Positions 1-64,000 of a DNA stretch of 64,000 bases are shown here, piece by piece. Position 1 is the first letter of the stretch. Every line of letters begins with the position of its first letter. Origin of the DNA: Streptomyces sp. CB01373 (GTDB taxonomy: Bacteria; Actinomycetota; Actinomycetes; Streptomycetales; Streptomycetaceae). The notes under the pieces are model-generated. The model saw only the letters and a list, made by a program, of their open reading frames with translations. It was not told where the DNA came from and made no database searches. The DNA lies in the NCBI RefSeq assembly GCF_002803075.1, contig NZ_NNBK01000004.1, positions 186,001 to 250,000 on the forward strand, written 5' to 3'. The position numbers and the translations under genes are program-made.

Positions 1-1
1 C

Positions 2-502
2 AGCGGCTGCGCGGGCGCCTTCGACCCGCTGCTGCGCAAGGCCCTCGCCCCCGTCGGCTGCGCCCGGCTGCTGCGCGCCACCTACACGGACGCCACCCGG
101 AGCTACGTCACCACCGTGGGCCTGCTCTTCACCAAGGCCGACGCCCCCGCCATGACCTCCCTCGCCGCCCGCTTCGAGAACGAGGGGCTCGCCCGGCGCA
201 CCGACCTCGTGCCGCGCCCGTACGCCGCCAAGGGCACCGTCGCCGCGGCCTTCGGCGACAAGCAGCGCGCGTCATGGACCGTCTCCGTACTGACCGAGGC
301 CCCGGTGGTCGTCTACGCCGTCTCCGGCTGGGCCGACGGCCGCGCCGCCGGCCCCCCGGAGCCCGCCGCCGACGCGACACGGTCGGGAGCCACCACCGCC
401 GCCGCCCAGGCAGGCCTCGGCAACGAGGCCCAGGGTCTCGCCGACCGCATCGGACGGGGCCTGCGCCAGACCGTCAAGTCCGCCACGGAGGAGCCCTCGT
501 GA
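2..502 (+). CDS. Unknown protein, 5'-truncated by the window edge
   Basis: The reading frame is open from the first bases of the window, so the N-terminus is missing; 166 residues are visible. There is no recognisable catalytic motif. The visible part is Ala-rich, with a compact alternating segment in its first two thirds and a polar, probably flexible tail. Its TGA stop overlaps the GTG start of the mycosin-like protease by two bases, so the two are very likely co-transcribed and translationally coupled. Proteins just upstream of mycosins are often exported or membrane-anchored, but no signal peptide can be judged here. I do not recognise the family. Confidence 0.7.
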   Translation, partial: SGCAGAFDPLLRKALAPVGCARLLRATYTDATRSYVTTVGLLFTKADAPAMTSLAARFENEGLARRTDLVPRPYAAKGTVAAAFGDKQRASWTVSVLTEAPVVVYAVSGWADGRAAGPPEPAADATRSGATTAAAQAGLGNEAQGLADRIGRGLRQTVKSATEEPS

Positions 503-1710
503 CAGCCGCCGTGACGTCCGGGAACCGCAGGCCGCGCAGGACGCTCGCGGTCGGCGTCCCGAGCGTGTTCCTCGCCGCCTGCCTCGCCCTCGTGCCGTCC
601 GCCGTCGCGCACGCCGACAGCATCCGGGCCCAGCAGTGGGGCCTCGAGGCCATGCACACCCAGGAGGCCTGGCGCACCACCCAGGGCAAGGGCATCACCG
701 TCGCCGTCCTGGACACCGGCGTCGACGACGACCACCCCGATCTGCGCGGCAACGTCCTGCCAGGCAAGGACATGATCGGCTTCGGCGCGCGGCGCGGCGA
801 CCGGCCCTGGGCCCGCCACGGCACCGCCATGGCCGGCATCATCGCCGGTCACGGCCACGGCCCCGGCAACGCGGACGGCGTCCTCGGCATCGCCCCCGAG
901 GCCAGGATCCTGCCCGTGCGGGTGATCCTGGAGGAGGACGACTCCGCCCGCGGCAAGGCCCGCAGCAGCCGGGGGAACGCCCTCGCCGAGGGCATCCGCT
1001 GGGCCACCGACCACGGCGCCGACGTCATCAACCTCTCCCTCGGCGACGACTCGGACTCGGCGCACCCCGAGCCCGCCGAGGACGAGGCCGTCCAGTACGC
1101 GCTGAGCAAGGGCGCCGTCGTCGTCGCCTCGGCCGGCAACGGCGGCGAGAAGGGCGACCACATCTCCTACCCGGCGGCCTACCCGGGCGTGATCGCCGCG
1201 ACCGCCGTGGACCGCTACGGCACCCGCGCCTCCTTCTCCACCCGCCGCTGGTACGCGACGGTCAGCGCGCCCGGCGTCGACGTCGTCATCGCCGACCCCG
1301 ACCAGCGGTACTACGAGGGCTGGGGCACGAGCGCCGCCTCCGCCTTCGTCTCCGGCGCCGTCGCCCTCGTCAAGGCCGCCCACCCCGGCCTGACCCCCGC
1401 CCAGATCAAGAAGCTCCTGGAGGACACGGCCCGCAACGCCCCCACCGGCGGCCGTGACGACTCCCGCGGCTTCGGCATGATCGACCCCGCCGCCGCCATC
1501 GAGGCCGCGGGCCGCCTCAAGCCCGAGGACCTGACCGCGGCGTCCTACGGCGAGCGCTACTTCGGCCCCGGCCCCGACTCCGCCGAGTCGTCCGCCGCCG
1601 CCTCGGGCTGGGCGGGCCCCCTCGCGGGCGGTGCCGGGGGAGTGATGCTGGTCGTGGCGATCGTCCTGTGGCGCGGCCGCCGTGAGGACGGAAGCGGCTT
1701 CCGGCTGTAG
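499..1710 (+). CDS. Mycosin-type S8 (subtilisin family) serine protease, membrane anchored
   Basis: 403 residues. The GTG start overlaps the upstream stop, and the next residues form a basic stretch followed by a hydrophobic signal segment (about residues 15-38). The subtilase triad is visible: Asp72 in LDTGVD, His107 in RHGTAMAG and Ser278 in WGTSAAS. A C-terminal hydrophobic helix (about 375-395) followed by Arg-rich residues would anchor the protease on the outer membrane face. Signal peptide, S8 domain and C-terminal anchor together are the architecture of mycosins (MycP), the proteases of type VII secretion systems. The ESX genes themselves are not in this window, so involvement in type VII secretion is an inference from architecture. 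The family is clear; the partner system is not. Confidence 0.9.
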   Translation: MTAAVTSGNRRPRRTLAVGVPSVFLAACLALVPSAVAHADSIRAQQWGLEAMHTQEAWRTTQGKGITVAVLDTGVDDDHPDLRGNVLPGKDMIGFGARRGDRPWARHGTAMAGIIAGHGHGPGNADGVLGIAPEARILPVRVILEEDDSARGKARSSRGNALAEGIRWATDHGADVINLSLGDDSDSAHPEPAEDEAVQYALSKGAVVVASAGNGGEKGDHISYPAAYPGVIAATAVDRYGTRASFSTRRWYATVSAPGVDVVIADPDQRYYEGWGTSAASAFVSGAVALVKAAHPGLTPAQIKKLLEDTARNAPTGGRDDSRGFGMIDPAAAIEAAGRLKPEDLTAASYGERYFGPGPDSAESSAAASGWAGPLAGGAGGVMLVVAIVLWRGRREDGSGFRL

Positions 1711-1739
1711 AACCCGGGTGTCCCGGCCACGGCCGGGGA

Positions 1740-2558
1740 TCACGCCCTCCGGCCGTACGCCGACACCGCCGACCGGGCCGCCTCCTCCACCAGGGCGATG
1801 CCCTGCTCCTTCGTCGGGTTGCCGCTGGACAGGGCGGCCACCAGGTAGTCGTCGCCGCCGGCCGTCACCCGCCCGATGCTGTTGACGACCCACAGACCGG
1901 TCGCGTCACGCGGCATCCAGCCGTTCTTCAGGGCCCACCCGGAGCCGTCGGCGGCGGCCGACACACCCCAGTCCTGGCCCGGGACGATCCGCCCCATGAG
2001 CCCCTGAACGTACGTCCGCGAGGCCCCGCTCAGCTCCGAGCGGGCGCCGAACACCTGCTCCAGCAGCGCGAGCTGATCGGCGGCCGTGGTGCGGGTCAGA
2101 CCCCACAGCGGACCGTCGCCGCCGCTGGTCCGCGTGAGTCCGAACCGCTTGTTCGCCGCGTTCAGGCCGCCGGCGCCGCCGATCTCCCGCCACAGCGCCG
2201 ACGCCGAGTCGTTGCAGCTGCTCTCGATCATCGCGGCCGCGTACGTCCGCTCCCGCGCGGTCAGCCGCCGCCCCGTGTCCTGGGCCCGCAGCAGCAGGGC
2301 CGCCAGGATGTCGACCTTGACGATGCTCGCCGTGTCGAACACGGCGTCGCCGCACCCGGCGCTCACCCCGGAGCCGAGGTGGCGAACCGCCACCGCCACG
2401 GTCGCGCTCCCGGTCACCGACACCGACACCGACACCGACATCGGCCTCGGCACCGGCCCTCCGCCCACCGTCTCCACCGTCCGCCTCCCCGCACCCGGCC
2501 CGTCCGCCGCCGCCGACGATACGGGGCCCGAACGTCCCTCGACAGCCGTTCCGCACAT
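1740..2558 (-). CDS. Serine beta-lactamase-like / penicillin-recognising hydrolase
   Basis: 272 residues from the ATG at 2558. Serine beta-lactamase fold motifs are present in order: an SxxK tetrad in DTASIVKVD, an SxN-type triad in SSCNDSAS, and a KTG-like triad changed to KNG in LKNGWM. The family acylates on the SxxK serine and hydrolyses beta-lactams or related esters and peptides. No signal peptide precedes the domain with this start, which is unusual for an extracytoplasmic enzyme. Upstream starts would run into the divergent SseB-like gene, so the true start is uncertain. The KNG variant argues against a classical class A penicillinase. A GACACC microsatellite encodes a Val-Ser run just before the domain. 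Confidence 0.75.
   Translation of the reverse strand: MCGTAVEGRSGPVSSAAADGPGAGRRTVETVGGGPVPRPMSVSVSVSVTGSATVAVAVRHLGSGVSAGCGDAVFDTASIVKVDILAALLLRAQDTGRRLTARERTYAAAMIESSCNDSASALWREIGGAGGLNAANKRFGLTRTSGGDGPLWGLTRTTAADQLALLEQVFGARSELSGASRTYVQGLMGRIVPGQDWGVSAAADGSGWALKNGWMPRDATGLWVVNSIGRVTAGGDDYLVAALSSGNPTKEQGIALVEEAARSAVSAYGRRA
2419..2442. repeat. GACACC hexanucleotide microsatellite inside the beta-lactamase-like gene
   Basis: Three perfect GACACC units followed by GACATC. On the minus strand they encode alternating Val and Ser just N-terminal to the catalytic domain. Unit loss or gain keeps the frame. Confidence 0.8.
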
Positions 2559-2609
2559 GGGCCAGGGGACCCTGAGAGAGCGGCCACCGTCCCGGATAGG
2601 GTCGGCACC

Positions 2610-3362
2610 GTGGCGATGAAGAACATTCCCGACTCCGGCTTCTCCGACGACGACGGCTCCGCCGACCCCGGGCTCAGCACGGCGCTCACCGCCTGGGCCG
2701 CGGACCGCGCCGCCGTGGGGCCCGTCCTGGAGGCGCTCGGGAGCGCACGGCTGCTCGTGCCCGTGGTGGCCGTCCTCGGCGAGGTCGAGGAGGACGAGAA
2801 CGGGCTGCGCCGGGAGAAGACCAGCGAGATGGCCGTCCCCACCCTCAAGGCCGGGCACCGCACCGCCCTGCCCGCCTTCACCTCCACCGACGCCCTGGCC
2901 CGCTGGGAGCCGGACGCCCGGCCCGTGGCCGTACGACTGCACCAGGTCCTGGAGGCCGCCGCGCACGAGAAGGCGGACACGGTGGTGCTGGACATGGCAG
3001 GCCCGGTGCCGTTCGAGCTGACCGGACCCGCCCTGCTCGCCCTCGCCGAGGGCCGTACGACGACCGACCCGCTGGCCGACCCGGCCGTCGTCACCGCGGT
3101 GCGGGAGGCCGTCGCCGCGGAGCCCGCCGTGCTGCGCGCCCACCTCGGGCGGGGGCGGGCCGACGGAACCCTGGCGCTGGTGCTCGACCCGTCCGTCCCC
3201 ACCGCCCCCGCCGAGGCCGCCCGCGCCGTCGCCGAGCGGCTCGCCGCCAGCGAGACACTGAGGGCCCGCCTGGTGCGCGGCCTCGACCTGGCACTGCTGC
3301 CGGCCGGGGCGACGCCGCCCGGCGAGCCCTTGTACGTGAAGAAGCGGGGATCCGCTGCGTGA
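2610..3362 (+). CDS. SseB-family protein (enhanced serine sensitivity type)
   Basis: 250 residues from GTG 2610, preceded by a GGATAGG-like site 9 bases upstream; the ATG at 2616, two codons later, is the alternative. It is an acidic soluble protein with the SseB N-terminal pattern (LLVPVVAVLGE, then TSEMAVPTLKAGHRTALPAF, a region that reads out and checks a value). A second similar segment in the C-terminal half ends in a dibasic tail. SseB was named in E. coli for altered serine sensitivity, but its molecular role is poorly known. In this position Streptomyces usually keeps it near infC. It is divergent from the beta-lactamase-like gene, with about 50 bases between them. Confidence 0.8.
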   Translation: MAMKNIPDSGFSDDDGSADPGLSTALTAWAADRAAVGPVLEALGSARLLVPVVAVLGEVEEDENGLRREKTSEMAVPTLKAGHRTALPAFTSTDALARWEPDARPVAVRLHQVLEAAAHEKADTVVLDMAGPVPFELTGPALLALAEGRTTTDPLADPAVVTAVREAVAAEPAVLRAHLGRGRADGTLALVLDPSVPTAPAEAARAVAERLAASETLRARLVRGLDLALLPAGATPPGEPLYVKKRGSAA

Positions 3363-3409
3363 CGCAGCGGTGACCGGATGAGTCAGGATCCGGGGACCGG
3401 CGGGAGCGG

Positions 3410-3778
3410 TCAGCCGTAGATCGGCCCGGTGTACTTCTCGCCCGGGCCCTGACCCGGCTCGTCCGGGACGACGGAGGCCTCGCGGAAGGCCAGCTGCAGC
3501 GACTTCAGGCCGTCGCGCAGCGGTGCCGCGTGGAAGGAGCTGATCTCGGTGGCGCTCGCGTCCAGCAGGCCCGCGAGCGCGCCGACCAGCTTGCGCGCCT
3601 CGTCCAGGTCCTTGTACTTGTCGCCCTCCTCGGTCAGACCGAGCTTCACGGCGGCGGCGCTCATCAGGTTGACGGCGACCGTCACGATCACCTCGACCGC
3701 CGGCACCTCCGCGATGTCGCGGGTCATGGCGTCGAAGTCGGGCTGCTCGGCGGGGCCGGAGGGGGAGGTCTCACTCAT
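3410..3778 (-). CDS. DUF1844 family protein
   Basis: 122 residues starting at ATG 3778. The core (about residues 10-90) has the helical pattern of DUF1844: a central VNLMSAAAVKLGL stretch followed by a DLDEARKLVGALAGLLD helix. The C-terminus is a short Pro/Gly-rich tail. It is a soluble cytoplasmic protein of unknown function, widely kept in actinobacteria next to infC. It is transcribed away from infC, so the roughly 400-base spacer between them must hold both promoters. Confidence 0.8.
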   Translation of the reverse strand: MSETSPSGPAEQPDFDAMTRDIAEVPAVEVIVTVAVNLMSAAAVKLGLTEEGDKYKDLDEARKLVGALAGLLDASATEISSFHAAPLRDGLKSLQLAFREASVVPDEPGQGPGEKYTGPIYG

Positions 3779-4182
3779 GCCCCACACGATAGGTGCAGGG
3801 CGGGGGCGTTCCGGCAGCGAGGCCCGGACAGCTTGAATTAGCCCTTCCCCATCGATCCTGCTAACCTTGTGTGACGACCGGCTGGACGTGTATGCCCAAG
3901 GTGAAAGCCAAGGCATACGGGCCCGGCCCACAAGTGGAGGCTTCGAACTCCCACCTGACCGCCCTCAGGGCGGCGGGTCACCGGTCAGACGGTCCCGTCC
4001 CAGCGGCGGTGATCCGTCCGAAGTGCGCCCCGCGGCCATCGCGGCGGTCGTTCCGGTAGTTCGAGGAGCCCCGCCTGTGATCGTCCGGGGCATTTTTCGT
4101 GCTTCGGCGCGGTTAGGTCTGTCGAACACAGAGTACGCGGCTGTCCGCCAGACCGCCGTGTGGTGCTAACCGAGGAGGATCC
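3779..4182 (+). promoter_or_regulatory. Long infC leader region
   Basis: About 400 bases without a convincing gene. A TAACCT -10-like element lies at 3862-3867 without a well-spaced -35. Downstream is a structured leader that includes a small open frame (ATG 3892 onward, after a start at 3871, ending at 4059) and a terminator-like hairpin at 4068-4097. A strong GAGGAGG ribosome site lies at 4172-4178. Long leaders controlling infC-rpmI-rplT by attenuation or L20 binding are known in Bacillus and E. coli; this arrangement looks analogous. The promoter position is uncertain. Confidence 0.55.
4068..4097 (+). terminator. infC: Terminator/attenuator hairpin in the infC leader
   Basis: A perfect 6-bp stem GCCCCG/CGGGGC encloses a 12-base loop (itself partly pairable) and is followed immediately by ATTTTT, unusual in this GC-rich sequence. 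It lies 86 bases before the infC start and in its orientation, so it is more likely a conditional attenuator than an ordinary gene end. Confidence 0.65.
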
Positions 4183-4875
4183 ATCAGCGCCGAGCCCCGC
4201 ATCAACGACCGGATTCGCGTTCCCGAGGTGCGACTTGTCGGTCCCAGTGGCGAGCAGGTCGGCATCGTGCCGCTCGCGAAGGCACTGGAGCTTGCGCAGG
4301 AGTACGACCTGGACCTGGTCGAGGTCGCGGCGAACGCCCGTCCGCCCGTCTGCAAGCTCATGGACTACGGGAAGTTCAAGTACGAGTCGGCCATGAAGGC
4401 CCGTGAGGCGCGCAAGAACCAGGCGCACACGGTCATCAAGGAGATGAAGCTCCGGCCGAAGATCGACCCGCACGACTACGACACCAAGAAGGGTCACGTC
4501 GTCCGGTTCCTCAAGCAGGGCGACAAGGTCAAGATCACGATCATGTTCCGTGGTCGCGAGCAGTCCCGGCCCGAGCTGGGCTACCGGCTGCTGCAGCGGC
4601 TCGCGGAGGACGTCCAGGACCTCGGCTTCGTTGAGTCGAACCCGAAGCAGGACGGCCGCAACATGATCATGGTTCTCGGTCCGCACAAGAAGAAGACCGA
4701 GGCGATGGCCGAGGCCCGCCAGGCGCAGGAGGCCCGCAAGGCCGACGCGAAGGCCAACCCGGGCCGCTCGCAGAACGCCGCGGACGCCGCGGACGCCGCG
4801 GATGCCGCGGATGCCGCGGATGCCGCGGACGTCGCGGACGCCGAGGCGCCGGCCGAGGAGCACGCCGAGGCGTGA
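4183..4875 (+). CDS. infC: Translation initiation factor IF-3, probable ATC start codon
   Basis: 230 residues when started at the ATC at 4183. The N-terminal residues that align with IF-3 ([14 protein letters not shown]) lie upstream of the first ordinary start, GTG at 4228, which would delete them. GAGGAGG at 4172-4178 is placed for 4183. Rare starts (AUU) on infC are known in E. coli and Bacillus and let IF-3 repress its own synthesis. The N-domain, linker and C-domain ([11 protein letters not shown], then [12 protein letters not shown]) are all present. The C-terminus carries an extra Ala-Ala-Asp repeat tail. IF-3 binds the 30S subunit and checks the start codon. It heads the infC-rpmI-rplT operon. 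Confidence 0.93.
4777..4839 (+). repeat. infC: 9-bp tandem repeat encoding the Ala-Ala-Asp tail of IF-3
   Basis: Six units of GCCGCGGAC or GCCGCGGAT, then a GTC-initial variant, encode AAD repeats after the IF-3 C-domain. Synonymous GAC/GAT variants fall in blocks, as expected from slippage or unequal exchange. Confidence 0.85.
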
Positions 4876-4983
4876 CCCCCGGGACCTCCCGGTCCCAGGA
4901 CGTAACCGATACAGCGACGCTCCACCGTGCCCGGTTCTCGCGACCGGGCATCGGAGCGCCACCTACGAGGAGAGAACGGCGCT

Positions 4984-5178
4984 ATGCCGAAGAACAAGTC
5001 GCACAGCGGTGCCAGCAAGCGCTTCAAGGTCACCGGCTCCGGCAAGGTGCTCCGTGAGCGCGCCGGCAAGCGCCACCTGCTCGAGCACAAGTCGTCCCGT
5101 CTGACGCGTCGCCTCACCGGCAACGCCGAGATGGCCCCGGGCGACGCCAAGAAGATCAAGAAGCTTCTCGGCAAGTGA
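4984..5178 (+). CDS. rpmI: 50S ribosomal protein L35
   Basis: 64 residues, starting [20 protein letters not shown], the signature L35 N-terminus. It is very basic and of normal length. A GAGGAG ribosome site lies a dozen bases upstream. It is the second gene of the infC operon, 108 bases after infC, and a component of the large subunit. Confidence 0.98.
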
Positions 5179-5292
5179 CACGGCGGCGCGTGATCGCCCC
5201 GCGATCCCCGCGCCCCGTACGTCAGAACCGGGACCCAATCGTTTCCGGGCCGTGTGAGGACACCCACGGCCCCGCTACAAGGAGTTAATCAA

Positions 5293-5676
5293 GTGGCACG
5301 CGTCAAGCGGGCAGTCAACGCCCACAAGAAGCGCCGGGCGATCCTCGAGCAGGCCTCCGGCTACCGCGGTCAGCGTTCGCGCCTGTACCGCAAGGCCAAG
5401 GAGCAGGTCACCCACTCGCTGGTCTACAACTACAACGACCGCAAGAAGCGCAAGGGCGACTTCCGTCAGCTGTGGATCCAGCGCATCAACGCCGCTGCCC
5501 GCGCCAACGGCATCACGTACAACCGCTTCATCCAGGGTCTGAAGGCCGCGAACGTCGAGGTCGACCGCAAGATCCTGGCCGAGCTGGCCGTCAACGACGC
5601 CGGCGCGTTCGCCGCGCTCGTCGAGGTCGCTCAGAAGGCCCTGCCGAGCGACGTCAACGCGCCCAAGGCAGCGTGA
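5293..5676 (+). CDS. rplT: 50S ribosomal protein L20
   Basis: 127 residues from GTG 5293, preceded by [25 protein letters not shown] and the following [16 protein letters not shown] are the L20 N-terminal extension that threads through 23S rRNA. The C-terminal globular part ([20 protein letters not shown]) is complete. L20 assembles early and in several bacteria also represses its own operon by binding the infC leader; that role here is inference. A strong hairpin follows the gene. Confidence 0.98.
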
Positions 5677-5703
5677 CGCGGCGCCGGCCCGGCCGGTGCG
5701 ATC

Positions 5704-5743
5704 CATACGGACCCGTGGGCTCTGCCTGCGGGTCCGTCGTATG
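5704..5743 (+). terminator. Hairpin terminator of the infC-rpmI-rplT operon
   Basis: An approximately 12-bp stem (CATACGGACCCG against CGGGTCCGT-TATG with a two-base bulge) lies 28 bases after the rplT stop. It has no T-run, as is common for Streptomyces terminators. Confidence 0.7.
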
Positions 5744-5838
5744 TGCGCCGTGCGGTGACCGAGGCATGTCCGCACCGCCCGGGACCGCCGGCTGATCGCC
5801 GCCGCGGCGGAACGTTCCTACCGAAGGTGAAGCTCTCC

Positions 5839-6702
5839 ATGGCCCCCGCCACCCCTGACCTGATCTCCCCCCGCTCGCCCCGCGTCTCGGCAGCGCGGCG
5901 GCTGGCCAAGCGGAACTTCCGGGGCAAGGAGCGGCTGTTCCTCGCGGAGGGGCCGCAGGCCGTTCGGGAGGCGGCGGCGCACCGGGCCGGCGACACGCCC
6001 ACCCTCGTCGAACTGTTCGCCACGGTCGAGGCCGCCGAACGGTACGCCGACATCGTGGGCGAGGCCCGTGCCGCGGGAGCCCGGATCCACCTCGCCGCCG
6101 ACGACGTCATCGCCGACATCTCCACCACCGTCACCCCGCAGGGACTCGTCGGCGTCTGCCGGTTCCTCGACACCCCCTTCGAGGACATCGTCGCGGCCCG
6201 CCCGAAGCTCGTCGCCGTCCTCGCCCATGTGCGCGACCCCGGAAACGCCGGCACCGTCCTGCGCTGCGCCGACGCCGCCGGAGCCGAGGCGGTCGTCCTC
6301 ACGGACGCCTCCGTCGACCTCTACAACCCCAAGGCCGTCCGGGCCTCCGTCGGCTCCCTGTTCCACCTGCCCGTGGCCGTCGGCGTCCCCGTCGAGCGGG
6401 CCGTCGCCGCGCTCAGGGACGCCGGGGTGCGCATCCTCGCCGCCGACGGCGCGGGCGAGGACGACCTGGACGACGAGCTCGACCACGGCACCATGGGCGG
6501 CCCCACCGCCTGGGTGTTCGGCAACGAGGCCTGGGGCCTGCCGGAGGACACCCGCGCCCTCGCCGACGCCGTCGTACGGGTCCCGATCCACGGAAAGGCC
6601 GAGAGCCTGAACCTCGCGACCGCCGCCGCCGTATGTCTGTACGCGTCGGCCCGTGCGCAGCGCGGCTCCGGAGGATGCCGCTCCACCACCCGCAACCAGT
6701 AG
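5839..6702 (+). CDS. TrmH/SpoU-family RNA 2'-O-methyltransferase
   Basis: 287 residues from ATG 5839, chosen because GAAGGTGA lies 8 bases upstream; GTG 5827 is possible. The N-terminal substrate-binding domain (about 1-110) is followed by the SPOUT catalytic domain. SPOUT motif 1 is NAGTVLRCADAAGA, motif 2 is VFGNEAWGLP and motif 3 is PIHGKAESLNLATAAAV. These make the SAM-binding trefoil knot. By family, the enzyme methylates a ribose 2'-OH in 23S rRNA or tRNA; the exact nucleotide cannot be read from sequence. It lies between ribosomal protein genes and pheST, with its own short upstream region. Confidence 0.92.
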   Translation: MAPATPDLISPRSPRVSAARRLAKRNFRGKERLFLAEGPQAVREAAAHRAGDTPTLVELFATVEAAERYADIVGEARAAGARIHLAADDVIADISTTVTPQGLVGVCRFLDTPFEDIVAARPKLVAVLAHVRDPGNAGTVLRCADAAGAEAVVLTDASVDLYNPKAVRASVGSLFHLPVAVGVPVERAVAALRDAGVRILAADGAGEDDLDDELDHGTMGGPTAWVFGNEAWGLPEDTRALADAVVRVPIHGKAESLNLATAAAVCLYASARAQRGSGGCRSTTRNQ

Positions 6703-6752
6703 GGTGACCAGCCCGGGGGCCTGCTGCACCGGCTGAGAGGTGGGGTGAGGGG

Positions 6753-7898
6753 ATGAGTGTCGGCACCGGTCGCGCGCCCGGAGCGCGGGACGCGAGACGA
6801 CCACCCGCGTCCCGGCAGGACGATCCCGCCGGCCTCGGCATCGACCCCGACGACCTGCCCGACGGACTGGTGATCGCCGACGAGCACGGGCGGATCATCT
6901 GCTTCAACGCCGCCGCCGCCCGGATCAGCGCCGTACCCGCCGATCAGGCCCTGGGGCAGCCCCTGGAGGAGGCCCTGCCCCTGGAGGACCTGGAGGGGCG
7001 CCGCTGGTGGCAGCTCACGGACCCCTACGGAGGCCTGGCCATCCGGGTGGGCCAGCCCGAGCGCAACCTCCTGCTGCACGGCGGCCGGGAGGTCCTCGTC
7101 TGCGTGAAGTACGTCCGCGCCCACCCCACCGGCCCGGTCCGCCGCGTCGTCGTCTCCCTGCGCGACACCGAGGCCCGCCGCCGCACCGAGCGCAGTCACG
7201 CCGAGCTGATCGCCACCGTCGCGCACGAGCTGCGCTCGCCGCTGACCTCCGTCAAGGGCTTCACGGCGACCCTGCTCGCCAAGTGGGAGCGGTTCACCGA
7301 CGACCAGAAGCGGCTGATGCTGGAGACTGTCGACGCCGACGCCGACCGCGTCACCCGGCTCATCGCCGAACTGCTCGACATATCCCGCATCGACTCCGGC
7401 CGGCTCGAGGTGCGCCGCCAGCCCGTCGACATGGGCGCCGCCGTCGGACGGCACGTCCAGGCGTACGTCGCCGCCGGCCAGCCGGCCGACCGGTTCCTGG
7501 TGCGGATCGAGAAGCCGCTGCCCGAGCTGTGGGCCGACCCCGACAAGATCGACCAGGTGCTGAGCAACCTCGTGGAAAATGCCGTGCGGCACGGTGAGGG
7601 ATCCGTCACCATCGATGTCACACCGGCGCCGTCCCCACGGGAGGGGGACGACGCGGGGAACACCGCCACGTCGGTCACGGTGAGCGACGAGGGGCCCGGC
7701 ATCCCGGAGGAGTCCATGAACCGTGTCTTCACCCGCTTCTGGCGGGGCAGCAAGCGCGGCGGCACCGGTCTCGGGCTCTACATCGTCAAGGGCATCGTCG
7801 AGGCGCACGGCGGCACCATCGCGGTCGGCCGCGCCCGAGGGGGCGGCGCGGAGATCCGATTCACCTTGCCCGTGGGCACCCCGGCGCACCTGCTCTGA
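6753..7898 (+). CDS. ohkA: Orphan PAS-domain sensor histidine kinase (OhkA-like)
   Basis: 381 residues with no transmembrane segment. A PAS-like sensor domain occupies about residues 35-140 ([16 protein letters not shown]). Next come a HisKA domain with phospho-accepting His158 in VAHELRSPL and a HATPase domain with an N box ([10 protein letters not shown]), G1 (DEGPGIP) and G2 ([11 protein letters not shown]). There is no adjacent response regulator. The position next to pheST and the architecture match OhkA of S. coelicolor (SCO1596, from memory), reported to affect antibiotic production and differentiation. The kinase call is firm; orthology to OhkA rests on synteny and memory. It is cytoplasmic, so the signal is probably internal or redox. 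Confidence 0.9.
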
Positions 7899-8056
7899 GC
7901 ACCCGCCGAGGCCCCACGGGCGCATTCGCTTTCCCCGGCCCCGTTAGACTCGGCCTTTGGCACCTTTGTGTCCCGAGAACCGTGACGATCTGTCCGCGAG
8001 TCGGTGCGAGTCGGTGTCGGGGACCTCCAGTCAGCCAATCGGAAGCACGGGAAGAG

Positions 8057-9178
8057 ATGTCGGCACCCAATAAGTCGTACGACCCTGTCGAGGTCGAGGC
8101 GTTGAAACCGGAAGAGATCGAGCGCATGCGGGACGAGGCGCTCGCCGCCTTCGCCGCCGCGGACTCCCTCGACGCGCTCCACGAGGCAAAGGTCGCCCAC
8201 ACCGGCCCCGCCTCCCCGCTCTCCCTCGCCAACCGCGAGATCGGCGCCCTGCCCCCGCACGCCAAGGCGGACGCCGGCAAGCGGGTGGGCATGGCCCGCG
8301 GCGCGGTGAACAAGGCCCTCGCCGGCCGCCAGAGCGAGCTCGAGGCGGAGCGTGACGCCCGCGTGCTGGTCGAGGAGGACGTCGACGTCACACTGCCGTA
8401 CGCTCGCGTACCGGCCGGCGCCCGCCACCCGCTGACCACGCTCTCGGAGCGCATCGAGGACGTCTTCGTGGCCATGGGCTACGAGGTCGCCGAGGGACCG
8501 CAGGCCGAGGCCGAGTGGTTCAACTTCGACGCCCTGAACATCGGCCCGGACCACCCGGCCCGCGGCGAGCAGGACACCTTCTTCGTGAAGGGCCCCGACG
8601 GCGGCAGCGAGTCCGGTGTCGTCCTGCGCACCCACACCTCGCCCGTGCAGATCCGCTCCCTGCTCGAACGCGAGCTGCCGGTCTACGTGATCTGCCCCGG
8701 CCGCGTCTACCGCACCGACGAGCTGGACGCCACCCACACGCCCGTCTTCCACCAGGTCGAGCTGCTCGCCGTGGACGAGGGCCTGACCATGGCCGACCTC
8801 AAGGGCACCCTGGACCACATGGTGCAGTCCCTGTTCGGCGAGGGCATGAAGACCCGGCTGCGGCCGAACTTCTTCCCCTTCACCGAGCCGTCCGCCGAGA
8901 TGGACATGGTGTGCTACGTCTGCCGCGGCGAGTCGGTGGGCAACCCCGACCGTCCCTGCCGCACCTGCTCCTCCGAGGGCTGGATCGAGCTGGGCGGCTG
9001 CGGCATGGTCAACCCCAAGGTGCTGACCGCCTGCGGCGTCGACCCGGAGAAGTACAGCGGGTTCGCCTTCGGGTTCGGCATCGAGCGGATGGCGATGTTC
9101 CGCCACAACGTCGAGGACATGCGAGACATGGTCGAAGGTGACGTCCGGTTCACCCGGCCGTTCGGGATGGAGATCTGA
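8057..9178 (+). CDS. pheS: Phenylalanyl-tRNA synthetase alpha subunit
   Basis: 373 residues. ATG 8057 follows GGGAAGAG. The N-terminal coiled-coil region (1-90) precedes the class II catalytic domain, with motif 2 around [22 protein letters not shown] and motif 3 in [13 protein letters not shown]. The CYVC...CRTC cysteines typical of bacterial PheS are present. With PheT it forms the alpha2-beta2 enzyme that charges tRNA-Phe. Its TGA overlaps the ATG of pheT by one base, so the subunits are coupled. No T-box or Phe-rich leader peptide was seen in the 158 bases upstream. Confidence 0.98.
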
Positions 9179-11691
9179 TGCGGATCCCGCTTTCTTGGCT
9201 GCGGGAGTACGTCGACCTGCCGGCGACGGAGACCGGGCGCGACGTCCAGGCCAAGCTCATTTCGGCCGGCCTGGAGGTCGAGACAGTCGAACAGCTCGGC
9301 GCCGACCTCAAGGGGCCGCTCGTCGTCGGCCAGGTGCTGACCATCGAGGAGCTGGAGGGCTTCAAGAAGCCGATCCGCTTCTGCACCGTCGACGTCGGGC
9401 AGGCCAACGGGACCGGCGAGCCGCAGGAGATCGTCTGCGGCGCCCGCAACTTCGCCGTCGGCGACAAGGTCGTCGTGGTGCTGCCCGGCGCCACGCTGCC
9501 CGGCGGCTTCTCCATCGCCGCCCGCAAGACCTACGGCAAGACCTCGCACGGCATGATCTGCTCCAGCGACGAGCTGGGCATGGGCGACGACGGCACCAAG
9601 GGCATCATCGTGCTGCCGCCGGAGACCGAGGTCGGCAAGGACGCCATCGAGCTGCTCGAGCTGGTCGACGAGGTCCTCGACATCGCCGTCACCGCCAACC
9701 GCGGCGACTGCCTGTCCCTGCGCGGTGTCGCCCGCGAGACCGCCATCGCCTACGGCCTGCCGCTGCGCGATCCCGCCCTGCTCGACGTACCGGCGCCGAA
9801 CGCGTTCGGCTACGCCGTGCGGATCGACGAGCCGCACGGCTGCGACCGCTTCACCGCGCGCACCGTCTCCGGTCTCGACCCCGAGGCGCGCTCCCCGATC
9901 TGGCTCCAGCGCCGCCTCCAGAAGGCCGGGATGCGCCCCATCTCGCTCGCCGTCGACATCACCAACTACGTGATGCTGGAACTCGGCCAGCCGCTGCACG
10001 CCTACGACCGCAAGCTGGTCCAGGGCACGATCGGCGTGCGCCGGGCCGAGGAGGGCGAGAAGTTCACGACCCTCGACGGCGCCAAGCGCACGCTGCACGC
10101 CGAGGACCTGGTCATCACCGACGAGCGCGGCCCCATCGGCCTCGCCGGTGTGATGGGCGGCGCCAACACCGAGATCGCGGATCACGCGGACACCGAGAAC
10201 GCGACCACCGAGGTCGTCATCGAGGCCGCGCACTTCGACCAGGTCTCCGTCGCGCGCACCGCCCGCCGCCACAAGCTGTCCTCGGAGGCCTCCCGCCGCT
10301 TCGAGCGGGGCGTCGACCCGCAGGCCGCCTCCGCCGCGGCCCAGCGCACGGTGGACCTGCTGGTCCTGCTCGCGGGCGGCACCGCCGACGCCGGTGTCAC
10401 CGAGGTCGCCGCGCCCGCGGCTCCGCGCACGATCACCGTGCCGGCCGACCACCCCGACAAGGTCGCCGGAGTCGTCTACGGCCGCGAGGCCGTCGTCCGC
10501 CGGCTCCAGCAGATCGGCTGCCAGGTGGAGGGCCAGGACGAGCTATCCGTCACCGTCCCGTCCTGGCGGCCCGACCTGACGGACCCCAACGACCTGGCCG
10601 AAGAGGTCATCCGCCTGGAGGGCTACGAGAACCTGCCCTCCACGCTGCCCCGGCTCCCCTCGGCCCGCGGCCTCACCCACCGCCAGCGGGTGCACCGCCG
10701 GGTCGGCCGCGCGCTGGCCGGCGCGGGCTACGTCGAGGCGCCGACCTACCCGTTCGTCGGCGAGCAGGTCTTCGACCAGCTCGGCCTGGAGCCCGGCGAC
10801 CCCGCTCGCCGCGTGGTCCGGCTGGTCAACCCGCTCAACGACGAGGAGCCCGCGCTGCGCACCACGCTGCTGCCGGGCCTGCTCGTCGCGCTGCGCCGCA
10901 ACGACGGCCGCGGCAGCCACGACCTCGCCCTCTTCGAGACCGGCCTGGTCTTCCACCCGCGCGCGGAGCAGCGGGTCGCCGCCCAGCCGCCCGTCGACCG
11001 TCGTCCCACGGACGAGGAGATCGCCGAGCTGAACGCGGCGCTGCCCGAACAGCCGCGCCATGTGGCCGTGGTCCTCGCGGGCGCCCGTGAGCAGACCGGC
11101 TGGTGGGGCAGGGGCCGCCCGGCCGACTGGGCCGACGCGGTCGAGGCCGCGCGGACCGTGGCCCGTGAGACTGGTGCCGAACTCGTCGTCCGCAAGGGCC
11201 AGTACGGCCCGTGGCACCCGGGCCGCTGCGCCGAGCTCGCGGTCGTCGTGGACGGCACCGAGCGGGTCGTGGGCCACGCGGGCGAACTGCACCCGCGCGT
11301 GGTCAAGGCGCTCGGCCTGCCCGAGCGCGCCTGCGCGATGGAGCTGAACCTGGACGTGCTGGAGCAGGCCGGCGACGACACCCCGCGGGCGCCGGGCATC
11401 TCCACGTTCCCGGTCGCCACGCAGGACGTCGCCCTCGTCGTCGACAGGCCGGTCCCGGCCGCCGACGTCGAGGCCGCGCTGCGCGAGGGTGCCGGTGAAC
11501 TCCTCGAGTCCATCCGGCTGTTCGACCTCTACGAGAACGCCGAGCAGCTCGGTGAGGGCCGCAAGTCCCTCGCCTACGCGCTGCGCTTCCGCGCGCCGGA
11601 CCGCACGCTGACCGTGGACGAGGCGTCCGCGGCCCGCGACGCGGCGGTGGCGCTGGCCGCTGAGCGCACGGGGGCGGAGCTGCGAAGCTAG
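9178..11691 (+). CDS. pheT: Phenylalanyl-tRNA synthetase beta subunit
   Basis: 837 residues, the normal length. Domains in order are an EMAP/tRNA-binding OB fold (about 40-150), B3/B4 editing ([17 protein letters not shown], the editing-site region), the B5 domain, a catalytic-like core, and the C-terminal FDX-ACB domain (about 745-837, [15 protein letters not shown]) that grips the tRNA anticodon. It starts in the TGATG overlap with pheS. There is no strong hairpin immediately downstream. Confidence 0.98.
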
Positions 11692-11755
11692 CCGCTCACG
11701 CGTTTCAAGCGCGGGGGACTGTGAGTCCGTTGCCGGCCGCGGGTGGTCGGTGGCC

Positions 11756-11780
11756 GGTCGCGCAGTTCCCCGCGCCCCTT
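11756..11780. repeat. Dispersed intergenic GC-rich motif (GCGCAGTTCCCCGCGCCCC type)
   Basis: The string GCGCAGTTCCCCGCGCCCC recurs in many Streptomyces intergenic regions, as I recall from other genomes. Only one clear copy is visible here, so the dispersed-repeat call rests on memory. Confidence 0.5.
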
Positions 11781-11964
11781 TGTGCGTCGGCCTCAGTCGG
11801 CAGGCCGGCCTTGCGCCGCTCGTGGTGATGCGGCGCCGTGCCGGGCCGCCGTGCTGTTCGAGGGGGAGCCGGCGGCCCGGACGGCCTCTTGGAGGAGGCG
11901 GTTCAGTCAACCGGCCGGGGACTTGGCGCGACAGCGCGCGTACGGCCCGGATGCGCGTGCTCCG

Positions 11965-11998
11965 TTCACACCCCGTGTGAAGGCGAACGCACTACGCT
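11965..11998 (+). promoter_or_regulatory. Inverted repeat and -10 element upstream of the NsdA-like gene
   Basis: TTCACAC-CCC-GTGTGAA (11965-11981) is a perfect 7-bp inverted repeat. It ends 11 bases before a TACGCT -10-like hexamer at 11993-11998, so it overlaps the expected -35 region. That is a good position for an operator. The start codon at 12027 and a CGGGGGG ribosome site follow. Confidence 0.5.
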
Positions 11999-12026
11999 GT
12001 CGCCACCGAGCCACCGGGGGGCACCC

Positions 12027-13367
12027 ATGCAGCCCAACACACTGCTCGACGCGATCCTGGACGAGGCCGGGATCTCGCACGCGGGCCTGGCAGCGCACGT
12101 CAACCAGGAGGGGCGCGCCCGCGGACTCGCCCTCCGGTACGAACACACCGCCGTGGCCCGGTGGTTGAAGGGCCAGCGGCCGCGCGGCCAGGTGCCCGAC
12201 CTGATCTGCGAAGTGCTGGCGAGCCGGCTGCGACGGCCGGTCACGCTGGACGACATCGGCCTCGGCGTGCCCGGCGAGCCCTCCGCGCCGCACGCCACCT
12301 CGCTGTCCGGGTTCGTCGAGCGCGCCACCGCCCTGTGGCGCTCCGACGAGCAGCAGCGCCCGCACCTCCTCGGAGCCCCCGCCGTGACCGGCACGCCCGC
12401 CGTCATGCCGGTGTGGGAGTGGGAGAACCCGCCCGAGGACGTCGACGTCTCCCGCGGTGGCCGGCACCGGGTCACCCTCTCCGACATCGAGATGCTGCGC
12501 GCCGCCCGCGCGCACTACGAGCAGATGTACCGCAAGACCGGCGGCGTCGCGACCCGCGGCCGTGTCGTGGGCTTCCTCAACGCCGAGGCCGCCCCGCTGC
12601 TGCGCGGCAGCTACACCGACGCCACCGGCCGCCAACTGCACCGCGCCACCGGGGCGTTGGTGGCGATCGTGGGCATCTGCGCCTACGACTCCGACGCGCA
12701 CGGTCTGGCCCAGCGCTACTTCCACCAGGCGCTCCGGCTCGCCAAGGCCAGCGGGGACCGCGGACTTGGTGCGTATGTGATCGCGCTGCTGGTCAACCAG
12801 TCACTGTTCATGCGGGAGTTCCGTCAGGCCGTCGCCTTCGCCGAGGCCGCGTTGCGCACCGCCGGCCAGCACATCACCCCCGCGCTCGCCTCCGACCTGT
12901 ACGCGATGCAGGCCAAGGCCTATGCCCACCTCGGCGACGGCACGAGCGCCCTGGCCTGCATCCGGCGCGCGGAGTCCGCCGCCGAGCGCATCAGACGCGG
13001 ACACGAACCCGACGAGACGGGCTACGTCCAGCCCGGCCTGGTCAACGTACAGGTGGCGGAGGCCCTGCTCAGTCTCGGCGACCTGGCCGCCGCCGAGGAG
13101 CACGCCGCGGCCGCCGTGGACAACCCCGCGCACGACCGTGGCCGGGTGCACCGGCTGGCCATGCTGAGCACGGTCGAACTGCGCCGGGGCAACGCCGACA
13201 AGGCGGTGGACACCGCGGTGCGGATGGCCGAGCAGGCCCGCGGAATGGAGTCGCAGCGGCTGCGGGACAGACTGCGCGCGGTGCGCGAGCACCTGGTGCG
13301 CAGCGGCTGCGCCGGCACGGCGGAGGCGGCCGAACTGATCGACGGGGCCCTGCGCGTACCGCTGTGA
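12027..13367 (+). CDS. NsdA-like cytoplasmic regulator (XRE-like N-terminus plus TPR-like repeats)
   Basis: 446 residues. The N-terminal 75 residues resemble the degenerate helix-turn-helix of the NsdA family (LLDAILDEAGISHAGLAAHVN, then ARWLKGQRPRG). The rest is alpha-helical with repeating 34-residue-like units (about 210-430, for example QRYFHQALRLAKASGD and EFRQAVAFAEAALRTA), consistent with TPR repeats. NsdA is a Streptomyces negative regulator of sporulation and antibiotic production. Whether this paralogue acts similarly is inference. It stands alone in its transcript, apart from possible read-through to the Nudix gene 95 bases on. Confidence 0.8.
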   Translation: MQPNTLLDAILDEAGISHAGLAAHVNQEGRARGLALRYEHTAVARWLKGQRPRGQVPDLICEVLASRLRRPVTLDDIGLGVPGEPSAPHATSLSGFVERATALWRSDEQQRPHLLGAPAVTGTPAVMPVWEWENPPEDVDVSRGGRHRVTLSDIEMLRAARAHYEQMYRKTGGVATRGRVVGFLNAEAAPLLRGSYTDATGRQLHRATGALVAIVGICAYDSDAHGLAQRYFHQALRLAKASGDRGLGAYVIALLVNQSLFMREFRQAVAFAEAALRTAGQHITPALASDLYAMQAKAYAHLGDGTSALACIRRAESAAERIRRGHEPDETGYVQPGLVNVQVAEALLSLGDLAAAEEHAAAAVDNPAHDRGRVHRLAMLSTVELRRGNADKAVDTAVRMAEQARGMESQRLRDRLRAVREHLVRSGCAGTAEAAELIDGALRVPL

Positions 13368-13462
13368 CCGCGGCGCGGTGCTCCCGGAGGCTCTTCGTGC
13401 GCCTGCTGCCGGCGTGCTCCGGCTGCGATATTGCCACTGACCCGACGGAAGGTGGCAGAACC

Positions 13463-14008
13463 GTGCAATGGACGAAACAGAACGAACAAACTGTGTACGC
13501 AAATCGCTGGTTCACCGTCAACCTCGCGGATGTCGAGCTCCCTGACGGCCGGCATCTCGACCACTTCCTGATACGGCTGCGGCCCGTCGCCGTGGCCACG
13601 GTGGTGAACGAGGCGGCCGAGGTCCTCCTCCTGTGGCGCCACCGCTTCATCACCGACAGCTGGGGCTGGGAGCTCGCGGCGGGTGTCGTGGAGGACGGCG
13701 AGGACATCGCGGCCGCCGCGGCCAGGGAACTGGAGGAGGAGACCGGCTGGCGGCCGGGACCTCTGCACCACCTCATGAGCGTGGAGCCGTCCAACGGACT
13801 CACCGATGCCCGGCACCACATCTACTGGTCGGACGAGGGTGAGTACGTCGGACACCCCGTGGACGACTTCGAGTCGGATCGCCGGGAGTGGGTCCCCCTC
13901 AAGCTCGTACCCGACCTGGTCGCCCGCGGCGAGGTCCCGGCCGCCAACATGGCGGCCGCGCTACTGCTCCTGCACCACCTCAGGCCGGGCCAGGACACCC
14001 GGCCCTGA
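13463..14008 (+). CDS. Nudix hydrolase
   Basis: 181 residues from GTG 13463, preceded by GGAAGGTGG. The Nudix box is complete: GVVEDGE, seven residues, then REL-EEE-TGW (about residues 74-96). The early WFTVNLADVELPDG and the middle LLLWRHRFI pattern resemble ADP-ribose pyrophosphatases, which clear nucleoside-diphosphate sugars. The exact substrate cannot be told. The first TTG/GTG options upstream (for example 13397) would add a Cys-rich stretch without a ribosome site. Confidence 0.88.
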   Translation: MQWTKQNEQTVYANRWFTVNLADVELPDGRHLDHFLIRLRPVAVATVVNEAAEVLLLWRHRFITDSWGWELAAGVVEDGEDIAAAAARELEEETGWRPGPLHHLMSVEPSNGLTDARHHIYWSDEGEYVGHPVDDFESDRREWVPLKLVPDLVARGEVPAANMAAALLLLHHLRPGQDTRP

Positions 14009-14026
14009 CCGCCGGTGGTCGCGGCA

Positions 14027-14284
14027 CTAGCGTCCGAGGGACTGCCAGACCGCCACGACGAGGGAACCGAGAGCGGTGAGGGCGGCGACCGCGGGCAGCG
14101 GCCAGCGCGAGTGTTCCAGTGCGACGAGCCGTGTGCTCACCTCGTCCAGCTCCTTGGCGGTCTCCTCGGTGCGGTGGCTGAGCAGCGCCAGTCCGCCTTC
14201 GACGCGGGCGTAGGCCACGTCCAGCCGCCGTCGTAACTCTGCGAGTTCTCCGGGAACGGCGGGATGCTCGGGATCAGTGGTCAC
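14027..14284 (-). CDS. Small coiled-coil membrane protein
   Basis: 85 residues from GTG 14284, with AAAGGAG seven bases upstream. Residues 12-58 form a heptad-rich helix (ELRRRLDVAYARVEGGLALLSHRTEETAKELDEV split over several heptads). A single C-terminal transmembrane helix (about 61-82) follows. This is a tail-anchored topology with the coiled coil in the cytoplasm. Phage holin-like and hemolysin-XhlA proteins look broadly similar, but no phage genes are nearby. Function unknown. Confidence 0.7.
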   Translation of the reverse strand: MTTDPEHPAVPGELAELRRRLDVAYARVEGGLALLSHRTEETAKELDEVSTRLVALEHSRWPLPAVAALTALGSLVVAVWQSLGR

Positions 14285-14413
14285 AGGTCCGCTCCTTTCC
14301 GTAGTCGTCTCACATCCCTTGCATGCGCATCAGGAGTCAACTCCCCTGGTGGTCCCGTGGGGAGCGTGTGTGAGCGGCATATGCGGGCCCGGAGTGCACA
14401 CGGCGTGTGAATG

Positions 14414-14450
14414 CCGCGGGCCCGGCACCGTCTCGGTGCCGGGCCCGCGG
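14414..14450 (-). terminator. Perfect 16-bp hairpin terminator after the hydroxyacyl-CoA dehydrogenase gene
   Basis: CCGCGGGCCCGGCACC and its exact complement are separated by a 5-base loop. It sits 17 bases beyond the stop of the minus-strand gene at 14467, so it most likely ends that transcript. Confidence 0.85.
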
Positions 14451-14466
14451 CCGTCGCTCTGCGTGG

Positions 14467-15339
14467 TCAGCCGTAGGCGTAGAAGCCCGAGCCGGACTTC
14501 CGGCCCAGCCGGCCGGCGTCCACCATGCGCTGGAGCAGCGGGGGAGCGGCGTACAGCGGCTCCTTGTACTCCTCGTACATCGAGTGGGCGACCGAGGCCA
14601 CCGTGTCCAGGCCGATCAGGTCCGACAGCCTCAGCGGGCCCATCGGGTGGGCACAGCCCATCTCCATGCCGTTGTCGATGTCCTCGCGGCTGGCGATGCC
14701 CGACTCGAACATCCGGATCGCCGAGAGCAGGTACGGGATCAGCAGCGCGTTCACCACGAAGCCCGAGCGGTCCTGGGCGCGGATCGCGTGCTTGCCGAGC
14801 ACCTTCTCGGTGAACAGCTGCGCCCGGCTCAGCGTGCCCTCGGAGGTGGTGAGCGCCGGGATCAGCTCGACGAGCTGCTGCACCGGGGCGGGGTTGAAGA
14901 AGTGGATGCCGATCACCTGGTCGGGCCGCGCGGTGGCGACGGCCAGCCTCACCAGAGGGATGGAGGAGGTGTTGGAGGCCAGGATCGCGTCCGGCCGGGT
15001 CACCACCTGGTCCAGGACCTGGAAGATCTCGGTCTTGACCTGCTCGTTCTCCACCACGGCCTCGATCACCAGATCGCGGTCGGAGAACTCTCCGAGGTCG
15101 GTGGTGAAGCTCAGCCGGGCCTGCGTGGCGTCCCGCTCCGCCTCGCTGATCTTGCCGCGCTCGGCCGCCTTGGCCAGGGAGTTGAACAGCCGGGTACGGC
15201 CGATCTCCAGGGCCTCGCCGGTGGTCTCGGCGACCTTCACCTCCAGGCCGGCCCGGGCGCACACCTCGGCGATGCCCGCACCCATCTGGCCGCAGCCCAC
15301 CACTCCGACGCGTGCAATGTCTCCCGAAATGCCGGTCAC
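14467..15339 (-). CDS. 3-hydroxybutyryl/3-hydroxyacyl-CoA dehydrogenase
   Basis: 290 residues from GTG 15339, with AAAGGGA upstream. The N-terminal Rossmann fold has GVVGCGQMGAGIAEVCARAG. The catalytic region shows SNTSSIPLVRLA and IGIHFFNPAPVQQLVELI, the HFFNP motif of the family. The C-terminal helical domain (RSGFVVNALLIPYLLSAIRM, then GPLRLSDLIGLD) is complete. The enzyme oxidises (S)-3-hydroxyacyl-CoA with NAD(P), as in butyrate/PHB metabolism or phenylacetate degradation (PaaH type). No beta-oxidation partner is adjacent, so the pathway is undetermined. Confidence 0.93.
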   Translation of the reverse strand: MTGISGDIARVGVVGCGQMGAGIAEVCARAGLEVKVAETTGEALEIGRTRLFNSLAKAAERGKISEAERDATQARLSFTTDLGEFSDRDLVIEAVVENEQVKTEIFQVLDQVVTRPDAILASNTSSIPLVRLAVATARPDQVIGIHFFNPAPVQQLVELIPALTTSEGTLSRAQLFTEKVLGKHAIRAQDRSGFVVNALLIPYLLSAIRMFESGIASREDIDNGMEMGCAHPMGPLRLSDLIGLDTVASVAHSMYEEYKEPLYAAPPLLQRMVDAGRLGRKSGSGFYAYG

Positions 15340-15510
15340 ATCGTCCCTTTCGCAGTTCCTACGGCTGTGGCAGGCGGCCCGTTGTGCGGTGCCTGCTCCG
15401 ATCGTGCACGTTACCCCCGTGGTGGCCGTGATCGGTCGTCCGGGTCGTGCATGCTGACCCGGAGAACGATCCGTGACCACGCGGATCCACGGCGTACGGG
15501 GAGTGCCCGG

Positions 15511-16755
15511 ATGGCCCGAGTGACACGGCGGTCGTTCACCGTGGCGGCGCTGTCGACCCTGGCGGTGACCGGTGACGCGGCCACCGCGACGGTCGGCACC
15601 GGCACCGACGGGCAGGGCCGTGCCACGGTCACCGGGATGCGCGGCATGTGGCTGGCGACCGTGCGCAACCGCGACTGGCCCTCACGCCCCGGGCTGAGCG
15701 TGGCCCGCCAGCGCGGCGAGCTGACCGCGCTGCTCGACGTGGCCGTGCGGCGCCGGCTCAACACGGTGATCCTCCAGGTGCGCCCGGCGGCCGACGCGCT
15801 GTGGCCCTCGCCCCACGAGCCGTGGTCCCAGTACCTCACCGGCACACAGGGCAGGGACCCCGGCTGGGATCCGCTGGGCACGGCGGTGGCGGAGGCGCAC
15901 GCCCGGGGGCTGCGGCTGCACGCCTGGTTCAACCCCTACCGGGTCGCCCTGCACGACGACCTGTCCCTGCTGGCCGCCGCGCATCCGGCCCGCAGGAATC
16001 CCGGCTGGGTGGTCCGCTACGGCGGGGGCCTCTACTACAACCCCGGGCTGCCCGAGGTCCGGGCCTTCGTGCTGCGGGCGATGCTCGACGCGGTGTCCAG
16101 TTACCCGGTGGACGGCGTCCACTTCGACGACTACTTCTACCCCTATCCGGTGGCGGGCCGGACCTTCGACGACGACGACGCCTTCCAGCGGTACGGCGGC
16201 TCCTTCGCGAGCCGGGCCGACTGGCGGCGCGACAACATCGACCGGCTGGTCCGCGAGGCTGCCGAGGGCGTCGCCGCGGCCCGCCCCGGCACACCGTTCG
16301 GGATCAGCCCGTTCGGGGTGTGGCGCAACGCCTCCGCCGACCCGCGCGGCTCGGACACCCGGGCCGGCGTGCAGGCGTACGACGACCTGTACGCGGACAC
16401 GCGCAAGTGGGTCACCGAGGGCTGGATCGACTACGTGGTGCCCCAGCTGTACTGGAACATCGGCTTCACCACCGCGGACTACGCCGTCCTGCTGCCCTGG
16501 TGGGCCGAGGCGGCGCGGGGCAGCCGTACGCAGCTGTACGTGGGCGAGGCACTCGACAGGGCCGGCGATCCCACGCAGGACGCCGCCTGGCAGGACCCGG
16601 ACGAACTGTCCCGCCATCTCAGCCTCGCGGCCGGGCACCCGGAAGTGCGCGGGCACGTCTTCTTCGCCGCGAAGGAGGTCGCGGCCGACCCGTCCGGAGC
16701 GATGGCGCGGGTCGTCGCCGACCACTACCGCAGGCCGGCGCGACCCCCGCGCTGA
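15511..16755 (+). CDS. Tat-exported glycosyl-hydrolase-like protein (DUF187/GH10-like family)
   Basis: 414 residues. ATG 15511 follows GGGGAG. The N-terminus RVTRRSFTVAALSTLAV is a twin-arginine signal with a short hydrophobic run. After it, MRGMWLATVRNRDWPS and LQVRPAADALWPS, the long VHFDDYFYPYP motif and the FGISPFGVWR block are hallmarks of the family annotated as glycosyl hydrolase-like 10 (FenI/YngK type). The family is a TIM barrel with acidic residues at the active site (DGVHFDDY). Substrate unknown; cell-wall or polysaccharide processing is likely from export. Monocistronic. Confidence 0.88.
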   Translation: MARVTRRSFTVAALSTLAVTGDAATATVGTGTDGQGRATVTGMRGMWLATVRNRDWPSRPGLSVARQRGELTALLDVAVRRRLNTVILQVRPAADALWPSPHEPWSQYLTGTQGRDPGWDPLGTAVAEAHARGLRLHAWFNPYRVALHDDLSLLAAAHPARRNPGWVVRYGGGLYYNPGLPEVRAFVLRAMLDAVSSYPVDGVHFDDYFYPYPVAGRTFDDDDAFQRYGGSFASRADWRRDNIDRLVREAAEGVAAARPGTPFGISPFGVWRNASADPRGSDTRAGVQAYDDLYADTRKWVTEGWIDYVVPQLYWNIGFTTADYAVLLPWWAEAARGSRTQLYVGEALDRAGDPTQDAAWQDPDELSRHLSLAAGHPEVRGHVFFAAKEVAADPSGAMARVVADHYRRPARPPR

Positions 16756-16756
16756 C

Positions 16757-16957
16757 TCAGTGGTGTTCGTAGTCCTTCCTGTGGCGGACCTGGCAGTCGG
16801 GGCCGGGTGACATCACGGCCTCGTGCCCGTCCGGGAAGCGGACGCGGTACGGCGGGTTGCCCTCCGTGCCCATGACCTCGACGATTTCGCTGATCTGGTC
16901 GTGCTGGCCGACCACCCTGCCGTGCTGGACGAGCTGGTCGCCCACGGTTGCGCGCAT
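16757..16957 (-). CDS. DUF1918 domain protein
   Basis: 66 residues from ATG 16957, with GAGGAG upstream. The single DUF1918 domain has the pattern VGDQLVQHG, then GEIVEV-like and PPYRVRFPDGHEAVMSPGPD, an SH3-like beta fold common in actinobacteria. Function unknown. It converges with the Tat-exported protein one base past that gene's stop. A tandem 20-bp repeat lies about 35 bases upstream of its start. Confidence 0.85.
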   Translation of the reverse strand: MRATVGDQLVQHGRVVGQHDQISEIVEVMGTEGNPPYRVRFPDGHEAVMSPGPDCQVRHRKDYEHH

Positions 16958-16990
16958 CTGCGGGGCCTCCTCACCATGTGCGGGAGCGGC

Positions 16991-17029
16991 GGTCCTCGAC
17001 TTCCGAGTCCGGTCCTCGACTTCCGAGTC
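16991..17029. repeat. Two tandem copies of a 20-bp repeat upstream of the DUF1918 gene
   Basis: GGTCCTCGACTTCCGAGTC occurs twice, at 16991-17009 and 17011-17029, with a one-base spacer. A TAGACT -10-like element on the minus strand (17031-17026) overlaps the distal copy, so the repeats would lie mostly in the 5' leader of the DUF1918 transcript. Confidence 0.8.
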
Positions 17030-17100
17030 TACGGTGCGGAGCGCGGCCGGAACCGGTGAGCGCCGGGCCGGTGTGCGGTCGGCACCGGATGAGCGCCGGT

Positions 17101-18015
17101 TCAGCCGCGCGCCCGCTGGGTGACGGCGATGCAGACGAGCACGGCGACGGCCGTCACGGGGGCGGCCGCTGTGAGGTGCTCGCCGAGCAGCAGCACCGAC
17201 CACACCAGTGTGAGCAGGGGTTGGGCGAGCTGCAACTGGCTCGCCTTGGGGATGCCGACGGCGGCCATGCCCCGGTACCAGACGACCAGCCCGAGGAACT
17301 GCGAGCCCGCCGCCACCCAGAGCAGCCCGGCCACGCTGTGGACGCCCAGCCGCACGGGCTCGTGCGCCAGCGCGAGCGCGGCGGCGGGCACGGTGAGCGG
17401 CAGGCACAGCACCAGCGCCCAGCCGATGACCTGCCAGCCCGGCATGACGCGGGCCAGCCGGCCGCCCTCGGTGTAGCCGGCGGCGCACACCAGCAGGGCG
17501 CCGAACAGGTAGCCGTCCGCGGTGGTCAGCGCGCCGCCGCTCTGCTGCACGGTGAAGGCCACCACGGCCGCCGCGCCCGCCAGCGCCGCCGCCCAGAACG
17601 TGCGCGAGGGGCGGATGCCGAACCGCAGCGCGGAGAGCAGCGCCGTGGTGAGCGGCAGCAGGCCCACGACGACGGCGGCGTGCGCGGTGGTGGAGGTCTC
17701 CAGGGCGAGCGTGGTGAGCAGCGGGAAGCCGAGGACCACTCCGGCGGCCACGACCGCGAGGCCGGGCCAGTGCCGGCGGGCGGGCGGCGGTACGCGCAGC
17801 GCCAGCAGGCAGCCGCCCGCGAGGACGGCGGCGAGCACACTGCGCACGGCCACCAGGGACCAGGGTCCGAAGCCCTCGAGGCCCCAGGCGGTGGCCGGGA
17901 AGGTCAGGGAGAAGGCGACCACGCCGAGGGCCGCCTGCAGGGTGCCGGCGCGCGGCTGGGCCGGGGCGTCCACCGCTATCGGTGTTGCGGCGGTAGCGCT
18001 ACTCTGTGCTCTCAT
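17101..18015 (-). CDS. EamA/DMT-superfamily transporter, 10 transmembrane helices
   Basis: 304 residues, ATG 18015. Ten hydrophobic helices in two five-helix EamA halves can be followed (first about 25-155, second about 165-300). The signature LQLAQPLLTLVWSVLLLGE sits near the end of the second half. Members export amino acids or metabolites across the cytoplasmic membrane. It is divergent from a MocR-type regulator, the usual layout when the regulator controls the transporter. The ATG shares a CATG with the opposing ATG, and a TACGCT -10 lies 5 bases upstream, so the transcript may be leaderless. Confidence 0.9.
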   Translation of the reverse strand: MRAQSSATAATPIAVDAPAQPRAGTLQAALGVVAFSLTFPATAWGLEGFGPWSLVAVRSVLAAVLAGGCLLALRVPPPARRHWPGLAVVAAGVVLGFPLLTTLALETSTTAHAAVVVGLLPLTTALLSALRFGIRPSRTFWAAALAGAAAVVAFTVQQSGGALTTADGYLFGALLVCAAGYTEGGRLARVMPGWQVIGWALVLCLPLTVPAAALALAHEPVRLGVHSVAGLLWVAAGSQFLGLVVWYRGMAAVGIPKASQLQLAQPLLTLVWSVLLLGEHLTAAAPVTAVAVLVCIAVTQRARG

Positions 18016-18026
18016 GCAACAGCGTA
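17993..18026. promoter_or_regulatory. Overlapping divergent leaderless promoters of the EamA and MocR genes
   Basis: On the plus strand TACTCT (18000-18005) lies 8 bases before the ATG at 18014. On the minus strand TACGCT (18026-18021) lies 5 bases before the ATG at 18015. The perfect palindrome GTAGCGCTAC (17993-18002) overlaps the plus-strand -10 and is a candidate MocR site. Each -10 lies inside the opposite gene. Confidence 0.6.
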
Positions 18027-19459
18027 GCAGCGTCGCCGAACTCGCAGAACGGCTGCGACGGGAGCTGGACCGCTACTCACCCGGTGGAAAGCTCCCGTCG
18101 AGCCGGGCCCTCGTCGAGCGGTACCGGGTCAGTCCGGTGACCGTCTCGCGGGCTCTGTCGCAACTGGCGGCCGAGGGCCTGGTGGTCACCCGTCCCGGCG
18201 CCGGTGCCTTCCGCGCGGCGGCGCGCGAGGCGGCCGCTCCCGCCGGGGACACCTCCTGGCAGGAGGTCGCGCTCAGCGCGGACGGCGCCGCCGATCTCGT
18301 GCCGCGCACGGTGGACGCCTCCGGCGTCACGGTGTCGCTGGCCGCCCCGCCGCCGGGCGTGATCGAGTTCAACGGGGGCTATCTGCACCCCTCGTTGCAG
18401 CCCGAGCGGGCCATGGCCGCCGCGCTGTCAAGGGCCGGCCGCCGTCCCGGGGCGTGGGGGCGGCCGCCGCTCGAGGGGCTGCCGGAACTGCGCGAGTGGT
18501 TCGCGCGGGACATCGGCGGACCGGGTGGGACGGTCACCGCCGCCGAGGTCCTGATCACCGCGGGCGGCCAGTCCGCGCTGACCACCGCCCTGCGCGCCCT
18601 GGCCCCGCCCGGCGCGCCGGTGCTGGTCGAGTCGCCCACCTACCCCGGCATGCTGGCCATCGCCCGGTCCTCCGGGCTGCGGCCGGTACCCGTGCCCGTC
18701 GACGCGGACGGGGTGAGACCGGAACTGCTCGCCGACGCGTTCCGGGCCACCGGTGCCCGCGTGTTCGTCTGCCAGCCCCTGTTCCAGAACCCCACCGGCG
18801 CCGTCCTCGCCCCCGACCGGCGCGCACGGGTGCTGCGGACGGCCCGCGAGGCCGGCGCCTTCGTCGTCGAGGACGACTTCGTACGGCGGCTCGCGCACGA
18901 GGACGCCGGTACGCTGCCGCCCCCGCTCGTCGCCGACGACCCGGACGGGGTCGTGGTGCACGTCGGCTCGCTGACCAAGGCCACCGCGCCCAGCTTCCGG
19001 GTGAGCGCGCTGATCGCGCGCGGCCCGGTGCTGGAACGGCTGCGCGCCATCCAGGTCGTCGACACGTTCTTCGTGCCCCGGCCGTTGCAGGAGGCCGCCC
19101 TGGAACTGGTCGGCTCACCCGCCTGGCCGCGCCATCTGCGCACGCTCGCCGCGGAGTTGAGGAGCCGCCGGGAGGCGCTGGCCGGCGCGCTGCGGCAGCA
19201 CCTTCCCGAACTCGCCCTGCCCTGCGTCCCGTCCGGCGGCTACCACCTGTGGCCGCGCCTGCCCGACGGCGCGGACGAGGCCGCCGTGACCGCCGCCGCC
19301 CTGCGCGCGGGTGTCGCGCTCACCCCCGGACGCCCGTACTTCAGCGCCGAACCCCCGGCCGCCCACGTGCGGTTGAGCTTCGCCGCGGTCGGCGGCACGG
19401 CGGAGATCGCCGAGGGCGTGCGCCGCCTGCGGACGGCCTGCGCGGAGGCGCTGCCCTGA
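18014..19459 (+). CDS. MocR/PdxR-type transcriptional regulator (GntR HTH fused to aminotransferase domain)
   Basis: 481 residues. The N-terminal GntR-family winged helix (about 5-75, SRALVERYRVSPVTVSRALSQL) is joined to a class I/II aminotransferase-like domain (about 115-470). The PLP-binding lysine is Lys322 in GSLTKATAPSFR; LITAGGQSALTTALRALA is the phosphate-binding region. MocR regulators bind PLP, and some control pyridoxal, GABA or taurine genes. Here the divergent EamA transporter is the likely target. The two start codons share four bases (CATG). A leaderless transcript is suggested by TACTCT 8 bases upstream. Confidence 0.93.
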   Translation: MQQRSSVAELAERLRRELDRYSPGGKLPSSRALVERYRVSPVTVSRALSQLAAEGLVVTRPGAGAFRAAAREAAAPAGDTSWQEVALSADGAADLVPRTVDASGVTVSLAAPPPGVIEFNGGYLHPSLQPERAMAAALSRAGRRPGAWGRPPLEGLPELREWFARDIGGPGGTVTAAEVLITAGGQSALTTALRALAPPGAPVLVESPTYPGMLAIARSSGLRPVPVPVDADGVRPELLADAFRATGARVFVCQPLFQNPTGAVLAPDRRARVLRTAREAGAFVVEDDFVRRLAHEDAGTLPPPLVADDPDGVVVHVGSLTKATAPSFRVSALIARGPVLERLRAIQVVDTFFVPRPLQEAALELVGSPAWPRHLRTLAAELRSRREALAGALRQHLPELALPCVPSGGYHLWPRLPDGADEAAVTAAALRAGVALTPGRPYFSAEPPAAHVRLSFAAVGGTAEIAEGVRRLRTACAEALP

Positions 19460-19502
19460 CGGACACACCGCCGGGGCACGGACCGCTGGGTCAACGGGGG
19501 TC

Positions 19503-19964
19503 TCAGTCCTCGCGCGCGTAGTCCGTCGTCAGCACCAGGTCCTTCGCCGGGCCGCCCACGCGCCACACCGTGCGCCAGTGCCCGGCGTCCCGGACGGTGA
19601 ACTCGCCCCGGTAGAGATCCGCCGCGCACGGATGCCCGGCCAGGTGCCGCCCGGAGCGCAGGTCCAGGTCGTGGAAGGGCCGCCCGTCCGCGAAGCGCAC
19701 GTCGGCCGTGCCCGGCACGCCCCCGGGCAGGAAGCGCAGTGTCCGCTCGGCGGGCCGGGCCACCCCCTGCCAGACGAACGTGCCGGACTCCCGGTGCAGC
19801 AGCCCGCCGCCGTCCAGGGCGCCGAACACCGTCGTGCCGGTGAACTCCCCGGTCCCGCCGCCCGCCAGATCCCGCACCGACCGCCGCACCCGCCAGGTCC
19901 CGGCCAGGTACGCCAGCACGTCAGGCACCGGCAGAAACCCGCCCCGCGCCGCTCGCTCGCCCAT
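19503..19964 (-). CDS. DUF6314-like protein of unknown function
   Basis: 153 residues from ATG 19964, with a weak GAGCGGG nearby; an upstream in-frame ATG at 20009 falls inside the argC operator and is less likely. The sequence is a beta-rich barrel-like fold: LAYLAGTWRVRRSVRDL at the start, GTTVFGALDGGGLLHRESG in the middle, and FHDLDLRSG plus HPCAADLYRGEFTV later, as in DUF6314. Soluble. No function is established. It is divergent from argC and shares about 90 bases of upstream DNA with it. Confidence 0.7.
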   Translation of the reverse strand: MGERAARGGFLPVPDVLAYLAGTWRVRRSVRDLAGGGTGEFTGTTVFGALDGGGLLHRESGTFVWQGVARPAERTLRFLPGGVPGTADVRFADGRPFHDLDLRSGRHLAGHPCAADLYRGEFTVRDAGHWRTVWRVGGPAKDLVLTTDYARED

Positions 19965-20003
19965 GTCCACCCGCTCACGGTACGACGGCCGCCCTCGATT
20001 CCG

Positions 20004-22228
<2,225 letters not shown>

Positions 22229-22232
<4 letters not shown>

Positions 22233-23137
22233 GCTCCGGAACCACTCGCAAGCACACCGCGCTTCCGAAGGCGCAGATCCTCATCGAGGCGCTGCCCTGG
22301 CTGACCCGGCACCACGGCAAGACCGTCGTCATCAAGTTCGGCGGCAACGCCATGGTGGACGAGGAGCTGAAGGCGGCCTTCGCCCAGGACGTCGTGTTCC
22401 TGCGGCACGCCGGCCTGAGGCCCGTCGTCGTGCACGGCGGCGGCCCCCAGATCAGCCGGGCACTGGACAAGCACGGCATCGTCAGCGAGTTCAAGGCGGG
22501 TCTGCGGGTCACCACCGAAGAGGCCATGGACGTCGTACGGATGGTGCTGGCCGGGCAGGTGCAGCGGGAGCTCGTGGGCCTGCTCAACCAGCACGGGCCG
22601 TTCGCCGTCGGCCTCACCGGCGAGGACGCGCACACCATCACCGCCACCAAGCACACCCCGGAGATCGACGGCGAGCCGGTCGACATCGGGCGGGTGGGCG
22701 AGATCACCCGTATCGACACCGGCGCGATCGAGGCGCTGCTCGCCGACGGCCGTATCCCGGTCGTCTCCTCGATCGCCCGCTCCGAGGACGACGGGCATGT
22801 CTACAACGTCAATGCTGATACGGCGGCTGCGGCACTCGCTGCGGCACTGGGCGCCGAGACCCTCATGGTCCTCACCGACGTCGAGGGCCTCTACGAGGAC
22901 TGGCCGCACTCCGACGAGGTGATCAGCCGCCTGACCGCGAGCGAGCTGGAGAAGCTGCTGCCGGAGCTGTCCTCCGGGATGGTGCCGAAGATGCGGGGCT
23001 GCCTGCACGCGGTGCGCGGCGGAGTGACCACCGCCCGCGTCATCGACGGCCGGGTCCAGCACTCGATCCTGCTGGAGATCTTCACCGACGAGGGCATCGG
23101 CACGATGGTCGTGCCGGACGAACAGGGGGAGTCGTGA
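22229..23137 (+). CDS. argB: Acetylglutamate kinase
   Basis: 302 residues. The amino-acid-kinase fold has KFGGNAM (P-loop-like, about 36-42) and [10 protein letters not shown]. The nucleotide-binding stretch [17 protein letters not shown] and the C-terminal GMVPKM segment are in place. It phosphorylates N-acetylglutamate (step 2). Many actinobacterial ArgBs are arginine-inhibited, and the N-terminal helix preceding the kinase domain fits that type. It overlaps both neighbours by four bases. Confidence 0.98.
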
Positions 23138-24342
23138 GCAACGAGGGCAACCAGGACGTGAGCAACCAGGCACTGGCCGCGCGCTGGCAGGGCGCGCTCA
23201 TGAACAACTACGGCACCCCGCGGCTCGCCCTCGTCCGCGGCGAGGGCGCGAGGCTGTGGGACGCCGACGGCCGGGAGTACGTCGACTTCGTCGGCGGCAT
23301 CGCGGTCAACGCGCTCGGCCACGCCCACCCCGCCGTCGTCGAGGCCGTCGGCCGGCAGATCGCCTCTCTCGGCCACGTCTCCAACCTGTTCATCGCCGAA
23401 CCGCCCGTCGCCCTGGCCGAACGGCTGCTCCAGCTCTTCGGCCGGGACGGCAAGGTGTTCTTCTGCAACTCCGGCGCCGAGGCCAACGAGGGCGCCTTCA
23501 AGATCGGCCGGCTGACGGGCCGCCCGCACATGGTCGCCACCGAGGGCGGCTTCCACGGCCGCACGATGGGCGCCCTCGCGCTCACCGGCCAGCCCGGCAA
23601 GCAGGAGCCGTTCCTGCCGCTGCCCGGCGAGGTCACCCACGTGCCCTACGGGGACGCGCGGGCCCTGGCCGCCGCGGTCACCGAGGAGACCGCCCTCGTC
23701 GTCATCGAGCCCGTCCAGGGCGAGAACGGGGTCGTGGTGCCCCCGCCCGGCTATCTGAAGGCCGCCAGGGCGATCACGGCGGCCACCGGCTCGCTGCTGG
23801 TCCTCGACGAGGTGCAGACCGGCATCGGGCGCACCGGGCACTGGTTCGAGTACCAGGCCCACGAGGGCGTCCTGCCGGACATCGTCACGCTCGCCAAGGG
23901 CCTGGGCGGAGGGCTGCCGCTCGGCGCCACCGTCGCCTTCGGGCGCGCCGCCGACCTGCTCCGGCCCGGTCAGCACGGTACGACCTTCGGCGGCAACCCG
24001 GTCGCCTGCGCCGCCGGACTCGCGGTCCTCGACACGATCGCGGGCGAGGGACTGCTGGAGAACGTCAAGCGGCAGAGCGAGAAGCTGCGCGACGGGATCG
24101 AGTCACTGGACCACCCACTGGTCGCCCACGTCAGGGGCGCGGGCCTGCTGCTGGGTATCGTGCTCACCGAGCCGCGCGCCCCCCAGGCGCAGCAGGCGGC
24201 TCAGGAGGCCGGATTCCTGGTGAACGCGCCCGCCCCCGACGTCGTACGGCTGATGCCGCCGCTGAACCTCGGCGACGACGAGGTGGACGCCTTCCTCGGA
24301 GCGCTGCCCGGCGTCCTGGACGTGGCAAACGGGGACGGATGA
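23134..24342 (+). CDS. argD: Acetylornithine aminotransferase
   Basis: 402 residues from GTG 23134. A class III aminotransferase: the PLP-binding Lys255 is in [10 protein letters not shown], the cofactor phosphate-binding motif is [12 protein letters not shown], and [12 protein letters not shown] and [11 protein letters not shown] flank it. It transaminates N-acetylglutamate semialdehyde (step 4). It overlaps argB (GTGA). A second in-frame GTG at residue 10 is possible but less well placed. Confidence 0.98.
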
Positions 24343-24361
24343 TCCGGAGAATGGGACGACG

Positions 24362-24901
24362 ATGAGCCAGGCGCAGAACGGTCAGACCGAGGCCGGGCCG
24401 GCGGTGCCGCAGACCCGCACCGCACGCCACCGCCGGATCGTGGACATCCTCAACCGGCAACCGGTGCGCTCGCAGAGCCAGTTGGCGAAGCTGCTGGCCG
24501 ACGACGGACTGAGCGTCACCCAGGCGACGCTCTCCCGCGACCTGGACGAGCTGAACGCGGTGAAGATCCGCAACACCGACGGCGACCTCATCTACGCGGT
24601 GCCCAGCGAGGGCGGTTTCCGCACTCCGCGCGCACCGCTGGGGGAGTCGGTGAAGGAGGAGCGGATGCGGCGGCTCTCGCAGGAGCTGCTGATCTCGGCG
24701 GAGGCCTCCGCGAACCTCGTGGTCCTGCGCACGCCTCCGGGTGCGGCGCAGTTCCTCGCCTCGGCCATCGACCAGGCCGAGCTGCACGACATCCTGGGGA
24801 CCATCGCCGGCGACGACACGCTGCTGCTGATCAGCCGGGACCCCACGGGGGGACAGGCGCTGGCGGACCACCTGCTGAGGCTGGCCCAGAACGGCCAGTG
24901 A
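24362..24901 (+). CDS. argR: Arginine repressor
   Basis: 179 residues. The N-terminal winged helix (about 20-90, [24 protein letters not shown], then [12 protein letters not shown]) binds ARG boxes. The C-terminal domain (about 105-175) carries the arginine-binding [12 protein letters not shown] motif and hexamerises. It lies 19 bases after argD, and as last gene of the operon it is co-repressed with it. The ARG boxes before argC and argG are its expected targets here. The family length is about 155, so there is a longer than usual N-terminal tail. Confidence 0.97.
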
Positions 24902-24925
24902 GCCCGGCGCGGGTCCCGCCGGTCC

Positions 24926-25726
24926 TCAGCCGAGACGGGCGGCGAGGCCGTGCGTGCACCTGACCTCGTCGCCCGCCGTGATCAGCAGCGCCTCCACGTC
25001 CGGCAGCGACTCCAGCCAGGCCAGGCCCTCGCGGGAGCCCATGGCGAACGCGGCCGTCGCCCAGCAGTCCGCCCAGGTCAGGCTAGGGGCGACCACGGTG
25101 ACCGCGACCAGGTCGGTGACCGCCGACCTGCCGGTGCGCGGATCGACGATGTGCGCACCGCGCTCGGCCGTGCCCGACGTCGCCACCGCCAGCTCGCTGG
25201 TGCCCGCGGCGGAGACCACCGCCGCGAGTCCACCGGGGCGCAGCGGGTCCGAGACACCCACGCGCCACGGCCGGTGCGCCTCGGGCGAGCCGAGCAACTG
25301 CACGTCCCCGCCGCCGTTGACGCTGACCCCGCTCACCCCCGCCGCCGCGATCCGCCGGGCGGCCCGTTCGGCGGCCCAGCCCTTGACGATCCCGGTCGGA
25401 TCCAGGCTGCCCTCGTAGCGCAGGCTGAACCAGCCCTCGCTGACGCGTTCGGCCTCGGCGCCCAGTTCGAGCACCTCGGCGACGTCGGGGTCGCACTCCG
25501 CGACGGTGAGCTCGCCGCGCGCCAGGCGGGAGAGCTGGCTGTCGTCGCGGTAGGTGCTGAACACCTCGTCGGCGCGGTGCAGTTCGGCGACCGCCTCGTC
25601 CAGTGCCGCCGCCACCGCGTCGGACCGGCCGCCGCGTACGTCGAAGGAGAAGACGGTCCCCATGACCTCCTCCGCGTGCCGCACGGCGGCGGGACTCCCG
25701 GCCGGCCCGGACGCGGCCTCAGCCAC
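24926..25726 (-). CDS. FAD:protein FMN transferase (ApbE family)
   Basis: 266 residues from GTG 25726, overlapping the stop of the preceding FMN-binding gene by 8 bases. Family motifs are MGTVFSFDV, DPTGIVKGWAAE, VNGGGDVQL and the metal/FAD site HIVDPRTGRS. ApbE attaches FMN covalently to the Thr of a D-(S/T)-GAT-type motif on exported flavoproteins, and such motifs occur in both FMN-binding proteins of this cluster. There is no signal peptide or lipobox at the N-terminus, unlike many ApbE proteins. Either the start is wrong or flavinylation occurs before export. It is the last gene of the apparent five-gene electron-transfer operon. Confidence 0.92.
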   Translation of the reverse strand: MAEAASGPAGSPAAVRHAEEVMGTVFSFDVRGGRSDAVAAALDEAVAELHRADEVFSTYRDDSQLSRLARGELTVAECDPDVAEVLELGAEAERVSEGWFSLRYEGSLDPTGIVKGWAAERAARRIAAAGVSGVSVNGGGDVQLLGSPEAHRPWRVGVSDPLRPGGLAAVVSAAGTSELAVATSGTAERGAHIVDPRTGRSAVTDLVAVTVVAPSLTWADCWATAAFAMGSREGLAWLESLPDVEALLITAGDEVRCTHGLAARLG

Positions 25727-26555
25727 CGGCCTTGTCCAGTGCCGACTGGAGCGACTTCTTGTAGCCGCCGCTGGTGTACGTGGCTCCGGAGACGGTGTCG
25801 ATGTTCGCGCTCTGCGCGGTCACGGCCTCCTGGTTGAGCTTGGGCACGGCCAGTTCGCTCTTCTGGCCGCTGAGCCCGCCCTGCGGTGCCTGTACGGCCT
25901 CGGCCTTGGTGATCCTGCCGTCGGTGACCGTGATCCGGACCTGCACCGGGCCGTAATCGGTCTGGGCGGTCTCGCCCGTGACGGTACGGGCCTGGGCGGC
26001 TCCCGAACCGGCGGCCCCCGAGGAGGACGAACCTGACGGCGCACCGGACGAGGAACCGGACGGCGCGCCGGAGGACGAGCCGGACGGCGCACCGCTCGCC
26101 GTCATCCTGTCCAGTGCCGACTGGAGCGACTTCTTGTAGCCGCCGCTGGTGTACGTGGCTCCGGAGACGGTGTCGATGTTCGCGCTCTGCGCGGTCACGG
26201 CCTCCTGGTTGAGCTTGGGCACGGCCAGTTCGCTCTTCTGGCCGCTGACCCCGCCCTGCGGCGCCCGCACGGCCTCGGCCTTGGTGATCCTGCCGTCGCT
26301 GACGGTCAGCCGTACCTGCACGTCGCCGTACTCGGTCCGGGCCACGTCGCCCGTGACGGACTGCGTGCCCGTCCGCTGTGCGCCGCTGCCGCCCTGCGGT
26401 GCCTCCTGGGCCGCCGCGGTCTGCTGCGGCGCCGCGCCGGCCGCCGAGGCGGAGGCGGGGTCCGAGGCCGGCTTCAGTGACAGCAGCAGCACGATGCCGG
26501 ACACGGTCGCGGCGCCGGCCAGCACGGCACGTCGGATGGGATGGCTCTTCCTCAT
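25719..26555 (-). CDS. Exported protein with two FMN-binding (flavinylation) domains
   Basis: 278 residues. An RR-containing N-terminal hydrophobic segment (about 8-28) serves as signal anchor. Two FMN_bind domains follow (about 65-150 and 190-276), each ending in DTVSGATYTSGGYKKSLQSALD. The expected flavinylated threonines are Thr134 and Thr259. The linker between them is three Gly-Ala-Pro-Ser-Gly-Ser-Ser repeats. The domain 3' halves are identical over 140 bp, a recent duplication. In the family, FMN attached to this Thr carries electrons outside the membrane. The gene sits between the first ferric-reductase gene and apbE. Confidence 0.92.
   Translation of the reverse strand: MRKSHPIRRAVLAGAATVSGIVLLLSLKPASDPASASAAGAAPQQTAAAQEAPQGGSGAQRTGTQSVTGDVARTEYGDVQVRLTVSDGRITKAEAVRAPQGGVSGQKSELAVPKLNQEAVTAQSANIDTVSGATYTSGGYKKSLQSALDRMTASGAPSGSSSGAPSGSSSGAPSGSSSSGAAGSGAAQARTVTGETAQTDYGPVQVRITVTDGRITKAEAVQAPQGGLSGQKSELAVPKLNQEAVTAQSANIDTVSGATYTSGGYKKSLQSALDKAGG
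25734..25873. repeat. 140-bp perfect direct repeat, proximal copy (FMN domain 2)
   Basis: Identical base for base to 26109-26248, 375 bp away. It covers the flavinylation motif and flanking helix of each FMN-binding domain. Confidence 0.95.
26109..26248. repeat. 140-bp perfect direct repeat, distal copy (FMN domain 1)
   Basis: Partner of 25734-25873. Synonymous positions are identical too, so the match reflects recent duplication or gene conversion rather than protein-level selection. Confidence 0.95.
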
Positions 26556-26628
26556 CGCCGATGAGCTCCTGAATTCCGTGAGTCCCGTAAGTCCTGTGGT
26601 GTCCGCGGACGTTCCGCGGGCCCGTCGC

Positions 26629-28011
26629 TCACATCTCGAACGACTCGTGATGGATACGGCGGGCGGGGACTCCCGCGCCGCGCAGTGCCTCGTACACCGA
26701 CTGCGCGAACCCGGGCGGGCCGCACATGAAGACGTCGTGGCGGTCGATGTCGGCGATCTTGCGGCGCAGCGACTCGGCGGAGATGTCGGGGCGTTCCCCG
26801 TCCGGGCTGTTCACCGCGTACATCAGCCGGGCGCCGCGCTCGTCGGCGATCTTCGCCAACTCGCCCCACAGGGCCAGCTCCTGGGTGCTGTTGGCCCGGT
26901 ACAGCAGGGTGATGTCACCGGCCGCGCCGGGCAGCGTCTCGAACAGCGCCCGCATCGGCGTGATGCCCACCCCGCCCGCCACCAGCAGCACCTTGCCGCG
27001 GCTGCGCCGGGACGCGGTGAGCGCGCCGTACGGTCCCTCCGCCCACACCCGGGTGCCGGGGGTGAGTTCGCGCAGCCCGGCGCTGTGGTCGCCGATCGCC
27101 TTGACGGTGATGCGCAGCAGGCCGGGGCGGGGCGCCGCCGACAGCGAGTACGGGTGGGAGGAGAACCGCATGCCCGGCGCCAGGAACCGCCAGCGGAAGA
27201 ACTGCCCGGCCTCCGCGCCCATCCGGTGCAGCTTGTGGCCGGCGATCAGCACCGACACGATGCCCGGCGCCTCCTCGATGACCGCCTCCACCCGCATGCG
27301 GTGGCGCAGGTTCAGCCGGATCGGGGTGATGATCCGGTACCAGAGCACCAGCGCGGTCACCACGCCGTACAGGCCGTACCAGGAGGTCCTGGCGACCGGC
27401 TCCACGGCGAAGTCGTTGCCGGTGGTGATCTGGTGCCAGAACGTCAGGAACACCGCGGCGTAGGTGAACAGGTGCACGTGGTACCACGTGTCGTACGGCA
27501 TCCGGCGGCGCACCGGGCCGATCGAGACCAGTCCGATGACCACCAGCAGACCGGTGCCGATCGCGGCCTTGCCCATGTCGGGCAGCTGCTCCACGGACTC
27601 CACGGTCTGCCCCACGATGTCGCCGAGGGACTTGCCGCCGAGCAGCGCGTACCCCCACATGGTGAGGAAGACGTGCGCGAGGACCAGGCAGAGCGTGTAC
27701 CGGCCGGTCATGGCGTGCCAGCGCGCGACCCGGTCGGAGCCCACCCGCCGCTCCAGGGCGGGCACCCGCGCCATCTGGAGCACGACCAGCGCCATCAGGT
27801 AACCGGCGAGCAGGCCGGTGATCCGGCCCGCGTTCAGTACCCTCCCGGCGGTGCCGTCGATGGACGGGGTGTTCGTCCACCACAGCCAGATGACGCCGGC
27901 CGCGCCCGCCCAGACGGCGGCCAGCAGCAGGACGGCGGGGGAGCGGCGCGGCCGGATGCGGCGCATCGTCTGGCGCCGGGCGGCGCGGCCGCCTGCGAGC
28001 GTGGTGGTCAC
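26629..28011 (-). CDS. Ferric-reductase-like flavocytochrome (FAD/NAD oxidoreductase with heme transmembrane domain)
   Basis: 460 residues from GTG 28011, GGAGG upstream. Six or more transmembrane helices (about 25-225) carry candidate heme-ligating histidines: WHAMTGRY, LAHVFLTM and YHVHLFTYAAVFLTFWHQ. The cytoplasmic FNR-like part has an FAD-binding PYSLS motif, GEPYG-like WAEGPYG, and an NAD-binding stretch LVAGGVGITPMRALFE, and ends with CGPPGFAQ and a conserved ESFEM tail. It would pass NAD(P)H electrons through FAD and heme to the outer face. It is paired with the two-domain FMN protein 73 bases downstream. A close paralogue lies at 28560-29912. Confidence 0.9.
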   Translation of the reverse strand: MTTTLAGGRAARRQTMRRIRPRRSPAVLLLAAVWAGAAGVIWLWWTNTPSIDGTAGRVLNAGRITGLLAGYLMALVVLQMARVPALERRVGSDRVARWHAMTGRYTLCLVLAHVFLTMWGYALLGGKSLGDIVGQTVESVEQLPDMGKAAIGTGLLVVIGLVSIGPVRRRMPYDTWYHVHLFTYAAVFLTFWHQITTGNDFAVEPVARTSWYGLYGVVTALVLWYRIITPIRLNLRHRMRVEAVIEEAPGIVSVLIAGHKLHRMGAEAGQFFRWRFLAPGMRFSSHPYSLSAAPRPGLLRITVKAIGDHSAGLRELTPGTRVWAEGPYGALTASRRSRGKVLLVAGGVGITPMRALFETLPGAAGDITLLYRANSTQELALWGELAKIADERGARLMYAVNSPDGERPDISAESLRRKIADIDRHDVFMCGPPGFAQSVYEALRGAGVPARRIHHESFEM

Positions 28012-28084
28012 GGTTCCTCCGTGGACGGAATCAAGGGGGGCATGGTCCCTTGGCCCTGGAATACGTGCCACGACGGCCCCGCGT

Positions 28085-28552
28085 TCAGCGTCCGGACGAG
28101 GTTCGGCGCCCGGCCGTGTCCAGCGCGGACTGGAGCGAGCGGCGGTATCCGTCACTGGTGTACGTCGCCCCCGAGACGGTGTCGATGTCCGCGCTCTGCG
28201 CCGTCAGCGCCTCCCCGCGCAGCCGCGGGATGGCGTAGCCGCTGATCTCACGGTCCCGGGAGTTGCCGGAGGGCCGGGCGAGCGCGGTCACGTCGGTGAT
28301 CCGGCCGTCGACGAGCGTGACCCGCACCTGGACCGGACCCCACCGGGTCCGCACCGTCTCACCGGTGACGGCCCTCGTACCGCCGGCCGCGCCGGACGAG
28401 CTCGAACCGCCGGACGGGGCCGGCGCGGGGTCCGCGGCGATCCGCGGCGGCGTGTGCGGCTTGAGCGACAGCAGCATCACCAGCCCGGAGACGGTGGCGG
28501 CGCCCGCCAGCACGACGCGGCGCAGCGGACGGTTCTTCCTCAACGCGTGCAA
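28085..28552 (-). CDS. Exported single-domain FMN-binding (flavinylation) protein
   Basis: 155 residues if started at TTG 28552, supported by a GAGG five bases upstream. The homologous start of its sister gene corresponds instead to TTG 28543, so the first three residues are uncertain. A basic N-terminus and hydrophobic segment (about 11-30) anchor it. After a Pro/Ser linker there is one FMN_bind domain with IDTVSGATYTSDG, flavinylation Thr130. It lacks the QKSELAVPKLNQ stretch exactly conserved in the sister and has RDREISGYAIPRLRG instead. It lies 7 bases after the second ferric reductase. Confidence 0.88.
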   Translation of the reverse strand: MHALRKNRPLRRVVLAGAATVSGLVMLLSLKPHTPPRIAADPAPAPSGGSSSSGAAGGTRAVTGETVRTRWGPVQVRVTLVDGRITDVTALARPSGNSRDREISGYAIPRLRGEALTAQSADIDTVSGATYTSDGYRRSLQSALDTAGRRTSSGR

Positions 28553-28559
28553 CGGGGCC

Positions 28560-29912
28560 TCACAGTTCGAACGACTCGTGGTGGATACGGCGGTCCGGCA
28601 CCCCGGCGGCGCGCAGCACCTCGTACACGTCCCGGGCGAAGGCGTGCGGGCCGCAGATGTAGACGTCGTGGCCGGCCAGGCCGGAGACGGCCGCGCGCAG
28701 TGACTCCGGGGTGAGGCGGGGGCGTTCGCCGCGCGGGCCGTTGAGCGCGTACAGCACCCGGCCGCCGCGCCACCGCGCTATCGCCTCCAACTCGCCGCCC
28801 AGGGCCAGGTCCTCGGCCGTGCGCGCCCGGTACAGCAGGGTGACGTCGCCGGGCAGCGTCTCGAACAGGGCGCGCAGCGGCGTGATGCCGACCCCGGCGG
28901 CGATCAGCAGGGACCGGTGCGAGGTGCGCCGGTCGGCGGTCATCGCCCCGTAGGGACCCTCCGCCCACACCCGGGTGCCCGGCCGCAGCAGCGGCACGGC
29001 CGCGCTGTGGTCGCCGAGGGCCTTCACCGTGATGCGCAGCAGGCCCGGACGGGGCGGAGCCGACAGGGAGTACGGCGTCGAGGTCCAGCCCATGCCCTCG
29101 GCGAGGAACCGCCAGCGGAAGAACTGGCCCGGCCGCGCGCCCAGTTCGTCCAGCCGGTGGCCGCGCACGACGACGGAGTACACGCCCGGCGCCTCCTTGT
29201 GCACCGCCTCGACGCGCATCCCGTGGCGCAGGTTGAGCCGCACCGGGACCAGGATCCGGAACCACACCACCAGGGCCGCGACGCCCAGGTACAGCGCGTA
29301 CCAGAAGGCCGTGGCCAGGGCGTGGCCGGTGAACTCGGAGCCCAGCGCCACCTGGTGGCCGAAGGCCAGGAACACGGCGGCGTAGGTGAGCAGGTGCGTG
29401 TAGTACCAGAACTCGTGGCTGGTCCGGCGGCGCACCGCGCGCGCCGAGGTGACACCGACCGCGAACAGGATCACGGTCCCGGCGCCGGCCTTCAGCATCT
29501 CCGGGTAGTCCAGCACCACCGTGACCGCCTCGCGCAGGACGGAGGAGCCGTCCTGCGCGGCGTACCCGGCGAGGATCAGCACCACGTGCACGACCAGCAG
29601 GCACACCGTGTAGCGGCCGGCCATCGCGTGCCAGCGCGCCACCCGGTCCGAGCCGATCCGGCGCTCCAGCAGCGGCACCCGCGCCATCAGGCCCACCAGC
29701 ACCGCGCACGCGTACCCGCACAGCAGGCCGGCGATCCGTCCGGCGCCGGTCAGCAGGCCCGCCGTCCCCACGACGGAGTCCGTGTCCTGCCACCACAGGA
29801 GGAGCACCGCGGCGGCTCCCGCCCACAGCAGCGCCAGCACCGCGCCCGCGGGGGAGCGCCGGCGCGCCACCGGCACCGGCGGTGCCGCCCGCCGCTCGTA
29901 CACCGTGGTCAT
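28560..29912 (-). CDS. Ferric-reductase-like flavocytochrome, second copy
   Basis: 450 residues from ATG 29912, with GGGAG upstream. It has the same architecture as the 26629-28011 gene: an N-terminal membrane domain (WHAMAGRY, VVHVVLILAGY and HLLTYAAVFLAFGHQ as heme-ligand candidates), an FAD domain (TPYSLS), and an NAD domain (LIAAGVGITPLRALFE, CGPHAFARDVYEVL, ending ESFEL). The two proteins are clearly paralogous through most of their length but differ in the extracytoplasmic loops. It is the first gene of the five-gene minus-strand cluster, divergent from the two-component system. Confidence 0.9.
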   Translation of the reverse strand: MTTVYERRAAPPVPVARRRSPAGAVLALLWAGAAAVLLLWWQDTDSVVGTAGLLTGAGRIAGLLCGYACAVLVGLMARVPLLERRIGSDRVARWHAMAGRYTVCLLVVHVVLILAGYAAQDGSSVLREAVTVVLDYPEMLKAGAGTVILFAVGVTSARAVRRRTSHEFWYYTHLLTYAAVFLAFGHQVALGSEFTGHALATAFWYALYLGVAALVVWFRILVPVRLNLRHGMRVEAVHKEAPGVYSVVVRGHRLDELGARPGQFFRWRFLAEGMGWTSTPYSLSAPPRPGLLRITVKALGDHSAAVPLLRPGTRVWAEGPYGAMTADRRTSHRSLLIAAGVGITPLRALFETLPGDVTLLYRARTAEDLALGGELEAIARWRGGRVLYALNGPRGERPRLTPESLRAAVSGLAGHDVYICGPHAFARDVYEVLRAAGVPDRRIHHESFEL

Positions 29913-29962
29913 CCGCTCTCCCGTCCCTTCGCCGGTCCAGGACGCCACTGTGCGGGGCGAAC

Positions 29963-30018
29963 CTCTGAGGCAGCTCTGAGCCGCGGGCGGTGTGGCCCCA
30001 CTCACAGGAAACTCAGAG
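29963..30018. promoter_or_regulatory. CTCTGAG direct repeats in the divergent ferric-reductase/two-component promoter region
   Basis: CTCTGAG occurs at 29963-29969 and 29974-29980, exactly 11 bp apart, and its inverse CTCAGAG at 30012-30018. An 11-bp tandem spacing is typical of OmpR/PhoB-type binding. The sites lie in the 155-bp divergent region and may serve both directions. Confidence 0.55.
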
Positions 30019-30067
30019 GGGGCCTCCCTCGCCGCACGGGCCGGTGACCGGCGATGCTGGAGGGGCC

Positions 30068-30817
30068 ATGGACACCTCCCGCCCGAGCCCTCCCGGCCTG
30101 CCCGCCCTCACCCGCCTCGACGGCACCCCCGTGCGCGTCCTCGTCGTCGACGACGACCCCGACCTCGCCGAAGTGCTGTGCGGAGCCCTGCGTTACCAGG
30201 GCTGGGAGGTGCACGCCGCGGGCGACGGGGCCTCGGCCGTCGCCGCGGCCCGCGAGGCGCAGCCGGACGCCGTCGTGCTCGACGTGATGCTCCCGGACAC
30301 CGACGGTTTCGCCGTGCTGCGCGAACTGCACACCGTGCAGCCGGACGTCTGTGTGCTCTTCCTCACGGCGCGGGACGCGGTGGAGGACCGTATCGCGGGG
30401 ATCACCGCGGGCGGCGACGACTACGTGACCAAGCCGTTCAGCCTGGAGGAGGTGGTCGCCCGGCTGCGCGGACTGCTGCGCCGCGCCGGCATGGCCCGGC
30501 AGCCGGCCGACGGCCCGCGGCTGACCGTGGGCGACCTGGCCATGGACGAGGACGCCCGCGAGGTCACCCGGGCCGGAGAGCTGATCGAACTGTCCCCGAC
30601 CGAGTTCGAGCTGCTGCGCTTCCTCATGCACAACCCGCGCCGGGTGCTGAGCAAGGCGCAGATCCTCGACCGTGTGTGGTCCTACGACTTCGGCGGCCGG
30701 GCCCATGTGGTGGAGCTGTACATCTCCTATCTGCGCAAGAAGGTGGACGCCGGACGCGCACCCATGATCCACACGGTGCGCGGGGCCGGGTACGTCCTGA
30801 AGCCGGCGGCACGGTGA
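30068..30817 (+). CDS. OmpR-family response regulator
   Basis: 249 residues, ATG 30068 after GGAGGGG. The receiver domain (about 22-137) has the acidic pocket VVDDDPD, phospho-acceptor Asp72 in LDVMLPD, and Lys in VTKPFS. The C-terminal winged helix (about 150-247) ends LHTVRGAGYVLKP-like IHTVRGAGYVLKPA. Its stop overlaps the GTG of the histidine kinase gene (GTGA). Position beside the electron-transfer cluster and the CTCTGAG repeats suggests it regulates those genes and itself. An N-terminal tail of about 20 residues precedes the receiver. Confidence 0.95.
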   Translation: MDTSRPSPPGLPALTRLDGTPVRVLVVDDDPDLAEVLCGALRYQGWEVHAAGDGASAVAAAREAQPDAVVLDVMLPDTDGFAVLRELHTVQPDVCVLFLTARDAVEDRIAGITAGGDDYVTKPFSLEEVVARLRGLLRRAGMARQPADGPRLTVGDLAMDEDAREVTRAGELIELSPTEFELLRFLMHNPRRVLSKAQILDRVWSYDFGGRAHVVELYISYLRKKVDAGRAPMIHTVRGAGYVLKPAAR

Positions 30818-32358
30818 CCGTGACACGGAGCGGAACGACACCGCGGATACGGCGGCTGCCCCGGCCGCGCACCCTGCGGGCCCGGCTCACCTTCGGCCTG
30901 GTGGTGCTGCTGGCCGTCGCCTGCGCCGCCGTCGGCGTGGCCGCGGTCCTCGAACTGAACGGCTTCCTCACCGGCCGGATCGACCAGCAGCTCCAGCAGA
31001 CCGGGCCGGGCTTCCCGGAGAGCCTGGAGCACGGCACCGCCACGCCGGCCAAGCCCTCCGACCACGACGGCGACGAGCGCGGCGACACCCGCCGCCAGGC
31101 CGCCGGCACCTTCGGCGCCCGGCTCCTCGGCGGCACGGTGACCCACGCCGCCGTCGTCCCCTCCGGGTCCCGCCCCGGTTTCGGCGTCACCCTCACCGCC
31201 GCCGACCGCGGCGCGCTGGCCGCGCTCCCGGTGGACCGCGGCGGACACACCGTGCGCCTGTCCGACCTGGGCGAGTACCGGCTGGCGGCCTGGCCGGGCC
31301 GGGACGGCGACGTGCTGGTCACCGGGCTGCCGATGGCGCCGGTGCGGGCCGCGGTCCACCGGCTCGAACTGGTCGCCGGGACTGTCTCGGGGCTCGCCCT
31401 GGCCGCCGCCGGGGTCGCCGGCGCCCTCTGGGTGCGCTGGTCGCTGCGCCCGCTGACAAGGGTCGCGGAGACCGCCGCCCGGGTCAGCGAGCTGCCGCTC
31501 GCCAGCGGCGAGGTCGCGCTGCCGCCCCGCGCGCCGCGCGCCGACCCGCGCAGCGAGGTCGGGCGGGTCGGCGCCGCCTTCAACCGGATGCTCCACCACG
31601 TCGAGGACGCGCTGACCAAACGGCACGCCAGTGAGGAACGGCTGCGCGGCTTCGCCGCCGACGCCAGCCACGAGCTGCGCACCCCGGTCGCCACGGTGCG
31701 CGGCCACGCCGAACTCGCCCTGCTGCACCCGGGACCGGTGCCGCCCGAGGTCACCCGGGCCCTGGAACGCATCGCCGCCGAGTCCGCTCGCATGGGCGAG
31801 ATGGTCGACGAGATGCTGCTCCTGGCCCGGCTGGACGCCGGGCGCCCCCTGGAGCGCCGCCCGGTCGATTTGACCCGCCTGGTCCTGGATGCGGTGACGG
31901 ACGCCAGGGCGGCGGGTCCGGAGCATCGCTGGACGCTCGAGCTGCCGGAGGAACCGGTGACGGTGACCGGTGACGCCCACCGGCTCCAGCAGGTGCTGGC
32001 CAACCTGCTGGCCAACGCGCGTGCGCACACACCCGCGGGCACCGGGGTGACGGTGTCCCTGGACCTGGAATCCGGAGGTGAGCCGGCCCCGGAGGGAGCC
32101 GCCGTGGCCGTCCTGCGGGTGCACGACGACGGGCCCGGCGTCCCCGAGGAGGTCCAGCCCGGTGTCTTCGAGCGCTTCACCCGGGCCGACCGCCGCCGCA
32201 CCGACTCCTTCGGCGGCGCCGGGGCGGGCCTCGGCCTGTCGATCGTGGCGGCCGTGACGGAGGCCCACGGCGGCGGTGTCGGGCTGGACAGCCGCCCCGG
32301 CTCCACGGCCTTCACCGTCCGGCTGCCGGCGGACGGCGGCGGGGTCAGTAACGGCTGA
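30814..32358 (+). CDS. Membrane sensor histidine kinase, cognate of the adjacent OmpR-type regulator
   Basis: 514 residues from GTG 30814. Two transmembrane helices (about 25-48 and 184-207) bracket an extracytoplasmic sensor region with Asp/Glu and His-rich stretches (SDHDGDERGDTRRQ). A HAMP region follows, then HisKA with His286 in DASHELRTPVA, and HATPase with NLLANARAHT, DDGPGVP and GAGLGLSIVAA. It likely senses something at the outer membrane face. Its last 14 bases overlap the end of the convergent L,D-transpeptidase gene. Confidence 0.94.
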   Translation: MTVTRSGTTPRIRRLPRPRTLRARLTFGLVVLLAVACAAVGVAAVLELNGFLTGRIDQQLQQTGPGFPESLEHGTATPAKPSDHDGDERGDTRRQAAGTFGARLLGGTVTHAAVVPSGSRPGFGVTLTAADRGALAALPVDRGGHTVRLSDLGEYRLAAWPGRDGDVLVTGLPMAPVRAAVHRLELVAGTVSGLALAAAGVAGALWVRWSLRPLTRVAETAARVSELPLASGEVALPPRAPRADPRSEVGRVGAAFNRMLHHVEDALTKRHASEERLRGFAADASHELRTPVATVRGHAELALLHPGPVPPEVTRALERIAAESARMGEMVDEMLLLARLDAGRPLERRPVDLTRLVLDAVTDARAAGPEHRWTLELPEEPVTVTGDAHRLQQVLANLLANARAHTPAGTGVTVSLDLESGGEPAPEGAAVAVLRVHDDGPGVPEEVQPGVFERFTRADRRRTDSFGGAGAGLGLSIVAAVTEAHGGGVGLDSRPGSTAFTVRLPADGGGVSNG

Positions 32359-33043
32359 TCGCGGTCGCCCCGCCCGCCGTGCCGATCGCGATGTGCGGCC
32401 GGCGCGCGGGATCCGCCCACGCCAGGATCCGCCGCATGGCCTCCCGCGGCACCGACACACAGCCGGCCGTCGCCCCGCGCCCGTTGGCGTGCAGGAAGAT
32501 CCCCGCTCCCCGGCCGCGCACCGGACGGGAGTAGTTGAAGCCGACGACGAGCGCGTGCGCGTACTGCGTGGGGTACTCCACCAGGTGCTCGGACGCGGCG
32601 GCCCGGCAGTCGGCGGGACGCGGCCGGGTCCACCGGTTGTAGGAGCGTGAGTCGTTGTCCTGGCACCACCAGGAGTCCGGGCCCACCCGCCGGTACCGCA
32701 GCCGGGTCCCGCCCGGTGCGGCGTCGGTCCCGAAGGCGAACGGCAGGCGGTACAGCCCGGTCGGCGTCGTGTTCGTGTCCTGCCGCCGTGCCGTCCCCTC
32801 GACGAGGCCCTTCGCGCCGAATCTGGCCGGTGCCGAACCGGCCCGCACCCAGTGCCCGCCGCGCAGGTCCCACCAGGTGACCGTGCCCGTGGTGGCGCCG
32901 GTGCCGGCCGCCTGAGCGGTGATCAGCTGGGTGCCGCCGCCGGTGTCGCGCAGCCGGGCCGGCAGCGGCACCTCGCCCGCGGGCGCGGCACCGAGCGAGA
33001 GCAGGGACAGGGCGGCGAGGATCGCGGCGGCACCGGGGCGCAT
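32345..33043 (-). CDS. Secreted L,D-transpeptidase-like (YkuD) protein
   Basis: 232 residues. A signal peptide (about 1-22, ending GAAPAG) starts it. The YkuD-type catalytic core is in the C-terminal half: IFLHANGRGATAGCVSVP holds the HANG and GCVSVP signature with the catalytic cysteine. The family makes 3-3 peptidoglycan cross-links or attaches proteins to peptidoglycan. The middle domain has unusual WWCQDNDSRSYNRW-type aromatic content. The gene end overlaps the histidine kinase gene on the other strand by 14 bases. It lies 3 bases from the following oxidoreductase gene on the same strand. Confidence 0.88.
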   Translation of the reverse strand: MRPGAAAILAALSLLSLGAAPAGEVPLPARLRDTGGGTQLITAQAAGTGATTGTVTWWDLRGGHWVRAGSAPARFGAKGLVEGTARRQDTNTTPTGLYRLPFAFGTDAAPGGTRLRYRRVGPDSWWCQDNDSRSYNRWTRPRPADCRAAASEHLVEYPTQYAHALVVGFNYSRPVRGRGAGIFLHANGRGATAGCVSVPREAMRRILAWADPARRPHIAIGTAGGATAISRY

Positions 33044-33046
33044 GGA

Positions 33047-33634
33047 TCAGACCGTAGACGGCGGCAGCGGCAACGGCAGCCCGGGCAGTCCGTCCAGGCT
33101 GGTGGCCACGTGCTCCTTCCGGGTGAAGTAGTCGCTCAGCGAGGCGTCGTCCTCGCGCGCGAAGCGCCTGACGTGCAGATCGCGGTCCGCCTCGTACGCC
33201 ATGAAGGGCACCGCGTACCCGCAGGTGTCCCGTACGAGTTCGGCGTGCACGACGATGATCGCGCGCAGTCCGTGCCGTGCCGGGTCGATGTCGGGGAAAC
33301 GGGTGAGGAGTTCGCCGAAGCGCGGGTCGTCGCGGAAGACGGGCTCGCCCCGGCCGTGGACGCGCACGATGCTGGGCGGGCCCTGGAAGGCGCACCACAT
33401 CAGGGTGATCCGGCCGTTCTCACGCAGGTGGGCGATGGTCTCCGCGTTGGACCCGGCGAAGTCCAGGTAGGCCACGGTGCGCTCGTCGAGCACCGCGAAG
33501 GAGCCCGTGAGGCCCTTGGGGGACAGGTTGACCGTGCCGTCGCCGGAGAGCGGGGCGGTCGCGGTGAAGAACAGGGGCTGCTGCTCGATGAACGTACGCA
33601 GCCTGCCGTCTATGCGCTCATACGTCTTTCCCAT
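33047..33634 (-). CDS. Pyridoxamine 5'-phosphate oxidase-like (flavin/F420 split-barrel) protein
   Basis: 195 residues, ATG 33634. The split-barrel fold is recognised by FFTATAPLSGDGTVNLSPKG, then VAYLDFAGSNAETIAHLRENGRITLMWCAF and the later VHGRGEPVF. Such proteins bind FMN or F420 and reduce small substrates. The stop is 3 bases before the L,D-transpeptidase start, so they are co-transcribed. A TTG at 33640 would add two residues (start codon uncertain). Confidence 0.88.
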   Translation of the reverse strand: MGKTYERIDGRLRTFIEQQPLFFTATAPLSGDGTVNLSPKGLTGSFAVLDERTVAYLDFAGSNAETIAHLRENGRITLMWCAFQGPPSIVRVHGRGEPVFRDDPRFGELLTRFPDIDPARHGLRAIIVVHAELVRDTCGYAVPFMAYEADRDLHVRRFAREDDASLSDYFTRKEHVATSLDGLPGLPLPLPPSTV

Positions 33635-33751
33635 GTCCAACGATTATCGGGGGAAGTTCTTTCGCTTGTCTAAGGAATTGCGGCCTCCGCTCGCCCCACC
33701 GTGGCCGCCCCGGCCGGCGCTTCCTCGGGGCGGCCACGGCTGCCTGTCACC

Positions 33752-34621
33752 TCACTTGGTGAGGGTGCAGGCGGCCAGGGAGTCCAGTCCCTGCGGCTTG
33801 GCCGCGGTACGTCCGATGGAGATGGCGATCCGGTTGATGGTGGCCACGCGCTTGTCCTTGAGCGGGCCGAGGATGGCGTTCTGCACGAAGTCGGGCCCGC
33901 CCTGGCCGGCGGTGTCGACCAGGCGCTTGTCGGCCTCCTGGATCTGGGTGTCCAGCAGAGCGAGGTTGCGGTCGATCTCGGCCTGGGCGGAGGCGGGGAC
34001 CGCGGGGAGCTGCGACCTCACGTCCGGGCAGGTGATGGTTCCCGCCGCCGTGCCGGCGCCGGCGTTGCCCGTGTTGCCGCCTGTGTTACCGGCGTTGCCT
34101 GTGTTGCTGTTGTTTCCTGTCGCCGCGCCCGCCGCGTTGCCGTCGTTGCCGCCGACGGTGCCCGTCACGCCGCCCTGGTTCAGGGTGCAGGGCGCGAGCG
34201 CGTCCAGGCCCTGCGGCCTGGCCGCCGTACGGCCGATCGCCGTGGCCATCCGGTTGATGGTGGCCACGCGCTTGTCCTTGAGCGGGCCGAGGATGGCGTT
34301 CTGCACGAAGTCGGGCCCGCCCTGGCCGACGGTGTCGACCAGGCGCTTGTCGGCCTCCTGGATCTGGGTGTCCAGCAGGGCGAGGTTGCGGTCGATCTCG
34401 GCCTGGGCGGAGGCGGGGACCGCGGGGAGCTGCGACCTCACGTCCGGGCAGGTGATCGTGCCGGGGCTCGCCAGGGTCCGGGCGTTCTGGGCGCCGCCCT
34501 GCCCGGACGTCTCCCCGGCCAGCGCGGAACCGGCGATGACCGCGCCGGAGAGCACCACTGCGGCCGCGCCGCCGATGAACGCGACGCGGCGCTTGTCGTA
34601 CTTCGGAAGAGCCCTGGACAT
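33752..34621 (-). CDS. Exported protein built from two near-identical repeats, unknown function
   Basis: 289 residues. The N-terminal segment (about 12-36) is a signal peptide ending SALAGE. Two domains of about 95 residues follow, joined by a Gly/Asn/Thr-rich linker. Each begins TITCPDVRSQLPAVPASAQ and ends with a single Cys (APCTLN, AACTLT), so a Cys-Cys bridge per domain is likely. The duplicated DNA differs at only two of about 206 bases. The family is not one I can name; secretion and disulfides point to an extracellular role. It is divergent from argG. Confidence 0.8.
   Translation of the reverse strand: MSRALPKYDKRRVAFIGGAAAVVLSGAVIAGSALAGETSGQGGAQNARTLASPGTITCPDVRSQLPAVPASAQAEIDRNLALLDTQIQEADKRLVDTVGQGGPDFVQNAILGPLKDKRVATINRMATAIGRTAARPQGLDALAPCTLNQGGVTGTVGGNDGNAAGAATGNNSNTGNAGNTGGNTGNAGAGTAAGTITCPDVRSQLPAVPASAQAEIDRNLALLDTQIQEADKRLVDTAGQGGPDFVQNAILGPLKDKRVATINRIAISIGRTAAKPQGLDSLAACTLTK
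33831..34036. repeat. Direct repeat in the exported two-domain gene, proximal copy
   Basis: Matches 34251-34456 (420 bp offset) with two differences in about 206 bases, at the GGC/GAC and AGAG/AGGG positions. Confidence 0.92.
34251..34456. repeat. Direct repeat in the exported two-domain gene, distal copy
   Basis: Partner of 33831-34036. The identity stops abruptly at the Gly/Asn linker on one side and at the domain edge on the other. Confidence 0.92.
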
Positions 34622-34782
34622 GGGGGTGCCTCACTCGGGTCGGGGATGTCGGTCGTGGCAAACGCGGCGCCTGCGTTCGAACGAGAGATACGGGAAAGCG
34701 GTTGCCCTTGTTCAAGGAGTGACGAGGGAATTCTGAAAACACCTTTCGAAACTCCCTGACGCCAGGACACGTCCGCCGGAGA

Positions 34783-34825
34783 TTGACGAACCATGCAGAG
34801 TTCTGCATACTCATGCATGTCAGCG
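34783..34825 (+). promoter_or_regulatory. argG: argG promoter with ARG boxes
   Basis: TTGACG (34783-34788), a 17-base spacer and CATACT (34806-34811) form a promoter. The DNA from 34791 to 34820 contains ATGCAGAGTTCTGCAT and TCATGCATGTCA, ARG-box-like palindromes that cover the spacer, -10 and start. argG starts at GTG 34848 after GAGGAG. Confidence 0.8.
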
Positions 34826-34847
34826 AATGCAGTGTGAGGAGAATCCC

Positions 34848-36041
34848 GTGACCGAGCGCGTCGTACTCGCCTACTCGGGCGGTCTGGACACCTCCGTCGC
34901 CATCGGCTGGATCGCCGAGGAGACGGGCGCCGAGGTCATCGCCGTTGCGGTCGACGTCGGCCAGGGCGGCGAGGACCTGGACGTCATCCGCAAGCGCGCG
35001 CTCGCCTGCGGTGCCGTCGAGGCCGAGGTCGCCGACGCCAAGGACGAGTTCGCCGACGAGTACTGCCTCCCGGCGATCAAGGCCAACGCCCTCTACATGG
35101 ACCGCTACCCGCTGGTCTCCGCGCTGTCGAGGCCGACGATCGTCAAGCACCTGGTCGCCGCCGCCAACAAGCACGGCGCCGGCATCGTCGCCCACGGCTG
35201 CACCGGCAAGGGCAACGACCAGGTCCGCTTCGAGGCCGGCATCGTCGCCCTCGCCCCCGGCCTGAAGTGCATCGCCCCGGTCCGCGACTACGCGATGACC
35301 CGGGACAAGGCCATCGCGTTCTGCGAGGAGAAGGACCTCCCGATCGCGACCACCAAGAAGTCCCCGTACTCCATCGACCAGAACGTCTTCGGCCGCGCGG
35401 TGGAGACCGGCTTCCTCGAGGACATCTGGAACGCGCCGATCGAGGACATCTACGAGTACACCCAGAACCCGGCCGTCGCCCGCGAGGCCGACGAGGTGAT
35501 CATCACCTTCAAGGAGGGCGTCCCGGTCGCCATCGACGGCAGGCCCGTCTCCGTCCTCCAGGCCATCCAGCAGCTCAACGAGCGCGCCGGCGCCCAGGGC
35601 ATCGGCCGGATCGACATGGTCGAGGACCGCCTCGTCGGCATCAAGTCCCGCGAGGTGTACGAGGCTCCGGGCGCCATCGCCCTGATCACCGCCCACCAGG
35701 AGCTGGAGAACGTCACCGTCGAGCGCGAACTCGCCCGCTACAAGCGGCAGGTCGAGCAGCGCTGGGGCGAACTGGTCTACGACGGCCAGTGGTTCTCCCC
35801 GCTCAAGCGCGCCCTGGACGGCTTCATCAACGAGGCCAACCAGCACGTCTCCGGCGACGTCCGCATGACCCTGCACGGCGGCCGCGCGGTCGTCACCGGC
35901 CGGCGCTCCCAGGAGTCGCTGTACGACTTCAACCTCGCCACCTACGACACCGGCGACACCTTCGACCAGGCCGCCGCCAAGGGCTTCATCGACATCTACA
36001 GCCTGTCGTCGAAGATCGCCGCCAAGCGCGACCTCGTCTGA
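34848..36041 (+). CDS. argG: Argininosuccinate synthase
   Basis: 397 residues from GTG 34848. The ATP-pyrophosphatase P-loop [15 protein letters not shown] is at residues about 8-22. [25 protein letters not shown] and the citrulline-binding [12 protein letters not shown] region are all present. It condenses citrulline with aspartate (step 7 of arginine biosynthesis). The product feeds ArgH encoded 109 bases downstream. It is separated from argCJBDR by about 10 kb. Confidence 0.98.
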
Positions 36042-36057
36042 GCGGGTAAGCGCGTAG

Positions 36058-37578
<1,521 letters not shown>

Positions 37579-37651
37579 TCCGCCCGCCTCCGGGGGCCTC
37601 GCGGGTTACGTTGGTCCACAGCCGTAAGGAAGCGACCGGACGGAGCCCACG

Positions 37652-38623
37652 ATGCCCTTCGCCAGACTGGCCTCGGCCACGACCCCCACGTGCCACATCG
37701 GTCTGGGGCTGGCCGCCGTCGGGCGTCCGGGGTACATCAACCTCGGCCGCGAGAAGGACCTCCCGGCCGACCGCACCGTGGACGCCCTGCGCGAGCGCAC
37801 CCGTGAACTCCTGGACGCCGCCTACGCGCAGGGCGTCCGCTACGTCGACGCCGCCCGCTCCTACGGCCGTGCCGAGGAGTTCCTCGCCGACTGGCTCAGG
37901 TCCCGCCCCGACGCCGACGACGTCGTCGTCGGCAGCAAATGGGGCTACACCTACACCGCCGGCTGGACCACCGACGCCGACCGGCACGAGGTCAAGGACC
38001 ACAGCCTCGCCACCTACGAACGGCAGCGCGCCGAGACCGCCGGACTGCTCGGCGACCGGCTCGACCTCCACCAGATCCACTCGCTGACCCCGGACAGCCC
38101 CGCGCTCACCGACAAGGAACTCCACGCCAGGCTGGCCGAGGCCGCCGCGGGCGGCCTCACGATCGGCTTCTCCACCAGCGGACCCGCACAGGCCGACACC
38201 GTCCGCGCCGCGCTCGCCGTGACGGTCGACGGCGCCCCGCTCTTCCGTACCGTCCAGTCGACGTACAACGCCCTGGAGACCTCCGCCGGTCCCGCCCTCG
38301 CCGAGGCGCACGACGCCGGACTGACGGTGATCGTCAAGGAGGGCATGGCCAACGGGCGGCTCGCCGAGTCGAACGCCCCCGAGCCGCTCAAGGCAGTCGC
38401 CCGCGAGACGGGCCTGGGCTGCGACGCGGTCGCCCTCGCCCTGATCCTGCGCCGGCCGTGGGCCGGTGTGGTCCTGTCCGGCGCCGCCACGCCGGGCCAG
38501 CTCGCCTCCAACCTGCACGCTCCGGCCGTCGACCTCGACGAGGACCAGCTCGCCCGCCTCGGCGCTCTGCCCGAGGAACCCCGGGCCTACTGGGAGCGGC
38601 GCGGGCGGCTTCCCTGGCACTGA
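37652..38623 (+). CDS. Aldo/keto reductase family protein
   Basis: 323 residues. It has the TIM-barrel pattern: LGLAAVGRPGYINLG near the start, GVRYVDAARSYG containing the catalytic Asp and Tyr, and VGSKWGYTYTAGW with the catalytic Lys. The C-terminal region has an IGFSTSGPAQAD NADPH-proximal loop. It reduces carbonyl compounds or oxidises alcohols with NADPH. The 70-base space after argH includes no terminator. It is followed by the TetR operon. Confidence 0.9.
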   Translation: MPFARLASATTPTCHIGLGLAAVGRPGYINLGREKDLPADRTVDALRERTRELLDAAYAQGVRYVDAARSYGRAEEFLADWLRSRPDADDVVVGSKWGYTYTAGWTTDADRHEVKDHSLATYERQRAETAGLLGDRLDLHQIHSLTPDSPALTDKELHARLAEAAAGGLTIGFSTSGPAQADTVRAALAVTVDGAPLFRTVQSTYNALETSAGPALAEAHDAGLTVIVKEGMANGRLAESNAPEPLKAVARETGLGCDAVALALILRRPWAGVVLSGAATPGQLASNLHAPAVDLDEDQLARLGALPEEPRAYWERRGRLPWH

Positions 38624-38658
38624 GCGCCCCGGCGACACCCTCTTCCAGCAGGCACCGG

Positions 38659-38716
38659 TGAGACGCGCATGCCTATTGTGAGACATCGATGTCTCATGTG
38701 GGGTAATGTTGTCTCA
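38659..38716. promoter_or_regulatory. pqrA: Nested symmetric TetR operator and leaderless promoter
   Basis: The 18-bp perfect palindrome TGAGACATCGATGTCTCA lies at 38679-38696. Extra half-sites TGAGAC (38659-38664) and GTCTCA (38711-38716) are placed symmetrically about the same centre. A TAATGT -10 (38704-38709) lies 6 bases before ATG 38716, so the transcript would be leaderless. Confidence 0.75.
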
Positions 38717-39282
38717 TGGCTGTCGATCGTGACCACGTGCTGCGCAGCGCAGCGACCCTGCTCGCCCACAAGTCCACCGCCACCATGGACGAGGTCGCCA
38801 AGGCGGCCGGGATCAGCCGGGCGACGCTGCACCGCCAGTTCGCCGGACGCGACTCGCTCGTCAGGGCGCTGGAGGCGCTCGGCATCGCCGAGTGCGACGC
38901 CGCCCTCGACGCGGCCCGCCTCGGGGAGGGGCCGGCCGGGGACGCCGTACGGCGCCTGGTCCGTGAGATCGAACCGGCGGCCGGGCTGCTCTCCTTCCTC
39001 TACACGGAGAACCAGCTGTTCGAGGGCGAGGAGCAGAACGAGGGCTGGGCCCGGCTCGACGAGCGCATCTCCGAGGTCTTCCGGCGCGGCCAGCTCAACG
39101 GCGAGTTCCGTATCGACCTCACCCCCGCCTGGCTCACCGAGGCACTCTTCGGGCTCATCGCCTCCGGCGCCTATGTCGTGCTGAGCGGCAAGGTCGCCCC
39201 CAAGGACTTCCACCACATGATCACCGAGCTGCTGCTCGGCGGCGCACTGCGCACGGACACATCACGGAACGAGGAATCATGA
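38716..39282 (+). CDS. pqrA: TetR-family repressor (PqrA-like)
   Basis: 188 residues. The N-terminal helix-turn-helix (about 8-50, DEVAKAAGISRATLHRQF) is followed by an all-alpha ligand domain. It is the first gene of a two-gene operon with the efflux pump, overlapping it by four bases (ATGA). Gene order beside argH matches the S. coelicolor pqrAB operon for paraquat resistance (from memory, SCO1568-SCO1567). The symmetric GTCTCA operator upstream fits autorepression. The gene symbol is by synteny and memory. Confidence 0.85.
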   Translation: MAVDRDHVLRSAATLLAHKSTATMDEVAKAAGISRATLHRQFAGRDSLVRALEALGIAECDAALDAARLGEGPAGDAVRRLVREIEPAAGLLSFLYTENQLFEGEEQNEGWARLDERISEVFRRGQLNGEFRIDLTPAWLTEALFGLIASGAYVVLSGKVAPKDFHHMITELLLGGALRTDTSRNEES

Positions 39283-40790
39283 CCAGCACCCTGCAGCCGG
39301 CTCGCGCGGCGGAGGTGGAGCAGCGGCCGGGCCGCTGGCTCGCGCTCTCCGTCCTCGTGCTCGCCGTGCTGCTGGTGGCCGTCGACGCGACCGTCCTCGG
39401 TCTCGCGACCCCCTTCATCAGTGAGGACCTCAGGCCCTCGGGCACCCAGCTGCTGTGGATCGGCGACGTCTACTCGTTCGTCATCGCCGGTCTGCTCGTC
39501 TCCATGGGCAGCCTGGGCGACCGCATCGGCCGCAAGCGCATCCTGCTCGGCGGCGCCACCGCGTTCGGCGCGATCTCCGTGCTCAACGCCTACGCCGCCA
39601 CACCGGAACTGATGATCCTGGCCCGGGCGCTGCTCGGCGTCGCGGGCGCCACCCTGATGCCGGCCACGCTCGCCCTGATCCGCAACCTCTTCCACGACCC
39701 GCGCGAGCGCAGCCTCGCCGTCGGCATCTGGGGCGCCACCGCCTCCGGCGGCACGGCCGTCGGCCCGATCGTGGGCGGCCTGCTGCTCGAACACTTCTGG
39801 TGGGGCTCGGTCTTCCTCATCAACCTGCCCGTGATGGCCGTCCTCGTCCTGGTCGGCATCAGGACCCTGCCCGAGTCCCGCAACCCCGACCCGGGCCCGT
39901 GGGACCTGGTGAGCGTCGTGCTGTCGCTGGCCGGCGTCGTCGGCGTCGTCTACGCGGTCAAGGAGGCCGCCGCAGGAGGGTTCACCTGGCCGGTCCTGGT
40001 CACGGGAGCGCTGGGCGCGGCCGCGCTGTACGGCTTCGTCCGCCGCCAGCTCACGCTGCCGAAGCCGCTCCTTGACATGCGGCTCTTCCGCAGCCGGGGG
40101 TTCTCCGGCGCCGTCCTCGCCGACCTGCTGACCGTGCTCGGCATGTCCGGCCTGGTGTTCTTCCTGTCCCAGTACCTGCAACTCGTCCAGGGCAGGCGTC
40201 CGTTCGAGGCGGGCCTGGCCGAACTGCCCGCCGCCGCGGGCGCGGTGGTGGCCGGGCTGCTCGCCGGGCGGGCGGCCCGGCGCTTCTCGGTGCGGAGCGT
40301 GGTCTCCGGCTCGCTGGCCGCCATCGGGCTGGGGCTGGCCGTGCTGACGACGATCGGGGAGACCACCGGCTACCCGCTGCTGGGCGCGGCCCTGCTGGTG
40401 GTCGGCGTCGGCGCCGGCTTCTCCTTCACGGTGACCGCCGACGTGATCCTGTCCAGTGTGCCCAAGGAGCAGGCGGGCGCCGCCTCGGCGGTCTCCGAGA
40501 CGGCGTACGAACTGGGCGCGGCCCTCGGCATCGCGCTGCTGGGCTCCATCGTGACCGGCGTCTACCGCGGCTTCACCGGCCCGGCGGGCACGCCGACGGC
40601 CGCCCACGAGTCGCTGGGCGGCGCGGTCGAGGCGGCGGCCGGCCTGCCGGCGCGCACCTCGGAGGCCCTGCTCCACGCGGCCAGGGAGTCCTTCGTGCAC
40701 GGCCTGCACCTGGCGTCGGGAGCGGGAGCGGCCGTACTGCTGGCGACGGCGGTCGCGGCGTGGTTCCTCCTGAAGGGCCAGAAGCTCTGA
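39279..40790 (+). CDS. pqrB: MFS drug-efflux transporter, 14 transmembrane helices (PqrB-like)
   Basis: 503 residues. Fourteen hydrophobic segments are visible with the DHA2/EmrB-QacA motifs: motif A-like GSLGDRIGRKRILLGGA (about residues 73-89), motif C-like GGTAVGPIVGGLLLE. It exports cationic or lipophilic compounds using the proton gradient. It is repressed, most likely, by the upstream TetR product, with which it overlaps in ATGA. The match to PqrB is based on order and topology. Confidence 0.9.
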   Translation: MTSTLQPARAAEVEQRPGRWLALSVLVLAVLLVAVDATVLGLATPFISEDLRPSGTQLLWIGDVYSFVIAGLLVSMGSLGDRIGRKRILLGGATAFGAISVLNAYAATPELMILARALLGVAGATLMPATLALIRNLFHDPRERSLAVGIWGATASGGTAVGPIVGGLLLEHFWWGSVFLINLPVMAVLVLVGIRTLPESRNPDPGPWDLVSVVLSLAGVVGVVYAVKEAAAGGFTWPVLVTGALGAAALYGFVRRQLTLPKPLLDMRLFRSRGFSGAVLADLLTVLGMSGLVFFLSQYLQLVQGRRPFEAGLAELPAAAGAVVAGLLAGRAARRFSVRSVVSGSLAAIGLGLAVLTTIGETTGYPLLGAALLVVGVGAGFSFTVTADVILSSVPKEQAGAASAVSETAYELGAALGIALLGSIVTGVYRGFTGPAGTPTAAHESLGGAVEAAAGLPARTSEALLHAARESFVHGLHLASGAGAAVLLATAVAAWFLLKGQKL

Positions 40791-40830
40791 ACGCGGCCCA
40801 CCGCCGGAACCCGGCCCGGCCGGCGACGGC

Positions 40831-41502
40831 CTACGCGGCCTTCGCCTTGGTCGCGTAGATGTCGACGTACTCCTGCCCGGACAGGCGCATGACCTCCGCC
40901 ATCACCGAGTCGGTCACGGCCCGCAGGACGTAGCGGTCCCGGTCCATGCCCTCGTACCGGGAGAACTCCATCGGCTCGCCGAAGCGGACGGTGACGCGGC
41001 CCGGCCGGGGCAGGCCCGTGCCGCCCGGCTGGAGCTTGTCGGTGCCGATCATGGCGAACGGGACCACGGGGGCCCCGGTCATCAGGGTGAGCCGGGCGAT
41101 GCCGGTGCGGCCCCGGTACAGGCGGCCGTCGGGGGAGCGGGTGCCCTCGGGGTAGATGCCGAACATCCGGCCCTCCTCCAGGACCCGGCGACCGGTCATC
41201 AGTGCGGCCACCCCGCCCCGGCCGCCGTCACGGTCGACGGGGATCATGCCGACGCCGGTGAAGAACCAGGCCATCAGCCGGCCCTTGAAGCCCTTCCCGG
41301 TGACGTACTCGTCCTTGCCGATGAAGCAGACCTGACGGTCGCAGACCAGCGGCAGGATCATCGAGTCGATGAAGGTCAGGTGGTTGCCGGCGAGGATCAC
41401 CGGGCCGTCGCCCGGAATACGCTCCGCGCCCTCCACCTGGGGGCGGAACATCAGGCGCATGATCGGACCGAGCACTGCCTTGATGAGCACGAAGCGGGAC
41501 AA
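40831..41502 (-). CDS. 1-acyl-sn-glycerol-3-phosphate acyltransferase (PlsC family)
   Basis: 223 residues from TTG 41502, supported by GGAGGG four to five bases upstream. The acyltransferase HX4D box is NHLTFIDSM (about 41-49), followed by GMIPVDRDGG and the FPEGTRS-type YPEGTRSPDG. The lack of a long transmembrane segment suggests a peripheral membrane enzyme. It makes phosphatidic acid or a related lipid. It is divergent from glpQ1, with about 500 bases between, and convergent with pqrB. Confidence 0.9.
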   Translation of the reverse strand: MSRFVLIKAVLGPIMRLMFRPQVEGAERIPGDGPVILAGNHLTFIDSMILPLVCDRQVCFIGKDEYVTGKGFKGRLMAWFFTGVGMIPVDRDGGRGGVAALMTGRRVLEEGRMFGIYPEGTRSPDGRLYRGRTGIARLTLMTGAPVVPFAMIGTDKLQPGGTGLPRPGRVTVRFGEPMEFSRYEGMDRDRYVLRAVTDSVMAEVMRLSGQEYVDIYATKAKAA

Positions 41503-41996
41503 CGGGCCCTCCGGTGTCTGGAGATGTCGAGGGATTGTTCATGAGTCTGTGCAGGTGAGGACGATACTCGCGGCCCCGGGCCGAATGCACATCGGGCTCA
41601 CCGGCTCTTACGCACTGTTGACATACGTTTACCTGCGACGAAGGTGTGTTTCGCCCCGGTCACCCGAACGGAGCGATGTGATGGAGGTCGCTCGCCGTCC
41701 GGGAGAGGGAACGGATGTCCGACGTGTCCGCCTCCGGCGGGCCGGCCGCGCCGCGGGACCGCGCCCCCGCACCCGAGTACGCCTTCCCGGGACGGGACGT
41801 GACATGCCGACGGATCGTCACCCGTTCGGCCCACGGCGCCCGTTGTGTCCCGTACGGCCTCCCGTATCCCGTGCGGCCTCCGGCGACACCCGGCGACACC
41901 CGGCGTCACGCGGGTGTTCGCCACGTGGTCTCCCGTCCGTCATCGGTGCCCACCTACGATCGGCGCGCACGGACGACACGAGACCAGGAGGCGGTC
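41503..41996. promoter_or_regulatory. Long upstream region of glpQ1 with PHO-box-like repeats
   Basis: About 500 bases without a gene. TTGACATAC-GTTTACCTGCG (41618-41637) resembles tandem Streptomyces PHO-box units (consensus GTTCACCTGCG type), and TTGACA could also serve as a -35, though no good -10 follows at 17 bases. S. coelicolor glpQ1 is reported to be PhoP-controlled. A (GGCGACACC) repeat occurs at about 41882-41900. Open frames here have no ribosome sites. Confidence 0.45.
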
Positions 41997-43187
41997 ATGG
42001 GTACGCGGGAGTCGGACGAGCAGGGACGCGGGACGGGACGCCGGGCCGTGCTCGGGGCCGTGGTGCTGGGCGCGGGCGGAGCGGTCCTCGGACTGCCCGG
42101 CGCGGCCGGAGCCGCCCAGGGTGAGGGCGGCGGCTACAAGGGCGGCGGGCTGAAGAGCCTGCCCGTGCCGACGATCGTCGGCCACCGGGGCGCCGGCGGC
42201 TACCGGCCCGAGCACACCTTCGGCTCCTACGAGCTGGCCCTCGACCTCGGCGCCCATGTCGTCGAGGCCGGTGACCTGGTACCGACGAAGGACGGTCACC
42301 TCGTGTGCCGGCACGAGCCGGAGATCGGCGGCACCACGGACGTCGCCGACCACCCCGAGTTCGCCGCCCGCAGGACCACCAAGACCCTCGACGGGGTGCC
42401 CACCACCGGCTGGTTCACCGAGGACTTCACCCTCGCCGAGCTGAAGAGGCTGCGCGCGGTCGAGCGCATCCCGGCCAACCGCCCCCACAACACCCTCTAC
42501 AACGGCCGGTGGGAGATTCCCACCTTCGAAGAGGTCCTGAAGTGGCAGGACGAGCAGACCCGCAAGCGCGGCCGGCAGGTGTGGATCTACCCCGAGACCA
42601 AGCACCCGACTTACTTCCGCAAGCTGGGCCTCGACCTGGAGGAGCGGATCGCCGCGCTGCTGCGCAAGCACGGCAAGGACAGGAAGGACTCCCCGGTCAT
42701 CCTCCAGTCCTTCGAGCCGACCAGCGTCCAGCGGCTGAACCGGCTCGTCGGCAACCCGCTCGTCGTGCTGCTGTCGGACGCCGGCAGCCGCCCCTGGGAC
42801 TTCGTCGAGACGGGCGACCGGCGCACGGTCGCCGACCTCGTCACGCCCAAGGGCCTCAAGGAGATCGCCTCCTACGCGCAGGGCATCGGCCCGACCGTCG
42901 ACCTGGTCGTCCCCAAGGACGCGGACGGCAACCTCACCAGGCCGAGCACCCTCGTCCGGGACGCGCACGCCGCGGGTCTGATCCTGCACCCCTACACCGT
43001 CCGCAACGAGAACCCGTTCCTGCCGCCGAAGTTCCGCAAGGGCACCGCCGCCGACGCCTACGGTGACGTCCTCGGCGTGTTCCAGGCCTACTTCGCCACC
43101 GGCATCGACGGCATCTTCACCGACAACGCCGACACCGGACTGCTGGCCCGCGAGGACTTCCTGAGCGGCCGGCACGGCAACCGCTGA
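41997..43187 (+). CDS. glpQ1: Secreted glycerophosphodiester phosphodiesterase (GlpQ1-like)
   Basis: 396 residues, ATG 41997 after AGGAGG. The N-terminus is Arg-Arg followed by a hydrophobic run (RRAVLGAVVLGAGGAVLG), a Tat-like signal. The GDPD barrel motifs are HRGAGGYRPEHTF, VEAGDLVPTKDGHLVCRHEP and WIYPETKHP. The spacing around Glu-Ala-Gly-Asp is one residue longer than the common Glu-x-Asp. It cleaves glycerophosphodiesters to glycerol-3-phosphate and an alcohol outside the cell. The order beside an acyltransferase and pqrAB matches SCO1565 from memory. Confidence 0.9.
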   Translation: MGTRESDEQGRGTGRRAVLGAVVLGAGGAVLGLPGAAGAAQGEGGGYKGGGLKSLPVPTIVGHRGAGGYRPEHTFGSYELALDLGAHVVEAGDLVPTKDGHLVCRHEPEIGGTTDVADHPEFAARRTTKTLDGVPTTGWFTEDFTLAELKRLRAVERIPANRPHNTLYNGRWEIPTFEEVLKWQDEQTRKRGRQVWIYPETKHPTYFRKLGLDLEERIAALLRKHGKDRKDSPVILQSFEPTSVQRLNRLVGNPLVVLLSDAGSRPWDFVETGDRRTVADLVTPKGLKEIASYAQGIGPTVDLVVPKDADGNLTRPSTLVRDAHAAGLILHPYTVRNENPFLPPKFRKGTAADAYGDVLGVFQAYFATGIDGIFTDNADTGLLAREDFLSGRHGNR

Positions 43188-43216
43188 ACCCCGCCGCCCC
43201 GTTCGGGGCGCACCAC

Positions 43217-43247
43217 GGCCGTCCCGGCAGCCCGCGCCGGGACGGCC
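43217..43247 (+). terminator. Hairpin terminator after glpQ1
   Basis: GGCCGTCCCGGC and its exact complement with a 7-base loop, 30 bases after the stop. Confidence 0.85.
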
Positions 43248-43266
43248 GCGTCGTTTCCGGTGAGTT

Positions 43267-43320
43267 GGGTATCTCACAGGGCAACCCGGTCCTGGAACAT
43301 TCCGGTTGTCCGAGATACCC
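43267..43320. promoter_or_regulatory. 54-bp nested inverted repeat upstream of the GNAT gene
   Basis: GGGTATCTC (43267-43275) and GAGATACCC (43312-43320) are exact inverse arms. Inside them GGCAACCcGG faces CCGGTTGTC with one bulge. GCGT and GGGTAT 15 bases apart (43248 and 43267) also fit a sigma-B-type consensus. It lies after the glpQ1 terminator and 95 bases before the next start, so it is an operator or an alternative-sigma promoter rather than a terminator. Confidence 0.5.
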
Positions 43321-43415
43321 CGTAAAGGCGGCTCGGACGGGAGGTTGCGGCCCGCGCGGCGCGGGGATAGGAGTGGGGAACGACCGGCGATCAAGTGAGC
43401 GGGAGGCATGCGCAC

Positions 43416-43913
43416 ATGGGCATGAGCGTGACCATCTCTGCGGCGGCCGAACAGGACGCGGAGCAGATCTTCAGGCTGCAGTACCTCTGCTTCCAGAGCG
43501 AGGCCGCGCTGTACGGCAACTACCGCATCGCCCCGCTCGTCGAGAGCCTCGACGCGATCCGTCACGAACTCGCCGCGGACTGCGTCTTCGTGGCGCGCCT
43601 CGGCGACGAGGTGGTCGGCTCGGTGAGCGGCCGGGTGACCGAGGGCGGCGCGGCCCTCATCAGCAAGCTCTGCGTGCACCCGCGCCTCCAGGGGCACGGC
43701 ATCGGCGCCCGGCTGCTGCGCGCGGCCGAGTCCGCGCTGGCCCAGGAGCACGGCGCCACCAGGTTCCGGCTGCACACGGGGCACCGCAGCGAGGGCAACC
43801 TGCGCCTGTACCGGCGCGTGGGGTACCAGGCGGTCGGCACCTCCCAGGGCGCCGACGGCGTACTGATGATCGTCCTGGAGAAGCCTGACGTCAGCTACGC
43901 GGCGACCGCGTAG
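43416..43913 (+). CDS. GNAT-family N-acetyltransferase
   Basis: 165 residues from ATG 43416, chosen because GGGAGG is 9 bases upstream; GTG 43395 and ATG 43422 are alternatives. The acetyl-CoA-binding motif LCVHPRLQGHGIGARLLRAAE (split LCVHPRL and QGHGIGARLL) is complete, followed by RFRLHTGHRSEGNLRLYRRVGY. Small-molecule or protein substrate unknown. Monocistronic. Confidence 0.9.
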   Translation: MGMSVTISAAAEQDAEQIFRLQYLCFQSEAALYGNYRIAPLVESLDAIRHELAADCVFVARLGDEVVGSVSGRVTEGGAALISKLCVHPRLQGHGIGARLLRAAESALAQEHGATRFRLHTGHRSEGNLRLYRRVGYQAVGTSQGADGVLMIVLEKPDVSYAATA

Positions 43914-43934
43914 CGCCGGCGGCCGGGACCCGGC

Positions 43935-44366
43935 TCAGGCGGCCTGCGGCTGCTGCTTCCGCGCCTTGCGCAGCCAGTACAGGGCCGACAGCGGAAGCAG
44001 CACCGGGATGAAGACGTAGCCACGGCCGTAGTCCGACCACACGGTCGCGTCCGGGAACGCGGACCGGTCGAGCAGCGTCCAGGTGCCGACCGTCAGCACG
44101 CCCACGAGTTCGGCGACGCAGCACGCCAGCGCGGCCCTGCGCGCCTTCTCCCCGCCGCGCACCAGCGAGTACGTGATGAAGCCGTACACCACTCCGGCCA
44201 CCGCGGACAGCGAGTAGGCGAGCGGGGCCCGGTCGAACTCGGTGGCGATCTGGTAGACGGAGCGGGACACCGCGCCGACGACCATCACGCCGTACAGCCA
44301 GACCAGCAGGGTGCCCGGACCACTGATGAGCCGCTGCCCCGCCGGCTTCTCCTCCACGGCGCTCAT
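43935..44366 (-). CDS. Small integral membrane protein, four predicted helices
   Basis: 143 residues from ATG 44366, GGGAAGG upstream. Four hydrophobic segments at about 17-38, 48-68, 80-100 and 112-132. The C-terminus is basic (YWLRKARKQQPQAA). Its ATG follows the upstream gene's stop by one base, so the two are coupled. The family is not recognised, and no transport or enzyme motif was found. Confidence 0.8.
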   Translation of the reverse strand: MSAVEEKPAGQRLISGPGTLLVWLYGVMVVGAVSRSVYQIATEFDRAPLAYSLSAVAGVVYGFITYSLVRGGEKARRAALACCVAELVGVLTVGTWTLLDRSAFPDATVWSDYGRGYVFIPVLLPLSALYWLRKARKQQPQAA

Positions 44367-44367
44367 C

Positions 44368-44727
44368 TCACCTTCCCCAGATGTCATAGAGCCGCACCTC
44401 CAGGACGGCGAGGACCACTCCGCCCGCCGCGGCCGTCACCGAACCCCAGCGCGTCCGCTCGGTCAGCGACATGAGCCCGGCCGCCGGGACGCACGCGAAG
44501 GCTCCCAGCAGATACGCGACGAAGATCGTCGTGCCCTGCGACGGCTTCTCGCCCCGCGCCAGCGCCACGACCCCGATCACCAGCTGGACCAGGGCCAGCA
44601 GCGACACCACCGCCATCCCGATGAAGTGCCAGTCCTTCGTCGGCTGGTCACGGTAGGCCGCCCAGCCGCACCAGGCGGCGAGCAGCAGCGCGGCGACGCC
44701 GGTCACCAGCGTCAGGACATCAAGCAT
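44368..44727 (-). CDS. Small integral membrane protein, three to four predicted helices
   Basis: 119 residues from ATG 44727. Hydrophobic segments at about 3-24, 36-58, 71-92 and 97-114. The sequence between has QPTKDWHFIGM and ARGEKPSQG. A weak TAATAG element sits 10 bases upstream, so the transcript might be leaderless. It forms a pair with the next membrane protein. Function unknown. Confidence 0.75.
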   Translation of the reverse strand: MLDVLTLVTGVAALLLAAWCGWAAYRDQPTKDWHFIGMAVVSLLALVQLVIGVVALARGEKPSQGTTIFVAYLLGAFACVPAAGLMSLTERTRWGSVTAAAGGVVLAVLEVRLYDIWGR

Positions 44728-45012
44728 GCCGCCGAGCCTATTACGGGGCGAACGGCCCGCCGCGCCCGGCCCGTACCGGCGCATCCGGACTGCCCGCCGG
44801 TACGACACCGCTCCTGCGGCGCCGTGGCGTTGGCCACAGTGCGGTGGGCGCCCTGCCCGCCCCGACCGTTCGGACGGGTACCCGCAGGCCTTGTCCGCGC
44901 TGGTCATCGGCGCGAAACCCCAGGTCCGTGCCGTCCCGCCCAGGTGTCCACGTGTGTCCAGCATGCGGACAGCGGTGCCCCTCGGAGTCCATGTCTCTGG
45001 TTTACTGACCGC
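44728..45012. other. Spacer upstream of the metNIQ leader
   Basis: 285 bases without a gene or recognised RNA. It must hold the promoter of the leader transcript; a TTTACT at 45001-45006 lies 6 bases before the small ORF start. Confidence 0.5.
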
Positions 45013-45108
45013 ATGACCACGACGAGCGACCGCACCCCTGCGACCGAGGCGACTGTGCCGCCCGGTGCTCGTTGTATGTGTCCTGTACGTCGAATGTGCG
45101 CCTTCTAG
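45013..45108 (+). CDS. Short Cys/Met-rich upstream ORF (candidate leader peptide) before metNIQ
   Basis: 31 residues (ATG 45013 to TAG 45106-45108) ending RCMCPVRRMCAF. Three Cys and two Met residues fall in the last ten codons. No ribosome site precedes the ATG, but TTTACT ends 7 bases upstream, so it could be leaderless. Ribosome stalling on Cys codons in such leader peptides controls sulfur genes in mycobacteria. Its placement 212 bases before a methionine ABC transporter gene supports a similar role. Regulation is inferred. Confidence 0.55.
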   Translation: MTTTSDRTPATEATVPPGARCMCPVRRMCAF

Positions 45109-45320
45109 AGGGCCCCTGCACCAGCTGAGCCTCGCGCCCCGAAGCGAGAGCCCGCTCATGTCCACGCTCGCGTCCGGTCCGTCCGGCGCCCGCGGCTGAG
45201 CCACGCCCCCGCGCACACGTTTCTCCCGGTTTGAGCACCTCTGCGAGAGTCGTGCCGCGTTCTGGCGCCCCCGACCATGAATGCCGTGCCCGGCGCCCAC
45301 GACGCGCCGAGCACACGACA
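45109..45320 (+). promoter_or_regulatory. metNIQ leader region with hairpins
   Basis: 212 bases between the short ORF and metN. CTCGC (45131-45135) and GCGAG (45144-45148) form a small stem around an 8-base loop, and further GC-rich pairings are possible with CTGAGCC repeats at about 45126 and 45196. No SAM-riboswitch consensus was recognised. Confidence 0.45.
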
Positions 45321-46382
45321 GTGACGGAAACCCACGTGATCACCACATCGGGCCTCACCAAGGTCTACAGCTCGCGCGGTCGTGAGATCACCGCGCTCGA
45401 CGGTGTCGACCTGCACGTCCGCGAGGGCGAGGTGTACGGCGTCATCGGCCAGTCCGGCGCCGGCAAGTCCTCGCTCATCCGCTGCGTCAACCTGCTGGAG
45501 CGCCCCACCTCCGGCACGGTCACCGTCGCCGGGCAGGACCTCACCGCCCTGGCCGGCCGCGGCCACCGGGCGGGCAAGGAGCTGCGGCGGGCGCGCAGCC
45601 GGATCGGCATGGTCTTCCAGCACTTCAACCTGCTGTCCTCGCGCACCGTCCAGGACAACGTCGAACTACCCCTGGAGATCCTCGGCACGTCCGGGAAGGA
45701 ACGTTCCCGCAGGGCGCTCGAACTCCTCGACCTCGTCGGCCTCGCCGACAAGGCGCGCGCCTACCCCGCGCAGCTCTCCGGCGGCCAGAAGCAGCGCGTC
45801 GGCATCGCCCGCGCCCTCGCCGGCGACCCCAAGGTGCTGCTGTCCGACGAGGCCACCAGCGCCCTCGACCCGGAGACCACCCGCTCCGTGCTCCAGCTGC
45901 TGCGCGACCTGAACCGGCAACTCGGCCTGACCGTCCTGCTCATCACGCACGAGATGGACGTCGTGAAGTCCGTCTGCGACTCGGCGGCGCTCATGGAGAA
46001 CGGCCGCATCGTCGAGTCGGGCACGGTGACCGAACTCCTCGCCACCCCGGGCTCCGAACTGGCCGCCGCGCTCTTCCCGGTCGGCGGCGAGGCCTCCGCC
46101 GACGACCGGACCGTCATCGACGTCACCTTCCACGGCGAGAGCGCCACCCAGCCCGTCATCTCGCAGCTGTCCCGCACGTACAACATCGACATCTCGATCC
46201 TCGGCGCCGCCATCGACACGGTCGGCGGCCTCCAGGTCGGCCGGATGCGCATCGAACTGCCCGGCCGCTACGAGGACAACGTGGTGCCCATCGGCTTCCT
46301 GCGCGAACAGGGCCTGCAGATCGACGTCGTCGACCACACCCCGGCCGTCCGGCCGGAGCTGGTGAAGGATGGTGCCAAGTGA
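45321..46382 (+). CDS. metN: Methionine ABC transporter ATP-binding subunit
   Basis: 353 residues from GTG 45321; GTG 45336 five codons later is equally possible. Walker A GQSGAGKSS, signature LSGGQKQRVGIARALAGD and Walker B VLLSDEATSALD are complete. A C-terminal NIL/ACT-like domain (about 275-345) is typical of MetN and binds methionine to inhibit transport. It overlaps metI by four bases (GTGA). Confidence 0.97.
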   Translation: MTETHVITTSGLTKVYSSRGREITALDGVDLHVREGEVYGVIGQSGAGKSSLIRCVNLLERPTSGTVTVAGQDLTALAGRGHRAGKELRRARSRIGMVFQHFNLLSSRTVQDNVELPLEILGTSGKERSRRALELLDLVGLADKARAYPAQLSGGQKQRVGIARALAGDPKVLLSDEATSALDPETTRSVLQLLRDLNRQLGLTVLLITHEMDVVKSVCDSAALMENGRIVESGTVTELLATPGSELAAALFPVGGEASADDRTVIDVTFHGESATQPVISQLSRTYNIDISILGAAIDTVGGLQVGRMRIELPGRYEDNVVPIGFLREQGLQIDVVDHTPAVRPELVKDGAK

Positions 46383-47116
46383 CCTGGTACGAAATGCAGC
46401 CCCTGCTGTCCCAGGCCAGTTGGGACACCCTCTACATGGTCGGCTGGTCCACGCTCATCGCCGTCGTCGGCGGACTGCCCCTCGGCGTCCTGCTGGTCCT
46501 CACCGACCGCGGCGGGCTGCTCCAGAACGTGGTCGCCAACAAGGTGATCGGGCAGGTCGTGAACATCGCCCGCTCGATGCCGTTCATCATCCTGATGGTG
46601 GCCCTGATGGGCTTCACCCGCTTCGTCACCGGCACCACGATCGGGCGTGAGGCCGCCATCGTGCCGCTGGCCATCGGCGCCATCCCCTTCTTCGCCCGGC
46701 TCGTCGAGACGTCCGTCCGCGAAGTGGACGGCGGCCTGGTCGAGGCCGTCCAGTCGATGGGCGGCAACACCTGGACCATCGTCCGCAAGGTCCTCGTCCC
46801 CGAGTCCCTGCCCTCGCTGATCTCCTCGACCACCACCACGATCGTCGCGCTCATCGGCTACTCCGCGATGGCCGGCACGGTCGGCGCCGGCGGCCTCGGC
46901 GACATCGCCATCCGGTACGGCTACATGCGCTTCGAGACCCAGCTCATGTGGATCACCGTGGCCATCCTCGCCGTGGTCATCTCGGCCATCCAGTTCGCCG
47001 GCGACGCCGCCGCCCGCGCCCTGCACCGCCGTTCCGGCCGCTCCGGCCCCGGGCCGAGGCTGCGGCTGCTCAAGGCCGGCGAACCCGCGGCCGCCGGCGT
47101 CGGCAAGGCCGCCTGA
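46379..47116 (+). CDS. metI: Methionine ABC transporter permease
   Basis: 245 residues from GTG 46379. Five hydrophobic helices and the permease EAA-loop region VEAVQSMGGNTWTIVRKVLVPESLPS are visible. SMPFIILMVALMGFTR fits MetI. It forms the channel with MetN. The metQ start lies 80 bases downstream. Confidence 0.96.
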   Translation: MTWYEMQPLLSQASWDTLYMVGWSTLIAVVGGLPLGVLLVLTDRGGLLQNVVANKVIGQVVNIARSMPFIILMVALMGFTRFVTGTTIGREAAIVPLAIGAIPFFARLVETSVREVDGGLVEAVQSMGGNTWTIVRKVLVPESLPSLISSTTTTIVALIGYSAMAGTVGAGGLGDIAIRYGYMRFETQLMWITVAILAVVISAIQFAGDAAARALHRRSGRSGPGPRLRLLKAGEPAAAGVGKAA

Positions 47117-47196
47117 AGCTTTCTCCTCCCATCTCCCCGTGTCCGGGGCCGCATCCCCCTATCCGGGATCGCACCACCAAAGGAAAGGCACTTTTC

Positions 47197-48039
47197 GTGC
47201 GTAACGCCACCAAGATCACCGCCGCTGTCCTCGCCGCAGGAGCCCTCACCCTCGGGCTCACCGCCTGCGGCTCCGGCTCGGACTCCGGTTCCTCCAAGGC
47301 CGACGCGAACGCCACGCTGACCGTCGCCGCCACCCCCACCCCGCAGGGCGAGATCCTCGCCTACGTCAAGGACCACCTGGCGAAGAAGGCCGGCCTGAAG
47401 CTGGAGGTCAAGGAGTTCACGGACTACGTGACCCCCAACACGGCGGTCCAGCAGGGCCAGGTCGACGCCAACTACTTCCAGCACAAGCCGTACCTCGACG
47501 ACTTCAACAAGAAGAACGGCACCGACATCGTGCCGGTCCCCGGCGGCACGGTGCACCTGGAGCCGCTCGGTGTCTACTCGCAGAGCGTCAAGAAGCTGGA
47601 CGACCTGAAGAAGGGCGCCACCGTCGCGCTGCCCAACGACACCACCAACGAGGCCCGCGCCCTGAAGCTGCTGGAGGCCAACGGCGTCATCAAGCTGAAG
47701 GCCGGCGCCGGATACGACGCGACCCCCAAGGACATCGCCTCCAACCCGAAGAACCTCCAGTTCAAGGAGCTGGAGGCGGCCCAGCTGCCGCGCTCCCTCG
47801 GTGACGTCGACGCCGCGGTGATCAACGGCAACTACGCGCTCGAGGCCAAGCTCAGCCCGGCCAAGGACGCCATCGCGGCCGAGTCCGCCAAGGGCAACCC
47901 GTACGCCAACTTCCTCGCCGTGAAGAAGGGCAACGAGAACGACCCGCGGGTCGAGAAGCTCGCCCAGCTCCTCACCTCGCCCGAGGTGAAGAAGTTCATC
48001 GAGGACAAGTACGACGGCGCGGTCGTCCCCGCGTTCTGA
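47197..48039 (+). CDS. metQ: Methionine-binding lipoprotein
   Basis: 280 residues, GTG 47197 with AAAGGAAAGG. A lipoprotein signal ends LTACGSGS with the lipid-modified Cys at about residue 25. The NlpA/MetQ domain shows TPTPQGEILAYVKD, ELEAAQLPRSLGDVDAAVINGNYALEAKL. It captures methionine (D or L) outside the membrane for MetNI. A dispersed-type hairpin follows. Confidence 0.97.
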   Translation: MRNATKITAAVLAAGALTLGLTACGSGSDSGSSKADANATLTVAATPTPQGEILAYVKDHLAKKAGLKLEVKEFTDYVTPNTAVQQGQVDANYFQHKPYLDDFNKKNGTDIVPVPGGTVHLEPLGVYSQSVKKLDDLKKGATVALPNDTTNEARALKLLEANGVIKLKAGAGYDATPKDIASNPKNLQFKELEAAQLPRSLGDVDAAVINGNYALEAKLSPAKDAIAAESAKGNPYANFLAVKKGNENDPRVEKLAQLLTSPEVKKFIEDKYDGAVVPAF

Positions 48040-48088
48040 TCCGCGCGACCGTCACCCGCACGACGCACGGGGTCCGCGCCCTCACCGG

Positions 48089-48135
48089 GTGGGGGCACCC
48101 CCACGCCGTTCCGGCGCTGGGGGAGGACCCCGTAG
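48089..48135 (+). terminator. Compound hairpin after metQ (dispersed Streptomyces-type element)
   Basis: GTGGGGGCACCCCCAC followed by GCCG-TTC-CGGC and CTGGGGGAGG form overlapping stems. Similar elements recur in Streptomyces intergenic DNA (from memory). It probably ends the metNIQ transcript. Confidence 0.55.
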
Positions 48136-48214
48136 TGCGGTTCGGTGCTTTCATGCTGCATGCTGGGCAGTTCAGCAGGCCCTGACGGTTCTTCCGAAGG
48201 TTACGGAGCGGCGC

Positions 48215-48853
48215 ATGAACAGCACCTTCCCCAACATCTCCATCAGCACGGAGCGGTTGGTGCTGCGTCCCCTCGAGGAGGACGACGTACCCGCACTGGC
48301 CGCGATGATGAACGACGAGCAGGTCGCGGCCTGGACCGACGTCCCCCAGCCCTTCAGCGAGGACGGCGCCCGCGCCTGGATCACCGAGTACGCCCCCGCC
48401 GAGCGCACCGCGGGCCGGGGTCTCGACCTCGCCGTCACCGAGTTCCTCACCCAGCGGCTGGTCGGCGTCGTCCAGCTGACCAAGGCCGACTGGCACGTGC
48501 GGTCCGCGGAGCTGTCGTACATCGTCGCGCCCTGGGCACGCGGCGAGGGATACGCCGCCGAGGCCGCGCTCGCGACCGCGCAATGGCTCTTCGGGGACCA
48601 GAAGTTCGAACGCATCGAGCTGCGCACGGCCGCCGACAACACCGCCTCCCAGCAGGTCGCCCAGAAGATCGGCTGCATCAGCGAGGGCGTCCTGCGCAAC
48701 GCCTGCATAGCGCACGTCCGCACCGAGGACGGCACCTGGACCGACCTGCGCACCGACTTCATCGTGTGGAGCCTGCTGCCGGAGGACCTGGAGGGCGCCG
48801 GCGAGCAGTTCGCCGAGTCCGGCGGCTACACCTCCTTCCCGGAATGGAACTGA
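48215..48853 (+). CDS. RimJ/RimL-type GNAT acetyltransferase
   Basis: 212 residues. LRPLEEDDVPALAAMMND at the start and IVAPWARGEGYAAEAALATAQWLFGDQKFERIELRTAADNTASQ (split) are family marks; the acetyl-CoA loop is ARGEGYAAEA. A long acidic C-terminal tail with EDLEGAGEQFAESGG follows. Substrate unknown; N-terminal protein or antibiotic acetylation is possible. Confidence 0.9.
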   Translation: MNSTFPNISISTERLVLRPLEEDDVPALAAMMNDEQVAAWTDVPQPFSEDGARAWITEYAPAERTAGRGLDLAVTEFLTQRLVGVVQLTKADWHVRSAELSYIVAPWARGEGYAAEAALATAQWLFGDQKFERIELRTAADNTASQQVAQKIGCISEGVLRNACIAHVRTEDGTWTDLRTDFIVWSLLPEDLEGAGEQFAESGGYTSFPEWN

Positions 48854-48983
48854 GCCGTCCGGACCCGAGGGCGCACCCGCCCCGCCCCGCCGCGCGTCCG
48901 GCAGCTCCACCGGGTACGCTCGCGGAACACGCTCTCGGGCGTCCGTACCCCGACGACCTGCGCAATCCTGGAGACTGACGACG

Positions 48984-50192
48984 ATGGCCGACCGGGTCAC
49001 GGTGATCGGCTGGGACGGTTCGCCGCTGACCGACGCGGCACGCGGCGCCCTGGGCGCCGCCACCCTCGTGGCAGGCGCGGCGCACCACCTGGCGCTGCCC
49101 GAAGTACCACGCACCGCCGAGCGCATCCGCCTCGGCAGTGTCGCCCTCGCCGCCCGCCGTATCGCCGCCCACCGCGGCACCGCGGTGGTGTTCGCCGACG
49201 GCGACCCCGGCTTCTTCGGAGTCGTACGGACCCTGCGCGCACCCGAGTTCGGCCTGGAGGTCGAAGTCGTCCCCGGCGTCTCGTCCGTGGCCGCCGCCTT
49301 CGCCCGCGCCGGAATGCCCTGGGACGACGCCCAAGTGGTCGTCGCGCACAAGCGCACCCTGCGACGCGCGGTGAACGTGTGCCGCGCCCACGCCAAGGTC
49401 GCCGTACTCACCGCCCCCGGCGCCGGACCCGCCGAACTCGGCCTGCTCCTCGACGGGGTCCACCGCACCTTCGTCATCTGCGAGGAACTCGGCACCGAAC
49501 GCGAACAGGTCACCGTCGTCACCTCCGACAAGGCCGCCGACCACACCTGGCGCGACCCCAACGTCGTCATCGTCATCGGCGGCCCCAGTGGCGCCGAGGG
49601 CGGCGGCTGGATCGCCGGGGACGACGCCGGCCACGGGCCGCGCGGCTGGACCCAGCCCGCCGAGGCCTACGGCGGCGGACTCGGCGAGGGGGAGACCGAT
49701 CTGCTCCGGGCCGCCCAACTCGCCCACCTCGGACCGCGCGTCGGCGACCTGGTGTGGGACATCGGCTGCGGCAGCGGCGCCTTCGCCACCGAGGCCGCGC
49801 GCGGCGGCGCCGCCGTCATCGCGGTCGACCGGGATTCGCGGGCCTGCGCCCGCACCGAGTCGGCCGCACACCGCTTCGGCGTCCGGACGCAGGTGGTGCA
49901 CGGCACCGCCCCGCACATCCTGGAGAACCTGCCCGAACCGGACGTCGTCCGCGTCGGCGGCGGGGGAGCGGCCGTGGTCTCCGCGGTCGCCGACCGGCGG
50001 CCGCAGCGGATCGTCGCCCACGCCGCGACCCGGGACGCCGCCGAACTCATCGGCCGCGACCTCACCGAGCACGGATACCGGGTCGACTGCGCCCTGCTCC
50101 AGTCGGTCGCGCTCGACACCCGCGCCTGGAACGAGACGGAGCGCAGCGTCGTGTTCCTGCTCAGCGCCGTACTGCCCGAGCGTGCCCCGTGA
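48984..50192 (+). CDS. cobL: Precorrin-6Y C5,15-methyltransferase (decarboxylating), CbiE-CbiT fusion
   Basis: 402 residues. The N-terminal CbiE domain (about 1-205) has the SAM-methyltransferase GDPGFFGVVR motif. The C-terminal CbiT domain (about 225-400) has GDLVWDIGCGSGAFATEAA. CobL methylates precorrin-6B at C5 and C15 and decarboxylates it in cobalamin synthesis. It lies upstream of the BluB-CobT fusion and cysG. Direct repeats lie immediately downstream of it. Confidence 0.95.
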   Translation: MADRVTVIGWDGSPLTDAARGALGAATLVAGAAHHLALPEVPRTAERIRLGSVALAARRIAAHRGTAVVFADGDPGFFGVVRTLRAPEFGLEVEVVPGVSSVAAAFARAGMPWDDAQVVVAHKRTLRRAVNVCRAHAKVAVLTAPGAGPAELGLLLDGVHRTFVICEELGTEREQVTVVTSDKAADHTWRDPNVVIVIGGPSGAEGGGWIAGDDAGHGPRGWTQPAEAYGGGLGEGETDLLRAAQLAHLGPRVGDLVWDIGCGSGAFATEAARGGAAVIAVDRDSRACARTESAAHRFGVRTQVVHGTAPHILENLPEPDVVRVGGGGAAVVSAVADRRPQRIVAHAATRDAAELIGRDLTEHGYRVDCALLQSVALDTRAWNETERSVVFLLSAVLPERAP

Positions 50193-50538
50193 TCGGATTG
50201 TCCTACCGCGCGCGGTAGGCTGGCGGATTGTTGTACCGCACCGGGTGGTCCGGAAGTTCGTTCGTCAATGTCCGGAAAACCCACCCGATTCAGGGCGGGT
50301 GTGGTACGGCAGACCCGGAGAACGCGCGACGTGGCGCAGTCCACAGCGGCCCGTCGCGGATCACGCTGTCACGGCGGCCGGACGACCGCGAGAATGCCAC
50401 TCAATGGCTTTGTCGCCTTTTCCGGGCGGGTTGTTCGTGCCGCACGGCGCGGACGCTCGTTCTTCACTGGGGGCGGTCGGTGCGCCGTTCCGGGTGAGCT
50501 GGTCGTAGGAGCACGAAACTGATGGGCGAGGGGTACGC
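50193..50538. promoter_or_regulatory. Region between cobL and the BluB-CobT gene with paired repeats
   Basis: 346 bases. CCTACCGCGCGCGGTAGG (50202-50219) is a perfect palindrome. The 16-base motif CGGATTGTYSTACCGC occurs at 50194-50209 and 50224-50239, 30 bases apart; the first copy runs into the palindrome. This looks like a regulator-binding region for the downstream cob gene. No cobalamin-riboswitch B12 box was recognised. Confidence 0.5.
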
Positions 50539-53500
50539 ATGACCGACACCGGCCAGGTCCCGGGCGAGGGACTGCCGGAGAGCGCAGGCATGGTGGAACA
50601 GCCGGGCGTTCCCGCGCACGGTGCGTACGCCTACCTCTCCGAGGCTCCCGCCAGGGACGAAGACCTGCTGCTGCCGGGCTCCCACGGAGCATGGGGCAAC
50701 GAAGTGTCCCCGCCCGCCCCGGAGCCGGTCCTCGAAGCCGTCCACCAGCCGGGCCCGCACGAGACGGCCGGCCGCGACACCGGCTCCGTCGACCTCGGCG
50801 GCGTTCGGCACCCCGACCCGACGGCCACGCCGCCGGCCGGGATCCCCGCGGCCGTGCCCCCGCGCCGGCCACTGCACCTCGGCCCGCCGATTCCCGACGC
50901 CTCCGCGAGCCCGGTCCGCTCCCTGGCCGACCGCGGCCCCGCGGACGCGCCGCTCCGCCGGCCCGGCCCCCCCGCGGCAGGCCCCGAGTACCTCGACGTC
51001 CCGCAGGCGCGCGAAATGGCCCCGCAGGGCGCCGCGCCCTGGGGCGCCCAGCCGACCGCGGTGGCCTCTCCGGTCGCCCCGGGCCAGGGACCGCAGCCGG
51101 TCGGCGCGGCCCCGTACGTCCCGGACACGAGCCACGCTCCCGCGGACGGCCTGAGCGTGCCGACCGGCCAGGTCCCGACCGGTGGTCCGACGCCGGAGGC
51201 GAGACCGCAGCTGGAGGACGCCGGTGCGCCTGAGGGTGGGTCAGCCCTGCCCGTGGGTGCCGTGGCCGGGGGTGTTCCCGCGGGTCAGGTGCCGAGTGCG
51301 GTGCCGGAGTCGGAGGGTGCCGGTGTCGCCATGCCTGACGGTGGGTCGTCCCTGCCCGAGGGCGCTGTGGCCGGGGTTGTCGCGGGTGCGGCTCAGGTGC
51401 CGCAGCCGGAGGGTGCCGGTGTCGCTGTGCCTGAGGGCGGGTCGTCCCTGCCCGAGGGCGCTGTGGCCGGGGTTGTCGCGGGTGCGGCTCAGGTGCCGCA
51501 GCCGGAGGGCGCCGGTGTCGCTGTGCCTGAGGGCGGGTCAGCCCTGCCCGAGGGCGCCGTGGCCGGGGTTGTCGCGGGTGCGGCTCAGGTGCCGCAGCCG
51601 GAGGGCGCCGGTGTCGCTGTGCCTGAGGGCGGGTCAGCCCTGCCCGAGGGCGCCGTCGCAGGGGTTGTCGCGGATGCGGGTCAGGTGCCGGCCGGGGAGT
51701 CCGGGCCGGAGGCTGCCGTTGCCGCGGTCGCCCCGGACGCGGGCCAGGTGCCGGACGGTGGGCAGATGCCCGAGGCCGGACCGGGGCCCGAGGGCGCAGG
51801 CGTCGTTGCCGGTGTCCCTGTTCCGGTGGCCGGGATGGCGCCGGGCGCCGCCGCCGAGCCCGCGCACGCTCCGGACGCCGCGCAGGTGGCGGAGGGCGTG
51901 CAGGTGCCCCAGAACGGCGAGGCTCCCGGAGGCGCTGCCGAGACGGCGTCGGCGGGTGGACCCGCCCACGCCGTGGCCGCCGCCGAGACGACGCACACGA
52001 CCGGAACCGGCCCCGAGGGCGCGCAGGCCGAGCCCGCGCCCGTCCACGCCCTGGAAGCCGCCGCCGAGCAGACCGCGCCGGCCGAGGCCGTGCAGGCGCC
52101 GGCAAACACGGGCGACACCGCCGACGTCCCCGTGGCGGCAGGCGGACCGGCCGAGGCCCCCCAGTCGCCTGCTCAGGCAGCCGACGCTCCCGACGCCACG
52201 CCCGTCCCGGCGGCCCCCGCCGAGGCCACCGCCACGCCCGTCCCCGTCACGGAGCAGCCGGAGGCGCCCGCGGCCGCGGAGGCCGGCCCTCAGGTCGTGG
52301 CCGACGCTGCCGCCGTCCCTGCCGCGGATCACATCGCGGACGCCGCTGCCCAGGACGCGGACGCTCCCCGGCCCGTCGACGCCGCCGTCCCGGCCGTCGC
52401 CCCCGAGACGGCCGGGCCCCAGCCCGCCGAGCCGGACGCGACGACGCCCGCGGACCCGGCCCCGGGCGAGCACACCGAGGGCGCGCACCTTCACCCCGGC
52501 GTCCCGCTTCAGCCCCGACCCGGCCAGACTCTCGGAGAGTTCGTGCCCGTCGAGGGGTCGGTGCCCACCGCGCCGCACCTGGCCCCGACCCCGCCACACC
52601 CCATCGCCGTCCCGGCGGACCAGCTCGCCCCCGAGGAGCCCGTCGTCACGGTCCCCGCGCCGCGCGACGGCGACGCCCCCGCCGCGTCCGGCGAGGAGCC
52701 CGCGCCCGAGGCCGTCCAGCACGCGGACGACCTGGACACCCACGGCTCCGACCCGGAGGAGATCCGGGAGGAGAACGCGGCCGAGGAGGCGGAGGCACCG
52801 AGGCCCACCGGCCCGGCCGCGCCCGGCTACGACGAGGCCGAGCGCGAGGCCGTGCTCAGGGTGATGCGCGAGCGCCGCGACATCCGCAACGGCTTCCGCC
52901 CCGACCCCATCCCGCACGAGGTGCTGCGGCGCGTCCTGGAGGCCGCCCACACGGCACCGTCCGTGGGCCACTCGCAGCCCTGGGACTTCGTCGTCATCCG
53001 CTCCGCCGAAACCCGCCAGGCGATGCACGAGCTGGCGGTGCGCCAGCGCGACGCGTACGCCAAGTCGCTGCCCAAGGGCCGGGCGAAGCAGTTCAAGGAA
53101 ATGAAGATCGAGGCCATCCTCGAGACTCCCGTGAACATCGTCGTCACCGCCGACCCGACCCGCGGCGGCCGGCACACCCTGGGCCGCCACACCCAGCCGC
53201 AGATGGCGCCGTACTCCTCCGCGCTCGCGGTCGAGAACCTCTGGCTCGCGGCCCGCGCCGAGGGCCTCGGCGTCGGCTGGGTCAGCTTCTTCGACGAGCG
53301 CGAGATGGTCCGCGTGCTCGGCCTGCCCGAGCACCTGGAGGTCGTCGCCTACCTGTGCGTGGGCTACGTCGACGAGTTCCCGGACGAGCCCGAGCTGATG
53401 CAGGCGGGCTGGTCCAAGCGCCGCCCGCTGTCCTGGGTCGTGCACGAGGAGACGTACGGCCGTCGCGCCCTGCCGGGCGAGGACCCGCACGACCTGCTCG

Positions 53501-54543
53501 CCGAGACCGTCGCGCAGATCCGCCCGCTGGACGCCAAGGCGCTCGGCGAGGCCTGGGAGCGGCAGAAGCGGATGACCAAGCCGGCCGGCGCGCTCGGCAT
53601 GCTGGAGATCATCTCCGCGCAGCTCTGCGGCCTGTCCCGCCAGTGCCCGCCGCCGATCCCCGAGCCCGCGGCCGTCGCGGTCTTCGCCGGCGACCACGGC
53701 GTGCACGCCCAGGGCGTCACCCCCTGGCCGCAGGAGGTCACCGCCCAGATGGTGGCCAACTTCCTCGGCGGGGGAGCGGTCTGCAACGCCTTCGCCGCCC
53801 AGGTGGGCGCCGAGGTCTGCGTCGTCGACGTGGGTGTCGCCGCCGACCTCCCGGCCACGCCTGGGCTGGTGCCCCGCAAGGTCCGCGCCGGTACCTCCGA
53901 CATGAGCGCCGGTCCCGCGATGACCCGCGAGGAGGCCAAACAGGCCATCGAGGTGGGCATCGAGACCGCCCGCGACCTGGTGGCGGCCGGGAACAAGGCG
54001 CTCCTCACCGGTGAGATGGGCATCGCCAACACCACGGCGTCCGCCGCCCTCATCTCCGTCTTCACGGGCGCCGAGCCCGCCGAGGTCACCGGCCGGGGCA
54101 CGGGCATCAACGACGAGACCCTGGCCCGCAAGACCGACGTGGTCCGCCGCGTGCTGGAACTGCACCAGCCGGACCCGGCCGACCCCATCGGCGTACTCGC
54201 CGCGATCGGCGGCTTCGAGCACGCGGCCATGGTCGGTCTGCTGCTGGGCGGCGCCTCCCTGCGCACGCCGGTCATCCTGGACGGCGTCAGCGCCGGAGCC
54301 GCCGCCCTGGTGGCCCGCGCCATCGCCCCCGAGGTGCTGGCGGCCTGCATCGCCGGCCACCGCAGCGCCGAACCGGGCCACGTCGCCGCCCTCAACAAGC
54401 TCGGTCTGCGCCCCCTGGTCGACCTCGACCTGCGCCTCGGCGAGGGCACGGGCGCGCTGCTCGCCCTGCCGCTGGTGCAGAGCACGGCCCGGGCGATGCA
54501 CGAGGTGGCGACGTTCGACTCGGCCGGAGTCACGGAGAAGTAG
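50539..54543 (+). CDS. cobT: BluB-CobT fusion with a long disordered repetitive N-terminus
   Basis: 1334 residues. Residues 1 to about 760 are low complexity, rich in Pro, Ala, Gly, Val, Glu, and include four 32-residue tandem repeats. Residues about 764-983 form a BluB domain (5,6-dimethylbenzimidazole synthase; RRDIRNGF, TAPSVGHSQPWDF and GVGWVSFF). Residues about 985-1334 are CobT (phosphoribosyltransferase), with GDHGVHAQGVTPWPQEVTAQMV and GEMGIANTTASAAL. Together they make dimethylbenzimidazole and attach it to nicotinate mononucleotide to form alpha-ribazole phosphate, the lower ligand of cobalamin. The purpose of the N-terminus is unknown. Confidence 0.93.
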   Translation: MTDTGQVPGEGLPESAGMVEQPGVPAHGAYAYLSEAPARDEDLLLPGSHGAWGNEVSPPAPEPVLEAVHQPGPHETAGRDTGSVDLGGVRHPDPTATPPAGIPAAVPPRRPLHLGPPIPDASASPVRSLADRGPADAPLRRPGPPAAGPEYLDVPQAREMAPQGAAPWGAQPTAVASPVAPGQGPQPVGAAPYVPDTSHAPADGLSVPTGQVPTGGPTPEARPQLEDAGAPEGGSALPVGAVAGGVPAGQVPSAVPESEGAGVAMPDGGSSLPEGAVAGVVAGAAQVPQPEGAGVAVPEGGSSLPEGAVAGVVAGAAQVPQPEGAGVAVPEGGSALPEGAVAGVVAGAAQVPQPEGAGVAVPEGGSALPEGAVAGVVADAGQVPAGESGPEAAVAAVAPDAGQVPDGGQMPEAGPGPEGAGVVAGVPVPVAGMAPGAAAEPAHAPDAAQVAEGVQVPQNGEAPGGAAETASAGGPAHAVAAAETTHTTGTGPEGAQAEPAPVHALEAAAEQTAPAEAVQAPANTGDTADVPVAAGGPAEAPQSPAQAADAPDATPVPAAPAEATATPVPVTEQPEAPAAAEAGPQVVADAAAVPAADHIADAAAQDADAPRPVDAAVPAVAPETAGPQPAEPDATTPADPAPGEHTEGAHLHPGVPLQPRPGQTLGEFVPVEGSVPTAPHLAPTPPHPIAVPADQLAPEEPVVTVPAPRDGDAPAASGEEPAPEAVQHADDLDTHGSDPEEIREENAAEEAEAPRPTGPAAPGYDEAEREAVLRVMRERRDIRNGFRPDPIPHEVLRRVLEAAHTAPSVGHSQPWDFVVIRSAETRQAMHELAVRQRDAYAKSLPKGRAKQFKEMKIEAILETPVNIVVTADPTRGGRHTLGRHTQPQMAPYSSALAVENLWLAARAEGLGVGWVSFFDEREMVRVLGLPEHLEVVAYLCVGYVDEFPDEPELMQAGWSKRRPLSWVVHEETYGRRALPGEDPHDLLAETVAQIRPLDAKALGEAWERQKRMTKPAGALGMLEIISAQLCGLSRQCPPPIPEPAAVAVFAGDHGVHAQGVTPWPQEVTAQMVANFLGGGAVCNAFAAQVGAEVCVVDVGVAADLPATPGLVPRKVRAGTSDMSAGPAMTREEAKQAIEVGIETARDLVAAGNKALLTGEMGIANTTASAALISVFTGAEPAEVTGRGTGINDETLARKTDVVRRVLELHQPDPADPIGVLAAIGGFEHAAMVGLLLGGASLRTPVILDGVSAGAAALVARAIAPEVLAACIAGHRSAEPGHVAALNKLGLRPLVDLDLRLGEGTGALLALPLVQSTARAMHEVATFDSAGVTEK
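51313..51696 (+). repeat. cobT: Four tandem 96-bp repeats in the BluB-CobT gene
   Basis: Units start at 51313, 51409, 51505 and 51601. Each encodes 32 residues of the form EGAGVAVPEGGS-x-LPEGAVAGVV-. The middle units are nearly identical at nucleotide level. The last is degenerate at its 3' end. A divergent precursor unit precedes 51313. Confidence 0.92.
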
Positions 54544-54972
54544 CCCACGCGGAATCCACGATTCCGCGACCGCGCGGCACGGTGGTGAACGGACGCACCC
54601 ACGGTCCGACCACCACCGCGCCGGGGCGCTGCCCACCGCCGCACCCGGCCCTGCCGCGATGGTGCCCGTGGGCCCGTACCCGGCCGTGTCGGGGCGGTAC
54701 GCGTGACCAGTACCCGGCCGTGCCGTGGTGGGGTCCCGTACCGGACCCGCGGCCGTGCCGGGGTGGTGCCCCGGGCCCGCACTCGGCCCTGCCGAGGCTG
54801 TGTCCACGGGCCACGTCCCGCACCCGGCCATGCCGGTCCGGTAGCCGCGGCCCACGTCCCACCCCCCGGTCCGGCAGCCCAACCACCGGACGCCCGGTCC
54901 GCCGCACCACCCGACCGCGTAAAATCCGCACGTCAGGGCTACCGCACCGCCGCCGCAAGAGGAGCTCGCCCC
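54544..54972. other. Spacer with imperfect 33-41 bp repeats before cysG
   Basis: About 430 bases without a convincing gene. A motif ACCCGGCCGTGCCGGGGTGG-like recurs six times at 54643, 54678, 54712, 54745, 54781 and 54822. No riboswitch was recognised. The GAGGAG ribosome site for cysG is at its end. Confidence 0.6.
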
Positions 54973-56205
54973 ATGGCCGAACACCCCGCCTACCCCGTAG
55001 GCCTCCGCCTGACCGGCCGCCGTGTGGTCGTCCTCGGCGGCGGGCAGGTCGCCCAGCGCCGCCTCCCGGCGCTCGTCGCGGCGGGCGCGGACATCGTCCT
55101 CGTGTCGCCCGAGGCGACCCCCTCCGTGGAGGCGATGGCGGACGCCGGCGAGATCGCCTGGAAGCGGCGGCCCTACGAGGACGGCGACCTCGCCGACGCC
55201 TGGTACGCCCTGATCGCCACCGGCGACCACGACGCCAACACGCGCGCCTCGGCCGAGGCGGAGCGCCTGCGCGTGTGGTGCGTCCGCTCCGACGACGCCG
55301 ACGCCGCGACCGCCTGGACCCCGGCCACCGGCCACAGCGAGGGCGTCACCGTCGCGGTGCTCACCACCAGCGCGCGCGGCCGCGACCCCCGGCACACCGC
55401 GGCCATCCGCGACGCGGTCGTGGAGGGCCTGCGCGACGGCACGCTCGTCGCCCCGCACCACCGCACCCGCACCCCCGGCGTCGCACTGGTCGGCGGCGGC
55501 CCCGGCGACCCGGACCTGATCACGGTCCGCGGCCGCCGGCTGCTCGCCGAGGCCGACGTCGTCATAGCCGACCGGCTGGGCCCGCGCGACCTTCTCGCCG
55601 AACTCCCGCCGCACGTCGAGGTGATCGACGCCGCGAAGATCCCCTACGGCCGCTTCATGGCCCAGGAGGCGATCAACCAGGCCCTCGTCGAGCACGCCAA
55701 GCAGGGCAAGTCCGTGGTCCGGCTCAAGGGCGGCGACCCGTACGTCTTCGGCCGGGGCATGGAGGAGGTCCAGGCACTCGCCGAGGCCGGCGTTCCCTGC
55801 ACGGTCGTCCCGGGCATCTCCAGCTCCATCTCGGTCCCGGGCGCGGCCGGCATCCCGGTCACCCACCGCGGGGTCGCCCACGAGTTCACCGTGGTCAGCG
55901 GGCACGTGGCACCCGACGACGAGCGTTCCCTGGTCGACTGGCCGTCCCTGGCCGCGCTCACCGGCACGCTCGTCGTCCTGATGGGCGTCGACAAGATCGG
56001 CCGGATCGCCGAGACGCTCGTGGCCCACGGCAAGTCCCCCGACACCCCGGTGGCCCTGGTCCAGGAGGGCACGACGGCCGCCCAGCGCCGGGTCGACGCC
56101 ACGCTCGCGACGGTCGCCGAGACCGTACGCGCGCAGGACGTCAGGCCGCCGGCCGTCATCATCATCGGCGAGGTCGTCGCGGTGGGCCCGCGAACCGACA
56201 CGTGA
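54973..56205 (+). CDS. cysG: Siroheme synthase (precorrin-2 dehydrogenase / uroporphyrinogen-III C-methyltransferase)
   Basis: 410 residues, ATG 54973. The N-terminal NAD-binding domain (about 8-150, VVVLGGGQVAQRRLPALVAAGA) oxidises precorrin-2. The C-terminal SAM uroporphyrinogen methyltransferase domain (about 165-405) has GGGPGDPDLITVRG and RLKGGDPYVFGRG. Together they make siroheme and supply precorrin-2 to cobalamin synthesis. The short 1-150 domain lacks the usual CysG dimerisation part, so ferrochelation may be elsewhere. Precedes a methyltransferase gene by 34 bases. Confidence 0.95.
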   Translation: MAEHPAYPVGLRLTGRRVVVLGGGQVAQRRLPALVAAGADIVLVSPEATPSVEAMADAGEIAWKRRPYEDGDLADAWYALIATGDHDANTRASAEAERLRVWCVRSDDADAATAWTPATGHSEGVTVAVLTTSARGRDPRHTAAIRDAVVEGLRDGTLVAPHHRTRTPGVALVGGGPGDPDLITVRGRRLLAEADVVIADRLGPRDLLAELPPHVEVIDAAKIPYGRFMAQEAINQALVEHAKQGKSVVRLKGGDPYVFGRGMEEVQALAEAGVPCTVVPGISSSISVPGAAGIPVTHRGVAHEFTVVSGHVAPDDERSLVDWPSLAALTGTLVVLMGVDKIGRIAETLVAHGKSPDTPVALVQEGTTAAQRRVDATLATVAETVRAQDVRPPAVIIIGEVVAVGPRTDT

Positions 56206-56239
56206 CCCCGTCAGCCCGCCCCATCACCAGGACAAGGCA

Positions 56240-57067
56240 GTGACATCCGTGGCCGAACTCATCACCGTCGAGGACCCCGACGACCCGCGCCTGCACGACT
56301 ACACGGACCTCACCGACGTCGAGCTGCGCCGCAGGCGCGAGCCCGCCGAGGGCCTCTTCATCGCCGAGGGCGAGAAGGTCATCCGCCGGGCCGGGGACGC
56401 CGGGTACGAGACGCGCTCGATGCTGCTGTCGGCGAAGTGGGTCGACGCCATGCGTGACGTCATCGACGAACTCGCCGCACCCGTTTACGTGGTGAGCCCG
56501 GAGCTCGCCGAACGGGTCACCGGCTACCACGTCCACCGCGGCGCCCTCGCCTCCATGCAGCGCAAGCCGCTGCCCACCGCGACGGAGGTGCTGCGGACGG
56601 CCCGCCGGGTCGCGGTCATGGAGTCCGTCAACGACCACACCAACATCGGCGCCATCTTCCGTTCCGCCGCCGCCCTCGGCATGGACGCCGTCCTGCTCTC
56701 CCCGGACTGCGCCGACCCGCTCTACCGCCGCAGCGTGAAGGTCTCCATGGGCGCGGTCTTCTCCGTGCCGTACGCCCGTCTCGACACCTGGCCGGGCGGC
56801 CTGGAGCCGGTGCGCGAGGCCGGTTTCACGTTGCTCGCCCTCACCCCCGACGACCGGGCCAAGACGCTGGACGAGGCCGCCCCGCACCGCATGGACCGGG
56901 TCGCCCTGATGCTCGGCGCGGAGGGCGCCGGCCTGTCCCCCCGGGCTTTGAAGGCCGCCGACGAGTGGGTCCGCATCCCCATGTCGCACGGCGTCGACTC
57001 CCTGAACGTGGGCGCCGCGGCCGCGGTCGCCTTCTACGCGGTGGCAACAGGCCGCCCCCAGCAGTAG
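56240..57067 (+). CDS. TrmH/SpoU-family RNA methyltransferase
   Basis: 275 residues from GTG 56240; GTG 56249 three codons in is an alternative. The N-terminal EGLFIAEGEKVIRRA resembles RlmB/TsnR-type substrate domains. SPOUT motifs are NDHTNIGAIFRSAAALGMD, MLGAEGAGLS and IPMSHGVDSLNVGAAAAVAFYA. The substrate nucleotide is not readable from sequence. It follows cysG closely, then converges with the Ser/Thr kinase gene. The family also includes resistance enzymes such as TsnR, but nothing suggests that here. Confidence 0.92.
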   Translation: MTSVAELITVEDPDDPRLHDYTDLTDVELRRRREPAEGLFIAEGEKVIRRAGDAGYETRSMLLSAKWVDAMRDVIDELAAPVYVVSPELAERVTGYHVHRGALASMQRKPLPTATEVLRTARRVAVMESVNDHTNIGAIFRSAAALGMDAVLLSPDCADPLYRRSVKVSMGAVFSVPYARLDTWPGGLEPVREAGFTLLALTPDDRAKTLDEAAPHRMDRVALMLGAEGAGLSPRALKAADEWVRIPMSHGVDSLNVGAAAAVAFYAVATGRPQQ

Positions 57068-57121
57068 GTCCGGCCCGACGAGCGGGGGCCGTCGTCCGGC
57101 CGCCCCGGCGGCTCCCGCCGC

Positions 57122-58468
57122 CTACGTGCGCCCCGGCGGGGGCGACTCCGCCGCCCGCGCGTGTGCGGGTCGCTGGTCCCGGCCGCCGTCGCCGCCCAGC
57201 CCCCGCGGGGGTCCCTGGCAGCCCTGTGCTGCCGCGATGCCGAGGGCGACCAGGAGCGTCACCACCACGAACACGACCAGACGCTGCCGCAGCAGCCGCG
57301 GGTTGGCGGGCCGCAGGCCGCTCGACGTGCCCCGCGGGCCCGTCCGCCCGGTGCCGTCGCGCCGTACCGGACGGCTGCCCGTGCCCGAGCGTGAACCGCC
57401 CCGGGACGGCGGCGCCGGGCGCGGACCGCCGCCCCGGGACTTGCCGCCCGTGCGGGACGACGCGCCGCCCCGAGACGGAGGGACGGGAGTGCCCGGGGAG
57501 GAGCCGGGCGGGCGCCGCCGGGCCCGCCCCTGCTCGGTGTGACCGGGGCGCTGCCGCCCCGGGTGGCTGTCGACCAGGGGACCGGTCGACCGGTCCGCCT
57601 CCGCGGCACGCGGCGCGGGCGCCCGCGCCTCACCCAGGTCCTGTGCCTCGCGCGCGGCGATCTCCTTCAGCCGCAGCGACAACTGCAGCGTGCTGGGCCG
57701 TTCCTCGGGGTCCTTCGCCAGACACGCCCGGACCAGCGGAGCGAGCGCGTCCGGCACCCCGTTCAGCTGCGGCTCCTCGTGCACCACGCGGTACAGCATC
57801 ACCTCGGAACTGCCGTGCCCGAACGGCGAGTCGCCCGTGGAGGCGTACGCGAGCGTCGCCCCCAGCGCGAACACGTCGGTGGCCGGGGTGACGGCAGCGC
57901 CGCGCACCTGTTCCGGGGCGAGGAAGCCCGGGGAGCCGACCGCGGTGCCCACGTGCGTGAGCGTGGAGGCACCGGTGGCCCACGCGATGCCGAAGTCGAT
58001 GATCCGCGGCCCCTTGGGGGACAGCAGGATGTTGGAGGGTTTGAGGTCCCGGTGCACCACCCCGGCCTCGTGCACGGCGACCAGCCCCTCGGACAGCGCG
58101 GCCCCGACCGCCGCGGCCTCCGCCGCGCTCAGGGCGCCCTCTTCGGCCACCTTGTCGTGCAATGAGGGCCCGGGCACGTACTGCGTGGCGAACCACGGCC
58201 GGTCCGCCTCCAGGTCCGCGGCCACCAGCCGCGCCGTGCACCCGCCCCGGATCCGCCGCGCCGCCGAGACCTCGCGCGCGAACCGCGAGCGGAACTCCTG
58301 ATCCTCCGCCAGGTCCGGCCGGATGACCTTCAGCGCCACTCGCTGGCCCTTCCGGTCGGAGCCCAGGTAGACCACGCCCATCCCGCCCGCGCCGAGCCGT
58401 CGGTGAAGCCTGAACGAGCCGACGACGCGCGGGTCCTCGCGCCTCAGGCGCATCATCGCCATGTTCAT
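57122..58468 (-). CDS. Membrane-anchored Ser/Thr protein kinase
   Basis: 448 residues from ATG 58468; ATG 58462 is another option. The kinase domain (about 17-270) has GAGGMGVVY (residues 26-34), the ATP-binding Lys in VALKVI, HRDLKPSN and IDFG. A proline/arginine/glycine-rich linker (about 280-395) is highly basic and probably disordered. One transmembrane helix (398-414) and a short 34-residue outer tail follow. No PASTA or known sensor domain is present outside. The signal is therefore unclear. Convergent with the RNA methyltransferase gene. Confidence 0.92.
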   Translation of the reverse strand: MNMAMMRLRREDPRVVGSFRLHRRLGAGGMGVVYLGSDRKGQRVALKVIRPDLAEDQEFRSRFAREVSAARRIRGGCTARLVAADLEADRPWFATQYVPGPSLHDKVAEEGALSAAEAAAVGAALSEGLVAVHEAGVVHRDLKPSNILLSPKGPRIIDFGIAWATGASTLTHVGTAVGSPGFLAPEQVRGAAVTPATDVFALGATLAYASTGDSPFGHGSSEVMLYRVVHEEPQLNGVPDALAPLVRACLAKDPEERPSTLQLSLRLKEIAAREAQDLGEARAPAPRAAEADRSTGPLVDSHPGRQRPGHTEQGRARRRPPGSSPGTPVPPSRGGASSRTGGKSRGGGPRPAPPSRGGSRSGTGSRPVRRDGTGRTGPRGTSSGLRPANPRLLRQRLVVFVVVTLLVALGIAAAQGCQGPPRGLGGDGGRDQRPAHARAAESPPPGRT

Positions 58469-59038
58469 CCCCGCTGCCCGGTCCCTGTGACGAGCCTCAG
58501 CTTACGTATCCGGGACCGCTCGCGCGCAGAGGCCGCGCCCTCTCGACCCGATCGATTGTCCGCGCGGGACACCGGATTTGACGCCCGGTCAACGCACCGC
58601 CGAAGGACCCTCCTTGGGGTCTTCCGAGGTCCCAACCCCCCGTCGGCGGAAGGAGGTTGGACCGGTCCCTGGAGGCGGTGGGTACGGGTGGCGGACGGCC
58701 CCCGCCGACGGGGGGAGCGGGTCCCGCGCCGGGGAGCGGCCGAGGTGAGCGAAGTCACGCAAAGCGGGTGGCGCTCGTCCGGCGGTCCGGTGAGGGCGGC
58801 GGTGCCGCTGACGACCCCTCCGGGAAGACCCCTAGGCCCGGAGTCACGTCTCCACCCAGCGGAGTAGTCCCCAGCTCACGGCTCATCCTCCGGGAGGCCT
58901 CCCAATCGGTACGAGGGCATGACGTCCCGGATGCGCCGGGCAACTAGATTTGAGGTCGAGCGGCGGGTGCGGCACTCGTCCCCCGAGGTCAAGCACCCGC
59001 CGCTGCCAACGACAACCGAGACGGTCAGGAGAGGGACC
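58469..59038. other. Intergenic region between the Ser/Thr kinase and a small membrane protein
   Basis: 570 bases with no credible gene. GGGAGGCCTCCC (58892-58903) is a 12-bp palindrome, and TAGATT (58946-58951) is a -10-like hexamer for the small gene. Weak open frames crossing the region are not supported by ribosome sites. Confidence 0.5.
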
Positions 59039-59233
59039 ATGGCCCTGACGGCACCGCGGACATTGCTCCGCACCCAGGAGCGCCTCACGCGCCCCCGTCG
59101 TACGGGCCGCCGCCACCCCCTGGTGGCGACGCTGATGGCCCTTCCCCTGGCGGCCCTGCTTCTGCTCGTCTTCGACGGCTGGAACACAGTGGCCACACAG
59201 GCGTCGTCCGTGGGTGTGATGCTGGGGCGCTGA
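59039..59233 (+). CDS. Small single-pass membrane protein
   Basis: 64 residues, ATG 59039 after AGGAGAGGG. A basic N-terminal half (RTQERLTRPRRTGRRH) is followed by one hydrophobic helix (about 28-47) and a short outer tail. It is not long enough for domain assignment. A strong terminator follows at 59321-59363, supporting real expression. Confidence 0.65.
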   Translation: MALTAPRTLLRTQERLTRPRRTGRRHPLVATLMALPLAALLLLVFDGWNTVATQASSVGVMLGR

Positions 59234-59320
59234 GCGGCGACCCCAGGCCCGGAAGAGCGGTCCGGGCGGGGACATCCCACCCATGAAACCCCGTGGGGAC
59301 GGGGGTGCGGCGGACGGCAG

Positions 59321-59363
59321 AATGCCGGCGCAGCTGGGGAGCTGCGCCGGCATTGCTTTGTTC
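59321..59363 (+). terminator. Perfect 15-bp hairpin terminator after the small membrane gene
   Basis: AATGCCGGCGCAGCT and its exact complement flank a GGGG loop, followed by GCTTTGTTCC. Confidence 0.85.
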
Positions 59364-59397
59364 CCGGGCGGCCCGGCCGCCGGCATCCGGAACGAGG

Positions 59398-59430
59398 AAA
59401 CCCCCGGCCGTACGCGACGGCCGGGGGTTT
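59398..59430 (-). terminator. Terminator of the tRNA cluster
   Basis: AAACCCCCGGCCGT / ACGGCCGGGGGTTT stem, 8 bases past the last tRNA-Val 3' end, on the minus strand. Confidence 0.85.
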
Positions 59431-59438
59431 CCGGTGTG

Positions 59439-59510
59439 TGGACGATACTGGGATTGAACCAGTGACCTCTTCCGTGTCAGGGAAGCGCTCTCCCGCTGAG
59501 CTAATCGTCC
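59439..59510 (-). tRNA. tRNA-Val (anticodon GAC), copy 1
   Basis: 72 nt with acceptor GGACGAT/ATCGTCC, discriminator A, and the anticodon loop CTGACAC between CTTCC and GGAAG. No CCA encoded. Third-transcribed Val copy, just before the terminator. Confidence 0.95.
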
Positions 59511-59547
59511 TCGGGACCAACATCGTGGATAGGGACCACGGGCCCTG

Positions 59548-59619
59548 TGCGCGATACTGGGATTGAACCAGTGACCTCTTCCGTGTCAGGGAAGCGCTCT
59601 CCCGCTGAGCTAATCGCGC
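59548..59619 (-). tRNA. tRNA-Val (anticodon GAC), copy 2
   Basis: The same body as copy 1, but the acceptor stem is GCGCGAT/ATCGCGC. Both strands changed together, so pairing is kept. Confidence 0.95.
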
Positions 59620-59644
59620 GGGTGAGGATCTTCGGCAGATCCAG

Positions 59645-59716
59645 TGGACGATACTGGGATTGAACCAGTGACCTCTTCCGTGTCAGGGAAGCGCTCTCCC
59701 GCTGAGCTAATCGTCC
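59645..59716 (-). tRNA. tRNA-Val (anticodon GAC), copy 3
   Basis: Identical to copy 1 in body and acceptor stem (GGACGAT). It starts one base past the CCA of tRNA-Cys, so the two are processed from one transcript. Confidence 0.95.
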
Positions 59717-59717
59717 T

Positions 59718-59791
59718 TGGAGGTGGAGACGGGATTTGAACCCGTGTAGACGGCTTTGCAGGCCGTTGCCTCGCCTCTCGGCCACTCCACC
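59718..59791 (-). tRNA. tRNA-Cys (anticodon GCA)
   Basis: Acceptor GGTGGAG/CTCCACC, discriminator U, anticodon loop CTGCAAA. An in-register CCA is encoded at 59718-59720. Confidence 0.95.
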
Positions 59792-59829
59792 AGGAGTACG
59801 GAGGACCCGGGAGGTCCCCTCTTCCTACG

Positions 59830-59902
59830 AGCGGACGACGAGGCTCGAACTCGCGACCTCAACCTTGGCAAGGTTGCGCTCTACCAACTGAGCTACGTCC
59901 GC
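59830..59902 (-). tRNA. tRNA-Gly (anticodon GCC)
   Basis: Acceptor GCGGACG/CGTCCGC, discriminator U, anticodon loop TTGCCAA between CAACC and GGTTG. No CCA encoded. First gene of the cluster. Confidence 0.95.
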
Positions 59903-59943
59903 CTGTCGTTTCGTTCCGCTTGCGCGGCCCGGCGACGTGTTGA

Positions 59944-59972
59944 ACTCTAGCGGATTCCCGGGCCAGCACAAA
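59944..59972 (-). promoter_or_regulatory. Promoter of the tRNA-Gly-Cys-Val cluster
   Basis: On the minus strand TTTGTG (59972-59967), a 17-base spacer and TAGAGT (59949-59944). Transcription would start about 35 bases before tRNA-Gly. Confidence 0.7.
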
Positions 59973-60080
59973 AACGCGTTTGCGCAGCGTGCTGCGCTGC
60001 GTCCGCTCGGCGACCCGGCCGGGGGCCCGGAACGACACGCCCGGACGGCCCGGAGCGGCGCCCGCCCTAGACTCGACGGC

Positions 60081-61130
60081 GTGCTCGACCTGCCACCTCT
60101 TGCCCGTTTCGGCGACCGTGTCGCCACCGGCCTGACCGATGTCACCAGCGATCCCGCGGCCCTGGACTCCAGCGGTTTCTGGGCCGTCGCCGCGGACTAC
60201 GAGGGCCGGCTGACCTGCGCCCGCTTCCGTGACGTACGGGAGGAGGCCGTACCCGCCCCCGTCCCGGACCGGTGGCGCGGCCCGGCGGCCGGCGACTGGA
60301 CCTCTTCCCTCGACCGCACCGCGTACACGGCGGGCGTTCGCCGTATCCGCGAGCACATCGCGGCCGGCGAGGTCTACCAGGTGAACCTCTGCCGCGTCCT
60401 CGGCGCGCCGGTGGCCCCCGACGCCGACGTGGACGCCCTGACCGCCGTACTGGCCCGCGGCAACCCGGCCCCGTATGCCGGAACGATTCGCCTGCCCGGG
60501 CACGGGGTGGAGATCGCCACCGCGTCCCCCGAGCTGTTCCTGCGCCGCGACGGCCGGACGGTCGAGTCCGGCCCGATCAAGGGCACCGCCCGCACCGAGG
60601 CGGAACTCCTGGCCAAGGACTACGCCGAGAACGTGATGATCGTGGACCTGGTCCGCAACGACATCGGCCGCGTCTGCGCCACCGGCAGCGTCACCGTCCC
60701 CGACCTCTGCGTCGTCGAGAAGCACCCCGGACTGGTCCACCTGGTCTCCACGGTCCGCGGCGAACTGTGCGACGGCGCGGGCTGGCCCGAGCTGCTCGAC
60801 GCCGCCTTCCCGGCCGGCTCGATCACCGGAGCCCCCAAGTCGAGCGCCCTGCGGATCATCGACGCCCTGGAGACCGCCCCCCGCGGCCCCTACTGCGGCG
60901 GCATCGGCTGGGTCGACGCCGACCGCGGGACGGGCGAGCTGGCCGTCGGCATACGCACCTTCTGGATCGACCGCGCCTACGGCGCGCCCGTCCTGCGTTT
61001 CGGCGCCGGCGCCGGGATCACCTGGGACTCGGACCCCGAGGGCGAGTGGCGGGAGACCGAGCTCAAGGCGGCCCGGCTGCTCGCGGTAGCGTCGGGCACG
61101 TATGAGGAAAGTGGAGAGGGACTGAGGTAG
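60081..61130 (+). CDS. pabB: Aminodeoxychorismate synthase component I (chorismate-binding, PabB type)
   Basis: 349 residues from GTG 60081. There is no ribosome site, but TAGACT ends 7 bases upstream, so the transcript may be leaderless. The chorismate-binding domain shows IREHIAAGEVYQVNLC, GPIKGTARTEAE, DLVRNDIGRVC, and AGSITGAPKSSALRIIDALE. It converts chorismate to aminodeoxychorismate with PabA. The N-terminal domain is short. The next gene is the matching lyase PabC, 5 bases later. Confidence 0.93.
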   Translation: MLDLPPLARFGDRVATGLTDVTSDPAALDSSGFWAVAADYEGRLTCARFRDVREEAVPAPVPDRWRGPAAGDWTSSLDRTAYTAGVRRIREHIAAGEVYQVNLCRVLGAPVAPDADVDALTAVLARGNPAPYAGTIRLPGHGVEIATASPELFLRRDGRTVESGPIKGTARTEAELLAKDYAENVMIVDLVRNDIGRVCATGSVTVPDLCVVEKHPGLVHLVSTVRGELCDGAGWPELLDAAFPAGSITGAPKSSALRIIDALETAPRGPYCGGIGWVDADRGTGELAVGIRTFWIDRAYGAPVLRFGAGAGITWDSDPEGEWRETELKAARLLAVASGTYEESGEGLR

Positions 61131-61135
61131 GACCA

Positions 61136-61957
61136 GTGAAGCTTTGGCTCGACGGAGCGCTGCGGGACCTCGAGTCCGCCCGTGTCTCCGCGTTCGACCA
61201 CGGACTGACCGTGGGCGACGGCATCTTCGAGACGGTGAAGGCGGTCGACGGAAGGCCGTTCGCGCTCACCCGCCACCTGGACCGGCTCACCCGGTCCGCC
61301 CGCGGCCTCGGCCTGCCCGACCCCGACCACGACGAGGTGCGCCGCGCCTGCGCCGCCGTGCTGGAAGCCAATCCGATGCCGCTGGGCCGGCTGCGCATCA
61401 CCTACACCGGAGGCCACGGCCCCCTCGGCTCCGACCGCGGCGACCGGGGTCCGACCCTGCTGGTCGCCCTCGGCGAGACCACCCGCCGCGCCGACTCCAC
61501 CGCCGTCGTCACGGTGCCCTGGACCCGCAACGAGCGCGGCGCGCTCACCGGCCTGAAGACCACCTCGTACGCCGAGAACGTCGTCGCGCTCGCCCGCGCC
61601 CACCAACACGGCGCCACCGAGGCCCTGTTCGGCAACACCGTGGAACGGCTCTGCGAGGGCACCGGCTCCAACGTCTTCGTCGTCCTCGACGGGGAGATCC
61701 ACACCCCGCCGCTCGCCTCCGGCTGCCTCGCCGGTATCACACGCGCCCTCACGATCGAGTGGACGGGCGCGAAGGAGACCGACCTGCCGCTGGACGTCCT
61801 GAGCCGGGCCGAGGAGGTCTTCCTCACCTCCACCCTGCGCGACATCCAGGCCGTCCACCGCGTCGACGACCGCGAACTGCCCGGCGCCCCGGGCCCGGTG
61901 ACCGCCAAGGCCATGCGGATCTTCGACGAACACGCGACCCACCGCCTGGACCCCTAG
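61136..61957 (+). CDS. pabC: Aminodeoxychorismate lyase (PabC type, PLP class IV)
   Basis: 273 residues from GTG 61136. Class IV aminotransferase fold with Lys141 in LTGLKTTSYAENV and the EGTGSNVFVV motif near residue 177. With pabB directly upstream, the likely product is 4-aminobenzoate plus pyruvate for folate. Other class IV enzymes, such as D-amino acid or branched-chain aminotransferases, are possible but less likely given the neighbour. Confidence 0.88.
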   Translation: MKLWLDGALRDLESARVSAFDHGLTVGDGIFETVKAVDGRPFALTRHLDRLTRSARGLGLPDPDHDEVRRACAAVLEANPMPLGRLRITYTGGHGPLGSDRGDRGPTLLVALGETTRRADSTAVVTVPWTRNERGALTGLKTTSYAENVVALARAHQHGATEALFGNTVERLCEGTGSNVFVVLDGEIHTPPLASGCLAGITRALTIEWTGAKETDLPLDVLSRAEEVFLTSTLRDIQAVHRVDDRELPGAPGPVTAKAMRIFDEHATHRLDP

Positions 61958-62048
61958 GGCCGCCCTGGAGCCGGCAACGGAGCGCCCCGACCCGGAGGCG
62001 GCACATAATCGGCTGCCACACCGCCTCGCAGCGGGTAGAACAACCCTG

Positions 62049-62873
62049 ATGACCACGACCCTGCGGCCGACCGAGCCGCTGCAGCAGAACGCCGACGGCA
62101 CCCGTTCACGCCGCTACCAGGTGTGTGTGAACAGCCGCCCGGTCGGCGCGATACACCTCGCCACGCACCCCGTCTTCGGGCCCTCCGTCGCCAGGGTCCT
62201 CGGCCTGCACATCGACGAGCCGGACCGCGGCCGGGGCCGGGGCACGGTGGCCGCGCTCGCCGCCGAGGAGGTGGCACGCGGCTGGGGCTGCAAGCGGATG
62301 GAGGCCTCCGTGCCCGCCGACGACGAGGCCGCGGTCCGGCTGGCCACGGCGCTCGGCTACGTCGAACGCAACCGCGGCATGGAGAAGCAGCTCGGCGCCG
62401 ACGCCCCCGAACTGCCCGCCGGCAGCCGGGGCAGGCCCATGACCCCGGCCGAGTACGGGACCTGGCTCGAACACGGCAAGGCCGCCTACGCGCGGAGCTG
62501 GACCGACCGCGGAGTGCCCGCCGACGAGGCGTGGGCCAAGTCGGAGGACGACCACGCCCGGCTGCTGCCCCAGGGCCCCGACACCCCGGGCATGCTGATC
62601 AGCGTCCTGGAACACGAGGGCACCCCGGTCGGCACCCTGTGGGTGGCGGTCACCGAGGAACGGGCCTTCGTCTACGACGTCGAGGCCGACGCGCGCTTCC
62701 GCGGCCGGGGCCACGGCCGCTCCCTGATGCTGCTGGCCGAGGCCCAGGCACTGGCCGCCGGCCGGCACGTCCTGGGCCTCAACGTCTTCGCGGGCAACAC
62801 CCCGGCCGAGCGGCTGTACGAGTCCCTCGGCTACCGGCCCGTGGTGCGCGCCGTCTACAAGGAACTGCTCTGA
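62049..62873 (+). CDS. Double-GNAT acetyltransferase
   Basis: 274 residues. The N-terminal half contains an acetyl-CoA-like RGRGRGTVAALAAEEVARG. The C-terminal half contains a second complete motif ARFRGRGHGRSLMLLAEAQ, then GNTPAERLYESLGY. Two tandem GNAT folds resemble mycothiol synthase, but that enzyme's longer form and gene context are missing, so function is open. It is monocistronic. Confidence 0.85.
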   Translation: MTTTLRPTEPLQQNADGTRSRRYQVCVNSRPVGAIHLATHPVFGPSVARVLGLHIDEPDRGRGRGTVAALAAEEVARGWGCKRMEASVPADDEAAVRLATALGYVERNRGMEKQLGADAPELPAGSRGRPMTPAEYGTWLEHGKAAYARSWTDRGVPADEAWAKSEDDHARLLPQGPDTPGMLISVLEHEGTPVGTLWVAVTEERAFVYDVEADARFRGRGHGRSLMLLAEAQALAAGRHVLGLNVFAGNTPAERLYESLGYRPVVRAVYKELL

Positions 62874-62917
62874 GACACCGCTTCGGCGTCCCGTGGAGCG
62901 GGGGACGGACGGGCCGG

Positions 62918-63448
62918 TCAGCTCCCCTGCCCGGCCTCGGCCAGCAGCCGGTCCACGATCTCCTCGATGCGCTCGCGCAGCCCCTCCTGGCTCTTGCCGC
63001 CGTCCAGGAGCTCGCCCCCCACCACGTACGTCGGCGTGCCGGTCACGCCGATCGCCTTGCCCTCGGCGTGGTCGGCGTCGACGATCAGGATGTGCCGGCC
63101 GTCGATCAGCGCGGTGTCGAACTCCTCGTCGTCCAGGCCCAGTTCACGGGCCACCTCGATCAGGACGGGCTCGCCCTCGCGGGCCAGCCGCTCGACCCGG
63201 CCCAGCACCGCCTCCACGTACGGCCACCCCTGCCCCTGCTCGGCGGCCTCCTCCGCGGCCTGCGCGGCGGCGAAGGAGTGCGGGTGCTTCTCCAGCGGGA
63301 AGTGCCGCAGCCGCAGCTCCAGCCGGTCCCCGTACCGGGCGCGCAGGGCACGCAGGTCGTCGAGCGCGGTACGGCAGTCGGGGCACTGCAGCTCGCACCA
63401 GACGTCGAGAACCGGGACAGGGGCGTGCGCGGAGGAGGAGTCGCTCAT
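62918..63448 (-). CDS. DsbA-family (thioredoxin-like) protein
   Basis: 176 residues from ATG 63448. The CPDC motif at residues 22-25 (a preceding Cys18 is also there) sits where DsbA/2-HCT isomerases have CxxC. The thioredoxin fold continues with LRHFPLEKHPHSFAAAQAAE and the cis-Pro region GVTGTPTYVVGG. There is no signal peptide, so it is cytoplasmic. It may be an oxidoreductase of the FrnE-like group. Divergent from the next gene. Confidence 0.9.
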   Translation of the reverse strand: MSDSSSAHAPVPVLDVWCELQCPDCRTALDDLRALRARYGDRLELRLRHFPLEKHPHSFAAAQAAEEAAEQGQGWPYVEAVLGRVERLAREGEPVLIEVARELGLDDEEFDTALIDGRHILIVDADHAEGKAIGVTGTPTYVVGGELLDGGKSQEGLRERIEEIVDRLLAEAGQGS

Positions 63449-63637
63449 GCGGACAGTCTTCCAGGCCCGAAGCGGGCGGCCCAACCGGGATCACACGTGG
63501 TGGCCCCACCGGGACCAGCGGAGGAGACGACCCGGAGATCACCCTGAAGTCCGCTCGGAACATGGCTTCCCCACGGGTGGGCGGTGCAGGATGGAAGGGA
63601 CGAACCCCCCGACCGGTGAGCCCGCCTGGAGGACCGG

Positions 63638-64000
63638 ATGATTGCCGAGACCGTATGTTCCGCCGTTTCCGCGGCCGGCCTGGGCATCGCCGCGGTGACG
63701 GCCTACCGGCGGCGCTTCCTCGCCGCGGCCCGTGTCGCCGCCTACTCCCTGATCCCGGTCGCCCTGGCGATGACCGGCGTCGTCGGCTGGCTCGCCGGCA
63801 CCGCCTTCAGCCCGACCGCCTGGGCGGGCTTCGGCCTGCTCGGCGCCGCCTGGCTGCTCTTCGCGTCGACCCGGGCGGTGGAGCGCCGCCGCGGCGGCAC
63901 ACGCAAGGAGCGCAAGGAGGCGGCCCGGGGCGCGGAGCGGAGCGCGGTGGCCCCGGCGGCGTCGGCGCCCTCGCTGGGACCGGGACAGGCCGCCCGCCCG
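63638..64000 (+). CDS. Membrane protein, 3'-truncated at the window edge
   Basis: 121 residues visible from ATG 63638 (GGAGG upstream), no stop before the end. Three hydrophobic segments can be seen at about 3-22, 32-50 and 57-75. Then a basic, Lys/Arg-rich then Ala/Pro-rich stretch follows. The C-terminal continuation is outside the window. Family unknown. Confidence 0.75.
   Translation, partial: MIAETVCSAVSAAGLGIAAVTAYRRRFLAAARVAAYSLIPVALAMTGVVGWLAGTAFSPTAWAGFGLLGAAWLLFASTRAVERRRGGTRKERKEAARGAERSAVAPAASAPSLGPGQAARP

Follow-up and report, generated by a model that had tools for sequence, protein, structure and literature searches.

Two reductase-FMN carrier modules, probably under separate control, and one signal-less ApbE at a Streptomyces locus

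Organization of the locus

The window (the whole stretch of DNA that was analysed) comprises 64,000 nucleotides from the soil bacterium Streptomyces sp. CB01373. Five genes lie on its minus strand in the order FRD1-FMN1-FRD2-FMN2-apbE, and an OmpR-type two-component system (TCS) is divergent from them (Table 1). An earlier note, made from the sequence, had listed these components and placed the five-gene set at 24926-29912. The five minus-strand genes, their Pfam matches and the divergent TCS were all confirmed. Pfam calls were scored against the curated cut-offs, and the PF08022 score of FRD2 only just reaches its cut-off (22.1 versus 22). At E ≤ 0.001, a search of the genome (completeness 100, 37 contigs) gave one ApbE and three FMN_bind domains, all in FMN1 and FMN2. 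The three predicted covalent FMN sites that the note had named, T130 in FMN1 and T134 and T259 in FMN2, also stood.

FMN1 and FRD2 are separated by 73 nt. A simple scan of the operon gave neither a terminator-like site nor a sigma-70-type promoter. The scanned neighbours of the locus are the TCS, a YkuD protein, a PNPOx protein and one protein without a Pfam family. The gene beyond apbE reads, by inspection, as argR. At the locus, msrP, the partner in MsrPQ methionine sulfoxide repair, is absent from the five operon genes and the scanned neighbours.

Table 1 Features of the locus in window coordinates.
Feature	Position	Strand	Description
FRD1	29912-28560	minus	NOX-like reductase; PF01794, PF00175
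FMN1	28552-28085	minus	TTG start; one PF04205; Thr130; N-terminal RPLRRVVLAG signal/anchor
FRD2	28011-26629	minus	Membrane di-heme b/FAD/NAD(P)H reductase, NOX-like; GTG start; PF01794, PF00175, PF08022
FMN2	26555-25719	minus	Two PF04205; Thr134, Thr259; N-terminal HPIRRAVLAG signal/anchor
apbE	25726-24926	minus	Short FAD:protein FMN transferase; PF02424
Response regulator	30068-30817	plus	OmpR/PhoB-type, divergent; PF00072, PF00486
Sensor kinase	30814-32358	plus	HAMP, HisKA, HATPase_c
Operator candidate, first direct repeat	29963-29980	plus	CTCTGAG-N4-CTCTGAG in the divergent promoter; 0 mismatches
Operator candidate, second direct repeat	30001-30018	minus	1 mismatch
ECF-sigma-type promoter candidate of FRD2-FMN2-apbE	28062-28087	minus	TGAAC-N17-CGTA; exact match
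Secreted-type protein	33752-34621	minus	Two CPDV repeats; FRD2-type promoter at 34689-34714

Reductases and FMN carriers

FRD1 and FRD2 are identical at 262 of 439 positions (60%), and in a tree the FRD1 sequences form a separate clade beside FRD2. As judged from domains and alignment, each protein is equipped with a heme part and with FAD and NAD(P)H parts of its own. Four heme-ligand-type histidines of FRD2 (His99, 113, 180 and 193) are invariant across 25 aligned sequences. The predicted model of FRD2 has low confidence (mean pLDDT 63.8) and was used for the overall fold only. It contains six helices of at least 19 residues with shorter ones in between, and its best fold matches are SpNOX and NOX2.

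The threonines at position 130 of FMN1 and positions 134 and 259 of FMN2 sit in an SGAT motif and are predicted to carry covalent FMN. Both carriers have hydrophobic N-terminal segments by inspection. A single FMN_bind domain is present in all 43 FMN1 relatives, and the two repeats of FMN2 are identical at 74 of 88 amino acids and 236 of 264 nucleotides. The FMN2 repeat matches a domain of SaFMN3 (PDB 8p2a) with 119.8 bits over 88 residues. The purified SaFMN3 of Streptomyces azureus is closely related to FMN2, and the crystal structure of one of its domains contains covalent FMN (PMC10339131; PDB 8p2a). That paper reports a covalent Thr-FMN, a potential of -184 mV and reoxidation by O2 at 1.2 per second, and calls the natural electron donor unknown. 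The present locus points to FRD2 as a candidate for this donor.

ApbE and the place of flavinylation

ApbE matches positions 1-74 and 125-266 of the PF02424 model, with positions 75-124 unmatched. It is without a full-length catalytic domain: about 38 residues stand where Treponema pallidum Ftp has about 92. We take the catalytic residues to lie in the HxxDP and DxxAT regions, and the HIVDP and ADxxAT regions of ApbE align to T. pallidum Ftp (4xdt). Neither an N-terminal signal peptide nor a hydrophobic N-terminal segment was visible, even when the frame upstream of the start was included. Because the sole ApbE of the genome has no visible export signal, flavinylation is most likely cytosolic, and we infer that FMN is attached before the carriers are exported.

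To compare ApbEs and carriers across the class, we scored the same stretch before the domain in both, with a 15-residue KD mean of at least 1.6 as the threshold. Within 110 residues, a hydrophobic stretch was found in 53 of 63 carriers and in none of 48 ApbEs. The outcome depends on the length searched: up to 60 residues, 13/63 carriers and 0/48 ApbEs passed, and up to 230 residues, 63/63 carriers and 2/48 ApbEs (highest in locus L143). The two passing ApbE frames were taken to extend beyond the gene start. Twelve further ApbEs of the same class have no hydrophobic segment within 100 residues (highest value, 1.32). Of eight ApbEs that belong to other classes within the phylum, four are also without such a segment and three score at least 2.5.

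In Streptomyces, a twin arginine is present in all 43 FMN1 and in 78 of 80 FMN2 frames (two were unmatched); its codons vary and nearby basic positions change. The carriers may thus perhaps be exported through Tat in this genus. The residue preceding the twin arginine is hydrophobic (I, L or V), which is unlike the usual Tat motif. Among the 63 carriers of the class, the pair is RR in 35, KR in 12, RK in 3, KK in 2 and other in 11. Because the twin arginine is not class-wide although the ApbEs of the class also lack a signal, Tat is not the general solution, and we ruled it out as a family-wide rule. In one genome of the same phylum (G214), an FMN_bind protein starts with a canonical Tat-plus-lipobox sequence, and the sole ApbE found there has no hydrophobic segment (loci L115 and L232, respectively).

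Distribution of the two modules

A tblastn search with FRD2 at E ≤ 1e-3 found a relative encoded in 582 stretches of the genome collection, and the best 80 were kept (79 with Streptomyces in the title and one "Actinobacteria bacterium"). Since these 80 were chosen by similarity to FRD2, close relatives are over-represented. The arrangement is not due to chance: wherever a locus extends far enough, an FMN2-like frame and apbE come after FRD2; in L058, FMN2 is in two frames. The six loci without apbE are all stretches of 7979 bases or fewer.

The earlier note had proposed a search for the five-gene set in genomes. Among 66 full-length Streptomyces loci, the block of TCS, FRD1 and FMN1 was present in 37, where the first half is joined to the second, absent in 29, where the second half stands alone, and partial in none. 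This pattern needs at least nine changes on the tree. The two reductase-carrier pairs that the note described are present, but its implied reading of them as a single chain loses ground. FMN_bind was found in 79 of 150 evenly sampled Streptomyces genomes, and ApbE in 86.

Of 296 genomes searched, 111 had a match, and some of these supplied 60 loci of the class outside Streptomyces. An FRD above 80 bits together with FMN and ApbE was found in 49 of these loci. In nine, the stretch contains no ApbE, and several of the nine stop at a contig end; two have only a weak FRD. With flanks reaching at most about 4.5 kb on each side, homologous frames form seven groups that recur in at least four of these loci: a response regulator (19 loci, counting generic ones), a group with kinase frames (19), four antisense-type groups (11, 11, 4 and 4) and a TetR-type-like regulator (5). 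These groups were named largely by inspection, without a domain search. The recurrent neighbours seen in these flanks were regulators only, and a partner oxidoreductase recurring beside the unit was not seen.

Control of the two modules

The promoter candidate ahead of FRD2 overlaps FMN1, whose stop codon forms its first bases. The element GAAC-N17-CGTA precedes FRD2 in 81 of 81 loci and would be used by an ECF sigma factor. This promoter type is also found at secreted-protein genes. For example, the secreted-type protein with CPDV repeats is possibly co-regulated with FRD2, which does not imply a role in the electron chain. The support for SigU as this sigma factor is only indirect. SCO1573 has been placed in the SigU regulon alongside secreted proteases (PMC6295645), and argR is SCO1576 (PMC3293853). 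Both apbE and argR are present in 61 loci, and in 47 of these they are convergent and at most 400 nt apart. In the Streptomyces coelicoflavus locus (L055) they are 777 nt apart, and therefore the gene identity of SCO1573 is unsure.

In the 7.9 Mb genome, only two sites have at most one mismatch to the direct repeat, and both lie in the TCS/FRD1 promoter; the reversed pattern, used as a control, gave 0 sites. The minus-orientation repeat is present with at most two mismatches in 42 of 42 promoters, that of Streptomyces sp. CB01373 included. The response regulator would be expected to bind these repeats. The extracytoplasmic domain of the sensor kinase is PAS/PDC-like with a conserved acidic/His motif, SLEH ... 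DGDExxD-RR (alignment of 32 sequences and predicted model). In a fold comparison of this model the best Z was 8.3, with most matches tied, and Foldseek gave no match at E ≤ 0.001.

Discussion

The pairing is probably two modules under separate control. As far as can be read from sequence, the halves are probably transcribed independently under unrelated control, the outcome that the earlier note had named as refuting it: one has a TCS with an operator candidate, and the other has its own ECF-type promoter. We favour, with some reservation, a joint proposal in which the two modules share one cytosolic ApbE and the flavins outside reduce a diffusible acceptor. FRD1 and FRD2 would draw electrons from NAD(P)H in the cytosol and carry them over the membrane by way of FAD and two b hemes, as their family and conserved residues suggest. 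On the outer face, membrane-tethered FMN proteins would receive the electrons: the single-flavin FMN1 and the two-flavin FMN2. Instead of serving a dedicated partner enzyme, the reduced flavins may then donate to O2, a metal or a redox-active small molecule. FRD2-FMN2-apbE would be the core module, and FRD1-FMN1 an add-on from duplication within Streptomyces that the adjacent TCS may switch through the direct-repeat operator. ApbE would flavinylate the carriers in the cytosol before export. The wider reading is more tentative: in Streptomyces, and probably in much of Actinomycetia, a signal-less short ApbE would flavinylate inside, export would follow (by Tat where RR is kept), and control would be divided between the TCS and a SigU-like ECF factor.

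A single transcript and one continuous electron path through FRD1, FMN1, FRD2 and FMN2 would agree with the shared strand and close spacing of the five genes, with one apbE common to both pairs and with the result of the terminator scan. Because the FMN1-FRD2 gap is so short, read-through into FRD2 may occur. However, TCS, FRD1 and FMN1 come and go as a block while FRD2 stays, the promoter-like element before FRD2 is conserved in both locus types, and each reductase has a complete set of its own cofactor parts, which make one chain improbable. It is also doubtful that ApbE reaches the outside by another route and acts there, as it does in the best-studied systems. Lipoproteins located outside the cytosol are the best-known ApbEs (PMC12052999), and Tat exports two ApbE homologues in Paracoccus denitrificans (PMC7660919). 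Nevertheless, none of the 48 ApbEs from the class triads passed the test within 110 residues, and the 12 further ApbEs stayed low, in contrast to three of the eight from other classes.

As for the acceptor, the reduced carriers might pass electrons to O2 as in an NADPH oxidase, making peroxide or superoxide or lowering local O2. The nearest folds to the low-confidence FRD2 model and the reoxidation of SaFMN3 are consistent with this. However, reduced flavins often react with O2, and hence O2 need not be the physiological acceptor; moreover, to our knowledge, NOX needs no flavin tether. We consider this reading unlikely. Assimilatory or protective reduction of Fe or Cu is a rather unlikely reading for which several observations speak. 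The best NCBIfam match of the kinase is the heavy-metal sensor family TIGR01386 (CusS/CopS type), the sensor has the conserved acidic/His cluster, and the CusS sensor is among the fold matches for the sensor domain with Z 7.5, a range that unrelated folds also reach. Asp/His-rich linkers occur in the carriers of two loci (L123 and L137), and VIT1 is found in 153 MsrQ-like clusters elsewhere (PMC8238504). Against it, the TIGR01386 match falls short of its cut-off (175.3 versus 292.55 bits), and neither the operon nor the identified neighbours include a metal transporter.

We return to the two-module proposal. What is new here is the two-module structure with probably separate control, and a signal-less short ApbE that serves exported carriers. 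In partly accessible texts, a literature search found nothing on this pairing or its control, and nothing on cytosolic flavinylation followed by export. If true, such flavinylation would invert the standard picture of ApbE acting outside the membrane. The working place of ApbE becomes testable in a group where such clusters are broadly conserved. An electron donor is proposed for the crystallised Streptomyces multi-flavin protein, and the operator candidate and the ECF-type promoter offer handles on the inducing signal and hence on the acceptor.

Comparison with known systems

The earlier note was right about the theme, flavin-based extracytosolic electron transfer, but its suggestion that nothing similar is known did not hold: the basic unit is the published MsrQ-like class (PMC8238504), and the SaFMN3 structure is available (PMC10339131). 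MsrQ-like flavinylation clusters, which combine PF01794 and often PF00175 with FMN_bind and apbE, are broadly conserved in Actinobacteria (Meheust et al. 2021, PMC8238504), in a study that filtered for signal peptides or lipidation sites. As in those clusters, a PF01794 membrane protein here adjoins FMN_bind and apbE genes, and the carrier has an N-terminal signal or anchor. In contrast, our locus combines two reductase-carrier units with a single apbE and also has a TCS module as well as an ECF-type promoter; the accessible text of PMC8238504 does not mention duplication or control. SaFMN3 shares with FMN2 the tandem FMN_bind domains, the threonine motif and a predicted N-terminal secretion/transmembrane segment, and has three such domains instead of two.

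Like SpNOX and the NOX family, the reductases fuse a di-heme membrane part to FAD and NAD(P)H domains, but electrons here presumably pass to FMN tethers encoded next door. The Listeria extracellular electron transfer system (FmnB, PplA) also uses an extracytosolic flavinylated carrier and an ApbE-type transferase. Its transferase appears to be exported and its membrane part is a different one (compare PMC9973259), whereas the present locus has direct NAD(P)H reductases and a transferase that lacks a signal. In Dehalobacter restrictus, apbE (ftp) lies within a Tat operon, a genetic link between ApbE and Tat, although the same paper, in its D. hafniense model, assigns flavinylation to a lipid-anchored Ftp outside the membrane (PMC5928378). 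The ApbE of Klebsiella is likewise without a signal peptide and acts in the cytosol (PMC12052999); its substrate is a soluble fumarate reductase, whereas the substrates here have export or anchor segments.

Gene organization of the cluster

In the earlier note, five genes, encoding two ferric-reductase-like membrane proteins (FRD1 and FRD2), two exported FMN-binding proteins (FMN1 and FMN2) and ApbE, were placed beside a divergent two-component system. These positions were borne out on the sequence, with all five genes on the minus strand, and domain scans backed every gene name. The threonines of the SGAT motifs predicted to be flavinylated (T130, T134 and T259) were confirmed as the exact residues. 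A genome search of CB01373 (completeness 100) found three FMN_bind domains and one ApbE, all inside the cluster. Judged from its sequence, the cluster is a real, conserved system, and a regulated one as far as can be told. The points of general interest are the site of ApbE action and the nature of two unrelated signals.

Candidate control elements of two types

The divergent promoter between the two-component system and FRD1 contains CTCTGAG-N4-CTCTGAG, one copy per strand. No other site in the 7.9 Mb genome comes within one mismatch of this pattern, and the reversed control gave no such site at all. When two mismatches were allowed, a copy was found in 42/42 promoters (41 loci and the window); in 10 of them the best match to the opposite-strand repeat is the first copy itself, and the second copy is unsupported there. 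At one mismatch, the repeat was present in 36 of the 37 long loci, which carry the response regulator, kinase, FRD1 and FMN1, and in none of the 29 short loci, which do not. We infer that the regulator binds this candidate operator.

Upstream of FRD2, GAAC-N17-CGTA was found in 81/81 loci, long and short, with fixed spacing and a variable spacer sequence; chance expectation is about 0.01 per 130-nt stretch. An extended version, TGAACRC-N15-CGTAT, matches exactly at five sites in the CB01373 genome. Its reversed control matches nowhere there; among the other 20 genomes, two gave a single control hit each. Three of the five sites precede FRD2, an alpha-lytic-prodomain protease gene and a DUF1996 protein gene, respectively, and the remaining two have no clear link; by inspection, the protease and the DUF1996 protein have signal-like starts. 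The SigU regulon as listed in PMC6295645 includes SCO1573 and secreted proteases. Therefore, SigU is a candidate sigma factor for the FRD2-type promoter.

TGAAC-N17-CGTA has four exact matches in the window, the FRD2 promoter among them; the others are given in the table. The domain scan found no Pfam family for the CPDV-repeat protein. Its gene is present in 48 of 80 loci (the best 80 of 582 FRD2 relatives), and the ECF-type promoter was seen in 23 of the 48, among them every one of the 16 short loci with the gene; in the other 25, the stretch starts at most 83 nt from the match and the promoter region lies outside it. A longer relative elsewhere in the genome (L223) has DUF1996 and the same ECF-type promoter.

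Coordinates of features in the window
Feature	Position	Strand	Remark
Promoter candidate TGAAC-N17-CGTA	34689-34714		Exact match, 5' of the CPDV-repeat gene
Secreted-type CPDV-repeat protein	33752-34621	-	Two CPDV...NAILGPLK repeats
TGAAC-N17-CGTA	6608	+	Taken for chance
TGAAC-N17-CGTA	24221	+	Inside gene before argR; taken for chance
ApbE	24926-25726	-	Short subfamily

Gain and loss of the FRD1 block and probable origin of the reductase pair

Among the 66 loci with full-length stretches (from the best 80 of 582 FRD2 relatives), regulator, kinase, FRD1 and FMN1 were all present in 37 and all missing in 29; no partial set was found. These four genes are treated here as one module, and FRD2, FMN2 and apbE as the other. 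On a quick FRD2 plus ApbE tree (67 rows including the window), the long or short state requires at least nine changes, five of them forced by starred branches. Shuffled states gave a mean of 22 changes, with 0/500 as low as observed. Thus, the block has been acquired or lost on several occasions.

The two reductases of the window, FRD1 and FRD2, share 60% identity (262/439). In a quick tree of 123 FRDs, in which the Streptomyces FRD1 and FRD2 rows were thinned, they form separate clades within Streptomyces, which fits a duplication inside the genus. Two single-FRD Streptomyces loci (L179 and L180) adjoin these clades, where some forks are weakly supported. A regulator 48-82% identical to that of the window was found in 13 of 60 non-Streptomyces stretches (one match partial), and seven further stretches have weaker, generic regulators (32-40% identity). 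Because related regulators occur outside Streptomyces, the link to the two-component system looks older than the FRD duplication.

Four histidines of FRD2 (99, 113, 180 and 193) are conserved without exception when 12 FRD2 and 13 FRD1 proteins are aligned; window FRD1, outside this alignment, has His at 95, 109, 173 and 186. This is as expected for two predicted b hemes. The best structural matches of the low-confidence FRD2 model are SpNOX and human NOX2.

Site of flavinylation and export of the carriers

The catalytic domain of ApbE begins almost at the protein start, and no in-frame export signal was seen upstream. We compared ApbEs and carriers of the Actinomycetia set over equal stretches before the domain (15-residue Kyte-Doolittle mean of at least 1.6). 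Within 110 residues, a hydrophobic stretch was found in 0/48 ApbEs and 53/63 carriers; within 60 residues, in 0/48 and 13/63, many carriers having long linkers; and within 230 residues, in 2/48 and 63/63. The contrast between ApbEs and carriers remains with equal stretches. The top score of 74 Streptomyces ApbEs was 1.14. Outside the class but within the phylum, eight ApbEs were scored: L228, L233 and L234 reached at least 2.5, so the test can detect a signal; four scored at most 1.19, and L235 (1.73) is doubtful. Since a signal-less ApbE accompanies export-type carriers, the simplest reading is that the carriers would be flavinylated before export.

ApbEs of FRD-FMN_bind-ApbE loci lack about 50 positions of the PF02424 model (75-124) and keep the HxxDP and DxxAT regions. 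In a comparison that covered the window ApbE and L246-L257, they stand apart as a short subfamily from additional, longer ApbEs of many of the same genomes.

A twin arginine is present in 43/43 FMN1 and 78/80 FMN2 frames from Streptomyces (two FMN2 unmatched), with three to five codons in use per position. Nearby positions vary between R/K or K/N/R, although invariance is also seen at some, for example at K3 of FMN2. Tat is a possible export route for these carriers. As a general rule for carriers it was ruled out, because only 35 of 63 class-wide carriers have RR (12 KR, 3 RK, 2 KK, 11 other). In genome G214, an FMN_bind protein (L115) has a canonical Tat-plus-lipobox start, and the only ApbE found (L232) has no hydrophobic N-terminus.

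FMN1 has one domain in 43/43 cases. With three rows containing N set aside, FMN2 has two domains in 57 rows, three in 13 and one in 6; a single row, in which the stretch is cut, has none. Before Tyr, 208 FMN_bind domains have SGAT (179) or SGAS (8), with 21 unmatched (some SGATF); SGAS replaces SGAT at a flavinylation site in FMN2 of L040, L056, L073 and L077. The two repeats of window FMN2 are identical at 74/88 protein and 236/264 DNA positions, which suggests recent duplication or homogenization. In the carriers of L123 and L137, the linker that joins the membrane anchor to the FMN domain is rich in Asp and His.

Electron acceptor and comparison with known systems

The recurrent neighbours seen beside the unit are regulators only. 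The sensor part of the kinase resembles PAS/PDC domains and contains a conserved cluster of acidic and His residues (alignment and predicted model), and the top NCBIfam match of the kinase, below cut-off, is to heavy-metal sensors. With low confidence, we consider a diffusible acceptor (a metal, O2 or a small redox molecule) more likely than a partner enzyme.

The crystallized SaFMN3 domain (PDB 8p2a) matches an FMN2 repeat with 119.8 bits over 88 residues. For SaFMN3, PMC10339131 reports covalent Thr-FMN, a potential of -184 mV and reaction with O2, and its authors call the electron donor unknown. The FRD-FMN_bind-apbE unit corresponds to the MsrQ-like flavinylation system described in PMC8238504, where 1797 clusters in 1468 genomes and broad conservation in Actinobacteria are given.
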